NCBI GenBank assembly: GCA_017883235.1
Contig: JADGNY010000034.1
Span: 1-51,651 of the forward strand
Direction of reading: 5' to 3'
Source of the DNA: Thermoanaerobaculia bacterium
GTDB taxonomy: Bacteria > Acidobacteriota > Thermoanaerobaculia > Gp7-AA8
Length of the DNA stretch: 51,651 nt
The stretch's first letter is position 1; every line of letters starts with the position of its first letter. A program made the position numbers and the translations under genes. A model generated the notes under the pieces. That model had not been told where the DNA came from and made no database searches. It saw only the letters and a program-made list of their open reading frames with translations. Of this stretch, positions 1-51,651 are shown one piece after another.

Positions 1-2
1 TC

Positions 3-1355
3 CTCGGATGGCTCTCGCAGACGATCGCCTGGCTGATCATGGTGCCGTGGGTCGTCCGCGTGATGTCGCACTACGGCGGCTTGCCGTACATCACCGGTGT
101 CGTGATCTTCGTGGCGATGTGCGCGTACCTCGGCATGTACGGCGGCCTCTTCGCCCTTCTCTTCCATCGCATCGCACCGTCGACGCGGTTCCGGCGCTGG
201 CTGCTCGTGCCGTTGGCGTGGGCGGTGGTCGAGTACGCGCGGACATACCTCTTCAGCGGCTTCCCGTGGAGTCTGATTGCGGCCTCGATCGTCGACTACG
301 CGCCGCTCGTACAGTTCGACCGCGTGGCCGGGCCGTACGCGTTGGGAATCCTGATCCTGCTGCCGTCGACGCTCATCGCCTGGCTGATCGTGGCGCGGCC
401 GAGGGGGATGCGATCGCTCTTCCAGGTCGCCGCCGTCGTCATCATCACCTTCGTCTGGTGGGCGACGGGACTCGTCGCTGCCAAGATGCTCGTGCGGCCG
501 ACGGGGATACCGATGGCGCGTGCCGCGCTGCTGCAGCCGAACATCTCGCAGGAGATGCGCTGGGACAACGACAACCTCGTGCTGATCTTCCGCCGGATGA
601 TGGCCATGTCGGAGGAGGCCACCTCGCACAATGTGCAGGTCGTGATCTGGCCGGAGTCGACGGTGCCGCTGTCCTACGCCACGACTGATTTCTACCGCGA
701 GGCCATCGAGTCGCTCTCGCGTACCCGCAACGTCGACGTCATCCTCGGGTCGGTTGCCGAGAACCGGGAGCAGCCGGACAAGCTGTGGAACGCCGCATTT
801 CTCGTCAGCGGCGGCCGCACCATCGGCCACTACGACAAGATCCGCCTTGTGCCGTTCGGCGAGTACGTGCCGTTCCGGGAGACGCTCTCGTTCGCGCATG
901 CGCTCGTGCACGCCGTCGGGCAGTTCGAGTTCGGGACGAAGGACACACCGCTCGCCGGCCGGTTCTTCTACGGCCCGGCCATCTGCTACGAGGTCGTCTT
1001 CCCGCAGATCCCACGGACGCAGGTCGTGCACGGCGCCAATGTACTGGTCACGATCACGAACGACGCCTGGTACGACGGCACCTCGGCGCCGCGGCAGCAT
1101 CTGAATCTGGCCCGGCTCCGCGCCATCGAGACCGATCGCTATCTACTCCGCGCGGGAACCACCGGCATCTCCGCGGTCGTCGACCCGGCCGGCCAACTCG
1201 TGCAGCAGCTAGAGATGGGCAAACAGGGAGTCATCTACGCCGAGTTTCACCCGCGGACCTCGACGACCCCGTACGTCCGCTTCGGCGACTGGTTCGCATG
1301 GGTGGCGACGGCATTCGTGATCATCGGCATGGTCCGGCGAACACAGTCTGCTTGA
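3..1355 (+). CDS. lnt: Apolipoprotein N-acyltransferase, 5'-truncated by window edge
   Basis: Transfers an acyl chain from phospholipid to the N-terminal Cys of apolipoproteins at the periplasmic face of the inner membrane, the last step of lipoprotein maturation. The reading frame is open to the window edge, so the first transmembrane segments lie outside. The N-terminal half visible here is hydrophobic with several membrane helices, and the C-terminal half is a nitrilase-type domain. The catalytic triad can be read: Glu in WPES (codon at 654), Lys in YDKIRLVPFGEYVP (codon at 837) and Cys in ICYE (codon at 984). A last hydrophobic segment (WVATAFVIIGMV) precedes the stop. About 450 residues are present, so only a short N-terminal part is missing. 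Its presence indicates a diderm cell envelope. It is on the same strand as the RiPP cassette but separated by 109 bp and a promoter. Confidence 0.95.
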   Translation, partial: LGWLSQTIAWLIMVPWVVRVMSHYGGLPYITGVVIFVAMCAYLGMYGGLFALLFHRIAPSTRFRRWLLVPLAWAVVEYARTYLFSGFPWSLIAASIVDYAPLVQFDRVAGPYALGILILLPSTLIAWLIVARPRGMRSLFQVAAVVIITFVWWATGLVAAKMLVRPTGIPMARAALLQPNISQEMRWDNDNLVLIFRRMMAMSEEATSHNVQVVIWPESTVPLSYATTDFYREAIESLSRTRNVDVILGSVAENREQPDKLWNAAFLVSGGRTIGHYDKIRLVPFGEYVPFRETLSFAHALVHAVGQFEFGTKDTPLAGRFFYGPAICYEVVFPQIPRTQVVHGANVLVTITNDAWYDGTSAPRQHLNLARLRAIETDRYLLRAGTTGISAVVDPAGQLVQQLEMGKQGVIYAEFHPRTSTTPYVRFGDWFAWVATAFVIIGMVRRTQSA

Positions 1356-1413
1356 ACCCTACCGCTTCCATTTCGTCGAGACGAAGGATGGGAGACAAAC
1401 CATGGGACCGGCA

Positions 1414-1441
1414 TTGACAACCGCGCAGAGGGCATCATAAT
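1414..1441 (+). promoter_or_regulatory. Predicted sigma70-type promoter of the RiPP cassette
   Basis: A perfect -35 hexamer TTGACA (1414-1419) is followed after 16 bases by CATAAT (1436-1441). Shifting by one base gives ATAATT with a 17-base spacer. It lies 24 bp before the start codon of the Cys-rich precursor gene, which has a G-rich Shine-Dalgarno stretch (GGGGG, 1455-1459). This suggests the cassette is transcribed independently of lnt. Confidence 0.6.
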
Positions 1442-1464
1442 TAACTCCCGATTGGGGGCATGTC

Positions 1465-1848
1465 ATGGATTTCATCGTCAAAGACCTCATGATCAGCGTA
1501 TTGCCGTTTCGACGGTCCTTGGCCGGTGGTGGTGGCGTAGGCCCTCTGGCCGGATGTGATGCGGGATGTTCGGACTGCTCGACGTGTTCGGGCATGACGA
1601 CCTGTCCGGGAGGCTGCACTGGCGGCACACCGAGACCGAACGACTGGTATTCGCAGATCACCAATCCGATCACGCTTGCGCTCCTCAAGCAGCAGCTTCG
1701 CGAGACGCTGGCAGCCGTTGAAGCGCGAGAGAAGGTCATTCACGATTCGATGCGGCCGACGTCCCCTGCCGAGTTCCAGGTGCTCGAAACACAGCTTGAG
1801 GCTGCCCTCGAAGAAGTGCGGCGTATGTCGCAACAGCACAATCGATAA
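1465..1848 (+). CDS. Putative RiPP (lanthipeptide-like) precursor peptide, Cys/Ser/Thr-rich
   Basis: 127 residues in three parts. Residues 1-30 form a short leader-like stretch that starts MDFIVKDLMISVLP and ends in a Gly-rich run. Residues 31-55 form a core with six Cys (31, 35, 38, 41, 47, 51) interleaved with eight Ser/Thr and several Gly. Residues 57-127 are a charged, probably helical tail rich in Leu, Glu and Gln. The spacing of Cys with Ser/Thr is what thioether-forming substrates look like. The gene sits directly upstream of two predicted lanthionine-type modification enzymes, with 27 bp to the next start. A core placed in the middle with a long C-terminal follower is unusual. The tail could be a recognition or coiled-coil element, or a second peptide fused to the precursor. 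No protease or exporter gene is adjacent. The function is inferred from context and composition. Confidence 0.7.
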   Translation: MDFIVKDLMISVLPFRRSLAGGGGVGPLAGCDAGCSDCSTCSGMTTCPGGCTGGTPRPNDWYSQITNPITLALLKQQLRETLAAVEAREKVIHDSMRPTSPAEFQVLETQLEAALEEVRRMSQQHNR

Positions 1849-1875
1849 GGAGTCAACCGTTAGAGGACCTTGCAC

Positions 1876-3081
1876 GTGAGCGGTCTCGTGTTGAGAGATC
1901 TATCCTGTGCGCGCGTCCGTGCGAACCCGCACTATCGGTTTGCGTCATTCGAGAGTCTGTCCGAGGCTCAGCGCAGCTCCGTGGGGCAAGGCGCTGGAAG
2001 CACGACATTCGCCGGCGTGCTGGCTGACACAGCCGCCGGTGCGCTGAACATCAAAGCGATCTCGCCTGGCACGGCAACCCTGTTCGAGCAGCTCCGCACG
2101 CCGCTCCGCGTCCCGAAGGTCCTCGCCGAATTCGCGCCGCATGAGCGGGATACGATTCTCGCGGGACTGGTGCTCGACGGTGTTCTGGAAATCGCGTGCG
2201 ACGATGGATTCGTAAGCCAATGCAGGGCGTATCGCGCGATCGTTCTCCATGACGACGATCTCGTTGGAACGAGCAAGTTGGCTGTCGCTTCGATCGCGGC
2301 GGTCAAGCACGGACAGCGCCTGGCCATGCGCGATCCCGAGATGCTGGCGGCTCGGCTCTACTTCTATCAGCGGCTACCTGTCACCGCGTCATGGGCCGCC
2401 TTGTGGCCCGACTCATCTACTGTCATGGAGTTTCTCGGTGTGGCGCGGGGCGGCCCGTTCCGTCGGGATCTCCACTCGCAGTTCGCGTGGTCATCACCCG
2501 GGTCGCGACCCGGTGAGGTGCAGTGGCTCTACGCCCACCGCAGACACCGACCCGCGCGGCCTCGCGACGCGAACGGCTGCAAGTTGTACGTCAGCCCGGC
2601 GCCCGAGCACATCAGGCAGGCATTTGCGGAAGTCGTCGCGCTTCTGCCCGCGTCGGGCGCATCGAGCTTCAAGATCGGGCCGAATGCGCACGGCCTGCTG
2701 CGACCTGACAAACTCATCGTGTATTTCGATCGCCATGACGATCTCCTGGCCTTCACGGAGGCGTTGTTGCCGCGACTGGCGCGCCTCTCGGCCCACGGCG
2801 TGCCCTTTACCGCGCCGATCGACGAAGCTGGCCTCCTTTCGTGGGGGATCGATCCGCCACGTCCGGAGACGAAGGTGGGATCGTATGTGGACGACAGCTG
2901 GAGAATCTGGATCTGCAATCGGCTGGCGCTGGCGCTCATCGCCGCCATGGATGACGTCGAAATGGAGCCGTGGCGCTACGCGCTCACGAAGCTCTGGCTT
3001 TCGGGCGTCGACACGCAGACGTGGACGCGGCGACCCACGTCAAGCCTCGATCCGGCGCAGTTGCTGGGAGCCCATGCGTGA
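1876..3081 (+). CDS. HopA1-like (phospho-Ser/Thr lyase-type) RiPP modification protein
   Basis: 401 residues from GTG 1876. This start was chosen because AGAGGA (1862-1867) is 8 bases upstream; a TTG at 1870 is too close to that site. The C-terminal half carries the pattern I associate with HopA1-family proteins: KLYVSP near residue 236, FKIG near 265, RPDKLIVYF near 276 and AHGVPF near 308. In class V lanthipeptide clusters a HopA1-like protein eliminates phosphate from phosphorylated Ser/Thr to give dehydroamino acids. The N-terminal third (around residues 30-125) reads like a small winged-helix, PqqD-type peptide-recognition fold. The stop overlaps the next gene by 4 bases (GTGA), indicating translational coupling to the kinase-cyclase. 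The family call comes from remembered motifs and is not from a search. Confidence 0.65.
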   Translation: MSGLVLRDLSCARVRANPHYRFASFESLSEAQRSSVGQGAGSTTFAGVLADTAAGALNIKAISPGTATLFEQLRTPLRVPKVLAEFAPHERDTILAGLVLDGVLEIACDDGFVSQCRAYRAIVLHDDDLVGTSKLAVASIAAVKHGQRLAMRDPEMLAARLYFYQRLPVTASWAALWPDSSTVMEFLGVARGGPFRRDLHSQFAWSSPGSRPGEVQWLYAHRRHRPARPRDANGCKLYVSPAPEHIRQAFAEVVALLPASGASSFKIGPNAHGLLRPDKLIVYFDRHDDLLAFTEALLPRLARLSAHGVPFTAPIDEAGLLSWGIDPPRPETKVGSYVDDSWRIWICNRLALALIAAMDDVEMEPWRYALTKLWLSGVDTQTWTRRPTSSLDPAQLLGAHA

Positions 3082-5462
3082 GCATCACCGGGCCGATGGT
3101 CCTGCCAGCCGATCTGCTCATCATCCCGGCTAGCGATGTCGGGGAAGCCATTCGGCTGCGATGTGACTGCCAGGAGGGGGACTTTGTCGTGACCCGTCCA
3201 CGCTCGCGCACGCAGTCGCGCGTGGTCAATGGAGAAACGGCGACCCTACTCGAGCTCTTCCGCCAGCCGAAAACCATCGTCGAGGCTGTGTTGACCTTGT
3301 GCCTGGCGCGAGTGACGGACCCTGAGCGCACTCTCGAGCAGGCATTCGCGACGCTTGGCCCGTTCATACAGGCGCGGTGGCTCGTGCCCGCCGATTCCGA
3401 AGAGGCACAGCAGATTGCGTCTACGCTCGCGTCTGGCGACGTGGTCGACGGTTACACGATCGGGGACTGCAGGCAACTCCTTGAGGACACCGAGGTCTAT
3501 TACGTCCATTCCAAAGATAACGTGCCGGCAGCGCTGAAATTGATCCGGTTCGGAGCACCGGCCAGCGTGGATGCATTGTTCACGCAGGAGGCGCGCGTTC
3601 TCAGCCAGGTCGATGGTGTGCCGGCACCACGGTTGCTCTCAACCGGTATTCTGGATGGCCAGCGGTTTCTGGTCTTGACGTGGTGCGCCGGAGTCACGGT
3701 GACTCAGGCCGCGAGAGAGGTGCGCCAGGTTCACGGCACGGGTGGCCCGGGACACCTCCTCGCCCTCTGCCGCGCGATCGTTAGTGCCTATGTGACGCTC
3801 CATGAGAAAGGGGTCATCCACGGAGATGTCTATCCGAGGAACATTCTTGTGGATGCCATGGGCCAGGTGTCGATCGTGGACTATGGCTACGCGCATCTGA
3901 TCAACGACAACCACAAGGCTGCCGTGCCACGTGGCGGGGTCGCGGAATTCCATGAACCGGAATTTGCGGCGGCCTCGTTGGAAGGGCGGCCACGGCCGCT
4001 GCCGAGCGTTGCCGGAGAGCAATACGCGCTTGCGGCCTTGTTATATTCGCTCGTCACCGGAGAGTCGTATCTGCGATTCTCGGCGGTCAAGCAGGAGGTG
4101 CTGCGGCAAATCGTCGAGGATCGGCCGCTGGCGTTTGCAGAGCATGGACTTCCCGCATGGCCGAGTCTCGAGACAGTGCTCGCGAAAGCGCTCGACAAGA
4201 ATCCGCAGCAGCGTTTCTTCTCGGTCAGAGAGCTCCTCTTGGCGCTCCAGGCCGTGGACGCGCCGGAAATAAAGGTCACGTCCTCGACGCGACGGAGCGC
4301 AGCACGCGAAGCGTGCAAGGATCTGATCGCGCGGCTCGACGCCGAGGCCACCCCCGCATTCAGATTGCCGGCCGGCCTCCCTCAGAGCTCGATCACGTAC
4401 GGTGCCGCCGGCGTGGCCTATGCGCTGTACGCCCTTGCGTGTATGCGAGGGGAGGCGGCGCTGCTTGCCGCCGCCGACGCATGGGCGGTACACGCGGTAC
4501 GCATGGCCGATCAGCCCGGCGCGTTTGTGACCGATCAACTCGATCTCGACGAGCACCGCGTCGGTCCATCGTCGGTTTATTACGGTCGCGCGGGTGTGCA
4601 CATGGTCCAGGCGCTCATCGCGCATGCCATGGGTGATGAGGTCACGTTCACCCGAGCGCTGAGGGGTTATCTTGCGGCGTGTCGGGAGCCGTGTGAGTGG
4701 CGCGACTTGACACTGGGCCGCGCTGGCGTCCTGCTCGGATGCGCGCTGCTGCTCGATGCCATAGGACCGGCGTTGTCACGCGCAACCGCCGATCATCCGG
4801 TGCGCCAACTTGTCGATATGGGACAGTCCACGCTGGACGCGATTTGCGCGGCAGCAAATCACGAGTCGTTCAACGGTATGAAGTCCCTGGGAATGGCCCA
4901 TGGATGGGCGGGCCTCTGTTACGCGGCGCTCCTGTGGTCGGAGGTTCGCGGAAGTGTTCCTCCTGCGCCCGTGCGCACGACACTCGAGAGGCTGTTGACG
5001 CTGGCGCAGAGCCACGGGCGCGGAGTCCGATGGCCGACCGATATTCCTGGTGATCAAGGTCCGCATCGCGCCACGTATATGGAGAGCTGGTGCCACGGCA
5101 CTCCTGGGTACGTCCCATTGTGGACGGCGGCATATCGTTCGTTTGGAGATACGCGCTACCTGCAGATCGCCGAGCACGCCGCGTGGACCACATGGGAAGC
5201 GCCGGAGTCGCTCGGCAGTCTCTGCTGTGGCGATGCAGGCCGCGCCTATGCGCTGCTGAATCTGTTCCGTCACACGGGCGATCGGGAGTGGGCGCTGCGA
5301 GCGGCCGCGCTGGCGGAGCGGGCGGTGGAGGTTTGCACGCGGGAGCCACGCCCTCTGTCCTACTCGCTCTTCAAAGGCACGCTCGGCGCGGCCGTGCTCA
5401 TGGAAGAGCTCCATCAACCCGATCGAGCGGCGTTTCCGCTCTTCGAGCGGACCAACACATGA
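3078..5462 (+). CDS. Kinase plus LanC-like cyclase fusion (lanthionine synthetase-type)
   Basis: 794 residues from GTG 3078, which overlaps the upstream stop. The same frame is open further upstream, but that stretch lies inside the previous gene. Order of parts: a PqqD-like N-terminal region (about 1-120); a Ser/Thr-kinase-like domain with Lys in ALKLIR (about 153), catalytic loop HGDVYPRN (about 247) and metal motif DYG (about 267); and a LanC-type alpha-toroid from about 420. In the cyclase, AHGWAG (about 605) supplies the catalytic His. SWCHGTPG (about 671) and LCCGDAG (about 714) supply three Cys that could bind zinc in the CCG form rather than CHG. There is no lyase domain between or before these parts, so that step probably falls to the HopA1-like neighbour. 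Expected role: phosphorylate Ser/Thr of the precursor, then close thioether rings. Confidence 0.8.
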   Translation: MSITGPMVLPADLLIIPASDVGEAIRLRCDCQEGDFVVTRPRSRTQSRVVNGETATLLELFRQPKTIVEAVLTLCLARVTDPERTLEQAFATLGPFIQARWLVPADSEEAQQIASTLASGDVVDGYTIGDCRQLLEDTEVYYVHSKDNVPAALKLIRFGAPASVDALFTQEARVLSQVDGVPAPRLLSTGILDGQRFLVLTWCAGVTVTQAAREVRQVHGTGGPGHLLALCRAIVSAYVTLHEKGVIHGDVYPRNILVDAMGQVSIVDYGYAHLINDNHKAAVPRGGVAEFHEPEFAAASLEGRPRPLPSVAGEQYALAALLYSLVTGESYLRFSAVKQEVLRQIVEDRPLAFAEHGLPAWPSLETVLAKALDKNPQQRFFSVRELLLALQAVDAPEIKVTSSTRRSAAREACKDLIARLDAEATPAFRLPAGLPQSSITYGAAGVAYALYALACMRGEAALLAAADAWAVHAVRMADQPGAFVTDQLDLDEHRVGPSSVYYGRAGVHMVQALIAHAMGDEVTFTRALRGYLAACREPCEWRDLTLGRAGVLLGCALLLDAIGPALSRATADHPVRQLVDMGQSTLDAICAAANHESFNGMKSLGMAHGWAGLCYAALLWSEVRGSVPPAPVRTTLERLLTLAQSHGRGVRWPTDIPGDQGPHRATYMESWCHGTPGYVPLWTAAYRSFGDTRYLQIAEHAAWTTWEAPESLGSLCCGDAGRAYALLNLFRHTGDREWALRAAALAERAVEVCTREPRPLSYSLFKGTLGAAVLMEELHQPDRAAFPLFERTNT

Positions 5463-5577
5463 TGGTCGTTTTTCACGTGGCTCAAAGAGCACTCGGAATG
5501 CCTGCATCGCATCGCGGAGCGCGAGGCGAAAGCCGACGGCCTCGGCATCTGGCATCGGTATATAGCTCGGAGAAGCG

Positions 5578-5644
5578 GTGGATTAGTCGATTAGTGGATC
5601 AGTCGATCAGATTCGCTCGCTGATCGACTCATCTACTAATCCAC
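5578..5644. repeat. Hairpin made of 8-bp units
   Basis: In the 221-bp gap between the cyclase gene and prfB, the left arm contains tandem variants of GATTAGTC and GATCAGTC. After a 9-base loop the reverse complement follows, from CTGATCGAC to CTAATCCAC, with one unit fewer. It is one of several short-unit inverted repeats in this window. Confidence 0.7.
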
Positions 5645-5683
5645 GAATCGACTGACACCGATAATCGACTACTCTACGCAACC

Positions 5684-6788
5684 ATGAAAGACGACACCCT
5701 CTCCCGAATCTCTGACCTCAAAGACCGCCTTCAACTGGTCCGGAGCTATCTTTGACCTCGATTCCGCACGCAAGACGCTCGACGAGATCGAGCGGGAAAT
5801 GTCCGCACCCGGTTTCTGGGACAAGCCTGAGACCGCGCAGGACGTCGGACGCAAGCGCGCCCGCGTAGAGAAGCGCATCGCCTCGGGCGAAGCAATCAAT
5901 TCAAAAGCCGAAGAACTGGAGGTGCTGCTGGAGCTCCAGCGCGAGGGGGAGCACGTCGATTCCGACATCGAACAGCTCGTCTCACAACTCGAGGCTGAGG
6001 CCACCTCCATCGAGATGACCATGAAGCTCTCCGGCGAGCACGATGAGCGCGACGTCATCCTGGCCATCCATCCCGGCGCCGGCGGCACCGAGTCGCAGGA
6101 CTGGGCGGAGATGCTGCTGCGCATGTACCTCCGCTACGCCGAGCGCAAGGGATGGTCGGCCGAGATCGTCGACTATCAGGCCGGCGAAGAGGCGGGGTTG
6201 AAGAGCGTCACGGTGATGGTGCGTGGCGACTACGCCTACGGCTACATGAAGTCGGAGCACGGCGTGCATCGCCTCGTGCGCATCTCGCCCTTCGACGCCG
6301 CCAAGCGGCGGCACACGTCATTCGCCTCGGTCTACGTCTATCCCGACATCGACGAGGAGATCGAGATCGAGATCAACGACAAGGACCTGCGCGTCGACAC
6401 CTACCGCTCCAGCGGCGCCGGCGGCCAGCACGTCAACGTCACCGACTCGGCGGTGCGCATCACGCATCTGCCGAGCGGTGTCGTCGTTACCTGCCAGAAC
6501 GAGCGAAGCCAGCACAAGAACCGCGACGTGGCCATGAAGCTGCTGCGCTCGAAGCTCTACCAGCTCGAGGTGGAGAAACGGCAGGAGGATCAGGAGAAGC
6601 TGGAAGGGGAGAAGAAGGACATCGCCTTCGGCTCGCAGATCCGTTCCTACGTGATGCAGCCGTACCAGATGATCAAGGATCTCCGTACCGGCTACGAAGT
6701 CGGCGACGTACAACGTGTCATGGACGGCGACCTCGATGGATTCGTGGAGGCGTATCTGGCCGCGGGCGCGAGAAAGACGGCGGATTGA
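5684..6788 (+). CDS. prfB: Peptide chain release factor 2, with +1 programmed frameshift
   Basis: Recognises UGA and UAA and triggers peptide release. A 23-codon first frame begins at ATG 5684 and reaches CTT TGA C (5750-5756). Decoding then moves +1, skipping one base, and continues from GAC 5754 to the stop at 6788, giving a typical-length RF2 of about 367 residues. The main frame contains the GGQ loop (SSGAGGQHVN) that reaches the peptidyl-transferase centre, and the RF2 body with HPGAGGTESQDWAE. Annotation from the first ATG in the main frame (5799) would lose the N-terminus. The shift site is autoregulatory in other bacteria: low RF2 slows reading of UGA and favours the shift. The stop shares bases with the start of the next gene (TGATG). 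Confidence 0.97.
5741..5756 (+). promoter_or_regulatory. RF2 programmed +1 frameshift site
   Basis: The heptamer-like CTT TGA C has a Shine-Dalgarno-like GGAG (5742-5745) just upstream, in the order known from Escherichia coli prfB (SD-like run, TAT, CTT, TGA, C). The in-frame stop is UGA, the codon RF2 itself reads, so the element allows feedback control. Confidence 0.93.
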
Positions 6789-8278
6789 TGGGTATCGCGG
6801 GAGTCGGGAGTCGGGAGTCGGGGGTCGGAGCGAGAGTGGCGTTGTTCTCGCCGCTGCCGCCGACTCGAACCGGCGTCGCGCACTACGCGTCGATGCTTCT
6901 CCCCGAGCTCCGCAAGCATCTCGATGTCATCGCCATCTCCGACCCCCGACCCCCGACTCCCGACCCCCGAATTTACTTCCTCGGCAACAACCCTCACCAC
7001 GCCTGGATCTACGAGGAAGCGATGCGTACTCCGGGCGTCGTCGTTCTGCACGACCTCGTGCTCCATCACCTCATCGTCGAGATGACGCTGGCGCGCGGTG
7101 ATGTCGATGGGTACGTTGCCGCGCTCGAGGCGAATCATGGCCAGGCAGGGGCGGCGTGGGCGCGGGGACGGGCGGCGGGACTCCACAGCGAGATGGGGAA
7201 CTTCCTGATGCCGGCCTCGGTCGACGTAGCCAATCGCTCGCGCGCTGTGATCGTGCACAACCGCTACGCCGCCGATCGATTGCGGTCGTTCGGTGTCACG
7301 ACGCCCATTCATGTCGTTCCGCATCCATTCGAGCCGCAGCCTTCGACGCGCGGACGCCGGGATGAGATACGGGCGAAGCATGGCTTCGCGGCGGACGATC
7401 GCGTCATCGGACTCTTCGGGTTTCTCACCTCGGCAAAACGCGCCGAGGTTGTGCTCGCGGCGTTCGCGTCGGCGCGTGGGCGGGAAGAACGGCTGCGGCT
7501 GCTCGTCGTCGGCGAGCCCGCGCCGAACGTCGACGTCGACGCCCTGCGCGGCGACGGCATCACCTTCACCGGCTACGTCGCGGACGACGAGTTTGCCGCC
7601 TACTTTGCCGCGGTCGATCGCCTCGTCAACCTGCGCTACCCGAGCGCGGGGGAGACGTCGGGAACGTTGATCCGCGCCTTCGAAGCCGGCAAACCGGTCG
7701 CGGTCAGCGACTACGCGCAGTTCGCGGAGTTTCCCGACGACTGTGTGGTGAAGATTCCGTTCGGCGACGGCGAGGTAGCGGCGCTGGCCGATTTCTTCGT
7801 GCGCTCGCTTCCCGATCCTTCCACGGCGCAGGCGGCGTGGCTACGCGAAAATGCCTCGATGGAGCTGACCGTCCGAGGCTATCTCGCCGCGCTGGACGAC
7901 GTATCGAGAGTGCCGATCGCTCCCGTCACGCGAACGATTCCGCTCTTTCCGCAGCTCCACGCAACGCTGCGCGATGACGCCGTGGTGCTGCGCAACTCCG
8001 GCGACTTCACCATACGCACGCGAAGCTACGGACAACCGGGATACCGGCTGATGATGCTGCTCTTCAACGGTGAGACGGTGATCGACGACCGCTGGGTCGA
8101 ACTGCCGCGCGATCTGCGCCCGGGCGATACCGCCGAGGTCGCGATCCCGCGCGTCGAGGGAACGCTTCGGCTCTACCACGCCATCGACGGGATTCCGATC
8201 GTTGTGGCGGAGCCGTTCGCGGAGTTTGAACGGGTGTCGGGTGTCGGGAGTCGGGAGTCGGGCGCCGCCCATGTCTGA
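6788..8278 (+). CDS. GT4-type glycosyltransferase with repeat-encoded insertions
   Basis: 496 residues, GT-B fold. The N-terminal domain starts VALFSPLPPTRTGVAHY, as in GT4 enzymes that act on sugar-nucleotide donors. The C-terminal domain has IGLFGFLTSAKR and the donor-site region GETSGTLIRAFEAGKPVAVSD. A C-terminal extension of about 120 residues follows, possibly a beta-rich binding domain. The start ATG overlaps the prfB stop. Two parts of the protein are encoded by arms of a heptanucleotide inverted repeat: residues 5-14 (GVGSRESGVG) right after the start, and a Pro/Asp-rich stretch (DPRPPTPDPR) near residue 55. The C-terminal tail comes from a second such repeat. The insertions keep the frame. 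The acceptor substrate cannot be told from sequence. Confidence 0.85.
   Translation: MGIAGVGSRESGVGARVALFSPLPPTRTGVAHYASMLLPELRKHLDVIAISDPRPPTPDPRIYFLGNNPHHAWIYEEAMRTPGVVVLHDLVLHHLIVEMTLARGDVDGYVAALEANHGQAGAAWARGRAAGLHSEMGNFLMPASVDVANRSRAVIVHNRYAADRLRSFGVTTPIHVVPHPFEPQPSTRGRRDEIRAKHGFAADDRVIGLFGFLTSAKRAEVVLAAFASARGREERLRLLVVGEPAPNVDVDALRGDGITFTGYVADDEFAAYFAAVDRLVNLRYPSAGETSGTLIRAFEAGKPVAVSDYAQFAEFPDDCVVKIPFGDGEVAALADFFVRSLPDPSTAQAAWLRENASMELTVRGYLAALDDVSRVPIAPVTRTIPLFPQLHATLRDDAVVLRNSGDFTIRTRSYGQPGYRLMMLLFNGETVIDDRWVELPRDLRPGDTAEVAIPRVEGTLRLYHAIDGIPIVVAEPFAEFERVSGVGSRESGAAHV
6799..6970. repeat. Heptanucleotide inverted repeat inside a coding gene
   Basis: The left arm (6799-6828) is a tandem run of GGGAGTC. 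The right arm (6937-6970) is the reverse complement (GACCCCC/GACTCCC units), 108 bp downstream. Both arms lie within the glycosyltransferase frame. Confidence 0.8.
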
Positions 8279-8319
8279 TCTCCGACCCCCGACCCCCGGC
8301 TCCCGACCCCCGGCTCCCC
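8231..8319. repeat. Heptanucleotide hairpin spanning a stop/start junction
   Basis: The left arm (8231-8263) has GGGTGTC and GGGAGTC units and encodes the tail of the glycosyltransferase. The right arm (8279-8319) has complementary GACCCCC/GGCTCCC units and encodes the first residues of the NUDIX protein. The 15-base loop contains the NUDIX start codon (8271) and the glycosyltransferase stop (8276-8278). Confidence 0.8.
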
Positions 8320-8891
8320 GCTTCGACGATGCGGCCCTCACCCGTCTCAGCGCCATCCTCCGTGCCCGTCCCGCAATCGAGATCGATGCGCCGAAGCTGA
8401 AGCGCGCGGCGGTCCTGATCCCGCTGATCCCGACCGGCGGCGGATGGAGTCTTCTGTTTTCGCGCCGTTCCAAGAACCTTGCCGCGCACAGCGGACAGAT
8501 CGCCTTCCCCGGCGGCGGTGTCCATCCCGGAGAAGCACTCGAAGCGGCGGCGGTGCGCGAGGCGCATGAAGAAGTCGGCATCGCCTCCGAGCGCGTGGAA
8601 TTGATCGGACGGCTCGACGATCTCGTCACCAACAGCGGCTTCCTCGTCGCGCCATTCGCCGGCGTCGTCGATCAGCGTATCGAATACGTGCTGCAGGCGG
8701 CCGAGGTCGACTATGTGTTCGAAGTACCGATCGAGGCGTTACTCAGGCCCGATCAGCCGGAAGTGCGCTACGTGGCATTCCGAAGCAAGAGCTATCCCGC
8801 CTACTTCTACCGCTACGAGCATCACGAGATCTGGGGATTGACAGGACGTATGCTGAAGCACTTCCTCGATTTTGTGTGGAGGAGTGTGTAG
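8271..8891 (+). CDS. NUDIX hydrolase, CoA pyrophosphatase type
   Basis: 206 residues. It probably splits coenzyme A or related nucleoside diphosphates in the cytoplasm. The NUDIX box is complete at residues 82-104 (G, GE, then REAHEEVGI), matching GX5EX7REUXEEXGU. Just before it, LLFSRRSKNL and HSGQIAFPGG form the signature of the CoA-specific subgroup (UPF0035, NudL-like). ATG 8271 overlaps the glycosyltransferase stop by 8 bases, so the two are probably coupled. The first 15 or so residues (Pro/Arg-rich) are encoded by a repeat arm and are unlikely to be part of the fold. Confidence 0.88.
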   Translation: MSDLRPPTPGSRPPAPRFDDAALTRLSAILRARPAIEIDAPKLKRAAVLIPLIPTGGGWSLLFSRRSKNLAAHSGQIAFPGGGVHPGEALEAAAVREAHEEVGIASERVELIGRLDDLVTNSGFLVAPFAGVVDQRIEYVLQAAEVDYVFEVPIEALLRPDQPEVRYVAFRSKSYPAYFYRYEHHEIWGLTGRMLKHFLDFVWRSV

Positions 8892-8893
8892 TT

Positions 8894-8980
8894 CCTGGGA
8901 GCGCGGGCGTCTCGCCCGCGTTTGCAAGCGGCAGGATGGCGGGTATTCAAAACGCGCGCGAGACGCGCGCGGTCCCAGGG
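8894..8980. repeat. Intergenic inverted repeat of the GTCTCGCC family
   Basis: CCTGGGAGCGCGGGCGTCTC with its continuation (8894-8920) pairs imperfectly with 8953-8980 (ending GGTCCCAGG). It fills the gap between two convergent genes and could serve as a bidirectional terminator. The core is shared with repeats near 14.3, 19.0, 21.6 and 51.0 kb. Confidence 0.75.
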
Positions 8981-8982
8981 GG

Positions 8983-10074
8983 TCACTTCTTCAACAGCCC
9001 GTTCACGTAATCCGCCAATCCCTTCCCCTCCGTCCCGGCATCGACTACGGCGCCGTTGACGATGTACGTCGGTGTGGCGCGGACGTCGTTGCTGAAGGCG
9101 GTGCCGACGCCGTTGACGATGCCGGCGATCAGTTCGGGGGACTTCACGTCCGCGTCGTACTTGGCCAGGTCCAGATCGTGATCCTGGGCGAAGCCGCGGG
9201 TGAACTCGTCGATTGTGAATGCGGAGAGCTTTTCCTGATTCTCGTAGACCTTCTCCTTGTACGTCCAGAAAAGGTCCGGCTTCTGGCGCCAGATGGCGCG
9301 GCCGGCCACGGCGGCCGGGAGAGCCCACGGATGGATGCCGAGGAGCGGCGTGTCGTAGCGGATGTAGCGGACCTTATCGCTGTGCGCGGAGAGGATCGGC
9401 TTCATATATCCGGCCGCGCGCTGACAGGAGGGGCACTCGAAGTCGGAGAACTCGATCACCGTCACCTCCGGTTTCGCGGCGCCGGCGGTTGGAGACTGCG
9501 AGAGGTAGCTCTCGAACGCCTTGAGCCGCGTGACGCGATAGTCGGCCGACATCGGCACGAAATGGCCGAAGAAGAAGACGGTCCCCTCGGGATCGATCTC
9601 GCCTTCGAGCGGCAGCTTGCCCCCTTCCATCGTTTGCAAAAGCGTGGCGCGGTAGAGGCCCGTGCGTGTCTTCGTCCGGTCGACGATCGGCTCGAAGACC
9701 TGCTTCAGATTCTGCATCGTGAAGGTCTTGATCTTCTGCTCGAGCGTGCCAGTCGTATCGTCGAGGAACCAGGGGGTGCCCATGAAGAAGTCCCCTTCAT
9801 TCGAGACGATGGCCACCCACTGGCCTTCGCAAGCCTGTTGCTTGCTTGCGATCCGGACCACCGTACCGATCATGTTTCCGGGGAGTGCGTGCTCCAGGGG
9901 GACGCGCGTCTCGGTGACGGGTTGGGAACAGATGGGGAGGGCTTCCTTGATCAGCTTCTCGGCGCGTGCGCCGAGGGACGGAGCCGGTTTCTCCGCCGGT
10001 TTCGCGGGCTCTTCAGCAGCGAGAGCCGCCGAGGCGATGAAAAGGGCGAAGAGCGCAAAGACAAGTCGTTTCAT
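8983..10074 (-). CDS. Secreted DsbA-like thioredoxin-fold protein
   Basis: 363 residues from ATG 10074, which begins a clear signal peptide (MKRLVFALFALFIASAALAA). An upstream ATG in frame adds a Pro-rich stretch with no signal character and was rejected. The C-terminal half is a DsbA/DsbG-type domain with redox motif CPSC (Cys214, Cys217) in FSDFECPSCQRAAGY and a cis-Pro region ATPTYIVNG. The N-terminal half (about 45-190) is a separate domain with no clear relative. Likely role: thiol-disulfide exchange in the periplasm. It ends 2 bp from a hairpin shared with the convergent NUDIX gene. Confidence 0.85.
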   Translation of the reverse strand: MKRLVFALFALFIASAALAAEEPAKPAEKPAPSLGARAEKLIKEALPICSQPVTETRVPLEHALPGNMIGTVVRIASKQQACEGQWVAIVSNEGDFFMGTPWFLDDTTGTLEQKIKTFTMQNLKQVFEPIVDRTKTRTGLYRATLLQTMEGGKLPLEGEIDPEGTVFFFGHFVPMSADYRVTRLKAFESYLSQSPTAGAAKPEVTVIEFSDFECPSCQRAAGYMKPILSAHSDKVRYIRYDTPLLGIHPWALPAAVAGRAIWRQKPDLFWTYKEKVYENQEKLSAFTIDEFTRGFAQDHDLDLAKYDADVKSPELIAGIVNGVGTAFSNDVRATPTYIVNGAVVDAGTEGKGLADYVNGLLKK

Positions 10075-10117
10075 GCAGTCGGCAAACGGAGGAGGCGGGG
10101 GGGGGATTCCACAGCCA

Positions 10118-10190
<73 letters not shown>

Positions 10191-10208
10191 ACGGCTACAA
10201 TCCACCCG

Positions 10209-10649
10209 ATGCAGCTCAGCGATCTCGTGCAGGCGGACGACGTCATCCTCGGCGTTCGTGCGCCTGACGTCGCCGGAGCGGCGGCGGATATTCTCGGACG
10301 GGCACTGCCACATCACGGCTTCGCGCCCGATGCCGTGTGCCGGCTGATCGACGCTGTCATCGCCCGCGAGCGCGAAATGCCGACGACGTGCGGCGCCAGT
10401 GCGATCCCTCACGCGCGCGACGCTGCCGTCGACCGGTTCGTCGCCGCCATCGGAACGAATCGCGACGGCATCATCGAGGGGCAGCGCGAGCCCCGCGTGA
10501 TCATCGCCTTTCTCTCGCCTCTCGAAAAGCACGCCGGGCATCTCGAACTGCTCGCCGCGCTCTCGCGCCTGGCCCACGACACGGCGGCCATGAATGCCAT
10601 CGCCGAGGCGAAGACGGTCGATGAAGTCATCGCCCTACTGAAGCGATAG
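10209..10649 (+). CDS. PTS EIIA domain protein (PtsN/fructose type)
   Basis: 146 residues from ATG 10209. Single-domain EIIA of the fructose/mannitol or nitrogen-PTS class; the phosphorylatable His is His68 in ASAIPHAR. The ending AEAKTVDEVIALLKR is typical of the fold. No EIIB or EIIC gene is nearby, so a regulatory role is more likely than sugar uptake. Its last 15 bases overlap the 3' end of the convergent ABC ATPase gene, which links the expression of the two. The upstream extension of the frame to 10158 lacks protein character. Confidence 0.82.
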   Translation: MQLSDLVQADDVILGVRAPDVAGAAADILGRALPHHGFAPDAVCRLIDAVIAREREMPTTCGASAIPHARDAAVDRFVAAIGTNRDGIIEGQREPRVIIAFLSPLEKHAGHLELLAALSRLAHDTAAMNAIAEAKTVDEVIALLKR

Positions 10650-11942
10650 CCGGTCGGTGTCGTCCTCGTAGGCGAAGAGATTTCCGAACCGCGCCCAGCG
10701 GACCATCGTCTCGAACAAGTCCTCGTAGTTTTCGCGCGGGAGGGCCAGGATGATCATCTCGCGGACGATGTCGGCGCCCACCTCGCCCCCTTCGTGTTGA
10801 AGGAGCGCGGAGACGTCCTGGAACAGCCTGAGTGTGAGGAGGCGCTCGCGCCAGATCGCCTTGCGCTGTTCCGTATCCGCCTGCACGAAGCGGCGGCCTT
10901 CCGCCGTGAGCCGCAGGTTCTGTTTCGGCGTATCGACGAGGTCCAGGATCTCGGCGGCCTTCGTGATGGCGATGATCGTGCCGAATTCATGCGCCGTTTC
11001 CGCGGCCACTTCGAAGATGTCATCCATGCCGCCGCGGGCATCGAGGTATTCGAGGAGGCCGATGATCTCGGACGTGTCTACGCGCGGAAGCGCTTCGATC
11101 CGCGCCACCCGAGGAGCGACGGAAGCCGGAAGGTCGGGCATTTCCGATCCGGTGATGATTTCGTGGAGGTAATCGACGAGCTCCTGCGACTCGCGCGAGC
11201 GCGGGTCGCGCGGCCTGGGAATCGGATTCTGCACGATCGTCCGCACGCGGCCCGGATGGCTGCTGAGGACGATGATGCGGTCGGCCATGTAGGCCACTTC
11301 CTTGATGTCGTGGCTGACCATGAGGATCGACGATGGGTTCTGATCCTCCGGCGCCCACAGGTCGATGACCTCCGCGCGCAACCCCTCGGCGGTGAGGGCG
11401 TCGACATGGCTGAACGGTTCGTCCATGAAGAGGATCTCGGGATTGATCGAGAGCGCGCGGGCGATCCCGAGGCGTTGCTTCATGCCGCCCGACAACTCGC
11501 GCGGATACGCCTCCTCGAAGCCGGCCAGTCCGACGGTGCGGATCGATTGCTCGGCGCGCGCTTTGATCCCGTCGGGAGGCAGGCCGGCGGCGCGCAGCAC
11601 GATCTCGACGTTCTCGCTCACACTCATCCAGGGATAAAGAGCGAAGCTCTGGAAGACGATGGCCACGCCGGGGGTCAGTCCGTCGACCTTGGTGCCGCGA
11701 TAGAAGACCTCGCCGTGTGTCGGGCGGATCAGGCCCGCCAGAATGCGCAGGATCGTCGACTTGCCGCAGCCGGAGGGACCGAGCAGCGCCACCACTTCGA
11801 GCGGCTTGATGGCGACGTCGATGTCTTCGAGAACGCGTAGCGTGGAGCCGTTCGGCAAGGCGAAATCGTGCGATACGCCGCGGATCTCGCAGAGCGCTTC
11901 GGTGGTCTGCGTTTCTTCGGGTGTAATCATTGCGGCGGTCAT
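10635..11942 (-). CDS. ABC transporter ATPase, nitrate/sulfonate type with C-terminal domain
   Basis: 435 residues. Powers the double permease encoded just upstream. Walker A GPSGCGKST (55-63), Q-loop FQSFALYPW, signature LSGGMKQR and Walker B ILFMDEP are all present, followed by the H-loop in VSHDIKEV. After about residue 270 comes a roughly 150-residue domain of the type called AAA-associated C-terminal, found in nitrate/taurine-like importers. The start has an ideal AGGAGG site 5 bases upstream. The gap to the permease is 10 bp, so the two form an operon. No periplasmic binding protein is encoded nearby, so the substrate is unknown. Confidence 0.9.
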   Translation of the reverse strand: MTAAMITPEETQTTEALCEIRGVSHDFALPNGSTLRVLEDIDVAIKPLEVVALLGPSGCGKSTILRILAGLIRPTHGEVFYRGTKVDGLTPGVAIVFQSFALYPWMSVSENVEIVLRAAGLPPDGIKARAEQSIRTVGLAGFEEAYPRELSGGMKQRLGIARALSINPEILFMDEPFSHVDALTAEGLRAEVIDLWAPEDQNPSSILMVSHDIKEVAYMADRIIVLSSHPGRVRTIVQNPIPRPRDPRSRESQELVDYLHEIITGSEMPDLPASVAPRVARIEALPRVDTSEIIGLLEYLDARGGMDDIFEVAAETAHEFGTIIAITKAAEILDLVDTPKQNLRLTAEGRRFVQADTEQRKAIWRERLLTLRLFQDVSALLQHEGGEVGADIVREMIILALPRENYEDLFETMVRWARFGNLFAYEDDTDRLSLQ

Positions 11943-11952
11943 CAGTTCCTCC

Positions 11953-13689
11953 TCATTTGCTCAGTGAGAAGCGCTCTTCGGCAATGGCGTACAGGCGTTT
12001 CCAGACCGTGCGGTTGAACAACACTACGACGAGCGCCATCACCATCACGCTGGCGGCGAGGTGTGGGAAATCGGCGCGTTCCGCGGCGAGGCTGATCTGT
12101 GCGCCGAGGCCGTTTGTGGCCAGTACATGGCCCTTGAAGGTCATGATCTCGGCCACGATGCTGGCGTTCCATGCGCCGCCTGCCGCCGTCACCCATCCCG
12201 TGACGAGATAGGGGAAAACGGCGGGAAGGTAGAGGGCGAGGAACCGCAGCCGGCGGCGCAATCGATAGCTGTGCGCCGCTTCGCGCAGATCGCTGGGAAT
12301 GGCCATCGAGCCGGCGATCACATTGAACAGGATGTACCACTGCGTGCCGAGCAGCATGAGCACGACGCTTCCCCATCCAAGAGACACGCCCGCGGCTCGC
12401 AGCATGGCGATGACGAGCGGAAAGAGCATCGGTGCGGGGAAGGAGGCCGCGACCTGAACGATCGGTTGAAAGATGCGCGACAGCTTCGGCGACAGGCCGA
12501 TGGCCAGTCCCGCCGGAAGCGCCCAGAGTGTTCCGAGCGCGGTGGACAGCAGCACGCGGCCGAGGGTCAATCCGCCCGCCCGGAGAATGGGCATCCATTC
12601 ACCGAGCCGGATCTGGCGAAGCAGCGTCACCAGCCGCCATGCGCCGAACAACAGCGTGACCATGAGGATCGCGAAAAGCGCCAGCGACCAGACGCGCGAC
12701 GCCGGTGCGTTCTGCGCGTCCGCTGCCGCGCGCGGGTGTTTCGGCCGGGGGCGGTGAAGCTTCGCGAAGAGCGTTCCGATCCACTCCAGGACGGCCGACC
12801 GGCGCAACCAGTCGTAGAGCCACGACGACGCGGTCTGTTCCTCGGCACCCTCTTCGACGCGGAACTTCTGCGACCAGACCACCACCGGACGCCACAGCAC
12901 CTGGTCGAGCGCGACGATCATCGTAATCATCGCGAAGATCGCCCACAGCATGGCCCGGACGTCCCCCTTCTCCTCGGCCACGCTCATGTACGAGCCGATG
13001 CCTGGCAGGCGGAAATCCTTGTCGCCGAGGACGAACGACTCGGTGATCATCAGAAAGAACCACCCGCCGGCCATGCTCATCATGCTGTTCCAGACCAGAC
13101 CGATGGTCGCGAACGGCAGCTCGACCCACTTGAGCTGTTCCCACCAACTGAAGCGGTACGTCGTGGCCGCCTCGAGCTGGTCTTTCGGAACGGAACGAAG
13201 CGAGTGATAAAAGCTGAAGGTCATGTTCCAGGCCTGGCCGCTGAAGATCATCAGGATCGACGCCAGCTCCAGGCCGATGTTGCTGCGCGGAAAGACTGCC
13301 ACCAGCGCCAGGACGACGCTCGGCATGAAGCCGAGCACCGGGATGCTCTGCAGGATGTCGAGCATCGGAAGCAGCACCCGGTCGGCGATGGCGTCTTTCG
13401 CCGCCCAGTAGCCGTAGACGAGCGTGAAGGTGAGCGAGAGGACGTAGGCGATCAGACCCCGCGACAGCGAGTAGAGGACGTAGACCGGCAACGCGGAGGG
13501 AGAGAGGTCGATGTGGACCTGGGGACGCAGCGTGCGCCATTCGCCGGCCAGTGAGATCAGGCCGAACACGGTGCCGATCAGCGCAACGAGCAGGACCAGA
13601 TCGAACCAGCCGGCACGCCGGAACCGTTCGAGAAAGGCGGTGGCCTCTCCCCAAACGCCCTGCGACTGGGCGCGGGCGCGGTCAGGCAC
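11953..13689 (-). CDS. ABC transporter permease, two fused MetI-like domains
   Basis: 578 residues from GTG 13689 with GGGAG about 5 bases upstream. Two copies of a binding-protein-dependent transport permease are fused. The first, about 20-265, has an EAA-like loop at LEAATTYRFSWWEQLKWVELP. The second, about 325-575, has its loop at LREAAHSYRLRRRLRFLALYLP. They are separated by a charged linker. Around twelve membrane helices are expected. With the ATPase downstream this makes a complete membrane part of an importer of the nitrate/sulfonate class. A short Ser-rich ORF and a 9-bp-stem hairpin precede it and may control it. Confidence 0.9.
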   Translation of the reverse strand: MPDRARAQSQGVWGEATAFLERFRRAGWFDLVLLVALIGTVFGLISLAGEWRTLRPQVHIDLSPSALPVYVLYSLSRGLIAYVLSLTFTLVYGYWAAKDAIADRVLLPMLDILQSIPVLGFMPSVVLALVAVFPRSNIGLELASILMIFSGQAWNMTFSFYHSLRSVPKDQLEAATTYRFSWWEQLKWVELPFATIGLVWNSMMSMAGGWFFLMITESFVLGDKDFRLPGIGSYMSVAEEKGDVRAMLWAIFAMITMIVALDQVLWRPVVVWSQKFRVEEGAEEQTASSWLYDWLRRSAVLEWIGTLFAKLHRPRPKHPRAAADAQNAPASRVWSLALFAILMVTLLFGAWRLVTLLRQIRLGEWMPILRAGGLTLGRVLLSTALGTLWALPAGLAIGLSPKLSRIFQPIVQVAASFPAPMLFPLVIAMLRAAGVSLGWGSVVLMLLGTQWYILFNVIAGSMAIPSDLREAAHSYRLRRRLRFLALYLPAVFPYLVTGWVTAAGGAWNASIVAEIMTFKGHVLATNGLGAQISLAAERADFPHLAASVMVMALVVVLFNRTVWKRLYAIAEERFSLSK

Positions 13690-13746
13690 GCGCCTCTCCC
13701 TTCACGTGGCAAAGTGAAATTGCGATGACCTGGTTCTGCATGTTGC

Positions 13747-13774
13747 CTCCGTTCAGCCGCGATCGAACGGAGGT
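13747..13774 (-). promoter_or_regulatory. Hairpin in the leader of the ABC permease gene
   Basis: CCTCCGTTC and GAACGGAGG form a perfect 9-bp stem around a 10-base loop, 57 bp before the permease start and 17 bp after the stop of a small leader ORF. It could be an RNA attenuator-like element or a protein-binding palindrome; the sequence does not decide. Confidence 0.5.
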
Positions 13775-13791
13775 GGGGAGGCGGAGAGAAC

Positions 13792-13887
13792 TTACCCGCG
13801 AACCGGCCGGTCCGACACGATCGCCGAGGAGCTCATCCGCGTAGACGGAGGCTCCATCCGGCTGCTACTACTTCCTGTGTCGCTCAT
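13792..13887 (-). CDS. Possible 31-residue Ser-rich leader peptide
   Basis: ATG 13887 has AGAGGA eight bases upstream. The short frame is rich in Ser (nine), with Met, Pro and Arg, and begins MSDTGSSSSRMEPP. It ends 102 bp before the permease start, with a hairpin in between, the order expected of a leader peptide. It could equally be chance; only the ribosome site and position support it. Confidence 0.35.
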   Translation of the reverse strand: MSDTGSSSSRMEPPSTRMSSSAIVSDRPVRG

Positions 13888-13901
13888 CGTTTTGTCCTCT
13901 G

Positions 13902-13932
13902 ACGTTACGGGTTGGATAGTACTACGTTACGG
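13902..13932. promoter_or_regulatory. Direct repeat, possible operator of the ABC operon
   Basis: ACGTTACGG occurs at 13902-13910 and 13924-13932, exactly 22 bp (about two helical turns) apart, upstream of the leader ORF. Such spacing is typical of binding by a dimeric regulator to one DNA face. Confidence 0.35.
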
Positions 13933-14129
13933 AGCGTCGGGCGTCTCGCCGGCTGCTTGACAACATCACTGTCATCCTGAGCCGCCGGAGCCGCGTAGCG
14001 CGAAGCGCGGAGATGGCGTAGAGCCTGCCCTGAGCGCAGCCGAAGGGACGGTCGAAGGACCCCCAGCCTGAAACCAGGGAAGGGTGGGGGATGCCTTCTT
14101 TTGCACCGCCGCCGTCCAAGATGATCACC

Positions 14130-14291
14130 GGAGTGATCGACACCCTCGAGGTGCGCGAGCTGGAAGTACACGACCGCAACGGCCGCAACTACCTCCTGCG
14201 CATCCGCCCCTATAAGACCGCCGACAACAAGATCGACGGGGCAGTGCTGGTGCTCATCGACATCGACCAGTTGAAGAAGAAGAAGGTGTAG
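14130..14291 (+). pseudogene. Remnant of a PAS domain from a CheB/CheR-type fusion
   Basis: The stretch EVRELEVHDRNGRNYLLRIR, continued by PYKTADNKIDGAVLVLIDID, matches the way the PAS domain ends in large CheB-CheR-PAS signalling fusions. Only about 50 residues remain. The upstream DNA is intergenic repeat sequence and no methyltransferase domain precedes it. It is open from an ATG at 14091 but is most simply a decaying 3' fragment. It is followed directly by a composite inverted repeat. Confidence 0.55.
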
Positions 14292-14736
14292 CGCGAAGCG
14301 CCCGGAGCGCTGGCGTCTCGCCGGCTGGCCCGGAGGCGTCTCGCCTCCGGTCTGGCCCGCACCAACATTTTGCTGATAACCAAGCGGCGTCCGCCCCAAT
14401 GTGCGCCGCGTTAGCGGCACGAAGAAGGTAGCCAGGGGTGCGAGCGTTTTTTGCGAGCACCCCTGGTAAAGAGATGCCATGGTTTGGTGCCGCGTCAGCG
14501 GCACTGGAGTAATCGGGGACTCCATCTAGTGCCGCTGACGCGGCACGCTTCCAGGAGACAACGCAGACCAGGGGTGCTCGCAAAAGCCGCTCGCACCCCT
14601 GGCTACCGGTCTTGCTGCCGCTAACGCGGCACTTGAGGCCGGTTACCAATCAAATGTTTGGGGTCTTGTCACACCGGAGGCGAGGACGCCTCCGGGCCAG
14701 CCGGCGAGACGCCAGCGCTCCGTCGCGCTTCGCGCT
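14290..14736. repeat. Composite inverted-repeat element (MITE-like), about 445 bp
   Basis: The outer arms begin GCGCGAAGCG then CGGAGCGCTGGCGTCTCGCC (from 14303) and are mirrored at 14692-14736. Nested inside are further inverted pairs: a 'GTGCCGC...GCGGCAC' set and an 'AGGGGTGCGAGCG' pair around 14430-14600. The outer arms are the same as those of the smaller element at 21602-21729, which suggests a shared element with an insertion here. No protein is encoded. Confidence 0.8.
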
Positions 14737-14755
14737 TTTGCGGCGCGCTACGCGC

Positions 14756-15170
14756 TTACCGGCGACGTAACCGCTTCTGCACCGATTCGATCTCGCCGCG
14801 GATGAAATCCACCTGCGCGAGAAGCTCTTCGACCTCGTTCGCCACGCCGCGCCCGTTGGCCTTGTGGGTGCGGTGTGTTCTGCGCTCCTCGGCCAGCGAG
14901 CGCCAGAGCTGCGCGCGCTCACCGGTCTGCATGCCGCTGATGGCGCGGACGAGCGGATCGACACCTTCCTTGGCATCGGCATCTTCGAGGATTTCGTGCG
15001 GCGTCAGCTTCAGAATACGGGTCAGCGTGAGGAAGAGGCCCAAGTCGACATTCTGCTTGTCGCGCTCGATGCGCGACAGCGTGGCGGCGCTGATATCCGC
15101 CCGCGAGGCCAACTCAGTCAGCGAAAGATTTCGCGACGTGACGCAGTTCCTCGCAGTCCTGGTATGCCAC
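14756..15170 (-). CDS. XRE-family transcriptional regulator, 5' end uncertain
   Basis: About 130 residues. A helix-turn-helix is plain: RNLSLTELASRADISAATLS followed by RIERDKQNVDLGLFLTLTRI. After it come an acidic linker and a C-terminal helix (VEELLAQVDFIRGEIESVQ). The frame has no ATG, GTG or TTG start between the upstream gene's stop (15181) and the HTH. A GTG at 15170 lies in another frame and would give the expected leading helix, so a small frameshift (real, or a sequencing error) near 15125-15135 is likely. The next gene upstream ends 10 bp away, so they may be co-transcribed. Confidence 0.6.
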
Positions 15171-15180
15171 CGAATGCAAG

Positions 15181-16809
15181 TCAGCCCGCCGCGTCCGGAG
15201 CAATACGTCCGGCCCACTTCTCTTCCGGCAGCACCAACTTGCGGCTGAAGAGCTTCTTGAGCAGCTTCAACGCTCCGATGCGCCAGAGGATGTAGCCGGG
15301 ATAGCCGGTGATCACGGAGAACTCGCCGTGTTTCAGATGGCGCAGGCCCTGCTGGATCAGCCACGGGATGCGGGACAGAAGGATCAGGATCGGATACGAC
15401 GCCTGCGGCTCGTCATACGCCCGGACCTTCGTCAGCCAGCGGTCGAACGTTTTGCGGGACGGCTTCCAGACCATCAGCACGTACAGCAGCACGTTCGCCC
15501 ACGTCGGCCGCAGCGCGGTGTAGTTCTCGTTGATCTGCTCGACGTCGAACCCCTCGGCGATCATCTGCTTTTCCAGCGACGTGTTCGGGATGACCCGCAG
15601 CGAGAAGATGTTGAGCGTGAACGGCCTGGCCATCCGGTAGATCAGCTCCAGCGTGTCGACCACGTCCTGCCGCGTCTCGATCGGATTGTCGACGATGATG
15701 TCGTACGACGGATTGATCTGATAGTCGGCGAACTCCGCCAGCGCCGCCGCTGCCTGTTCGATGCGCGGCACCGGCGTCGGCCGCTTGTAGAACTTGAGGA
15801 TCCGCTCGCTTCCGCTCTGCACGCCCATGCGCACGCGGTTCATCCCCGCCCACGTCAGGATTTCCACCTTGTCGCGCTGCACGTAGGTCGGGATCACGCC
15901 GTAGATGCAGAACTCCAGGCCGACCTGATCGCGCCAGCGGGTGGCGAAGTCGGTCAGCTCACGCAGCGAGATGGCCATGAAACTGTCGTCATAGAAGAGG
16001 ACCGTCTTCAGATAGGGATGGACCTTCAGTGCCGCCTGCACCTCGCCGATGATGTAGTCGACGCCGCTGTGCCGGATCTTGCGGTAGTTGGCATCGTTGG
16101 CGATGAAGACGGTGTTGCCGCAGTAGGTGCAGTGCAGCGGACAGCCGATCGACCAGACCGCCGGATAGGCCAGGCCGTTGTTGGCCAGGTAGTCGCCGCG
16201 CGTGACCTGCCGAAAACCCTTCTCGGGCTGGTAGATCCCCTCCGCGCCGCCGTACTTCGGATAGGGGAGCGCGGCCAGCTCCGACGACGACATCAGCGGA
16301 CGGAAGACGTTGCGCTTGATCTCGCCGGACGCCCGCTCCTTGAACCAGAAGCTGCTGGTGTTCCGGAAGTCGCTGCCGTTCTCGAAGTGATGCAGCCACT
16401 CCGCGAAGGCCAGCTCTCCCTCCCCGGTGCAGATGGCGTCGACATCCGCCTTGATGGCATCCTCGGGATAGATGATCGGATGGATCCCGCCCCACATCGA
16501 GTAGGCCTTGGGGTTGATCTCCCGCACCCACGTGGCCAGCTCTTTGGTCAGGTCGGCATACCCGGTCATCGAGGAGAAGGCCACCACGTCCGCCTGGGCC
16601 AGATTCTGCGCGATCTCCTCAACCTCGGCCGTTCCAAACTCCCGCCCCTCTCCCACCTTCCGGACAAACGACTTCCACATCGACCGATACCGCTGCGTCC
16701 CGACGTAGAACGTGCGGGTATCCGGATTGATCTTCTCCGCATACGCCGCGAACTTCCGGAACCCGGTAGCGGTGATGCCGTCTTCGAGGGAAACGAGATG
16801 GATTCTCAT
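15181..16809 (-). CDS. B12-binding-domain radical SAM protein
   Basis: 542 residues from ATG 16809. The N-terminal Rossmann-like region (about 1-135, GGIHPIIYPEDAI and CTGEGE) is the cobalamin-binding domain type, though without an obvious DxHxxG. The radical SAM core starts at about 217 with CxxxCxxC (Cys223, 227, 230) in IGCPLHCTYCGN, which holds a 4Fe-4S cluster that cleaves S-adenosylmethionine. Then follow FYDDSF and GVQSGSE. A C-terminal helical part contains VLLYVLMVWKPSRKTFDRWL. Enzymes of this type methylate or rearrange unactivated carbons; the substrate is unknown here. The preceding frame to 16896 has no protein character. Confidence 0.88.
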   Translation of the reverse strand: MRIHLVSLEDGITATGFRKFAAYAEKINPDTRTFYVGTQRYRSMWKSFVRKVGEGREFGTAEVEEIAQNLAQADVVAFSSMTGYADLTKELATWVREINPKAYSMWGGIHPIIYPEDAIKADVDAICTGEGELAFAEWLHHFENGSDFRNTSSFWFKERASGEIKRNVFRPLMSSSELAALPYPKYGGAEGIYQPEKGFRQVTRGDYLANNGLAYPAVWSIGCPLHCTYCGNTVFIANDANYRKIRHSGVDYIIGEVQAALKVHPYLKTVLFYDDSFMAISLRELTDFATRWRDQVGLEFCIYGVIPTYVQRDKVEILTWAGMNRVRMGVQSGSERILKFYKRPTPVPRIEQAAAALAEFADYQINPSYDIIVDNPIETRQDVVDTLELIYRMARPFTLNIFSLRVIPNTSLEKQMIAEGFDVEQINENYTALRPTWANVLLYVLMVWKPSRKTFDRWLTKVRAYDEPQASYPILILLSRIPWLIQQGLRHLKHGEFSVITGYPGYILWRIGALKLLKKLFSRKLVLPEEKWAGRIAPDAAG

Positions 16810-16950
16810 GGGGTTGCGAGGTGGCGAAGCGTAGAGACGGGCGATGTTATTCCGATTTTGCGTGATGCCGGCAGACCTAGCAGCGTCTCGCCGCAACGCT
16901 CGGCCCGGTCGCTGGGTGCCAGTCTGGTTGAACGTATACTGTCGCAGATT

Positions 16951-17472
16951 ATGGCCCCAGACATGAACGACTCTAACGAAGCCGCCACCGCGGAACTCGA
17001 CGCGAATAAGGAATGGGAGAAGAGATTATGGGATCTCGCCAATGCCATAACCGCCTTTGCTCTCGCGCAGAGTCTCGTTGCCGGATATCAATTTGGCAAT
17101 CCGGCGTTTCGGGCCAACTTTACCCTGGTAGTCGCCTGCCTCAGCCTGTTGATGCTTGTGCTCGTAACGTCTGCGGAGATAATAGCAATACTGTGGTGCC
17201 GCGATGCCGCACTAAGGCAGAACAATGAGTCTTTGACGGAGGCGGTACGGTTGTGGAACCGTGTCACGTGGGGACGTATCGCGGCGATCTTATTCTTTGC
17301 GGTGGCTCCTCTGGCAGGTGTGATCGGTGCTGTGATAAGCCATGTGTCTCCGTGTGTACCTGAGTCATGTCTTCATTCGCCGGCTGTGCGCAACCCATCC
17401 GTCGGAAGATCCCCGAGTGTCACAACCCGCTCTTTGGCTAGCCACATCCATGCCCGTATCATTCCTCCATGA
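16951..17472 (+). CDS. Small membrane protein, unknown function
   Basis: 173 residues from ATG 16951. After a charged start (NEAATAELDANKEWEKRLWD) come two hydrophobic helices (about 30-80) and a third near IAAILFFAVAPLAGVIGAVI (about 108-130), then a short polar tail. I do not recognise a family. The last bases overlap the next gene (ATGA at 17469), so it is translated together with the secreted HExxH protein. The longer frame upstream belongs to the opposite strand of the radical SAM gene and was discarded. Confidence 0.6.
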   Translation: MAPDMNDSNEAATAELDANKEWEKRLWDLANAITAFALAQSLVAGYQFGNPAFRANFTLVVACLSLLMLVLVTSAEIIAILWCRDAALRQNNESLTEAVRLWNRVTWGRIAAILFFAVAPLAGVIGAVISHVSPCVPESCLHSPAVRNPSVGRSPSVTTRSLASHIHARIIPP

Positions 17473-18287
17473 ACACGCGCCTCGCTCTCACTCTCGTCGC
17501 TGCGACATTCATCCTGCCGTCGGTTGCGCGAGGAGGGCAGATCGCCAACATCGGCGCGTTTCTCAGCCAGTGCCCGGACCGGGATCCGGCGTACGCGCAG
17601 ATCGTGCATGACTTCGAGCTTCGAAGAGACGGGCTGCCGGTGAGCGAGGCTCCCTGTACCGAGCCGACCGGGGCGATGGCGATCGCGCAGTACTCCGACA
17701 CGCTCATCGTCCGACAGGGTCTTCGCGTCATCTACTACATGGATCGCGGTCAGTCGGGTCACCTCCCCTGGACGTCCGGCACGCTCTACGACTGGATGAA
17801 GTCGAAGATCGGGGGCATCAACATCGTGACCGGCGGCGGCTCGTCCTGCTGTGTTCAATTCGGCGGCAAGACATTCATCAATGTCGGCTCGGAGAATGAC
17901 TCCAACCGCGACTTTGACCGCACCTGGCCCGGCATCGCCGGCAACATCGATCTGTATGCCCACGAGACCCGCCATGTCGACGGCTTTCCGCACACTTCGT
18001 GTTGTGGGATCACGAACGGATGCGACAACACCTTCGATACGGCGAACCTCTCTCCCTACGGCGTTCAATGGTGGTTGAACCATCTCTGGTTGACCGGCGG
18101 CATCGACGTCGGCTACGAGTGTGAGGTGCCCGCGGCGGTGAGCGCGGCCACCAACTGGTTCCTGTCGAGCGTGAACGACCAGTTCCGGACACGCTTCTGT
18201 GCGAACCTGCCCGCGGTCCAGACTCTCCCGGCCACACCCGGCGGAGCGTGTCCTCCGCAGCCGCGAAGGCGTTCCGCGCGGCATTAG
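17469..18287 (+). CDS. Secreted metallopeptidase-like protein (HExxHxxGxxH)
   Basis: 272 residues with a signal peptide (MNTRLALTLVAATFILPSVA). At 165-175 it carries HETRHVDGFPH, which satisfies HExxHxxGxxH, the zinc-binding motif of metzincin-type peptidases. Several Cys (CC at 127-128, CC around 179) suggest disulfides in an extracytoplasmic protein. The overall family is not one I recognise, and a Met-turn is not obvious, so activity is inferred from the motif alone. It is translationally coupled to the upstream membrane protein. It ends before a short inverted tract of CGGAGGCGCGG type. Confidence 0.65.
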   Translation: MNTRLALTLVAATFILPSVARGGQIANIGAFLSQCPDRDPAYAQIVHDFELRRDGLPVSEAPCTEPTGAMAIAQYSDTLIVRQGLRVIYYMDRGQSGHLPWTSGTLYDWMKSKIGGINIVTGGGSSCCVQFGGKTFINVGSENDSNRDFDRTWPGIAGNIDLYAHETRHVDGFPHTSCCGITNGCDNTFDTANLSPYGVQWWLNHLWLTGGIDVGYECEVPAAVSAATNWFLSSVNDQFRTRFCANLPAVQTLPATPGGACPPQPRRRSARH

Positions 18288-18297
18288 TATTAGTCTC

Positions 18298-18360
18298 AGG
18301 CGGAGGCGCGGAGAGGCGGACGAAGTTTCTTTTTTCTCAGCGACTCCGCGTCTCCGCGTG
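18298..18360. repeat. Inverted tract between genes
   Basis: CTCAGGCGGAGGCGCGGAGA and, about 20 bp later, CTCCGCGTCTCCGCGTGA are imperfect complements around a T-rich loop. Possible terminator of the upstream gene. Confidence 0.5.
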
Positions 18361-18401
18361 ATCGAGCCAACTCCGACCTTGCTGGTAAGATACGAGTTCC
18401 C

Positions 18402-18626
18402 ATGGACTATCAGGAGATCATTACCGTTGAGCCAGACAAGCGGGGCGGGCAGCCGTGCATCCGAGGCTTGCGCATCACCGTTTACGACGTCCTGTCGTAC
18501 CTTGCCTCGGGGATGACCGAAGAAGAGATCATTTCGGATTATCCGGACCTGACGCACGAAGACATTCTCGCGAGCCTCAGCTACGCGGCTGATCGAGAGC
18601 GGAAGACGGCAGTTTCTCACGCGTGA
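18402..18626 (+). CDS. DUF433 antitoxin-like protein
   Basis: 74 residues, starting MDYQEIITVEPDKRGGQPCI, then RGLRITVYDVLSYLASGMTE and ILASLSYAADRE. This is the DUF433 winged-helix fold, usually the antitoxin partner of a PIN-like DUF5615 protein, as here. It presumably binds its own promoter and its toxin. Its stop overlaps the toxin start by 4 bases (GTGA). Confidence 0.88.
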   Translation: MDYQEIITVEPDKRGGQPCIRGLRITVYDVLSYLASGMTEEEIISDYPDLTHEDILASLSYAADRERKTAVSHA

Positions 18627-18958
18627 AACTGCTCTTCGATCACAACATCTCCCACAAGCTCGTCGCGCGACTGGCGGACGTCTTTCCCGACAGCACGCAG
18701 ACGCGTCTTCTGAATCTTGGGCGTACGAACGATCCGCAGCTCTGGCTGATCGCCAAAGCTCACGGATACGTTTTCGTGTCGAAAGACAGGGATGTGGCGG
18801 AGTTAGCGATTCTTCGTGGTGCGCCACCGAAGGTCATCTGGCTGCGAATGGGCAACTGCACGACGATTGCCGTTGAGCGGACGCTACGAGCCAATATCGA
18901 TGCCATCATGGATCTTGTTCGCGATCCATATCAGGTTGTTCTTGAGCTCTTCGACTAA
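18623..18958 (+). CDS. DUF5615 PIN-like toxin
   Basis: 111 residues from GTG 18623. It begins MKLLFDHNISHKLVARLADV and has VFVSKDRDVAEL, with the acidic residues spaced as in PIN-like nuclease domains of the DUF5615 family. Expected to be an RNase toxin held in check by the DUF433 protein encoded immediately upstream. The pair appears intact and complete. A 183-bp repeated element starts 16 bp after its stop. Confidence 0.87.
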   Translation: MKLLFDHNISHKLVARLADVFPDSTQTRLLNLGRTNDPQLWLIAKAHGYVFVSKDRDVAELAILRGAPPKVIWLRMGNCTTIAVERTLRANIDAIMDLVRDPYQVVLELFD

Positions 18959-18973
18959 GAGCGGCCACCCGGG

Positions 18974-19156
18974 GAGAGCGGGCGTCTCGCCTGCTCCCGC
19001 CGTGGCGTCCCGCCCGGCGGTGGGTCCCGCCGACAGCAGGGTTGAACCTGAAAACGCGGGTGGGGAGGTCGCCGTCTATGGGCAACATTTACGTTTGCCT
19101 TCGTCCCCACCGTCGGGCGAGACGCCCGCCGGGAGCAGGCGCGGACGCCCGCTCTC
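18974..19156. repeat. 183-bp dispersed repeat, copy 1
   Basis: Ends are GAGAGCGGGCGTCTCGCCTG and its inverted counterpart (ends GGACGCCCGCTCTC). The middle contains GGGTTGAACCTG and TTCGTCCCCACCGTCGGGCG. A near-identical element lies at 50979-51160. Non-coding, MITE-like. Confidence 0.88.
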
Positions 19157-19175
19157 CGTTCGAACCACGCGGTGC

Positions 19176-19475
19176 CTATCCTTGCTCCAGCACATCCATC
19201 GCGCTGCTCCATCGACGGTGCTCGCGAACAGACGCCGTCGCCTCCCGGACGGTGTCACTCCGCAATGCATCGCTTTCCTCGACGGGAACGGCGACTCGCA
19301 TCCGGCCCTTCCGGACGACCCGTACTTCGCGTGGGGCGGGCTCGATCTCCACCCGGCCGTCACGGAAAACAATTCGGAGCGGCATACCGGGCTCCAGGTT
19401 TGCCTGGTCGCGGATTTCCCTCGGCAGAACCAAGCGTCCGGCGGAATCCATGGTAGATATCGCACCAAGTTTCAT
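19176..19475 (-). CDS. Orphan AbrB/MazE-type antitoxin
   Basis: 99 residues from ATG 19475; an ATG 12 bases upstream is also possible. MDSAGRLVLPREIRDQANLE is the swapped-hairpin DNA-binding motif of SpoVT/AbrB antitoxins, followed by EIEPAPREVRVVRKGRM. Such genes are normally followed by an overlapping PIN toxin. Here the end of the gene runs into the 183-bp repeat with no toxin behind it, so the partner has been lost or displaced. TATGAT, which could serve as a -10 box, lies just upstream. Confidence 0.8.
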   Translation of the reverse strand: MKLGAISTMDSAGRLVLPREIRDQANLEPGMPLRIVFRDGRVEIEPAPREVRVVRKGRMRVAVPVEESDALRSDTVREATASVREHRRWSSAMDVLEQG

Positions 19476-19611
19476 GGGCGAGATCATACCACTCGATCAC
19501 TCTTCCGTCACCGACGCGACGATCGATACCTCGCGACGCCGGGCGCGTGAAACTGCTCCTCGTTACCTGTCGGATGTAACAGCGCTGCAAAGAGGCGACT
19601 AAGGGCGGCCT

Positions 19612-21387
19612 CTACCTCTTCATCCTCCCGATCCAATCGTTAATCCTCTGTTCCAGCACATCCATCGGCAGCGCACCCGCGCCGAGGACTTCGTCGTGGA
19701 AGGCGCGGATGTCGAAGCGGTCGCCGAGCTCGTGGCGGGCGCGTTCGCGCAGCTCGGTGATCTTCAGCGATCCGATCTTGTAGCCGAGGGCTTGGCCGGG
19801 CCAGACGATGTAGCGGTCGGTCTCGCTTTGCACCTCCACCTCATCCTCGGACGTATGGTCGTGGAAGAACTGCACCACCTGTTCGCGCGTCCAGCGTTTC
19901 GAGTGCAGGCCGGTGTCGACCACCAGCCGGATGGCGCGCAGCATCTCGTCCTGCAGGCGGCCGTAGTCGTTGTAGGGATTCGTGTAGAAACCGACTTCCT
20001 TCCCCAGCTTCTCCGAATAGAGCGCCCACCCTTCCACGTAGGCGGTGTAGCTCGTGCCGAAGCGGCGGAACTCGGGCAGGCCGGTCAGCTCCTGGGTGAT
20101 AGCGATCTGCATGTGATGGCCCGGCACCCCCTCGTGGTAGGCGGTCGACTCCATGTTGATGGTCTTGCGCGTCTGCGCCTCGCCGGTATTCACCTCGACG
20201 CGGCCGGGGCGCGAGCCGTCCGGTGCTCCCGGCTCGTACTGCGCCCCCGAGGCTTCCTTCTCGCGGAACTCCTCGACAGGAGCCACGATCACCTTCGCCT
20301 TCGGCAGCCGGCCGAAGAGCTGCGGCAGCTTGGCGTACATCCCGTCGATGTAGCCGCGATAGAGCTCCAGGATCTGCTCGCGGCTCTTCGCTTTGAGATC
20401 GGGATTGGTGGCCAGAGAAGCCCGGAACGACTTCAGATCGGCGAAGCCGAGGGACTTGGCGATGGCCAGCATCTCCCCTTCGATGCGCACCACCTCGTTC
20501 AGGCCGATCTGATGAATCTCCGCCGCGGTCAGGTTCGTGGTCGTGCTCTGCCGCACGCGCGACGCGTAACGCTTCGCGCCGTCGGGGAGGGCCCACATGC
20601 CGACGTCCTTGCGGCCGTGCGGCGCGTAGTCGTCGCGCACGAACGCGGCGAACTTCACGTACGACGGCAGCACCGAGGTGCGGATGGCGTCGACGATCTC
20701 CGTCCGCAGACGGGCGCGCTCTCCTTCCGGCACCGCGTCGGGAAACTTCTCCAGCGGCTGGGCGAAGGGGGTCTTGTCGGGCTCCTGCGCGGCGATGCCG
20801 CCGGCCTGTTTGACCACCTTCTCCAGCAGGAACTTCGGCGGCATCAGATGGTCGCGCATTCCCTTGCGCATGTTGGCGATGGTGTCGTCCAGTTGCTTCG
20901 GGAAGTTGCGCAGGCGTTTGGCGTAGTCGTCGTAGTCCTTCGTAGTGGCGAAGGGGAGGAGCGACGGCAACTGCGCGGCGTTGAGGTGGATGCCGCTGAT
21001 CTGCGTGACCGGCATCTCCCACTCTTTGAGTCCGATGTCTTCGATGTTGTCGCGCAGGTTGTGCGCCATGAGGGCCTTGTTCACCGCTTCCTGCTCGGAG
21101 AACCCGGTCGTGTCGATGCGATCGAGCCGCTGTAGAAATTTCTTCGTCGCTGCCAGATCGCGCTTGACCGCGGCCTCGGAGTTGTCGGAGGACTGGTCGT
21201 TGTAGCGCCGGTCGCCGAGGATCGAGGCGAATTCCGGGCTTGTGCGGAGGGTGTACTCCCACTGGTCCTTCAGCAGATCGGCGAGCGCCTTGCGGCGCTT
21301 GTCGAGATCTGCCGCGCTCAATTCACCGGCGGAGGCGGCGGAGGCGAAGAGGATGACGGCCAGGACGAGAAGAAGTGCTTTCGGCAT
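19612..21387 (-). CDS. Secreted DUF885 family metallopeptidase-like protein
   Basis: 591 residues with a signal peptide (MPKALLLVLAVILFASAASA). DUF885 proteins have a gluzincin-like zinc site; here it is YHEGVPGHHMQIA, with the second part in AYVEGWALYSE. The length and C-terminal pattern (YIVWPGQALGYKIGSLKI) fit the family, which is common in Acidobacteriota and often expanded. Probable role: peptide hydrolysis in the periplasm or outside the cell. It is the only gene of its transcript; the region after its start codon is a 21-bp repeat array. Confidence 0.9.
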   Translation of the reverse strand: MPKALLLVLAVILFASAASAGELSAADLDKRRKALADLLKDQWEYTLRTSPEFASILGDRRYNDQSSDNSEAAVKRDLAATKKFLQRLDRIDTTGFSEQEAVNKALMAHNLRDNIEDIGLKEWEMPVTQISGIHLNAAQLPSLLPFATTKDYDDYAKRLRNFPKQLDDTIANMRKGMRDHLMPPKFLLEKVVKQAGGIAAQEPDKTPFAQPLEKFPDAVPEGERARLRTEIVDAIRTSVLPSYVKFAAFVRDDYAPHGRKDVGMWALPDGAKRYASRVRQSTTTNLTAAEIHQIGLNEVVRIEGEMLAIAKSLGFADLKSFRASLATNPDLKAKSREQILELYRGYIDGMYAKLPQLFGRLPKAKVIVAPVEEFREKEASGAQYEPGAPDGSRPGRVEVNTGEAQTRKTINMESTAYHEGVPGHHMQIAITQELTGLPEFRRFGTSYTAYVEGWALYSEKLGKEVGFYTNPYNDYGRLQDEMLRAIRLVVDTGLHSKRWTREQVVQFFHDHTSEDEVEVQSETDRYIVWPGQALGYKIGSLKITELRERARHELGDRFDIRAFHDEVLGAGALPMDVLEQRINDWIGRMKR

Positions 21388-21425
21388 CTGCCGAGCTTAC
21401 AGCGTGGGCTGGCGCTTTGTGTTAG

Positions 21426-21593
21426 GCAAACCCAGGTTTGCCGATGTCAAGTCGAGGCTTGAGCTCGTCAAGCCTCGACTTGACTTTCTCAAGCCTCGAC
21501 TTGACGCCGTCAAACCTCGACTTGAATTCGGCAAACCTGGACTTGAAGTTCTCAAGCCTCGACTTGAATTCGGCAAACCTGGGCTTGTCGATT
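21426..21593. repeat. 21-bp palindromic tandem array, locus 1 (about 8 units)
   Basis: About eight units of exactly 21 bp. Each is a short inverted repeat: GGCAAAC with GTTTGCC, or GTCAAG with CTTGAC, around a 4-6-base centre (CCTCGA, CCTGGA). Arms differ between units but tend to stay complementary within a unit. Because 21 is a multiple of three, both strands are open and would read as heptapeptide repeats such as KPRLEF(G/V). No ribosome site supports translation. Confidence 0.85.
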
Positions 21594-21601
21594 TTGATGG
21601 T

Positions 21602-21729
21602 CGGAGCGCTGGCGTCTCGCCGGCTGGCCCGGCGTGCGTCTCGCCGCCGGGTTAGCAGCGAATGTTTGGAGTCTTGCCGGGTCGGGGGCGAGACGCCCCC
21701 GGGCCAGCCGGCGAGACGCCAGCGCTCCG
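21602..21729. repeat. Inverted-repeat element, short form (MITE-like)
   Basis: 128 bp with perfect 28-bp or longer ends starting CGGAGCGCTGGCGTCTCGCC. Inside, a GGGGGCGAGACGCCCCCGGG palindrome and the words AATGTTTGG and GTCTTG are shared with the composite element at 14290-14736. It directly abuts the 21-bp array. Confidence 0.88.
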
Positions 21730-21747
21730 TGGCGCGCTGCGCGAGAC

Positions 21748-22122
21748 CTACGTTCCCCCGTAGTAATGACAGCGCGAGCTGCACGTTTCTTCGATCGTGA
21801 TCCGGTACAACTGCGGCACCTTCGGGGCGAGCTGGTTCCAGATCCAGATCGCCAGGAGCTCCGATGTCGGGTTCTGCAGGCCGTCGATCTCGTTGAGAAG
21901 GTAGTGGTCGAGGCGGTCGACGATCGGGTCGACGGCGCGCTTCAGATCGGCGAAATCGATCAGCCAGCCGACGGCGGGGTCGATCGTCCCACGAACCGCC
22001 ACTTCGCCGCGGAAGGAGTGGCCGTGCATGCGGCGGCACTTGTGTCCCTCGGGTACATGGGGTAGAAAGTGCGCCGCTTCGAAGCGGAAGTCCTTTACCA
22101 GCTCGACGACATCAGAAGGCAT
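21748..22122 (-). CDS. queD: 6-carboxytetrahydropterin synthase
   Basis: 124 residues from ATG 22122. Converts dihydroneopterin triphosphate to 6-carboxy-tetrahydropterin in queuosine and 7-deazaguanine synthesis. Zinc ligands His18, His33 and His35 and catalytic Cys29 are in FRFEAAHF and HKCRRMHGHSF; WLIDFADLK and LDHYLLNE are typical of the family. The C-terminus is ETCSSRCHYYGG. A eukaryotic-type PTPS role is less likely for this short Cys-containing form. Longer upstream frames overlap the opposite-strand membrane gene and are not used. No other queuosine gene is in view. Confidence 0.92.
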   Translation of the reverse strand: MPSDVVELVKDFRFEAAHFLPHVPEGHKCRRMHGHSFRGEVAVRGTIDPAVGWLIDFADLKRAVDPIVDRLDHYLLNEIDGLQNPTSELLAIWIWNQLAPKVPQLYRITIEETCSSRCHYYGGT

Positions 22123-22173
22123 CGCGCGGATTGTAGCGGCGAGGCACCTCTTTTGCTTCGAACCAGACTCGAC

Positions 22174-22602
22174 ATGACTCAAAATGCATCGGAGACCGGC
22201 TCGGAACGCACCCTTGGCACCATCGTCAAGGAACTGACCGAAGACATCACCACGCTTTTCCGTAGCGAGATCGCGCTGCTCAAGCTCGAGGTCAAAGACA
22301 CGGTAACCAAGCTCGGCGGCGGCATCGGCCTCTTTGCCGGCGCGCTGTGCGCCGCCCTTCTGGCCTTGGCCTTCCTCTTCGTGACCATCCTGCTGGTCCT
22401 GATCCGCCTCGGCATTCCGGCCTGGCTCTCGGCGCTGATCGTGACGGTGGTCCTCCTGGCCACCGCCGGCGTGATGGCGTGGATGGGGAAGAAGAAGTTC
22501 GCCGCGGTGCAGTTCGTGCCGTCGAAGTCGATCGAGAGCATCAGGACCGACATCGAGTCGATCAAGGCAGACATCGAACAGGCGGCCAGGAGCAAATACT
22601 AG
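22174..22602 (+). CDS. Phage-holin-superfamily / YqjE-like membrane protein
   Basis: 142 residues. It starts with a charged helix (GTIVKELTEDITTLFRSEIA, then LLKLEVKDTVTKLG). Two long hydrophobic helices follow, separated by a short turn (LFVTILLVLIRLGIPAWLSA), and then a charged C-terminal helix with IESIRTDIESIKADIEQ. This is the layout of PF07332-type (holin superfamily III, YqjE-like) proteins, usually chromosomal and linked to envelope functions rather than phage. It is immediately followed, without a gap, by a small DUF3618-like partner, the usual arrangement (YqjD/YqjE-like). Confidence 0.8.
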   Translation: MTQNASETGSERTLGTIVKELTEDITTLFRSEIALLKLEVKDTVTKLGGGIGLFAGALCAALLALAFLFVTILLVLIRLGIPAWLSALIVTVVLLATAGVMAWMGKKKFAAVQFVPSKSIESIRTDIESIKADIEQAARSKY

Positions 22603-22872
22603 ATGGACGACGAAAAGAAGCAGCTCGATCAGACCATCGAAGGTGCCCGCGACCGCGTCGGCGACCGCATCGACGAGCTGGACCGCCGCATCCGCAAGCG
22701 GCTCGATTTCAAGAGCATCGCCTCCGAGCATGCACCGCAGCTTGTGGTGGGCGGGGCGGTGGCCGGCTTCCTGATCGGCTTCGGCTTCCCGAAGGTGATC
22801 AAGCGCGTCCTCCAGATCGGGATCCCCGTGGTGCTCATCGCGGTCCGGGTGAATAAGATGCGGTCGTCGTAG
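22603..22872 (+). CDS. DUF3618-like small membrane protein
   Basis: 89 residues starting MDDEKKQLDQTIEGARDRVG. An amphipathic N-terminal helix precedes a single hydrophobic hairpin (LVVGGAVAGFLIGFGFPKVI and VLQIGIPVVLIAV). Its start follows directly on the stop of the holin-like gene, so the two are one operon. Similar pairs act at the inner membrane and sometimes bind ribosomes or are stress-induced; which applies here is unknown. Confidence 0.75.
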   Translation: MDDEKKQLDQTIEGARDRVGDRIDELDRRIRKRLDFKSIASEHAPQLVVGGAVAGFLIGFGFPKVIKRVLQIGIPVVLIAVRVNKMRSS

Positions 22873-22896
22873 CGGGGATCAGCGCGAAAGGTCACA

Positions 22897-23001
22897 GGCA
22901 CAGACAAGAGTGTCTGTGCCACATTGGCCCCTGCTTTTTGGGTTATGGAAAGTCTTCGCCACAAGGCGGATGCAATGTGGCACAGACACTCTTGTCTGTG
23001 C
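22897..23001. repeat. Inverted repeat, 29-bp arms each with an internal palindrome
   Basis: GGCACAGACAAGAGTGTCTG with continuation (22897-22926) is repeated in inverse at 22973-23001. Each arm itself folds (GCACAGACA / TGTCTGTGC). The spacer is 46 bp. MITE- or REP-like; it occupies the gap downstream of the small membrane proteins. Confidence 0.8.
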
Positions 23002-23028
23002 GCGTGCGGCGCAGCCGCGCGGCGAATT

Positions 23029-23286
23029 TCACCGCGCCATTGGGAAGCCATCGTGTCCGCGCTCGGCCGCAGAGGCGAGGAGGAGCTCGCGTAACGGCCG
23101 GAGCGCGGGGACGGTGAGCGTCGCGTTGATCGCGTTGGCGGCCGCGCGTTGTGGCGCCATCAGTCCGCGATCCGCGTGGCCAGGGGGACACGTAGAATCG
23201 GGACGGCAGCCGGCAGGAGCGGGCGAATGCATCGGACCGGCGAAAATGCCTGCGATCACGAACAGGGGGAGGAGTCGACGGCTCAC
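23029..23286 (-). CDS. Possible small secreted protein, unknown
   Basis: 85 residues from GTG 23286, with a plausible signal peptide (MSRRLLPLFVIAGIFAGPMH). The rest is low in recognisable features. It lies in the otherwise gene-free 22873-23445 stretch. No neighbour supports it and the ribosome site is weak, so it may be a chance frame. Confidence 0.3.
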   Translation of the reverse strand: MSRRLLPLFVIAGIFAGPMHSPAPAGCRPDSTCPPGHADRGLMAPQRAAANAINATLTVPALRPLRELLLASAAERGHDGFPMAR

Positions 23287-23356
23287 GGGGCGCAGAGTAG
23301 AGCGGCGGCCTCGACGGGGGTCGTGATGATGCTCACTCGTTCGTGTGATGGGGGCC

Positions 23357-23439
23357 CAAAACCAGAAACCAGAAACCAGAAACCAGAAATGGTGGCGGAG
23401 CGCAGCATTCTGGTTTCTGGTTTCTGGTTTCTGGTTTTT
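23357..23439. repeat. Heptanucleotide hairpin downstream of dtxR-like gene
   Basis: Four CCAGAAA-type units (23357-23389), an 18-base loop and the complementary TTTCTGG units (23408-23437). It begins 7 bp past the stop of the DtxR-type regulator on the minus strand and would form a 30-bp stem; possible terminator. Confidence 0.8.
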
Positions 23440-23445
23440 AAGGTC

Positions 23446-24090
23446 TCACCGCAACCGCACGTAAATCTCCCTCCCAATCTCGTCCTCCAGCGCGATCGAC
23501 GTCGCGCCGGCGGCGATGACGCAGCTCGGCTTCCGCGCCACGAGGCGGATCTCGCTTCCGGGCACGATCCCGAAGGCGGCCAGCTTCTCCAGACGCGCCA
23601 GCGTCTTCGGCGCGATGAAGGCGATCGACGCCACCGCGCCGACCGGGAGATCGATCACCCGCATCACCAGCGGCTCGATCTGTTTCGAATACAGGCGGCA
23701 GCAGTCGCCGCCCGGGATGCGCTTGCCATGCGGGCAGACAGGAGGATGCCCGAGGAAGGTGCAGACGCGGTCGACGACGACGTCGGACAGCATGTGCTCC
23801 ATCTCGCAGGCGGACGACTCCGCGTCATCCAGCCCCGTTCCCATCGCCTCGAAGAACAGCACCTCGGCCAGACGATGCCTGCGCACGATGCGTTTGGCGC
23901 GCTGCGTTCCTGTGTCCGAGAGCTGAAGCGAGGAGTCGACAGCGTTGTCGGCCACCAGCTCGTAAACCGCGGAGCGGAACGATGCGTCGTCGATATCCGC
24001 GCCGAGGTCGCCGAGCGAGTGTACTTGGCGGTTTTCCTCGACGGCGTACCAGAGATGTTCGAGCACTTCATCCGTTGCGGCGTGAATCAT
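23446..24090 (-). CDS. DtxR/MntR-family metal-dependent regulator
   Basis: 214 residues. A DNA-binding N-terminus is followed by the dimer and metal region (RRHRLAEVLFFEAMGTGLDD, then CEMEHMLSDVVVDRVCTFLG), with Cys, Glu and His ligands. CPHGKRIP follows, and the C-terminal FeoA/SH3-like domain contains LARLEKLAAFGIVPGSEIRL. It represses metal-uptake genes when Fe(II) or Mn(II) is plentiful. It is the last gene of the feoB operon and its start lies inside the Cys-rich gene (23-bp overlap), so it is co-produced with the transporter it probably controls. A perfect 14-bp palindrome before feoB is a candidate operator. Confidence 0.9.
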   Translation of the reverse strand: MIHAATDEVLEHLWYAVEENRQVHSLGDLGADIDDASFRSAVYELVADNAVDSSLQLSDTGTQRAKRIVRRHRLAEVLFFEAMGTGLDDAESSACEMEHMLSDVVVDRVCTFLGHPPVCPHGKRIPGGDCCRLYSKQIEPLVMRVIDLPVGAVASIAFIAPKTLARLEKLAAFGIVPGSEIRLVARKPSCVIAAGATSIALEDEIGREIYVRLR

Positions 24091-24280
24091 GAGACCTCCC
24101 TTGGAAAAGTCGTTGCAGGATTGAGGCGACGCGGCCGCCGGCGACGAATTCGTATCCGCATCGGGGGCAGCGCGACATGCCGCAGCCGGAAGAGAACGGA
24201 CAGGAACCGTGACACGACTCCGCCTCGAAGTCGGTGCTGCACATCGGGCATTCGATTGGCGCGGCGGGCTTCTGACTCAC
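24068..24280 (-). CDS. Cys-rich small protein of the feo operon
   Basis: 70 residues from GTG 24280, which overlaps the feoB stop by 4 bases (GTGA). It has eight Cys: CPMC near the start, then SCHGSCPF, SGCGMSRCPRCGYEF. Two zinc-ribbon or rubredoxin-like knuckles are suggested. Small Cys-rich proteins after feoB (FeoC-like or 'FeoB-associated Cys-rich') are known, but this does not match the short forms exactly. It may carry iron or zinc, or sense redox state for the transporter. The much longer frame upstream is a shadow of feoB. Confidence 0.75.
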   Translation of the reverse strand: MSQKPAAPIECPMCSTDFEAESCHGSCPFSSGCGMSRCPRCGYEFVAGGRVASILQRLFQGRSHDSRRNG

Positions 24281-26199
24281 AGCACCACTCCGAACAGATG
24301 GAACATGGTGTTCATCAGCGCGCCGATGCCGAACGAATAGACCAGGATGAATGCGGCCATCGTCCACCCGGCGCGGGCGCCGCGCTCCTTCAGCATCACC
24401 AGCAGGTTTGCGATGCAGGGGATGAAGAGCGTGATCACCGTCAGCGCCACCACCACCTGGTTCGGCGTGAGATGCCCGGCCTTCTGCATGGTGAAGAGGC
24501 CGGCCGCGCCGTAGTCGCGCCGCAGGAACCCGATGACGAAGGCGTTCGTCGCTTCGGCCGGCAGGCCGAGGCCGTGGACGATCAACGGTGAGAGCGCGCG
24601 CTGGATCAGGCCGAGCGCGTGGATCCAGTCGAGGAGAAAGAGAAGGACCGTACCGATGATGAACAGCGGCACCGCTTCCTTCAGATACCACTCCGCGCGC
24701 GCCGCCACCTTGATGAGGATGTTGGTGATGCCGGGCATGCGCATCGGTGGAATCTCCAGCACGAAGTCGGCCGGATCGCCGGGGACGACGCGCGCCGCCG
24801 CCCACCCCACCAGGCCGATGGTGCCGAGCGTGATCCCGATCCAGATCAGCGCGGCCGGCGCGCCGAGCGGCGCCAGCATCCCCATGATCACCCCGAGCTG
24901 CGCGGAACAGGGAACGCCGAGGGCCAGGAGGAGCGTGACGATGGTCGACTCTTTCTTCGAATCGAGGATGCGCGTGGTCAGGGTGGCCATCGTGTCGCAG
25001 CCGAGCCCGAGGACCATCGGCAGCACCGCCTTGCCATTGAGTCCGATGCGGCGGAAGGCGCGATGGAGAAGCACCGCCAGCCGCGGCAGATAGCCGGTGT
25101 CCTCGAGAATGCTGAAGAAGGCGAAGAAGGTGATCACCACCGGCAGCACGATGGCGATGGCGTAGGTGAGGGCCATCGTCAGGATGCCGTACTGGCCGAC
25201 CAGCAATTCGAAGACGAAACGCGGCGGATGCAGGGCCTTGAGCAGATGGATCGCGTTCGGGTTGATCCACTTGCCGAAGAGGGTGGCCTGCATCCAGTCG
25301 ACCATCACCCCGGCGCCGATCTTGCCGACGAAGTACCAGGCGAAGGCGAGCACGAGCGCCAGGATGGGCATCCCCCAGACGCTGTGCATGCAGAGCGCTC
25401 CGATGCGCTCGCGGACGTTGCCGCTGCGGCGCGTCGAGGCGGCGCCGGCATGGGCGATGAGCGCCTCCGCGGCGGCCACCCGCGCGTGCACGATGGTCAT
25501 ACTGGCCGGCTGCGGCACCGATTCGCGCGCTTCGTCGCACGCGGCCACGATCCCGGACGGCAGCAGCGGACGGAGCGAGGCGTCGCCGGCCAGGATGGCC
25601 AGGGCCACGCCGCGGCAGCGCAGATTCGGCGGGAGGATCGGAAGCAGACGCGCGACGGCGCGCTCGATCGCCTCGGAGTAGGTGACGGCCGCCGTCGGCC
25701 TGACCGCGCAGTGGATGGCATCGCGAAGCCGTCCGATGTTCCAGCGCCGCAACGCGGAGATGGCCACCACCGCCGAGCCCACTTCGCCGGCCAGCGCGCT
25801 GGCGTTCACGGTGCCGTCGCCGTCGCCGCTATGCAGCTCGTCGGCCATATTGAGGCAGACCACCAGCGGCACGTCCATCTCCGCCAGTTGCAGCGTCAGG
25901 AGCATGGTCCGGCGGAGGTTGGCGATGTCGCCGACCTGCACCACCACCGCGTTCTCCTTCCGCTCCAGCAGCAGGTCGCGGGCCACGATCTCGTCGCTCG
26001 ACTGCGGCAGCAGCGAGTTCACCCCCGGCGTGTCGATGATGAGCCCGATGTCCGACGAGGCGCTGGTCACCTCCACCGTGGTGCCGGGATAGTTCGAGAC
26101 GGTGGCGTGGCGTTTGGTGAGCCGCGAGAAGAGCAGCGACTTGCCGACGTTGGCGTTTCCGATGAGGACGATTTCTAACGGAGAGTCAGGTTGAGACAT
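24277..26199 (-). CDS. feoB: Ferrous iron transporter B
   Basis: 640 residues. The N-terminal G domain has G1 GNANVGKS (14-21), YPGTT (38-42), DTPG (56-59) and NMAD (117-120, in place of NKxD). A helical GDI-like region follows, then a membrane part from about 275 with two Gate-type repeats (VPCSAQLGVIMGM and FIPCIANLLVML, each with the conserved Cys). The protein imports Fe(II) across the inner membrane. It is shorter than the roughly 770 residues of E. coli FeoB. No separate feoA is next to it, but a FeoA-like domain is at the end of the co-transcribed DtxR protein. Confidence 0.95.
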   Translation of the reverse strand: MSQPDSPLEIVLIGNANVGKSLLFSRLTKRHATVSNYPGTTVEVTSASSDIGLIIDTPGVNSLLPQSSDEIVARDLLLERKENAVVVQVGDIANLRRTMLLTLQLAEMDVPLVVCLNMADELHSGDGDGTVNASALAGEVGSAVVAISALRRWNIGRLRDAIHCAVRPTAAVTYSEAIERAVARLLPILPPNLRCRGVALAILAGDASLRPLLPSGIVAACDEARESVPQPASMTIVHARVAAAEALIAHAGAASTRRSGNVRERIGALCMHSVWGMPILALVLAFAWYFVGKIGAGVMVDWMQATLFGKWINPNAIHLLKALHPPRFVFELLVGQYGILTMALTYAIAIVLPVVITFFAFFSILEDTGYLPRLAVLLHRAFRRIGLNGKAVLPMVLGLGCDTMATLTTRILDSKKESTIVTLLLALGVPCSAQLGVIMGMLAPLGAPAALIWIGITLGTIGLVGWAAARVVPGDPADFVLEIPPMRMPGITNILIKVAARAEWYLKEAVPLFIIGTVLLFLLDWIHALGLIQRALSPLIVHGLGLPAEATNAFVIGFLRRDYGAAGLFTMQKAGHLTPNQVVVALTVITLFIPCIANLLVMLKERGARAGWTMAAFILVYSFGIGALMNTMFHLFGVVL

Positions 26200-26237
26200 G
26201 GTCTCAGCTAATGTGGACCTCTCCTGAACGCAATCGG

Positions 26238-26251
26238 GTGATGATCATCAC
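26238..26251. promoter_or_regulatory. Perfect 14-bp palindrome between divergent feoB and korA
   Basis: GTGATGATCATCAC lies 39 bp before the feoB start and 72 bp before korA. A perfect palindrome in this position suits a dimeric repressor such as the DtxR-type protein of the operon. It does not match the classical TTAGG-type iron box, so this is inference. Confidence 0.45.
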
Positions 26252-26322
26252 TCCCCTTGGTGACACAAATCGTGGCGCGGTTTGCCCCCCGTCGGCGAAG
26301 CTTGCTGGCCGGGAGGAAACCC

Positions 26323-28050
26323 ATGAATGAGCTGACATTTGCCTTCGTCGGAGCAGGCGGCGACGGTGCGGTAGCGGCGGGCGACATCATCGCCGGAGCG
26401 TGTGCCCGCGAAGGGCTTCACGTCGTCAAAACCGAGGCCTATGGACCGCAGATCAGAGGCGGCGAATCGTCCGCGGTCGTGCGCGTCAGCAGCGCGCCGA
26501 TTCACGCCCAGGCCGACTGCGTCGACGTCCTCGTCGTCTTCAGTTGGGCCGACTTCGCGCGCTTCCATAACGAGCTAGTCGTCGCTCCCGATGCGGTCGT
26601 CTTTTGCGAGACAGGGGATGACCCGCCGCCCGAGCTGGCCGGACGCCACATCTATCCGATCGCTTTCAAAGGGGCGGCCAAGAACGTCACCGCCATCGCC
26701 ATGCTGGCCTCGCTCTTCGGCCTGCCGCTCGAAGCCACCCGATCCGCCGTCGAGCAGCGTTTCGCCAAGAAGAAGCAGGCCGTCATCGACGCCAACCTCG
26801 CGGCCTTCGACTTCGGGCTGGCCGAGGCCGAGAAGATCGCCGAGAAGATCGGGGTGGAGAAACGGCTGACCTACGAGCGCAGCGCCGCGCACCTCATCAT
26901 GTCCGGCAACGAGGCGGCGGCGTTCGGCGCCATTCACGCCGGCTGTCGATTCTTCGCCGGATACCCCATCACCCCTTCCACCGAGATCCTGCAGTTCCTG
27001 GCCGTCTGGCTGCCGAAGATGCGCGGCTCAATTCTCCAGACAGAGGATGAGCTGGCCGCGATCGGCGCTGTCATCGGCGCCTCCTTCACCGGCGTGAAGG
27101 CGATGACGGCCACCTCGGGGCCGGGCCTTTCGCTGATGGCGGAGATGCTCGGCCTGGCCTCGATCGCCGAGATCCCGGCAGTGATCGTCAACGTACAGCG
27201 CGGCGGACCGTCGACCGGCATCCCCACCAAGAGCGAGCAGTCCGACCTGCTGCACTCCCTCTTCGCCAGCCACGGCGACACGCCGCGCGTCGTCATCGCC
27301 TGCTCCGACGTGGAGGAGTCGTTCCACGCCACCGTCGATGCCTTCAACATCAGCGAGGAGTTCCAGATCCCGGTGATCGTGCTGACCGATCAGTCGATCG
27401 CCCAGCGCCGCGAGACCATCGACGCCAGCGCCCTCGAGCACGAGGTGCGCGACCGCGTCACGGCCATGCCGCCGGCGCTGTCCGATTACCACCGCTACCT
27501 CGATACGCCCAGCGGCGTGTCGCCGATGGCCCTCCCGTCGACGCCGGGCGGCATGTACCAGACCAACGGCCTGGAGCACGATTCGCAGGGCCGGCCGAGC
27601 TCGACGTTCGTCGTGCACGAGCAGATGAACGCCAAGCGCTATCGCAAGCTGGACGGCATCGCCGCCCGTTACCCACTCTTCCGCCGTTTCGGCGCGCCCC
27701 GCCCCCGCCTCGGCGTGATCTGCTGGGGCTCGACCGTCGGCCCGCTCCGCGAGGCCATCGACCGTATCGGCGAGGATGCCGGCATCGGCGTCTTCGCCCC
27801 GCAGCTCCTCATGCCGCTCCCGGCGCAACCGCTGCAGGAGTTCATCGATTCGTGCGAGGAGGTGGTCGTCGTCGAGCTGAGCTTCTCCGCACAGTTCGAG
27901 CGCTACCTGCGCGGCTTCGTCGATTTCCCCCGCAAACGGACCAGCGTCTACAAACGCTCGGGAGGGAAGTCGCTGACCGCCGCCGAGATCGAGATCGAGC
28001 TGAGGCGTCTGCTCGTGCTTCATGAGAATCTGGAAGAGGTGACCGTATGA
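26323..28050 (+). CDS. korA: 2-oxoacid:ferredoxin oxidoreductase, gamma-alpha fused subunit
   Basis: 575 residues from ATG 26323, with GGGAGG 6 bases upstream. The N-terminal gamma-type domain (about 1-180; GAGGDGAVAAGDIIAGACAR) is fused to the alpha, pyrimidine-binding domain (FFAGYPITPSTEI, ATSGPGLSLM, RGGPSTG), followed by a transketolase C-terminal-like region. With KorB it oxidises a 2-oxoacid, probably 2-oxoglutarate, to the acyl-CoA and reduced ferredoxin. The choice of 2-oxoglutarate over pyruvate is from overall resemblance. The stop overlaps the korB start by 4 bases. Confidence 0.92.
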   Translation: MNELTFAFVGAGGDGAVAAGDIIAGACAREGLHVVKTEAYGPQIRGGESSAVVRVSSAPIHAQADCVDVLVVFSWADFARFHNELVVAPDAVVFCETGDDPPPELAGRHIYPIAFKGAAKNVTAIAMLASLFGLPLEATRSAVEQRFAKKKQAVIDANLAAFDFGLAEAEKIAEKIGVEKRLTYERSAAHLIMSGNEAAAFGAIHAGCRFFAGYPITPSTEILQFLAVWLPKMRGSILQTEDELAAIGAVIGASFTGVKAMTATSGPGLSLMAEMLGLASIAEIPAVIVNVQRGGPSTGIPTKSEQSDLLHSLFASHGDTPRVVIACSDVEESFHATVDAFNISEEFQIPVIVLTDQSIAQRRETIDASALEHEVRDRVTAMPPALSDYHRYLDTPSGVSPMALPSTPGGMYQTNGLEHDSQGRPSSTFVVHEQMNAKRYRKLDGIAARYPLFRRFGAPRPRLGVICWGSTVGPLREAIDRIGEDAGIGVFAPQLLMPLPAQPLQEFIDSCEEVVVVELSFSAQFERYLRGFVDFPRKRTSVYKRSGGKSLTAAEIEIELRRLLVLHENLEEVTV

Positions 28051-28925
28051 CTACCGCACCGCATATCGCGCACGCCCCGTATACCGTGCAGGACTACAAG
28101 ACCGATCTGAAGCCGGTATGGTGTCCCGGCTGCGGCGACTTCGCCGTCCTCAATTCCGTCTACCGGGCCCTGGCCGACCTGAAGTGCGAGCCGCACGAGA
28201 CATTGATCGTCTCCGGCATCGGCTGCTCGTCGCGCCTGCCGGGCTACGTGGAGACGTATGGAATCAATTCACTGCACGGCCGGGCGCTGCCGATCGCCAC
28301 CGGCGCGAAGCTGGCCGCGCCGAACCTCCATGTAATCGCCGTCGGCGGCGACGGCGACGGCCTTGCCATCGGCGGCAATCACTTCATGCACGCCGCCAGA
28401 CGCAACGTCGACATCGCCTACTTCATCATGGACAACGAGATCTACGGCCTGACCAAAGGCCAGGCCGCCCCGACGACGCCGCACGGCGACAAGACGAAGT
28501 CGACGACCTACGGCAACCCCGAGATCAGCATCGACCCCTGCGCCCTGGCCATCTCCCTCGGCGCCAGTTGGGTGGCCCGCGCCTTCGCCGGCGACGTGAA
28601 GGGAACGACGGAGCTGATGAAGGAAGCGATCACCCACCACGGCTTCGCGTTCCTGAACATCATCTCGCCGTGCGTAACGTGGAGGGGGGATGACCTGATG
28701 AAACTCCTGCGGCCTCTGTGCCGCCCCGTTGCGCCTGACCACGACCGCACCGACCGCGAAGCGGCGCTGCGCTACACAAGCGAGCCCGACGACCGCCTTA
28801 CCGTCGGCGTCCTCTTCTCCTCCCCTCGCGCTTCGCTGCTCGACGAGATGATCGAGATCCGCGAACGGGCGTCCGGGGTGGCGATGCCACCGGGGAGGGG
28901 GGAGATATTGGCGTCGTTTGCGTGA
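28047..28925 (+). CDS. korB: 2-oxoacid:ferredoxin oxidoreductase, beta subunit
   Basis: 292 residues. Binds thiamine diphosphate and a 4Fe-4S cluster: CPGCGD (Cys26, Cys29), GIGCSSR and a later ISPCVTW supply the cluster Cys. GGDGDGLAIGG with DNEIYGLTKGQ forms the diphosphate and magnesium site. It is coupled to korA by an ATGA overlap. The stop is followed by a GGGGGGCCCCC palindrome. Two separate pieces of a korB-like sequence lie 4-5 kb downstream (32.7 and 33.85 kb). Confidence 0.93.
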   Translation: MTTAPHIAHAPYTVQDYKTDLKPVWCPGCGDFAVLNSVYRALADLKCEPHETLIVSGIGCSSRLPGYVETYGINSLHGRALPIATGAKLAAPNLHVIAVGGDGDGLAIGGNHFMHAARRNVDIAYFIMDNEIYGLTKGQAAPTTPHGDKTKSTTYGNPEISIDPCALAISLGASWVARAFAGDVKGTTELMKEAITHHGFAFLNIISPCVTWRGDDLMKLLRPLCRPVAPDHDRTDREAALRYTSEPDDRLTVGVLFSSPRASLLDEMIEIRERASGVAMPPGRGEILASFA

Positions 28926-29128
28926 GGGGTGGGGGGCCCCCAGGTCCCTGCGAGGACGAGCGAAAACAGAAGCTCCCAAACAATGCGCCGCACTCGTGAT
29001 TAGCGACTAGCTGGAATTGTGGCGGCCGAACCAATACTCGTTGCGAACCACGGCCGTTGAGATCTCATGGAGCGTTTAACATCGTTTGACGATCGGTCTA
29101 CAGTTAGCTCCGCATCAGGACTCAATAG

Positions 29129-30214
29129 GTGAAGACCCAACGTGAACTCAACCTCGGAAACACTTTGACCGACACAAATTTCCGTCGTGACAACCATTAT
29201 GTTCCCTGCGAATACCTCAAGCGCTGGGAATCGGCGCCTGGCAGAGTGTGGATGTATCGTATCCTCGTTTCGCACGAAAACGTTCCGCTATGGAGGGAGA
29301 GCTCCATTCGAGGAATTGCTTACCATAAGCATCTGTACACTCGAATCGCACTTGGGCGTGAAAGCGATGAGATAGAGCAATGGTTTGAGCGTGAGTACGA
29401 AACACCTGCCGAGGAAGTTCTGCAAAAGGTGACGTCGAACGCTCGGCTGACGCCGCTCGATTGGAGAATCTTGGTCCGTTTCCTAGCTGCTCAAGATGTG
29501 CGAACGCCAGCGCGGTTGGTCGACAATATTAAGCGTTGGCAAGAAACCGTGCCAAGTCTGCTGGATTACGCGTTGCAAGAGACAGTGCGGAGGCTTGAAT
29601 CGCCGAAGGCGCACCGGGAACCGTCAGCTCGCGTTGAATCGGCCGTGTCAACTGATTTCCCGATCCGTATAACGACCGATGTTAACCCCAACCCCGAGCT
29701 CGCTACGTTAAGAGTGGAGACGATTGCGGGTCGTGGGTTGTGGCTCTTTGCGATCAAGCACCAACTCACCAAAACGGCTGACATCCTGCATCGGCATAGA
29801 TGGACAATCCTCTTTTCACCAAAAGGAATTAACTGGTTTACGAGTGACGACCCCGTGATCCGCTTGAATTACGCTGATCCGAACAATTACAATTTTGACG
29901 GCGGCTGGGGAAGTAAAGGGACCGAGATATTCATGCCGCTAAGCCAAAGGCATCTCCTTTATACTAAAGTTGACGGACTTTCACCGAGCCGCGGAACGAA
30001 CGTGAGCCTTGATCAAGCGAAAATGATTCGTCGTTTTATCGCGGAACATGCTCACAGGTCTATCTTTGCCGGAGAGCCTGATACGAACGTTCCGAAACTG
30101 AGACCAAGGATGGTGAACGCGGATTTGTTCAAAGACGAGAAGACGCAGTGGTCTAAGTGGCATGACGATCAGACTGCTGCAGAGAGGAACTTGATGTCCG
30201 GAAGTGAGTGCTAA
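29129..30214 (+). CDS. DUF4238 family protein
   Basis: 361 residues from GTG 29129. DNHYVPCEYLKRW near residue 20 is the opening of DUF4238 (normally HYVPxxYLxxF), and later WFTSDDPV is the second recurring motif. The function is unknown; members are scattered, often in accessory islands. The base composition is visibly lower in G+C than that of the flanking kor genes, which suggests recent transfer. There is no operon partner on the same strand except the nuclease-like gene 150 bp on. Confidence 0.8.
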   Translation: MKTQRELNLGNTLTDTNFRRDNHYVPCEYLKRWESAPGRVWMYRILVSHENVPLWRESSIRGIAYHKHLYTRIALGRESDEIEQWFEREYETPAEEVLQKVTSNARLTPLDWRILVRFLAAQDVRTPARLVDNIKRWQETVPSLLDYALQETVRRLESPKAHREPSARVESAVSTDFPIRITTDVNPNPELATLRVETIAGRGLWLFAIKHQLTKTADILHRHRWTILFSPKGINWFTSDDPVIRLNYADPNNYNFDGGWGSKGTEIFMPLSQRHLLYTKVDGLSPSRGTNVSLDQAKMIRRFIAEHAHRSIFAGEPDTNVPKLRPRMVNADLFKDEKTQWSKWHDDQTAAERNLMSGSEC

Positions 30215-30237
30215 GCAGGGGTCAGAAAGGTCAGGGG

Positions 30238-30336
30238 TTAGTTGGGGGTCGTATCTGGAAGTTCAACTTAACGGAGCACGTCTCGGACGATACCCCGTTC
30301 CGCTAAGTTGATTTTCAGGATTCGACCCCCAACTTA
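30238..30336. repeat. 43-bp-arm imperfect inverted repeat
   Basis: The left arm starts at TTAGTTGGGGGTCG and the right arm ends at CGACCCCCAACTTA; roughly four of five positions pair. The GGGGTCAG words just upstream recall sequences next to REP-type elements. It lies between the DUF4238 and nuclease genes. Confidence 0.7.
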
Positions 30337-30364
30337 TGCTCCGCCGTGCTACCGTTGTCGGCCC

Positions 30365-31258
30365 ATGGCGAAACGCAAGGTAATATCGTCAGCCAACCGG
30401 GGAGACGTCTTGGAGCAGGCTGTCAGAACTATCGAGACCGCAATCCTGAGGACTCTTCCGGCCGCCGGCCATTCGAAGCTTACGATCGAAACGAAGAAGA
30501 TTATAGTCGTCGAGGGCGTAAAACACGAGATAGACGTATGGGTTCATGTTGATCCCGGCGGCGGTTACGACACCCTGGTGGTTTTCGAATGCAAGGATTG
30601 GAAGAAGACTGTTGGAAAGAACGAAGTCATCGTGCTCTCGGAGAAGCTAAAGGCATCAGGTGCACAGCATGGATACTTGGTTGCACGTAAATTCAGTCGG
30701 TATGCCTCAGCGCAAGCAAAACTCGATCGACGCATCGAACTCCTTCAATTCGCTACGGACATTCCTATCTGGCCGACGCTTCTCCACATTCCTGGCATCA
30801 TCAAAGATCATCGGCGCACGCGAGTTGATGTCCGTCTCAAGCCTTCATCGCGCCAAGACAAAGAATCTAATCCGATCTCTACCGCCGTTAGCGTGCCAGC
30901 GGTCTTGGATGGTATTGAGTACCCAAATCTGCAAGATCATCTTCTAACGCTCGTCAACACAATGATCGACGAACGCCTCGCAGCGGAACCCACCCGTGAC
31001 TTGCCTGCGGGTGATTACTCGTACGAAATCGAACGTGCTTTTCATTTTTCCTCGGCGTCCATAAACGGGATGTCGATCGATGGTTTCGAGCTCCACATCT
31101 CGTTCATGATTGAATTGGTGCGGCCCCCGATCATATCTCTCTTTGCTGTGGAGCAACGCGGTGGTATCTACACTACCGAGATCTTTCGCGCTGCGGACCA
31201 ATATGTGAGCATGCAATACATCGTTCCTATCTCGAAATCAGAGACCAGCGAGAAGTAA
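30365..31258 (+). CDS. PD-(D/E)XK nuclease-fold protein (Mrr-like)
   Basis: 297 residues from ATG 30365; the upstream ATG (30308) lies within an inverted repeat. The N-terminal 150 residues have the restriction-endonuclease core: KHEIDVWV (Asp57), then VVFECKDWKKTV, giving the ExK pair Glu75/Lys77. A helix then a VARKFS strand follow. The C-terminal half is unrecognised and may read the target or partner. No methylase is nearby, so it could be a type IV-like, recombination or defence nuclease. It lies in a low-GC accessory patch. Confidence 0.75.
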   Translation: MAKRKVISSANRGDVLEQAVRTIETAILRTLPAAGHSKLTIETKKIIVVEGVKHEIDVWVHVDPGGGYDTLVVFECKDWKKTVGKNEVIVLSEKLKASGAQHGYLVARKFSRYASAQAKLDRRIELLQFATDIPIWPTLLHIPGIIKDHRRTRVDVRLKPSSRQDKESNPISTAVSVPAVLDGIEYPNLQDHLLTLVNTMIDERLAAEPTRDLPAGDYSYEIERAFHFSSASINGMSIDGFELHISFMIELVRPPIISLFAVEQRGGIYTTEIFRAADQYVSMQYIVPISKSETSEK

Positions 31259-31269
31259 CTCGGGCCAAG

Positions 31270-31938
31270 CTATTTGTTTACACGAAGTTCCGGTGGGAGG
31301 CTGAATCGCTGCCAAGATACATGTCCCTGATTGTTACTCAGCACCCAGACCACACCGGTATGCTGATCGATGATATTGACCACCGAGGAAGCGCCTGCTC
31401 CAGACGGAGCCACGGTAATCGTCGGGACATCGGTCGGTTTCGGCTTCCATATCCGATAGCCACAGAATACCGTGAACACAGCCATACCGATGAAGAACGG
31501 CCAGATCAGCCACTTGTAGTAAAGCGGCACACGTCCTTGCGCGCGTTTCTTCGTTGCTTCGAGTTTAGCCTTATCATTCAGATCTGTGGCCAGCGGTAGA
31601 CTTTCGGACGCGTTCGCATAGCTAAGTATCCAAAAGTGACACTGAATGCCAGCATATATAGAGATCAATAGCGCGACGCTGCTCGCAGTAAAAGCAATAT
31701 GCTCCAGGCGGCCAGCATCAACTGTCACGGCGAATCCGTATCCGAACACGATGGCAGCACCAGCCGTCGTCACAAGCCATTTCGTAGCGTCACGGTACCA
31801 ATCCAAGTTGGTTCCGAGCTTTGTCTCTGGTGCTGAGGTGATGGCAGGGGCCGCGGTCACGGGAACACTAAGTAGGACGGTACCTGACGAGCCCTTCAGC
31901 TCGATCGCAGCTATCGTGTCGATAGGTTGCGCGCTCAT
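31270..31938 (-). CDS. Membrane protein of unknown function
   Basis: 222 residues from ATG 31938, chosen because it overlaps the stop of the upstream ORF as ATGA. There are three hydrophobic segments (about 62-82, 88-108, 148-166) and a polar C-terminal domain with SSVVNIIDQHTGVVWVLSNN, a short beta-rich stretch also seen in bacterial membrane proteins that sense ligands. The family is unknown. It runs convergent with the nuclease gene, 11 bp apart. Confidence 0.65.
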   Translation of the reverse strand: MSAQPIDTIAAIELKGSSGTVLLSVPVTAAPAITSAPETKLGTNLDWYRDATKWLVTTAGAAIVFGYGFAVTVDAGRLEHIAFTASSVALLISIYAGIQCHFWILSYANASESLPLATDLNDKAKLEATKKRAQGRVPLYYKWLIWPFFIGMAVFTVFCGYRIWKPKPTDVPTITVAPSGAGASSVVNIIDQHTGVVWVLSNNQGHVSWQRFSLPPELRVNK

Positions 31939-32252
31939 GGCAAATGGGGCGCGTCGGGACACATTCGCATGGCGGACTGCGCGGCTGTTTCAGTTACGAT
32001 CGTAATATCCCTGAAATCGGTCGTCGTGCGTGTCTTCGTCCCCTGCTGCAAGAGACGCTGCCTGAAAGACGGCAACTCTCGTTCCCAATAGTCGAGCAAC
32101 TTGACCTCCCTGTCCCCTGTCGTCGTTTGCAGTTGCCGCTGAAGGGCACGAAGAACAATTTGCAGTGACTGTCCGCTGAAAATAACGGAACTCGAATCGC
32201 CAACGAGGTTCATCAACAAGGTAAGTGCACGTTCAGTTTCTGATCGCGTCAT
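31935..32252 (-). CDS. Small soluble protein coupled to a membrane protein
   Basis: 105 residues, mostly helical (ERALTLLMNLVGDSSSVIFS, then LQIVLRALQRQLQTTTGDRE). I do not recognise it. The 4-base overlap with the downstream membrane protein start supports both being real and made together. Confidence 0.6.
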   Translation of the reverse strand: MTRSETERALTLLMNLVGDSSSVIFSGQSLQIVLRALQRQLQTTTGDREVKLLDYWERELPSFRQRLLQQGTKTRTTTDFRDITIVTETAAQSAMRMCPDAPHLP

Positions 32253-32330
32253 GACGTCTCCCTATTCAGGTGCATCGGAACAATGCGCTGACGTAAGTAT
32301 AACTCGAATCGAGACAGTGCAAACGGTAGA

Positions 32331-32450
32331 GAAAGTCAGAGGGGCTCGCACTTTCGTTTTTCGCTTTGGTGAACGCCTGACTGTGCGAGACTTCGGCAAC
32401 GTCTGCGGAGCGTGAATGTCGAGGGAGTCGGCAGTGCTGGACCTTCGGTA
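32331..32450. repeat. Degenerate copy of the GTCAGACCTTCG element
   Basis: Contains CACTTTCGTTTTTCGCTTT and GCCTGACTG in the order found in the better copies that follow. Assignment is by eye. Confidence 0.45.
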
Positions 32451-32471
32451 ATCGAGGGAAAGTCAGGAGGG

Positions 32472-32613
32472 TCAGACCTTCGTTTTTCGCCCTCTTCGTA
32501 AATATCTGACTGGAAGCGACTTCTAGATCCACGACGGAGCGTGCGCGCGGATGACTCAGTTATCTGGTGTATCTCGACGCGGTCCGCTCGAAGTCGCCGA
32601 TCGAAGGTCTGAC
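32472..32613. repeat. GTCAGACCTTCG inverted-repeat element, copy 1 (142 bp)
   Basis: Perfect 12-bp terminal inverted repeats GTCAGACCTTCG (32472-32483) and CGAAGGTCTGAC (32602-32613). Internal words TTCGTAAATATCTGACTGGA, AGCGACTTCT and GATGACTCAGTTATCTG are shared with copies near 33.7, 35.1 and 38.1 kb. Confidence 0.85.
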
Positions 32614-32690
32614 ACTCCGGCTCGGTTGTGACGCGCATCGCCTCACGCCCGACACTCTGGTTCCTCTGGTTCGGTCGTGACGCATCGCGC

Positions 32691-32790
32691 CTCGCTGCTC
32701 GACGAACTGATCGACATTCGCGAAGGGGCGGCAGTAGTGGCGATGCCACCGGGGAGGGGGGAGATTTTGGCAGCGTTTGCCTGAGGGGAG
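32691..32790 (+). pseudogene. Fragment of a korB 3' end
   Basis: CTGCTCGACGA, GTGGCGATGCCACCGGGGAG and GGGGAGAT are read in the same order as at 28838-28925. The fragment includes the in-frame stop and the following GAGGGG. It corresponds to the last 30 or so codons of korB with scattered substitutions. No start and no upstream korB sequence is present. Confidence 0.8.
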
Positions 32791-32839
32791 AGTTGTACGT
32801 CAGGAAGCGGGACTGGCGTATCCTTGTTCCGGCAAAAAC

Positions 32840-33040
32840 ATGACACGCGTCGAACAACTTGAGCAGGAGATCGCGAAGCTCCATCCCGACGAGTTCGTCC
32901 AGCTCCGCGAGTGGCTGATGGAGCAGGATTGGGCCGAATGGGATCGGCAGATCGAGCGGGATTCGGCCGCGGGAAAGCTGGACGGGCTCATGAAAAGAGC
33001 ACTGGCTGACCACGCTGCCGGCAAGTCCCGTCCGATTTGA
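32840..33040 (+). CDS. Antitoxin-like protein of a RelE-type pair
   Basis: 66 residues starting MTRVEQLEQEIAKLHPDEFV, then LREWLMEQDWAEWDRQIE and an ALADHAAGK tail. This layout (a Trp-rich helix, then a short basic end) is common in small antitoxins placed before RelE/ParE-like toxins. Its stop overlaps the toxin's TTG start by 4 bases. It seems intact. Confidence 0.8.
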   Translation: MTRVEQLEQEIAKLHPDEFVQLREWLMEQDWAEWDRQIERDSAAGKLDGLMKRALADHAAGKSRPI

Positions 33041-33336
33041 ATCACCACACCTCACCGGAATTCTGGGAGGCCGTCGAACGCCTTCCATCCGAGATTCAGG
33101 ATCTCGCGCGCGCCAACTACGAGCTCTTGCGCGAGAACCCGCGCCATCCCTCTCTGCACTTCAAGAAAGTCGGTGGCAATTGGTCCGTCCCTATCGGGCT
33201 GGGTTACCGGGCGCTGGGAACAGATACCGAAGATGGAGTTATCCGGGTGTGGATCGCACCATTCCGTGGCTGGTACTCCGCCGCGAGGCGTCTGCTCCGA
33301 AAGCACAGACGACCCGCGACGCTGACCGCCACCTAA
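33037..33336 (+). CDS. RelE/ParE-like toxin with altered C-terminus
   Basis: 99 residues from TTG 33037. FWEAVERLPSEIQDLARANY, HPSLHFKKVGGNWSVPIGLG and YRALGT are the RelE-fold signature of this subgroup, in which a ribosome-associated RNase toxin is expected. The normal ending (W-I-x-x-H-x-E-Y) is missing: after VWIA the sequence becomes FRGWYSAARRLLRKHRR. A second, partial copy at 35712-35832 keeps the normal ending. This copy is therefore probably frameshifted late and may be inactive. Confidence 0.72.
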   Translation: MNHHTSPEFWEAVERLPSEIQDLARANYELLRENPRHPSLHFKKVGGNWSVPIGLGYRALGTDTEDGVIRVWIAPFRGWYSAARRLLRKHRRPATLTAT

Positions 33337-33369
33337 TGGCGGCCTTTGCTCGAAAGCTCGCCGGTCGCC

Positions 33370-33630
33370 GTCAATCGAAAGTCGATTGATGTCAATCGAA
33401 AGTCGATCGATGGGGATCAAAAATTGATCCCTGTCGATCAAGAGTCGATCGATGGGGATCAAAAATCGATCCCTTTCGATCAAAAGTCGATCGACATCAA
33501 TCAAGAGTTGATTGACGTCGATCAAAAGTCGATTGACATCGATCAAAAGTCGATTGACATCGATCAAAAGTTGATTGACGTCAATCAAGAGTCGACCGAC
33601 GTCGATCAAGAGTTGATTGAAATCGATTGA
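33370..33630. repeat. 21-bp palindromic tandem array, locus 2 (about 12 units)
   Basis: Twelve units of 21 bp, each with short complementary arms around an A-rich centre: GTCAATC/GATTGAC, GGGGATC/GATCCCT, GTCGATC/GATCGAT. Arm changes are often compensated within the unit. Open on both strands, it would read as heptapeptides like DQKSIDI or NRLLIDV. The sequence is unrelated to locus 1 but has the same period and layout. It starts 34 bp after the toxin gene. Confidence 0.9.
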
Positions 33631-33680
33631 AAATGGAACAGGAGGGGGCTTGTTGCGGCGCCCCGGGTCAAGTCAGGAGG

Positions 33681-33828
33681 GTCAGACCTTTGTTTTTCGC
33701 TTCTTCGTAAATATCTGACTGGAAGCGACTTCTCCATCCCCGACGGAGGACGCACGTCGATGACTCAGTTATCCTGTGTATCTCGGGTCGGCGCGGCTCC
33801 GCTCGACATCCACGGCCGAAGGCTTACG
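33681..33828. repeat. GTCAGACCTTCG element, copy 2
   Basis: It starts GTCAGACCTTTGTTTTTCGC and contains TTCGTAAATATCTGACTGGA and GATGACTCAGTTATCC. The right end (CGAAGGCTTACG) has diverged. Confidence 0.82.
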
Positions 33829-33840
33829 TTATGTTCTCAG

Positions 33841-33908
33841 GGCGACAAGACGACGTAGACGACGTACGGGCAACCCCGAGATCAGCATCGGCCCGTGCTC
33901 CCTGGCCA
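33841..33908 (+). pseudogene. Fragment of the middle of korB
   Basis: GGCGACAAGACGA and GGGCAACCCCGAGATCAGCA, followed by TCGGCCCGTGCTCCCTGGCC, match 28486-28555 of korB with several changes and an internal stop. It comes from upstream in the gene relative to the fragment at 32.7 kb, yet lies downstream of it. Confidence 0.75.
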
Positions 33909-33942
33909 GGCGGTCGGTGGGGCCGGATGTTACGATCTGGTC

Positions 33943-34157
33943 ATGAGCCCCACCGTCTTCCGTGATGGACAGGACCTCATCTGTTTTACTTCAACTCTCG
34001 GGAAGAGGATCGAATGCACGTGCATGTCGAATCGCCCGAGGGTGAAGTCAAGGTGTGGCTTGAGCCTCGCATCGAAATGGCGCAGAATCATGGGGTCGCG
34101 GAGCGAGAGGTCAGGAAGATCCTTCGTATTCTGGAACGACGACATTGTCGAAATTGA
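33943..34157 (+). pseudogene. DUF4160 protein, frameshifted
   Basis: MSPTVFRDG from ATG 33943 is the family's opening. Around 33975-33984 the frame changes: FYFNSREEDRMHVHVESPEG and EVKVWLEPRIEMAQNHGV then continue in the other frame to a stop at 34157. The two pieces together give a full-length DUF4160 protein of about 70 residues. It pairs with DUF2442 in putative toxin-antitoxin-like modules, as here. One or two bases are gained or lost, through decay or a sequencing error. Confidence 0.75.
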
Positions 34158-34429
34158 AGAGCGCTGGCACCAGCATCGGAGAGGTTGAGGTCACCAGTAT
34201 TTCCAGGCACGGCTTCTGGCTGTATCTGGGAGGGCGAGAGCTTTTCGTCGACTTTCGAGAGTTCCCCTGGTTTGCTGATGCGCCGGTCAGCAAGGTATTG
34301 AACGTTCGCTGGCCGGCTCCCGATCACGTGAGCTGGCCTGATCTCTACATCGATCTCTCGGTCGAATCGATCGAGTGTCCTGAGCGGTTTCCATTGCATT
34401 TCGATCCCGTCGAGGGAAGCGCCGGCTGA
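34145..34429 (+). CDS. DUF2442 protein
   Basis: 94 residues from TTG 34145, overlapping the DUF4160 reading. VEVTSISRHGFWLYLGGREL, FVDFREFPWF and WPDLYIDLSVESI are the DUF2442 pattern. The family often accompanies DUF4160 and is thought to be the antitoxin-like partner, but its function is not settled. It appears intact although its partner is frameshifted. Confidence 0.82.
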   Translation: MSKLKSAGTSIGEVEVTSISRHGFWLYLGGRELFVDFREFPWFADAPVSKVLNVRWPAPDHVSWPDLYIDLSVESIECPERFPLHFDPVEGSAG

Positions 34430-34493
34430 TTCTCGGTCTTCTCTTCTCGCAACCGATGTTGTGTCGCCGAAGGGACGACGAGTTGCTACGCCA

Positions 34494-34694
34494 ATGAAGA
34501 AAGAACTGTTCGACGATCTCGTCGCAAGCATCAAAGAAGCTGGCCAGATCCACCGAGGCGAAATGCCAGGATCGCGCGAGTTCGCCTTCGATCCTGAACA
34601 CGTCCGCCGGGAGAGCCAGGGGGCCAGTGAACCGTACGGAACGAGCGGCGGTAACGCCCAAACCCTTTGCTCACGCATCCGAGTCAGGGGGTAG
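34494..34694 (+). pseudogene. Remnant of a HigA/NadS-type antitoxin
   Basis: MKKELFDDLVASIKEAGQIH and RGEMPGSREFAFDPEHVR match the N-terminal part of XRE-type antitoxins of the HigA/NadS group, which continue into a helix-turn-helix. Here the helix-turn-helix is gone, replaced by an unrelated tail from residue 43. A deletion or frameshift is likely. No toxin precedes it. Confidence 0.6.
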
Positions 34695-34958
34695 CTCCGG
34701 AAGCCTCTTCAGCATCTTCGCGTAGCGTGCCGGATCGTAATCGCTTTTCTGCGAGAGCATGAAAAAGATCTCGGCGGCGACAACCGCGGCGATCAGCTCC
34801 ACAGCCCCGCGGTCGGAATACCCTTCGTGCTTCAGCCGGCGGTAAGTCTGTTCCGTTTCGGGCGGCTCTTTGGTCCGAATCTGGGTCCTTACCGCTCTGC
34901 GCATCGCTTCTCCCGCCAAGTGTCCCTCAGGAAGGTCGTCGTCGCGGTGCTTTTTCAT
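34671..34958 (-). CDS. Small helical protein, unknown (DUF1841-like at best)
   Basis: 95 residues from ATG 34958. EPPETEQTYRRLKHEGYSDR, AVELIAAVVAAEIFFMLSQ and ARYAKMLKRLPELPPD suggest an all-helical protein of a kind often found in accessory regions. Its 3' end overlaps the convergent antitoxin remnant by 24 bp. The longer upstream frame runs into a repeat element and was not used. Confidence 0.55.
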   Translation of the reverse strand: MKKHRDDDLPEGHLAGEAMRRAVRTQIRTKEPPETEQTYRRLKHEGYSDRGAVELIAAVVAAEIFFMLSQKSDYDPARYAKMLKRLPELPPDSDA

Positions 34959-35073
34959 CGCATTGATTGTCTCATCCCACCCCGCTCGAAGACGTCTGGG
35001 AGTTGAAGACGCACCAACTCGAGCAGGCGAGGCGCGCCCTCGACTCCGAGAAGTCAGTAGAGAGTCAGTAGGG

Positions 35074-35217
35074 CCACACCTTCGTTTTCGCGTCCTCGTA
35101 AACATCTGACTGGAAGCGACTTCTCCATCCCTGGCGGAGCGCGCACGTCGATAGCTCAATTATCTGAAGGATCTCGGGGCGACGCGGCTCCGATCAAAGT
35201 CGCGATCGACGGTCTGG
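35074..35217. repeat. GTCAGACCTTCG element, copy 3
   Basis: CCACACCTTCGTTTTCGCG, TCGTAAACATCTGACTGGAA, GCGACTTCTCCATCCC and GATCGACGGTCTGG appear in family order. The ends are partly diverged. Confidence 0.82.
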
Positions 35218-35305
35218 CAACAGCGCTATCGTTCGGTCTGTTTTCGTTCGCAGCTCCAAGTCGATACGCTTGGGTCGCGCCTGATCCTCGCGATCGATCT
35301 CACAT

Positions 35306-35683
35306 ATGACCGACGATCTCGTCACAATGTTCAGACCAGCAGGGCCGAAGGAGTTGGAGCTCGTGGCCCTGTCAGGTTGGCGGCGATGGCCAGCCCGGCT
35401 CGTTGGTCAGCCGATCTTCTATCCGGTCACGAACCAGGAGTATGCGGAGCAGATCGCGCGAGACTGGAACGTCCCCGAGAGCGGCGCAGGCTTTGTCACC
35501 GGCTTCAGAGTCCGCCGCCAATTCGCGGATCGCTTCCCAGTCCATCAGGTCGGTGGCCCGACGCATACCGAATGGTGGATTCCGGCGGAAGACCTCGAAG
35601 AGCTGAACGAGAACATCGTCGGACAGATCGAAGTGGTCGCTGAATTCCCCGCAAGTGTCGCATCAGCAGCGCCGGACGCCTGA
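35306..35683 (+). CDS. 'ADP-ribosylation/crystallin J1'-annotated small protein
   Basis: 125 residues. TMFRPAGPKELELVALSGWR, PIFYPVTNQEYAEQIARDWN and HTEWWIPAEDLEELNENIVG form a recurring small protein commonly labelled ADP-ribosylation/crystallin J1; I know no experiment behind the label. The TGA stop lies within GCCTGACTCATCG, which resembles the left half of an integron attC site. It is the first of a same-strand series of small genes. Confidence 0.75.
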   Translation: MTDDLVTMFRPAGPKELELVALSGWRRWPARLVGQPIFYPVTNQEYAEQIARDWNVPESGAGFVTGFRVRRQFADRFPVHQVGGPTHTEWWIPAEDLEELNENIVGQIEVVAEFPASVASAAPDA

Positions 35684-35711
35684 CTCATCGCTCCCCGGAC
35701 CCGGAGCCGCA

Positions 35712-35832
35712 GTCGGTGGCAATTGGTCGGGTCCGTATCGGACTGAGCTACCGGGCATTTGGAACAGACGTAGAAGATGGAGTTCTCTGGGTGTGGATCA
35801 GTAGCCACTTCGAGTACGACAAACTCGTCTGA
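35712..35832 (+). pseudogene. 3' remnant of a RelE-type toxin
   Basis: Reads RIGLSYRAFGTDVEDGVLWV then WISSHFEYDKLV and a stop, with GGNWS just upstream in a shifted frame. It is closely similar to the toxin at 33037-33336 but keeps the proper ending. The N-terminal half and the antitoxin are absent. Confidence 0.75.
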
Positions 35833-35900
35833 GTTTGCTCATGCCGCGACCCGGCAGCCGCAACACGGCCAGCAGGTCTAACCCAGGTCTAACCCAAGCC

Positions 35901-36050
35901 TAACCCGCATTTCTCACAGTCCTGCTTGAACCACTCGCAACTCCCCCCGTCGAGAGTCCTTCTCCCCCGCAAGAAACCGCGGGGGAGAAGGCTCTCGACG
36001 GGGTACAGAGTGCCGACGATTCCAGTGAGAGTGTGAGAAATGCGGGCTAA
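35901..36050. repeat. 150-bp MITE-like element with a strong inner hairpin
   Basis: Outer ends TAACCCGCATTTCTCACA and TGTGAGAAATGCGGGCTAA are inverted. Inside, 35943-36003 folds into a near-perfect stem (CGTCGAGAG, CTTCTCCCCCGC and complements) around AAGAAACC. Three tandem 'GTCTAACCCA'-like words precede it (35870-35905). Confidence 0.85.
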
Positions 36051-36162
36051 TCGTCGCTGAACACACGTTTACCGAATCGTCGTATAACATGCCTGACCAG
36101 GGATGTCGGCACGGCTCCATTAGGAGTTGGGTGGCTGATGGGCGCACATCCCTCAGAGACAT

Positions 36163-36783
36163 ATGGCTCCCCACTGGTTTCAGGCGAGTACTGCCTCCCT
36201 CAAGCGTGCCAAGGGCCCCATCTTGTGGATGGCCGGCACTTACCTGATCGGACTCGCCGCGGGGGCCGCCATGGTCCATACCAAGAACGCCTTTGCCCTG
36301 CAGTACCGCGACAAACTGGTGGGAACGGCGATGGCCACCGATCCGGCGGCCGTGGCTCTGAATCGGGGCCTCCCCTTGCGAGCCGCCCTCATCGATTTTG
36401 CCGGCAACCTGGGTCTGGGGGCGGTTCCGTCCACCGTCATGGGACTCACCGTCGCTCTGCCGTTTCCCTTGGCGGCCTATCGAGGCTGGATCGGCGGAAT
36501 CGTGTCGGTCGATGGCGGTCACCATAGCCGTCTCCGCGCCGGCGGGGAGCGCTGGTACTACCTCGGTGTTGTCTTCCTGCAGCTGCTGCCCTACTCCCTG
36601 GCCGGGGGAGCCGGCGTGCGCCTCGGGCTGGCGTTTCTTCGACCCACTACCGCGTTCGGGTATCCGGGCTCGGCCAAATGGCTGGGCCTACCCGCCGACG
36701 GTGTGCGCGACGTGCTCCGTATCTACACGATCGTCGTTCCATTGTTCCTGGTAGCGTCCCTGGTCGAATTCCTGGCTCGGTGA
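36163..36783 (+). CDS. SpoIIM-like (DUF95) membrane protein
   Basis: 206 residues with five or so hydrophobic segments. LWMAGTYLIGLAAGAAMV, LIDFAGNLGLGAVPS and IVVPLFLVASLVEFLA match the layout of stage II sporulation M-like proteins, which occur widely outside spore formers. Function here unknown. It stands alone on the plus strand in the cassette-like series, with only a weak ribosome site. Confidence 0.6.
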   Translation: MAPHWFQASTASLKRAKGPILWMAGTYLIGLAAGAAMVHTKNAFALQYRDKLVGTAMATDPAAVALNRGLPLRAALIDFAGNLGLGAVPSTVMGLTVALPFPLAAYRGWIGGIVSVDGGHHSRLRAGGERWYYLGVVFLQLLPYSLAGGAGVRLGLAFLRPTTAFGYPGSAKWLGLPADGVRDVLRIYTIVVPLFLVASLVEFLAR

Positions 36784-36823
36784 GGCAGCCAACTGACAAC
36801 TCCGTAAGAATCAACCAGGACAC

Positions 36824-37318
36824 ATGACCATCGACTACACCGTCACCCTCATCGATCTCGTCCGGTTCAACCTCTACCACGCCTCACGACGAGTGTTGAA
36901 CTGGGTGATCATCGCCGCCGGCGCGCTCTTCCTCAGCCGAACGACGCCATTCAACCAACCCGGGGTGAGAGTTGCCGCGTTCTTTATCTTCGCCATTTGT
37001 ATGATCCTGGTCTTGTTCGGCGCCGTTGCACTGATCAGCTGTGTCAGTTACATGCCGTCGAAGAACCGCGGTGTTCTGGGAAAACATCGCCTCGCGTTAA
37101 CCGCCGACGCCCTGACGGAAGAGACCCCCGTTAGCCAAGGAACATGGTCATGGGCCGGCATACCGAAGGTGTCCCGTAACTCAGCCTATGTTTTCATTTA
37201 CACCCAGCAGAACATGGCTCATATCGTGCCAGCGCGATCGTTTCCGAATCGAGCAGACGCTGATCGCTTTTATCAATTCGTCGTTGACACATGGAAGACG
37301 GCGAGAGTCCGGGCTTGA
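36824..37318 (+). CDS. YcxB-like membrane protein
   Basis: 164 residues. Two membrane helices (about 27-70) are followed by a small domain with VSQGTWSWAGIPKVSRNSAY, VFIYTQQNMAHIVPARSFPN and ADRFYQFV, the YcxB-like C-terminal pattern. Function unknown. The stop codon TGA is inside GCTTGACGCTGCACCGGAC, again like the left half of an attC site. Confidence 0.75.
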   Translation: MTIDYTVTLIDLVRFNLYHASRRVLNWVIIAAGALFLSRTTPFNQPGVRVAAFFIFAICMILVLFGAVALISCVSYMPSKNRGVLGKHRLALTADALTEETPVSQGTWSWAGIPKVSRNSAYVFIYTQQNMAHIVPARSFPNRADADRFYQFVVDTWKTARVRA

Positions 37319-37392
37319 CGCTGCACCGGACTTGGAGCCGTAGCTTGCTGCATCCTGATCTGCGATTCCTTGAATCTCGGTAGGAGGGCGCG

Positions 37393-37497
37393 GACTAACT
37401 CGGCGCTGCACCAGGCGCGAGTCCGCAACTCCCGGTGTCACCAGTGCTATCCTCGTCCGCGTGCGGGTCCGCGCCGGTGAGCTCGGATCTGTCAGGC
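37393..37497 (+). repeat. attC-like imperfect palindrome, site A
   Basis: The left end, GACTAACTCGGCGCTGCACC then AGGCGCGAGTCCGC, pairs imperfectly with the right end (GCGGGTCCGCGCCGGTGAGC, TCGGATCTGTCAGGC). The ends GACTAAC and GTCAGGC approximate RYYYAAC and GTTRRRY with mismatches. Length 105 bp is within the attC range. No integrase gene is in view. Confidence 0.45.
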
Positions 37498-37579
37498 GGT
37501 TCCACTGGATCGAGAGGGTCTCTACACGGTACGGCCGGAAATTGTTGTCCGGCGACGGTTCCCTACTTTTGACTTCGTC

Positions 37580-38011
37580 GTGAGAACCAGTCTGCCGCGA
37601 GACAAGGTCGTCAGCATTCTGTCCGAGGCGATGCTTGAGCTTTCGACTCGCACATGGCCCCTTCCAAAGCCCCACCTCCGCGGTGAGGTGCAAGGCGGCA
37701 CGTTTACCTGTCATCCTCGCACGAGTGCCTTTGGCGGCAATGCCGTCCCTGCGGTCTCGGGCGAAATCATCTCGCGTTCAGATGGTGGCACTGACGTGGT
37801 GGTACGGGTCGTGGAGTGGTTTGTGTTCCTGCTTTTTGGGCTCGTGACTATTGGGGGCGCCATCGCTGTGTCGCATGCGGAGAGTGTTTCCGATGCGGCA
37901 AAAGGAATTGGCGTCATCATGTGGATGCTTCTTTGCGCGGCTGGTATCTACGCCGCCGAAGCGGTCTTCGTCCGTAGTATCTTCGCCCGCCTCTTCAGCG
38001 ATAGTCCTTAA
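37580..38011 (+). CDS. Hypothetical membrane protein
   Basis: 143 residues from GTG 37580. A soluble N-terminal half (about 1-75, with GGTFTCHPRT and AVSGEI) is followed by two hydrophobic helices (about 78-98 and 108-128). Not recognised. It is the only gene between the two attC-like sites, which would make it a one-gene cassette. Confidence 0.5.
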   Translation: MRTSLPRDKVVSILSEAMLELSTRTWPLPKPHLRGEVQGGTFTCHPRTSAFGGNAVPAVSGEIISRSDGGTDVVVRVVEWFVFLLFGLVTIGGAIAVSHAESVSDAAKGIGVIMWMLLCAAGIYAAEAVFVRSIFARLFSDSP

Positions 38012-38113
38012 CCCCCGAGTGCGGTACCATTTCGCATGCCGCTCCACGTCGACACGTTGACATCTGTCCAGTTACGTCGTCTACATGGTGAGCTATGGGG
38101 CTCTGAAACGAGG

Positions 38114-38190
38114 AGGGTCACACTTTCGTTTTTCACTTCTTCGGGAACCTCTGGTTGGAAGCGACTTCTCAATCCCCGGAGCGAGCCTGC
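38114..38190. repeat. GTCAGACCTTCG element, partial copy 4
   Basis: AGGGTCACACTTTCGTTTTT, CACTTCTTCGG and TTGGAAGCGACTTCTCAATC follow the left half of the family; the right half is absent. Confidence 0.7.
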
Positions 38191-38367
38191 GCGACCCCAT
38201 CCGGGGTCGAATTGTGGCTGGTGACGGATACCGGTGGTCGCTTGGTACGCTCGCACCACGGCTACCATCCGTGACGCCTCCGGCGTCCTATCGCGGATAC
38301 GACCGCCGGCGGTTACATCTTTCAGACAGCGCACCAAAGTCGGCGGCGCGGTTTTTGTCTCATCCAG

Positions 38368-38464
38368 GGCTAACTCGGCCCGCTGTACCGGACGCCGACC
38401 GCGCCACGGGCGTGCCAATTGCGGTAACCTTTCGCGCGCGCCGGTGCGCGGCAAACCGTTGGGC
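38368..38464 (+). repeat. attC-like imperfect palindrome, site B
   Basis: It starts GGCTAACTCGGCCCGCTGTA, continuing CCGGACGCC, and ends GCGCGCCGGTGCGCGG, then CAAACCGTTGGGC. The final GTTGGGC matches GTTRRRY exactly; GGCTAAC differs from RYYYAAC at one position. The arms pair with bulges, as attC arms do. Length 97 bp. The next ORF can start 16 bp after it, as in integron cassettes. Confidence 0.5.
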
Positions 38465-38479
38465 GCCAGGGACATCAAT

Positions 38480-38914
38480 GTGGTGATATCGACCGATCAG
38501 GAGGAGACGGAAAACGGGCGGTTCGTGGAGACCCGCCTGCCGGAGCCGCTTCAATCCGGTGTGCCAACGTCGCCGGCCGACGGCATGCTTAGCCGAGCCA
38601 TCGCTGAGGTCCTCGAGGCTCCACCGGCCGACCGCGCACGTCTCTTTTCGCGTCTCGTTCTGAGTATTGAAGAATACATGGCGCAACATCCGGAGGAGAG
38701 GCCTTGGACCTGCACGCGCTATGTCGGTACCGACGGTTCCTCGATCTTCCGGGGTGGCATCGGGCATTCGCTCGTCATTGACCCGCAGGGCCGGCTCTGG
38801 CGCGCTCGCAGCTACGAAGACTTCGAGACAACCTACGCGTTCGCCGGCACGTCGTGTGAGATCGACACCCTGACTCCTCTCTATGCCGGGATGCGCGAAT
38901 ACAGTCGGCTTTGA
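38480..38914 (+). CDS. Hypothetical protein
   Basis: 144 residues from GTG 38480 (a second GTG follows directly). LSRAIAEVLEAPPADRARLF and HSLVIDPQGRLWRARSYEDF are the clearest parts; the latter reads like a small beta domain. No family is recognised. The frame is open further upstream but that part is the attC-like palindrome, so the late start is preferred. Confidence 0.5.
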   Translation: MVISTDQEETENGRFVETRLPEPLQSGVPTSPADGMLSRAIAEVLEAPPADRARLFSRLVLSIEEYMAQHPEERPWTCTRYVGTDGSSIFRGGIGHSLVIDPQGRLWRARSYEDFETTYAFAGTSCEIDTLTPLYAGMREYSRL

Positions 38915-39288
38915 CCGAAGGCTGGGAATGAATGTTACAGACATTGTGAGTATCCGTCCGTCCCGCCGCGGCTGCTTCGCCGGTGAGATGTTCAGTCAGG
39001 AGACGGACCGGCGGTCCTTCTCGTCCACGGTGCGGGAGGAGGGTTCGATCACTTCTGGACCGCGACGAAAGTAGCTTCACTCGATCCTTCCCATTGACGA
39101 GGCGGGTGTCACCTCGTATCGGCCTTCGGCAGGCGCCTGACTCCGCCGCCGAGCGGGTCACCGATCACCGTGATTGTCGACACAGCGATCACCTTGTGGC
39201 ACCGGATGTGAACGGGAATGCGAATAATCATTGCCAGCCCTCGCAAAGACGTGAGGGTTTCCGGCGTGTTCGTTTTGAGGAGATTCCC
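38915..39288. other. 374-bp gene-free stretch
   Basis: No gene, repeat family or clear promoter was recognised. The last bases carry the ribosome site (GAGGAG) of the PKD protein gene. This stretch marks the border between the accessory region and the next block. Confidence 0.5.
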
Positions 39289-41469
39289 ATGAGAAGAGTC
39301 ATGATTTGCGCCGCCATTTGCGTCGCGTCCATCACCAGCATGTTTGCGTCGACGAGGATCATCCCCGTGGCCGGGCACCTTCCCGGCGCGAACGGTACGA
39401 GCTGGACGACCGACATCGACCTTACCAACCGCACACCAGCCTCCGTCGTGGTGGATCTGGTTTTCCACCCCGAGGATGGCATCGCCCGGACGCGCTCGGT
39501 CACGCTCGACGCGAATCAATCGGTGCTCCTCGATGACGCGGTCGGTCCCGCGAAGTTTCCGGGCACGAACCCGTCGTCCTGGCTCGGGCAGCTCGAGGTT
39601 CGCTCGACCGGCGATGTGCACGCGACGGCGCATGTCTTCACGCAAGCCGTGGCAGGCGGGACGTACGGGAGCACGTACGAAGACTTCGACCCGTCGGTTC
39701 TCTCGACACAGGGTTCGATCGCGGGGCTGGTCAACAGCGGGCACTTCCGCTCGAACATCGCATTCGCAAACCCGAACGATCAATCGAGCTCCTTCGACTA
39801 CGTGCTTCGCCGCGAGGACGGAAGCGGTGCCGCAACGCGCCACCTCGATGTGCCGGCACACTCGACGCGGCAGCTCTCGATCGGCGATGACGTCGCCGCG
39901 TCGCCCGACGATCGCCGCCTGTCGCTGACCTGGACCTCTACCAGCGGCGGATATGTAGTGGGCAGCATCGTCGACAACAAGTCCGGCGATCCGACCAGTG
40001 CGCCTTCGACATCGCGCGATGCAACGTCACTTCACTTTCCGGTGGTCGGCAAGACGGCGGGCGGTAGCGGAACCTTCTGGTCCACCTCCGCCGTCGTCAG
40101 CTCGGACGGAGACAGCAACGGCAGCGTCACATTTGTCTACGTGGACAACGCCACCGGCCTGACCTACACAAAGACCGCGGACCTTCCCGCACGGAGCACG
40201 GTCAGGAGCGATGACCTCAATGCCTACGTCGGCGCGCCGCTCGGGACCGGATCACTGACCATCCAATCCACCACCCCCATCGTCAGCGCCATCCGCGTTT
40301 TCAATACCCAGCCTGACGGGTCCACCTTCGGGTCTGCGATCCTGCCGCAGAGCAACGTTGTGCAGGCATCCAAGGTGCGTATCGAAGGTGTGCGCCGCGA
40401 CGACGACTACCGCCTGAACGTTGCCATCTCCAACGACGATGCGAACGCTACGGGCGGGACCGTCCGTCTCTTTGACGATCACGGCGTCGAGGTGGAGAGC
40501 GAGCCGTTCCACGTTGAGCATGCCAAGTCGACGCAGGTTTCTATGTCGCGCGGCGTCGATAAGGTACACGCGGGCCAGATCGAGGTCGAGACCGAGAACG
40601 GCGTTGCCGTCACGGTGATCGCTTCCAATATCGATAACCATACAGGAGACACGATCCAGCACGAATCAGAGCAGGAGAACGAGAGACAGACCGAGATCGA
40701 GATCGAGATCACGCCAGTGACCGCGCCGGCCGGAACGTCAATCGCCTTCAGCCTGAAGCACGCCGGCACGAACGTAACAGGCGTCTCCTGGACTTTCGGT
40801 GACGGCACGTCCGCGACAGGATCGACCGCGACCCACACCTACGCATCGGCCGGCGAGTTCGAAGTCAACGCCCAGATCGCGGTCACCGGAGGAAGCATCG
40901 TTCGCGCGCGCGAAGACGTGCACATCACCGGCACCGGTACCGGCTCGGGATCGATCGACTTTACGTTTTCGCCGTCCGCGCCCGCGGCGGGGCAGGAAGT
41001 CGTGTTCACCGCCTCGGGTGCGAGTGCCGGCGGAACGTTCAACTGGAAGTTCCCCGGTGATGTTCGCAAGAGCGGGAATGTCGTGACGTTCACCTTTGCC
41101 GCTGCCGGGGCCTACGAAGTCGAGCTGGAGCTCGAGCACGCCGGAAGCGAGACGTTGCAGACAACGCATGTCGTCACCGTCGGTGGCGGAGGCGGTCCCG
41201 GCCCGGGTCAGAACGTGACTTCGATTGACTTCGCATGGTCACCGCAGACGGTCAAGGCGGGCCAGGCTGCCGTCTTCACCGCGTCCTTCGATCATGCGCC
41301 GCCGGCCGGCTCTGTGGTCAAGTGGCGCTTCCCCGACAACTCGCGGCCGGAAGGAACGACGGCCACCTACACGTTCGCCCCGGCCGGAACGTACACGGTC
41401 CGCGTGCAGATCGAACAGCCTGGACTGCCGTCGATCGAGCGCGAGAAGAGCGTTACCGTAACGCCGTAA
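39289..41469 (+). CDS. Secreted multi-domain protein with three PKD domains
   Basis: 726 residues from ATG 39289, with GAGGAG 7 bases upstream, and a signal peptide (MRRVMICAAICVASITSMFA). The first 460 or so residues hold about four related beta-rich segments (GTSWTTDIDLTNRTPASVVV, FRSNIAFANPNDQSSSFDYV, TFWSTSAVVSSDGDSNGSV, YRLNVAISNDDANATGGTV). These are followed by a Glu-rich linker (ESEQENERQTEIEIEI). Then come three PKD domains, marked by VSWTFGDGTSATGS, FNWKFPGDVR and VKWRFPDNSRPEG, with a Gly-rich linker before the last. Probable cell-surface or extracellular adhesion protein. No sorting domain or transmembrane anchor is present. Confidence 0.88.
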   Translation: MRRVMICAAICVASITSMFASTRIIPVAGHLPGANGTSWTTDIDLTNRTPASVVVDLVFHPEDGIARTRSVTLDANQSVLLDDAVGPAKFPGTNPSSWLGQLEVRSTGDVHATAHVFTQAVAGGTYGSTYEDFDPSVLSTQGSIAGLVNSGHFRSNIAFANPNDQSSSFDYVLRREDGSGAATRHLDVPAHSTRQLSIGDDVAASPDDRRLSLTWTSTSGGYVVGSIVDNKSGDPTSAPSTSRDATSLHFPVVGKTAGGSGTFWSTSAVVSSDGDSNGSVTFVYVDNATGLTYTKTADLPARSTVRSDDLNAYVGAPLGTGSLTIQSTTPIVSAIRVFNTQPDGSTFGSAILPQSNVVQASKVRIEGVRRDDDYRLNVAISNDDANATGGTVRLFDDHGVEVESEPFHVEHAKSTQVSMSRGVDKVHAGQIEVETENGVAVTVIASNIDNHTGDTIQHESEQENERQTEIEIEITPVTAPAGTSIAFSLKHAGTNVTGVSWTFGDGTSATGSTATHTYASAGEFEVNAQIAVTGGSIVRAREDVHITGTGTGSGSIDFTFSPSAPAAGQEVVFTASGASAGGTFNWKFPGDVRKSGNVVTFTFAAAGAYEVELELEHAGSETLQTTHVVTVGGGGGPGPGQNVTSIDFAWSPQTVKAGQAAVFTASFDHAPPAGSVVKWRFPDNSRPEGTTATYTFAPAGTYTVRVQIEQPGLPSIEREKSVTVTP

Positions 41470-41482
41470 CATCAACGCACCG

Positions 41483-41515
41483 GACGGCAGGCCGCGGAGC
41501 TCGCGGCCTGCCGTC
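41483..41515 (+). terminator. Strong hairpin after the PKD gene
   Basis: GACGGCAGGCCGC and GCGGCCTGCCGTC form a perfect 13-bp stem around GGAGCTC, 13 bp past the stop. There is no T-tract, so intrinsic termination is likely but unproven. Confidence 0.65.
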
Positions 41516-41707
41516 GCGCTGGCATCGGTGACTCTCCCTCTGAGCCTGGTTGCGATGTACTTCCCGAGCGATCGAGGGAGGTTGCCATGTTCCTCTACTT
41601 TTCCGCCATGACTCGCCTTCGATTCGCTCTTCTCTTCGTCGCTGTCCTCGGATGAAAACGGTCCTATCTGCGTTCCATCTGCGCCATCTGCGGATAACGT
41701 TCTCTCG

Positions 41708-42484
41708 TCACGCCAGCAACTCCAGGACCCGGTCCGCCCGTTCGAAGAGCAGGCCGTGTCCGGTACCCTCGACGATCTCGAGCTTCGCGCCGGGGATCAG
41801 CGCGGCGATGGCGCGGGAGTGCTCGGGCGGGAACATACGATCTTCCGCGCCGCCGATGACGAGCGTAGGCGCGGTGATGTGGCCGAGGATCGGGGTGAGG
41901 TCGAGGTCTTCGAGGATGGCCAGGATGGCCGCGGAGCCGGCGAAGAATTCGGGCGGCAGTGCGGTGACCTGCCGGATGCGCGATTCCAGGAAGTCCGCGG
42001 GCTGGCGCGCCAGCCATTGATCGCTCCATGTCTGGTTGAAGATCTGCCGGAAGAGCTCCGCCCCCCCTTCCCCTCCCGCCGCTGCCTGTTCCGCCAGGGC
42101 ATGTCCCTCGGTGGCATCACGGCGCATGCGGGCGTCGGTTCGCTCCGTTGCGGTAATCACGGTCAGTTGCTGCACGCGATGGCCATGGAGCGCCGCGGCG
42201 ACCATGGCCACCTCGGCACCGAACGAGACGCCCATCCAATGCGCGGTCTCGATGCCGAGGGCGTCCATGAGATCGATGACGTCGCGCGCGTGCTCGTCGA
42301 GGGAGCTTGGGAACGGGCCGCCGGTGCGCAACTGCCCGCGGAAATCGCATCGCACGACGCGCCATCGTTGGAAGAGGTCGGGGATGAGGGGATCCCATGC
42401 GGCGATGGACATCAAGCCGCCGTTGAGAAGGATCAATGGCGGACCGTCTCCGTCAACGCGATGAGTGAGGGTCAATGTGGGCAT
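41708..42484 (-). CDS. Alpha/beta hydrolase
   Basis: 258 residues. Oxyanion-hole region LILLNGGLMS, nucleophile elbow GVSFGAE, acid in GGAEDRMFPPE and catalytic His in GTGHGLLFE complete the triad. Substrate unknown; such enzymes act on esters, lactones or epoxides. Its start lies inside the 3' end of the PLP enzyme gene (32-bp overlap), so the two are probably one operon. Confidence 0.87.
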   Translation of the reverse strand: MPTLTLTHRVDGDGPPLILLNGGLMSIAAWDPLIPDLFQRWRVVRCDFRGQLRTGGPFPSSLDEHARDVIDLMDALGIETAHWMGVSFGAEVAMVAAALHGHRVQQLTVITATERTDARMRRDATEGHALAEQAAAGGEGGAELFRQIFNQTWSDQWLARQPADFLESRIRQVTALPPEFFAGSAAILAILEDLDLTPILGHITAPTLVIGGAEDRMFPPEHSRAIAALIPGAKLEIVEGTGHGLLFERADRVLELLA

Positions 42485-43721
42485 TCTCTTCGATCGGGGG
42501 AGACGCTGTCGTGGGTAAAGCGAACGTAGCGTCCTCCACCGCGGCCAGCGCCTGCGCGAGGTCAGCGCGGATATCGTCGAGGTCTTCGCAACCGACGGAA
42601 AGCCGGACCAGGCCGGGAGTGATGCCTTCCTCCCGCTGCTCCTGTGCGGTTACCGCGGCATGCGTCATCGAGGCGGGGTGCTCGATCAGCGACTCGACGC
42701 CTCCGAGGGAGACGGCCAGGGTGATCAGCCGGACGTTGTTCATCAGGATGCGGCCGGCGTCGACGCCGCCGGGGAGCTCGAAGGCGATCATCGAGCCGGG
42801 GCCGGACATCTGGCGTTTGGCCAGGTCGTATTGGGGATGGGAACGGAGGCCGGGGAAGCGGACCCAGGCCACCGAGGAGAGGTCTTCGAGCCATTGGGCC
42901 AGCTTGATGGCATTCTCCTGGGCGCGCTCGACGCGCATGCCGAGGGTACGGATGCCGCGAAGGACGAGCCAGGCCTGGTGAGGATCCATGGTCGTGCCGA
43001 AGCTGATGGCAGTGTGACGGACGGATTCCAGCATCGATGTCTGGCGGGCCACGATCATTCCGGCGATGACGTCGCTGTGTCCGTTGAGTGACTTGGTCAT
43101 GGAATGAACGACGAGGTCGGCTCCCATCGCCAGCGGACGCTGGAGGTGCGGCCCGGCGAAGGTGTTGTCGACGACGAGCGGAATGCCGGCGAAACGGGCC
43201 ACTTCGACGGCGGCGTCGAGATCGACGAGGTCGAGCGTCGGATTCGCCGGCGTTTCGACGAAGATCAGGCGCGTTTCAGGGCGCAGGGCGGATCGGATGG
43301 CGGCCGGGTCAGCAGCGCGGACGAAGGTCGAGGTGATGCCGAAGCGGGCGAACGCTTTCTGGATCAGCTTTCGCGACGCGCCGTAGATCGGTTGCGTGGC
43401 GATGACGTGATCGCCCTGACGGAGGAGCGCCAGGAGCGCGGTGCTGACGGCCGCCATTCCGGTTGCCGTGGCCACAGCGCCGGCGCCTTCTTCGAGCTCG
43501 GCGACGCACTCTTCGAGCGCCTGAACGGTGGGATTACCGAGGCGTGAATAAATCAGTCCGTGGGAACTGCCGCCGAAGCGGGCGGCACCTTCTTCGGCCG
43601 AGGGAAAGGCGAAGGTCGAGGTCTGATAGATGGGGACGGAGACAGCGCCGCGATGCTCGGCGGGATCAATTCCTCCGTGGATGGCGGCGGTGTGAGGGCC
43701 TTGTTGTCCGGGCTTGGTCAT
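42453..43721 (-). CDS. Cys/Met metabolism PLP enzyme (gamma-lyase or gamma-synthase)
   Basis: 422 residues, full length for the trans-sulfuration family. YSRLGNPTVQALEE, the aromatic-stacking Tyr in QPIYGASRKL, DNTFAGPHLQRPLAMGADLV and the PLP lysine in HSMTKSLNGHSDVIAG are all present. The C-terminus has VSLGGVESLIEHPASMTHA and GLVRLSVGCED. Possible reactions are methionine or cystathionine gamma-lyase, or cystathionine gamma-synthase; these cannot be told apart by eye. Co-transcribed with the alpha/beta hydrolase. Confidence 0.9.
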   Translation of the reverse strand: MTKPGQQGPHTAAIHGGIDPAEHRGAVSVPIYQTSTFAFPSAEEGAARFGGSSHGLIYSRLGNPTVQALEECVAELEEGAGAVATATGMAAVSTALLALLRQGDHVIATQPIYGASRKLIQKAFARFGITSTFVRAADPAAIRSALRPETRLIFVETPANPTLDLVDLDAAVEVARFAGIPLVVDNTFAGPHLQRPLAMGADLVVHSMTKSLNGHSDVIAGMIVARQTSMLESVRHTAISFGTTMDPHQAWLVLRGIRTLGMRVERAQENAIKLAQWLEDLSSVAWVRFPGLRSHPQYDLAKRQMSGPGSMIAFELPGGVDAGRILMNNVRLITLAVSLGGVESLIEHPASMTHAAVTAQEQREEGITPGLVRLSVGCEDLDDIRADLAQALAAVEDATFALPTTASPPIEENAHIDPHSSR

Positions 43722-43838
43722 GGTTCACCAGATCATCCGCGTTGCGTCGAACTTGACAGCATGTCAGCGGTCACCGGCCGGCGTGATCCTTCGCACGAGC
43801 TCGTGATCGTTTACGCTATTGGCGTTGGAGGGTCTGAC

Positions 43839-44900
43839 ATGTTGCGTCTTTTTCGAGTCCTCGGTCTGGTCGCCATCGTCGTGTACTCGTTCATCGCAAA
43901 TGCTGAGGAGACCTTCACCGTCGGTACGGCGACGGCGGCGCGTGGTCAGAAAGCGTCAGGGACGATCGAGGTGCCGGCGGGGGTCGATGCGGCGCTGAGC
44001 ATTCCGGTCGTCGTCGTGAATGGCGCGCGGCCAGGTCCGGTGCTGGCGCTTGTCTCCGGCGCGCATGGGACCGAATACGCGTCGATCATCTCTCTGGAGA
44101 AGGTGATCGAGAGGCTCGATCCGGCGGCGCTGGCCGGAACGGTCATCATCGTCCCGCTGGTCAATGTCCGCTCGTTCGAGCAGAAGATCGCCCACGTCAA
44201 CCCGGTCGACAGGAAGAGCATGAACGGCTTCTACCCCGGCCGGATGGACGGCACGCAGACGGAGCGGGCGTCGTTCCTGATCACGAAGCAGGTGGTGGAG
44301 CGGTGCGACCATCTCATCGATCTACACGGTGGCGACATCGACGAAAGCCTCCGCCCCTACGGCTACTGGACCGTCACCGGCAACGCGCAGCAGGACGCGC
44401 TGTCGAAGCAGATGGTCCTGGCGTTCGGCCTCGATCACATCATCATTTCCGCCGACCGTCCGAAGGATCCCGCCGCATCGCGCTACCTCGAGAACACCGC
44501 TTCGACGCGCGGGAAGGCGTCGATCACCGTCGAGGCGGGACACGCGGGGACCGTCGAGACCGACGACGTCGAGGCGCTGGCCGAGGGATGTTTCAACGTG
44601 ATGCGCTTCCTGAAGATGCTGCCGGGCGTGGCGATGCGTGTCGAGAATCCGGTCTGGATCGAGAAGGTCGAGAGCGTGACCAGCGATCAGACGGGCATCT
44701 TCTATCCGCTCGTCAAACGCGGGACCTACGTCTCCCAGGGGATGCGCATCGGGTACGTGACCGATTACGTCGGGAAGACCATCCTCGACGCGCGTGCTCC
44801 CGCGGCCGGGGTGGTGACGTTCATCCGCGCGGTTCCGTCGATGACGAAAGGGGAGACGATCGCCAGCATCGGGGTGGTGGCGCAGCAGGCGCCGAAGTAA
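43839..44900 (+). CDS. Secreted succinylglutamate desuccinylase/aspartoacylase-like protein
   Basis: 353 residues from ATG 43839, with a signal-like start (MLRLFRVLGLVAIVVYSFIA). Zinc ligands His76 and Glu79 are in SGAHGTEY and a third His is in IDLHGGDID; the catalytic Glu is in TVEAGHAG. The C-terminal part (VTSDQTGIFYPLVKRGTYVS, ILDARAPAAGVV) is a lipoyl-like barrel common in this subfamily. These M14-related enzymes remove acyl groups from amino acids or related compounds. A signal peptide suggests an extracytoplasmic role. An alternative start at 43761 would hide the signal sequence. Confidence 0.85.
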   Translation: MLRLFRVLGLVAIVVYSFIANAEETFTVGTATAARGQKASGTIEVPAGVDAALSIPVVVVNGARPGPVLALVSGAHGTEYASIISLEKVIERLDPAALAGTVIIVPLVNVRSFEQKIAHVNPVDRKSMNGFYPGRMDGTQTERASFLITKQVVERCDHLIDLHGGDIDESLRPYGYWTVTGNAQQDALSKQMVLAFGLDHIIISADRPKDPAASRYLENTASTRGKASITVEAGHAGTVETDDVEALAEGCFNVMRFLKMLPGVAMRVENPVWIEKVESVTSDQTGIFYPLVKRGTYVSQGMRIGYVTDYVGKTILDARAPAAGVVTFIRAVPSMTKGETIASIGVVAQQAPK

Positions 44901-45065
44901 GGGTCGCACGTGGTCCGATCCTCAACCGGAACCAGCCGCGCAGCGTGACGTATAATCTCGTGGTACGTATTGGGGTAGGTACTACCTCAGAAGGGGATGA
45001 AGTTTTGCATCATCCTCTGTCGGATGTGATGAAGTCGGCTGGCGCGGCCATCCGTGAGGGCGAAC

Positions 45066-45506
45066 GTGTCTGAAGAGACGAAGACTGTTTCTGGTTCGGT
45101 ATCCGTCGCAAAGTTTGCGGACGGGTTTCGAGACTATGCTAGCTGCCCCATTTCAATTGCCATTCAAATGGCATCACTAGCCAAGCTAGATGACGGCTGG
45201 TATGACGAGGCATCCCGTAAGTATGAACCTGAGGAGCTGCGTTGGGTTACTAGATTGCTAAGCTCGGTTTTGGATGCCTTCACGCTACCTACTCCCTATA
45301 TTTATCCGACGCCAGAGGGCCTAGTACGGGCCGAATGGTCACGCGGTAACGCCGAAGTAATTGTGAATATCGACCTATCCATCCAATCGGCGGAGGTGAT
45401 AGCGGCACTCGCTGGATCAGATGATGTTGATGAATTGACCGTCGCGTTCGCAGATCACAACGCAGAACGCGTATTGGGGTTGTTTCTCTCTCGTTACCTA
45501 CGGTAG
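45066..45506 (+). CDS. Uncharacterised protein, first of a recurrent pair
   Basis: 146 residues from GTG 45066; GTG 45054 is also possible. KFADGFRDYASCPISIAIQM and TPYIYPTPEGLVRAEWSRGN are characteristic: I recall this arrangement as a frequent partner of the next gene. A perfect TATAAT (44951-44956) lies upstream but lacks a good -35. Function unknown; such tightly linked small pairs are often toxin-antitoxin or defence-related, which is inference only. Confidence 0.6.
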   Translation: MSEETKTVSGSVSVAKFADGFRDYASCPISIAIQMASLAKLDDGWYDEASRKYEPEELRWVTRLLSSVLDAFTLPTPYIYPTPEGLVRAEWSRGNAEVIVNIDLSIQSAEVIAALAGSDDVDELTVAFADHNAERVLGLFLSRYLR

Positions 45507-45524
45507 GAGATGAACTGAGCAGTG

Positions 45525-45980
45525 ATGTCAACGGACGATCCGCTGCCTGCTGACTCGGATGAGCTGTTGTATCGTCAGGTGCATCCGAACTTCGCACCTT
45601 TTGGACGACCAAGCAGCCAAGCCTTTAGTCCTACCAAGAAGGACAACTACCAATTGTCGGTAGACCGGTCATCCAGCACTACCCCCAAAGACGCATTTGT
45701 GCTACACACTGAAGGCCGGGGCTTGAAGTCCGCCGGAACATGGGCCGTAACCGTAGCAGAATGTACGGAAAAGCATCTAGGCTGTTTTCCAGACCCTTTG
45801 TTTTGCCCTCCAGAGATAATCGCCGATCCAGCGCACTGCCGTGTCGATTTCTCGTCTCTTAGTTCCGATGGCCGAAGACAAATAGCGGGGCAATTCTTGG
45901 CGACGGCAGCTCATTCTCGGGGGTGTCTCTTCCTTGCTCAATCCGATGATTCTCGTCGAGGTGACGAGCGACTCGTCTGA
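45525..45980 (+). CDS. Uncharacterised protein, second of the pair, C-terminus chimeric
   Basis: 151 residues. ELLYRQVHPNFAPFGRPSSQ, AFSPTKKDNYQLSVDRSS and WAVTVAECTEKHLGCFPDP are the recurring motifs of this family, which normally ends soon after AxxRGxLY. Here it reads AHSRGCLF and then enters LAQSDDSRRGDERLV, which is antisense-free read-through into a Uma2 fragment in another frame. The end has therefore been replaced by rearrangement. The gap to the first gene is 18 bp. Confidence 0.6.
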   Translation: MSTDDPLPADSDELLYRQVHPNFAPFGRPSSQAFSPTKKDNYQLSVDRSSSTTPKDAFVLHTEGRGLKSAGTWAVTVAECTEKHLGCFPDPLFCPPEIIADPAHCRVDFSSLSSDGRRQIAGQFLATAAHSRGCLFLAQSDDSRRGDERLV

Positions 45981-46203
45981 GGATTACGACACCGGCCCGA
46001 AACTCGGTTACTACGAGACGATTCCGACCCTTCGCGAGTACGTCGTCGTATCGCATCGCGAGCGGCGGATCGCGGTCCACAGCCGTGGCGCGGACGATGC
46101 CTGGACCGCGCGTGTCGCAATCAGAGGAGGACGGGTCGAAGTCTCCTCGCTGAGCGCCGAGTTGATCGTGGACGAGATCTATCGCAACAGCGCTGTTCGC
46201 TGA
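45934..46203 (+). pseudogene. 3' half of a Uma2-family nuclease gene
   Basis: LLNPMILVEVTSDSSEDYDT, GPKLGYYETIPTLREYVVVS and HRERRIAVHSRG are the second half of Uma2 (DUF820), including the VEVTSxSSExxD core with its nuclease-like acidic residues. The N-terminal half is missing, and the preceding gene runs straight into it. The last 25 bp overlap the 3' end of the convergent transketolase-like gene. Confidence 0.75.
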
Positions 46204-48527
46204 TCTCTCGCGAGCGCGGCCGCGTAGGCGACGATTTGCCGGTACTGCGATTCCCCATCCAGTCCCGCTTCGGCGATTACCGCCGGTCCCGGGCCGCTGC
46301 CGGGGTAGCGACCGTTCATGAAGGGGTGCATGGTCATGGCGCGGCCCTGCTCGGAGACGATCCAGCGGTACATGGTGGGGAGGGTGAAGCCTGTGATGCC
46401 GATGGCGGCGGCGGGGATTTTCGGGCGATCATTTTCGGGCAGGAGATCGAAGAGCTCGGCGCTGGCGATGTACCACGCTTCGACGTCGATGCCGTCGCGC
46501 AGGAGTCTGGGTAGCGCGTGCGTGACGAACTCGTAGGTGACGCCGGATTCCTGGAGTACGACGACGACGTCGGGGGTACCGCGGGCTTTGCGCAGACGAT
46601 AGACGCCGCGCGCGGCATGGTCCGCAGGGGCGAGTCCGAGCGCTTCGCGGTCAGGGACGATTTCGGTTGGGCGGGTGACGAATGGGGCGATGAGTGATGG
46701 ACGCTTCGATAGGGCGGCGGCGAACAGCGGCCAGATCTCGTTCGGCTCCCACGGCGTCAGCGTGATGGCGGCGCCGCGCGGGAAGTTCTCCTGCAGCAGC
46801 TGGAGCGGCTGCGGATCGGCGTGCGTCGGGCCATCTTCGCCGGTGCCGAGCCCGGCATGTCCGCAGATGAGAACGAATGGACGGGCCGGCTCGCCGGTGC
46901 GCTCGTGGCGGGCCTGGTTGCCGATGGCGTGCAGGCGGGAGGCGATGTGGCCGAGAGGCGCGATGAAGGCGCCGTATGAGGCGCCGGCACCGATGTGTTT
47001 TCCGAAGGCCGACACGCCGGAGAGCACGGCGGCGATGGCGTCTTCGCAGATGCCGCCGACGGCGAGTTGCCGGGAGTCGGGGTTGTCGATGACGGCGTGA
47101 AACCCCGGCGCGAAGTCTTTCGCCCCTTCGGCGACGCTCGTCGATCCGAGCAGATCGGCGGCGGCGATGAAGATCGCGCCTCCGCTCAGGCGATTGAGAA
47201 AGCCGAGGGTTGCGCCGAGTTGCCCGCGCAAGGTTGCCTTCGTGTCCGGTTTGAGCACGAGATCCGAGGGAGTGGTCTCGATCGCGGCGAGCGCGTAGAC
47301 GTCGTCGATCATCGGCGCGTTCGGGCGCGGCGTACGCGATGCGGCGTCGAGCCTTCGCTGCGCGGCGACAACGCGCGCGGCGAGACGGCGCGTCACGTCG
47401 TACTCGGACTCGAGCCAGCCGCGAAGGGCCGTCAGGCCGTCCCAGAAGCAGCGCTCGACGATGGCCGTCTCGCGGCCGTCGCTGCAGAGGCGGTCGGCAT
47501 CGCAGCGCGGGATGGCCTCGAGCACGGCGTCGGGAAGAGGAAGCGCTTCGAAGAAGGCGCGCGAGCAGAGCTTGTGGCCGGCTCCGTGCGAGCCGCGCCC
47601 TTCGATTCCGTAGCGCCACCCTTTCGTCGTGCGGTAGACGATGGCGGTCGGTTGGCCGTTGCCGATGCCGGCCGCGCGATGCTGCGCGGCGACGATGGTC
47701 TGGAAATCGGTCCCGTCGGGGACGTAGATGACGTTCCAGTCGTTGGCGTAGGCGAGCTCCATCGGATCCCACTGCACGTAGTCGCCGCGCGCATCGCCTT
47801 CGCGCGTGACGCGGTCGGAGTCGATCGACGACTGGTTCCAGTCCACGTGCAGGACGGCGTTGCCCAGCGATGCCGTACCGGCGAAGGCCAGCGCCTCGGC
47901 GACGCGGCCGGGGGTGAGGCCGCCTTCGCCCTCGACGATGTGGACGTACGGCGCGCTCGCGCCGAACCAGTCGGCAGCCGCGAGGGCATAGCCGAGGGCC
48001 GCGCCGTCGCCGACGCCGGAGGCGCCGGTGGCGAGTTTCACGAACGGCGTCGCTGGCGTCGGATGGCCATCGAGCGCTTTTGATCCGAAGCGCATGGAGA
48101 TGGGCATCGGTCTGGCCGGATTGCGGCGAAATCCGAGGAGGTCTTCGAGACGGAGCTGATCGGCGACGGGCGGAAGCAACGCCGGAGCGGCGATGCGCAT
48201 GATCTCGTTGCGCAGCGCGGAGATCGCGTAGAGGCCGAGTGCCTTGTGGCCCGCGGCGAAGACGATGGCGTCGGCGTCGTCGCGGTTGGGCCGTGCGAAG
48301 TCGTAGCTCATCGCATCGAAGAGGAGCGCGGCCACGAAACGACCCGACGAGATCGAGCCGCCGGGGTGCCCGGAGAGCGGCGCGTAGTTGTAGAGCATGG
48401 CGCAGAGCGCGCGGTAGGCGTAGTTGAGCGTTTCGAATGCGCGCCCGTCATCGATGTCGAGGCTCGTCGATGGCTGCCCTGTCAGATCGATCCAGATTCC
48501 GCGGCGCGGGCCGAAGGCAACGCTCAT
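46179..48527 (-). CDS. Transketolase-like thiamine-diphosphate enzyme
   Basis: 782 residues from ATG 48527, which overlaps the aminotransferase stop (ATGA). The N-terminal part has SGHPGGSISSGRF, GASGVGDGAALGYA and EGEGGLTPGRVAEAL, where transketolase has GDGE. The middle part has PFVLICGHAGLGTGEDGPTH, equivalent to the GVGEDGPTHQ region. The C-terminal domain has VVVVLQESGVTYEF. The sequence diverges from housekeeping transketolases at the diphosphate motif (GEG, then DWNQ), so a specialised two-carbon transfer is possible. The coupling to an aminotransferase suggests a shared pathway. Confidence 0.8.
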   Translation of the reverse strand: MSVAFGPRRGIWIDLTGQPSTSLDIDDGRAFETLNYAYRALCAMLYNYAPLSGHPGGSISSGRFVAALLFDAMSYDFARPNRDDADAIVFAAGHKALGLYAISALRNEIMRIAAPALLPPVADQLRLEDLLGFRRNPARPMPISMRFGSKALDGHPTPATPFVKLATGASGVGDGAALGYALAAADWFGASAPYVHIVEGEGGLTPGRVAEALAFAGTASLGNAVLHVDWNQSSIDSDRVTREGDARGDYVQWDPMELAYANDWNVIYVPDGTDFQTIVAAQHRAAGIGNGQPTAIVYRTTKGWRYGIEGRGSHGAGHKLCSRAFFEALPLPDAVLEAIPRCDADRLCSDGRETAIVERCFWDGLTALRGWLESEYDVTRRLAARVVAAQRRLDAASRTPRPNAPMIDDVYALAAIETTPSDLVLKPDTKATLRGQLGATLGFLNRLSGGAIFIAAADLLGSTSVAEGAKDFAPGFHAVIDNPDSRQLAVGGICEDAIAAVLSGVSAFGKHIGAGASYGAFIAPLGHIASRLHAIGNQARHERTGEPARPFVLICGHAGLGTGEDGPTHADPQPLQLLQENFPRGAAITLTPWEPNEIWPLFAAALSKRPSLIAPFVTRPTEIVPDREALGLAPADHAARGVYRLRKARGTPDVVVVLQESGVTYEFVTHALPRLLRDGIDVEAWYIASAELFDLLPENDRPKIPAAAIGITGFTLPTMYRWIVSEQGRAMTMHPFMNGRYPGSGPGPAVIAEAGLDGESQYRQIVAYAAALARDQRTALLR

Positions 48528-49852
48528 ACAGGCACTCCTTGCCGGATGAACTCCTCGAAGCCGCGGCGATCGGCGGCGGCGACGCCGAGGCGCCGCACCG
48601 CTTCGAGGAGATCTTCGGTGGCGGTGGCGGTGGAGAGGCGAAGGTAGTGCGCTCCGCCGTTGCCGATCGTGCCGAACGACCGGCGGTCGAGCGTGGCCAC
48701 GCCATGCTGAAAGAGCATGAAGAGCTGGAGCAGCGTGGCCGGCGACGTCGCCAGGCGTTCCATGGCCGGCAGCGACTCGTAGGCATCCACTGCGCCGAGC
48801 TCGTGACAGACGCCGGCTACGTTCGGGAAGACATAGAAGGCGCCCCCCGGCTTGTGACAGGTGATGCCGGGAATGGCGTTGAGCCCGTCGACGACCAGCT
48901 CGCGCCGTTGCTGGAAAGTTTGCACCATCTGTGCGATCGATGCCTTGCTCTCCGGAGCTTCGATTGCGTACGCCGCCGCGAGCTGGTTGTAGCCGCTGAC
49001 GCACGAGAAGTAGTTAATGTTGAAGTTGCGGAAGACGGCTGCTTCTTCGGCGGTGGGGAAAACGGCCCATCCGATGCGGCCGCCGGTCCACGCGTACGAT
49101 TTGGAGACGCCGGAGACGATGATCGTGCGCTGTTCCATTCCCGGAACGGAGGCGATCGATTCGTGGTGCGCGCCGTCGTAGAGGATGTCTTCGTACACCT
49201 CGTCCGAATAGACGCGGGCCTCGGCGGGGGCTTTGTCGAGGAAGAGGCGTCCCATTTCTTCGAGCTGCGCACGGGAGGCGATGGCGCCGGTTGGGTTTGA
49301 CGGAAAATTCAAATAGACCAGCCGCGTCCTGTCGCTGATGAGAGGCTCGAGCTGGGACGCGCCGCAGGCAAAGCCGTTCTCTTCGCTCAGATGCATCGGC
49401 ACCGGCTCGAGGTAGAGGAAGCGGGTGAACGATTCGTAGATGGGAAAGCCGGGGGAGGGGTAGATCACCTCGTCACCGGGATCGCAGTAGACCTGCTGTG
49501 CGAATCCGATCGGCGGTTTGGCGCCGGGGAAGATGACCACGCGGTCGGGAGTGATGTGCAGTCCGCGCCGTTCGCCGACGTTCTTGGCTACGGCGCGGCG
49601 CAGCGGCTCGACGCCCTGCGGATCGACGTAGTGGGTCTCACCGCGATCGATCTGGCGCTTCAGTTCCTCGGCGATGTGCGGCGCGAGCGGGAAATCGGGC
49701 TCGCCGACGTTGCAGCGGATGACCCGCCGCCCGCTCTCTTCCACCCGGCGGATGTGCGGCGCGATCTTGAAGGCGTTCTCGCTGCCGAAACGCGCCACCC
49801 GTGCGGCGAAGCGCGGTTTCGCGCCGGTAGTCTCTTCGAGTTGTATTGCCAT
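48524..49852 (-). CDS. Class I/II aminotransferase
   Basis: 442 residues from ATG 49852. CNVGEPDFPLAPHI, FPGAKPPIGFAQQ, YLNFPSNPTGAIAS, YSDEVYEDILYDG and the PLP lysine in SGVSKSYAWTGGRIGWAV are all in place, and GNGGAHYLRLS includes the carboxylate-binding region. It resembles aspartate/aromatic-type enzymes, but the substrate is not determined. It is the first gene of a two-gene unit with the transketolase-like protein. Confidence 0.9.
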   Translation of the reverse strand: MAIQLEETTGAKPRFAARVARFGSENAFKIAPHIRRVEESGRRVIRCNVGEPDFPLAPHIAEELKRQIDRGETHYVDPQGVEPLRRAVAKNVGERRGLHITPDRVVIFPGAKPPIGFAQQVYCDPGDEVIYPSPGFPIYESFTRFLYLEPVPMHLSEENGFACGASQLEPLISDRTRLVYLNFPSNPTGAIASRAQLEEMGRLFLDKAPAEARVYSDEVYEDILYDGAHHESIASVPGMEQRTIIVSGVSKSYAWTGGRIGWAVFPTAEEAAVFRNFNINYFSCVSGYNQLAAAYAIEAPESKASIAQMVQTFQQRRELVVDGLNAIPGITCHKPGGAFYVFPNVAGVCHELGAVDAYESLPAMERLATSPATLLQLFMLFQHGVATLDRRSFGTIGNGGAHYLRLSTATATEDLLEAVRRLGVAAADRRGFEEFIRQGVPV

Positions 49853-49974
49853 GGCGCCAATGTGCGCCGGCCCGGCACAGACGGCGGTGCGGCATCGCAC
49901 ATGAGCATGTGATGTGCCGCGTCTCAACGCGGGCGGCGACCGGCTCCGGCCGCCGCCGCGCGGCTGACGGGCAT

Positions 49975-50172
49975 TCAGGCGTTCGCGAACTTGCGTACCG
50001 TCTGCTGCAGCTCGTCGACCTTGTCGATGACCTGCTCGGTGACGCCGACGACCTTTTTCTGCATCTTCTTTCCGATGATCGGCGCATACAGCAGGCCGAA
50101 GATCGCTCCGGTGACAAGGCCGCCTGTGAAGGTGAAGAAGTACTTCTTGAACGTATTCTTTTTCTCGAACAT
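49975..50172 (-). CDS. YtxH-like small membrane protein
   Basis: 65 residues starting MFEKKNTFKKYFFTFTGGLV. One hydrophobic helix with small residues (GGLVTGAIFGLLYAPIIGKK) precedes a charged helix (VIDKVDELQQTVRKF), as in YtxH-domain stress proteins. AAAGGAGC lies 9 bases upstream of the start. Confidence 0.8.
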   Translation of the reverse strand: MFEKKNTFKKYFFTFTGGLVTGAIFGLLYAPIIGKKMQKKVVGVTEQVIDKVDELQQTVRKFANA

Positions 50173-50275
50173 GGTGTGGGCTCCTTTCCAACAGGATCAT
50201 GGGGCCGCCGTGGCGGCGCGGCTAGTCCATGGGTCACGCAAGGAGTGTGCCTCGCATCACGCCGGAATGTTGGTG

Positions 50276-50456
50276 TCGGCAAGGCGAGCTTGGCCGCTTC
50301 GAAGGCCAGGAGGAGCTGCACGGCTGGAGCGTTGACGAGATCACCGCTACACCGTACGACCCGACGATGTATCAGAAGAAGTTGTTCGTCGCCCCGAGCT
50401 TCGACGCGATGGCCAATGATGTTCTGGGCTGGCTGGAACGTTCAGCGTCTCGGTGA
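50276..50456 (+). pseudogene. Possible 3' remnant of an aromatic amino acid hydroxylase
   Basis: HGWSVDEITATPYDPTMYQ, followed by KKLFVAPSFDAMANDVLGW, reads like the C-terminal end of biopterin-dependent hydroxylases (x-TPYxxxxxQxxxFVxxSF). Only about 55 residues are present and no catalytic domain precedes them. The call is tentative. Confidence 0.35.
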
Positions 50457-50470
50457 GTCGCCGCCGATTG

Positions 50471-50547
50471 CAGTTGTCGGTTGTCGGTTATCAGTTGTCG
50501 ACGGCAGAGCTTGACCGGCAACCGACAACCGATAACCGACAACCCAA
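50471..50547. repeat. Heptanucleotide hairpin (GTTGTCG units)
   Basis: CAGTTGTCGGTTGTCGGTTA with continuation is mirrored after about 17 bp by AACCGACAACCGATAACCGA. It lies just downstream of the small membrane protein gene on the minus strand and could act as its terminator. Confidence 0.8.
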
Positions 50548-50563
50548 ACCGGCAGCCCAACAA

Positions 50564-50755
50564 CTACACAAGCTTGTGTTTCAACACCTCGTCGCGATTG
50601 CGCGAGAAGATCACCAGGAGGACCGCCCCGACGAGCAGCCCCAGCTTCCATGCGTTCAGATCGGGAAGGTCCTTCATCAGATAGATCTCCGCTCCGGCGG
50701 CCAACGGGATTGCAAAGAGAATCGCCCAACCAATCCAGAAGAGTGTTTTGCGCAT
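50564..50755 (-). CDS. Small membrane protein, unknown
   Basis: 63 residues from ATG 50755 (AAAGGAGAAGG upstream). MRKTLFWIGWAILFAIPLAA and AWKLGLLVGAVLLVIF are two membrane helices, ending in a charged tail. Not recognised. Confidence 0.65.
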   Translation of the reverse strand: MRKTLFWIGWAILFAIPLAAGAEIYLMKDLPDLNAWKLGLLVGAVLLVIFSRNRDEVLKHKLV

Positions 50756-50978
50756 GACTTCCTTCTCCTTTCCATGAAAACGTACATCCGTGAAGTCTCC
50801 GCGGGGCGTGACCCACGACATCGGAGCGGGTGATGCGGCTCACGGGGGTACAAGCGGAATGCTGGGGTGCGGCGGGGGCGGGGCTAGACGCCAGGCGGGA
50901 CGCCCGCTCTCCGTTCAGTGCGTAGGCCGCATGAACACCACCACCACCGCGCGCGCGGAGCCGTCAGAGCTTGGACAG

Positions 50979-51160
50979 GAGAGCGGGCGTCTCGCCTGCT
51001 CCCGCCGCGGCGTCTCGCCCGGCGGTGGGTCCGCGGAGCAGCAGGGTTGAACCTGGAAACGCGGATGGAGGCATCGCCGTCTTTGGCCAACAGTTACGCT
51101 TGCGTTCGTCCCCACCGTCGGGCGAGACGCCCGCCTGGAGCAGGCGGGACGCCCGCTCTC
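50979..51160. repeat. 183-bp dispersed repeat, copy 2
   Basis: Near-identical to 18974-19156, with the same ends and the same GGGTTGAACCTG and TTCGTCCCCACC words. A solitary right end of the same family is at about 50890-50911. Confidence 0.88.
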
Positions 51161-51180
51161 CTTCGCACTACGTTTCGCGA

Positions 51181-51579
51181 TCAATTCACGACGACAGTGC
51201 GTCCCGTCAGCTCGAGGCAGAAACGGGAGAGGTCTTCGTTGGTGAAATCGTCCCAGCCGCGGCAGCCGTCGTGTTCGCGCTGCTGAACGTCGCAGGCAGT
51301 CGGAAGGTTGTCGACTTCCTGGCGGGCCAGTTGCCAGCGGTCGACCATCTCTTCCATCTCGGCACGGGGCATGCTGGGGTTCTTGGCGTTGATCCAGTCG
51401 AACCGGTGCCGCAGCTCGACGTCGCTGAAGCGATGCAGGCCCCGGCAGAAGATGTTCTTCTCCGCGGCGACCTTGCAGATCGAGGCCTCGTCGCCGGCCA
51501 GTTTTATGAGCTCGTCGCGGAGGATGTCGATCGCTCCACTGCGGGATAAGGTTTCCGGTTTCGACGCGGTCTGCGGCAT
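51181..51579 (-). CDS. Hypothetical Cys-containing soluble protein
   Basis: 132 residues. IFCRGLHRFSDVELRHRFDW, MPRAEMEEMVDRWQLARQEV and CDVQQREHDGCRGWDDFTN are conserved-looking, with five Cys that could bind metal or form disulfides. No signal peptide. It probably belongs to a small lineage-specific family; function unknown. Its 3' end touches the 183-bp repeat. Confidence 0.65.
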   Translation of the reverse strand: MPQTASKPETLSRSGAIDILRDELIKLAGDEASICKVAAEKNIFCRGLHRFSDVELRHRFDWINAKNPSMPRAEMEEMVDRWQLARQEVDNLPTACDVQQREHDGCRGWDDFTNEDLSRFCLELTGRTVVVN

Positions 51580-51599
51580 GGTGCCCTCCAGGAAGAAGT

Positions 51600-51640
51600 G
51601 GATTCGTGGATTCGTGGGTACGTAGGTCAGTGGATCAGGG
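51600..51640. repeat. 8-bp unit tract at window end
   Basis: GTGGATTC occurs twice, then drifts to GTGGGTAC, GTAGGTCA and GTGGATCA. Same unit length and related sequence to the hairpin at 5578-5644. Confidence 0.6.
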
Positions 51641-51651
51641 ACACTTTCTGA

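What the first reader, a model, noticed from the sequence alone, without database searches (positions are those of the whole stretch)
1465..5462. Lanthipeptide-like cassette with split lyase and fused kinase-cyclase
A Cys/Ser/Thr-rich precursor is followed by a HopA1-like protein and a kinase plus LanC-like protein, all translationally linked. Class III and IV enzymes carry lyase, kinase and cyclase in one chain; class V uses three separate proteins. Here kinase and cyclase are fused and the lyase is separate, so the cassette falls between known layouts. A related arrangement may already have been proposed by others; I cannot check.
Basis: partly seen in the sequence, partly recalled or inferred. 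Interest (0 to 1): 0.85.

Follow-up and report, generated by a model that had tools for sequence, protein, structure and literature searches.

The report
RRE-guided split lanthipeptide synthetase cassette
Three adjacent genes appear to make a ring-stapled peptide using a separate phosphate-removing enzyme and a second protein that fuses a peptide-docking domain, a kinase and a ring-closing enzyme; the same set recurs in bacteria labelled with about a dozen phyla, and I found no description of it in the open-access literature.

Summary
At 1465-5462 (+) lie a 127-aa Cys/Ser/Thr-rich precursor, a stand-alone phospho-Ser/Thr lyase and a kinase-LanC fusion; the two enzyme genes overlap by 4 nt. The lyase has no Pfam HopA1 match by sequence, but its AlphaFold model matches the class V lyase LxmY (Z 14.5), HopA1 and class III/IV lyase domains. 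First, the kinase-cyclase starts with a RiPP recognition element (RRE)-like domain instead of a lyase, and the lyase's N-terminus is homologous to it. Second, the precursor has three parts: leader (FxVKDLMIxVxP), Cys-rich core, conserved helical follower. All 58 further loci found, labelled with about 13 phyla, hold both enzyme genes, nearly always adjacent and mostly with such a precursor upstream. The cyclase's three-Cys zinc site is invariant in 40 of 40 aligned proteins. In five loci that lost it, precursors keep one Cys; with intact sites they have 2-28. Best reading: an undescribed lanthipeptide-synthetase architecture, a class-V-like lyase beside an RRE-carrying, class-IV-like kinase-cyclase. 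The chemistry is inferred, not shown. Subscription journals could not be searched, so priority is uncertain.

The parts
1414..1441 (+). Promoter-like site TTGACA-16-CATAAT, 23 nt before the precursor start
   Evidence: Consensus scan, 11 of 12 matches; 2 such sites found in the region against 0.7 expected. Consensus only.
1465..1848 (+). Precursor peptide gene, 127 aa
   Evidence: ORF; leave-one-out leader score 34.4 bits and follower score 59.1 bits
1465..1509 (+). Leader MDFIVKDLMISVLPF, consensus F-x-V/I-K/R-D-L-M-I/V-x-V-x-P
   Evidence: Conserved upstream of lyase genes: strict pattern 29 hits in 58 kb there, 4 in 1.38 Mb elsewhere
1549..1632 (+). Putative core, 6 Cys interspersed with Ser/Thr (GCDAGCSDCSTCSGMTTCPGGCTGG)
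   Evidence: Sequence and alignment with 17 relatives; ends of the core are a guess
1645..1845 (+). C-terminal helical follower
   Evidence: HMM of followers from other loci, window left out, 59.1 bits
1870..3081 (+). Stand-alone phospho-Ser/Thr lyase (LanY/HopA1 fold); start TTG 1870 or GTG 1876
   Evidence: AlphaFold model pLDDT 84, Foldseek and VIA-align to LxmY, HopA1, CuvL, ThurKC, OspF
1924..2199 (+). N-terminal RRE-like domain of the lyase
   Evidence: hhalign to the kinase-cyclase RRE, probability 95.8, E 7.4e-9; not modelled on its own
2257..3039 (+). Lyase domain; candidate catalytic K238, K268, R278, Y285
   Evidence: Aligned range; conservation; spacing compared with CaoY
3078..5462 (+). 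RRE-kinase-LanC fusion protein, 794 aa, GTG start overlapping the lyase stop
3090..3395 (+). N-terminal RRE domain
   Evidence: Model pLDDT 83; best matches TigE, TbiB1, lasso B1, PqqD, MccB, NisB, Z 8.6-10.2. Leader binding was not tested.
3501..4217 (+). Ser/Thr kinase domain (K154, E171, HGD with D250, N255, DYG with D268)
   Evidence: PF00069; residues invariant in 40 of 40
4389..5444 (+). LanC cyclase domain
   Evidence: PF05147 E 5e-34
5091..5228 (+). Zinc site Cys672 (WCHG) and Cys716-Cys717 (CCG), a three-Cys set
   Evidence: Invariant in 40 of 40 aligned relatives

Best explanation
A minimal lanthipeptide biosynthetic cassette with a so far undescribed division of labour. The precursor's leader is bound by the RRE at the N-terminus of the kinase-cyclase, and probably also by the homologous domain on the lyase. 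The kinase domain phosphorylates core Ser/Thr, the separate HopA1/LxmY-fold lyase eliminates phosphate to give Dha/Dhb, and the LanC domain with its Cys-Cys-Cys zinc site adds core Cys thiols to form (methyl)lanthionines. The conserved follower is a second recognition or scaffolding element. Shown here: domain content, folds, conserved active sites, genomic linkage and precursor conservation. Inferred: each reaction step, leader binding, follower role, ring pattern and fate of the product.
For: Kinase and LanC domains above Pfam cut-offs with all catalytic and zinc residues invariant in 40 of 40. Lyase fold nearest LxmY, HopA1 and LanKC/LanL lyase domains, with K268/R278/Y285 at the 10 and 7 residue spacing of CaoY K219/R229/Y236. 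RRE fold at the N-terminus of the kinase-cyclase, homologous domain on the lyase, and the same domain fused to a 2OG-Fe(II) oxygenase between the two genes in Cupriavidus. Both enzyme genes present in all 58 further loci, nearly always adjacent (42 of 44 measured gaps within 50 nt). Leader-core-follower precursor upstream in most loci, and a Paenibacillus precursor with three tandem leader-core-follower units. Precursor Cys number tracks the zinc site: 2-28 with it, 1 in five loci without it.
Against: No product or enzyme activity is known. P0002 itself fails the Pfam HopA1 model. The Cys/zinc comparison was made post hoc, leaves out four truncated or split proteins, and the five exceptions may be one lineage. 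No protease or transporter is conserved next to the cassette. About a third of loci had no upstream ORF passing the leader threshold, though several of these hold divergent candidates.
Confidence: 0.82

Rival explanations
1. An ordinary class III or IV lanthipeptide synthetase whose gene has simply been split between lyase and kinase.
For: The kinase-cyclase is nearest to LanL in NCBIfam (173 bits), and the lyase fold is also shared with CuvL and ThurKC (Z about 13).
Against: An RRE-like domain stands where the lyase would be; the lyase alignment is longer to LxmY and HopA1 (about 230 residues) than to CuvL/ThurKC (about 150); the zinc set is three Cys; the layout is stable across about 13 labelled phyla, so it is not a recent break.
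Confidence: 0.08
2. A dehydration-only or partly cyclised RiPP: the precursor is phosphorylated and dehydrated, but the final product is not a lanthipeptide (for example Dha/Dhb peptide or another crosslink).
For: A sub-family has lost the cyclase zinc site and keeps one Cys per precursor, so the dehydratase part can be retained alone.
Against: The window's enzyme keeps all three zinc Cys and its precursor six core Cys.
Confidence: 0.06
3. Not a peptide-modifying system: a signalling or regulatory cassette of a kinase with a LanC-like domain and an unrelated Cys-rich protein.
For: LanC-like domains can have non-lanthipeptide roles (own knowledge); other Ser/Thr kinases adjoin some cassettes; no protease or transporter is conserved.
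Against: RRE fold, conserved leader position, tandem leader-core-follower units in Paenibacillus, RRE-oxygenase in Cupriavidus, and the match of Cys number with the zinc site.
Confidence: 0.04

Closest known systems
Class V lanthipeptide systems (LanK/LanY/LanX; cacaoidin, lexapeptide)
   Same: Separate lyase of the HopA1/LxmY fold (Z 14.5), with K268/R278/Y285 at CaoY spacing.
   Different: Class V uses three separate proteins and an APH-like kinase; here the kinase is Pkinase-type and fused to LanC with an RRE. K238 is Lys where CaoY has Arg187 (by spacing).
Class IV lanthipeptide synthetase LanL (VenL, CuvL)
   Same: Ser/Thr kinase followed by a zinc LanC domain; best NCBIfam match (173 bits).
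   Different: No lyase domain in the chain, RRE in its place, Cys-Cys-Cys instead of Cys-Cys-His zinc ligands, far below the LanL cut-off of 650.
Class III LanKC (ThurKC) and class VI LanKCb
   Same: Kinase, lyase and LanC-like functions acting together.
   Different: Those are single chains; class III lacks the zinc ligands, and class VI is described only in Streptococcus with truncated lyase and cyclase (PMC10676316, PMC12328550).
ProcM-type class II LanM
   Same: Three-Cys zinc set (CCG motif) and highly variable cores.
   Different: LanM has a lipid-kinase-fold dehydratase (DUF4135), absent here.
RRE-dependent RiPPs (PqqD, TbiB1, NisB)
   Same: RRE fold at the N-terminus of the kinase-cyclase.
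   Different: I found no report of an RRE fused to a kinase-LanC protein; the text of the 2025 RRE survey does not mention kinases (PMC12710340).

Membership tests
Class V lanthipeptide | Separate HopA1-fold lyase (LanY) | tested here: met
   Fold match to LxmY Z 14.5, HopA1 13.7; the sequence profile PF17914 is not matched by P0002 itself
Class V lanthipeptide | Separate APH-like kinase and separate cyclase (three proteins) | tested here: not met
   Kinase and LanC are one chain; Pkinase 55.3 bits against APH 27.6
Class IV lanthipeptide (LanL) | Lyase-kinase-LanC in one chain; NCBIfam equivalog NF038150 | tested here: not met
   173.3 bits against cut-off 650; match starts at profile position 239, after the lyase part
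Class III lanthipeptide (LanKC) | Single-chain LanKC (NF038151) without zinc ligands | tested here: not met
   82.5 bits against 575; zinc Cys invariant
Class II lanthipeptide (LanM) | LanM model with DUF4135 dehydratase | tested here: not met
   TIGR03897 57.7 bits against 304, only the LanC part matches
Class VI lanthipeptide (LanKCb) | One chain with kinase and truncated lyase and cyclase domains | tested here: not met
   The lyase is a separate protein and the LanC domain is nearly full length (profile 6-348 of 350); definition from PMC10676316
RRE-containing RiPP enzyme | Winged-helix domain of the RRE fold (three strands, three helices) | tested here: met
   Model with three strands followed by helices; top matches are RREs, Z 8.6-10.2
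RRE-containing RiPP enzyme | Binding of the precursor leader | not testable with these tools
   Needs a binding assay or complex prediction
Lanthipeptide | (Methyl)lanthionine in the product | not testable with these tools
   Needs mass spectrometry of modified precursor

The most novel reading that the evidence does not exclude
A separate, widespread lanthipeptide class in which the precursor is bracketed by a leader and a follower that are read by two related RREs, one on the kinase-cyclase and one on the lyase, so that the two enzymes assemble on the substrate. With no dedicated protease or exporter, the product may be a thioether-stapled small protein rather than a short secreted peptide.
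Probability: 0.3. Interest if true: 0.88.

Novelty: new variant of a known kind. Interest (0 to 1): 0.75.

Why it matters
If right, lanthionine formation has one more enzyme layout, combining parts like those of classes IV and V with an RRE, present in many phyla but annotated (in the one RefSeq record seen) as 'hypothetical protein' and 'LanC family protein'. Some precursors carry 20-33 Cys and would be very large lanthipeptides. A 2020 genome survey discarded candidate precursor ORFs over 120 aa and would have filed any kinase-LanC protein under class III/IV (PMC7268733), which could explain why it was overlooked. The natural loss of the cyclase site in one sub-family, the stand-alone lyase and the RREs make the division of labour directly testable.

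Tried and rejected
A single-protein scan of genome contigs with the lyase found nothing; the alignment-based scan worked. PDB sequence searches with the lyase alone or its profile gave no relative, so its homology rests on fold plus weak hits of relatives. Pfam and NCBIfam gave no PqqD/RRE hit for the kinase-cyclases; the RRE was recognised only by structure. A search for further precursors in the host genome gave none (next best E 0.87), so a prochlorosin-like spread of substrates is not seen. A hunt for conserved neighbours found no protease or transporter. Literature searches for a class VII lanthipeptide, for RRE with kinase and LanC, and for HopA1 with LanC found no match; only open-access papers are held. 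The raw Cys/zinc test including truncated proteins gave p = 0.03; after setting aside four kinase-cyclases cut by contig ends or split, separation is complete (33 against 5, about 2e-6 by counting arrangements), but that is post hoc and phylogenetically clustered. Rfam found nothing in the window.

Full report
OBSERVATION. The precursor (1465-1848) reads MDFIVKDLMISVLPFRR...AGCDAGCSDCSTCSGMTTCPGGCTGG...NPITLALLKQQLRETLAAVEARE... The lyase ORF (1870 or 1876 to 3081) and the kinase-cyclase ORF (GTG 3078 to 5462) overlap by four bases. A TTGACA-16-CATAAT site lies at 1414-1441. Upstream is an apolipoprotein N-acyltransferase-like gene and downstream a peptide chain release factor 2-like gene (my reading of the translations), so the cassette stands alone among housekeeping genes.

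KINASE-CYCLASE. P0003 matches Pkinase (55 bits) and LANC_like (118 bits) above the curated cut-offs. Against NCBIfam it is nearest to class IV LanL, but only from profile position 239 on and at 173 bits against a cut-off of 650; the lyase part of LanL has no counterpart. In an alignment of 40 relatives the kinase residues K154, E171, H248, D250, N255 and D268 and the zinc residues C672, C716 and C717 are invariant. The zinc set is therefore Cys-Cys-Cys, as in ProcM-type LanM, not the Cys-Cys-His of class I and IV (PMC11251773).

LYASE. P0002 has no significant Pfam, NCBIfam or PDB sequence match. Among 15 relatives, two reach HopA1 (best E 1.5e-4) and three RamC_N (best E 0.0016). An AlphaFold model on those relatives (pLDDT 84, pTM 0.85) finds the class V lyase LxmY first (Foldseek E 2e-6; Z 14.5 over 231 residues), then HopA1 (13.7), the lyase domains of CuvL and ThurKC (about 13) and OspF/SpvC (9-11). 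Unrelated eIF4E chains follow at about 7. Invariant K268 and R278 and near-invariant Y285 have the spacing (10, 7) of K219, R229 and Y236 in CaoY, where K219 and R229 were shown to matter (PMC9486802). K238, 30 residues earlier, would stand for Lys104 of SpvC, which is Arg187 in CaoY. This equivalence is by spacing and is an inference.

RECOGNITION DOMAINS. The first 120 residues of P0003 match no family, but their model (pLDDT 83) retrieves RiPP recognition elements at the top: TigE (Z 10.2), TbiB1 with leader (10.0), lasso B1 (9.1), PqqD (9.0), MccB (8.8), NisB (8.6). Foldseek E-values are modest (best 3e-3), so the call rests on the consistency of the list. The N-terminus of the lyase is homologous to this domain (hhalign probability 95.8, E 7.4e-9). 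In Cupriavidus a third gene between lyase and kinase-cyclase encodes the same domain fused to a 2OG-Fe(II) oxygenase (RRE-like N-terminus again in a second Cupriavidus species). One docking domain shared by three enzymes is what a common precursor predicts.

PRECURSOR. Upstream ORFs in other loci share the leader F-x-V/I-K/R-D-L-M-I/V-x-V-x-P. A strict pattern has 29 hits in 58 kb upstream of lyase genes against 4 in 1.38 Mb elsewhere. A weight matrix built without the window gives the window 34 bits and finds 39 of 59 loci with enough upstream sequence; of the 6 hits elsewhere several are themselves precursor-like ORFs next to or inside mis-called lyase starts. Pattern and matrix were derived from these same loci, so only the window's score and the positional contrast are free of that circularity. 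The C-terminal 60 residues form a second conserved block; an HMM without the window scores it at 59 bits. Precursors have from 1 to 33 Cys. A Paenibacillus plasmid encodes one precursor with three leader-core-follower units in tandem, which supports the segmentation.

DISTRIBUTION. A lyase relative occurs in 14 of 149 genomes of the same class and in 58 loci of GTDB species. All 58 hold a kinase-cyclase match (whole, or cut by a contig end), nearly always directly after the lyase; exceptions are a gap in L050, an inverted kinase-cyclase in L061 and fragments in L086. Of 44 measured gaps 42 are within 50 nt. Record titles name about 13 phyla, some from metagenome bins of uncertain labelling. 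The window's nearest kinase-cyclase in the tree is from Microbacterium rhizomatis, an actinobacterium (SH-aLRT 99), and phyla are interleaved, consistent with horizontal transfer but not proof of it. RefSeq names the Paenibacillus copies 'lanthionine synthetase LanC family protein' and 'hypothetical protein'.

INTERNAL TEST. Five full-length kinase-cyclases (L088, L089, L090, L094, L095) have lost the zinc Cys, and two of them that were scanned have no LANC_like match at 0.01; their precursors have exactly one Cys each. The 33 with intact sites have 2-28. This fits Cys being the cyclase's substrate. It was noticed after the fact, excludes four truncated or split proteins, and may be a single evolutionary change.

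MECHANISM AND CLASS. The best reading is RRE-guided phosphorylation, elimination by a separate lyase, and zinc-dependent cyclisation. It fails defining features of classes II, III, IV, V and VI (see membership) and works like a hybrid of IV and V. Open-access literature gave no description; the 2025 RRE survey does not mention kinase fusions in its text. A 2020 survey would have placed any kinase-LanC protein in class III/IV and discarded candidate precursors over 120 aa. Subscription journals were not searchable, so priority cannot be claimed.

LIMITS. No step of the chemistry, no ring pattern, no leader or follower binding and no biological role has been shown. The absence of a linked protease and transporter is unexplained.

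Noticed in passing
L061:6924-8057 and L106:6549-7622 (two Cupriavidus species): A gene between lyase and an inverted kinase-cyclase encodes the cassette's RRE-like domain; in L061 it is fused to a 2OG-Fe(II) oxygenase, a likely tailoring hydroxylase.
   Followed up: partly
L088, L089, L090, L094, L095: Sub-family in Nitrosomonas, Sphingomonas, Phenylobacterium and Neoroseomonas with a degenerate cyclase domain lacking the zinc Cys, and precursors with one Cys and PTPISP-type motifs.
   Followed up: partly
L105:8041-8793 (Paenibacillus peoriae plasmid): Single precursor with three tandem leader-core-follower units, core about DCGITCLASCGLFSVGG.
   Followed up: partly
L026:3433-7041, L029:2864-6790, L034:653-3475, L043:2526-5135 and others: Large ORFs with an additional Ser/Thr kinase domain adjoin the cassette in several loci; role unknown.
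   Followed up: no
L049, L050 and L028, upstream of the lyase gene: Two precursors in tandem; those of L049 and L050 carry up to 33 and 28 Cys.
   Followed up: no
window 21458-21587 and 33365-33617: Tandem repeats with 63-nt (about 2 copies) and 21-nt (12 copies) units.
   Followed up: no
window 6798-6828, 6939-6970, 8231-8262, 8288-8318: Short heptamer arrays (CGGGAGT / CCGACCC type) at both ends of one gene at about 6790-8280.
   Followed up: no
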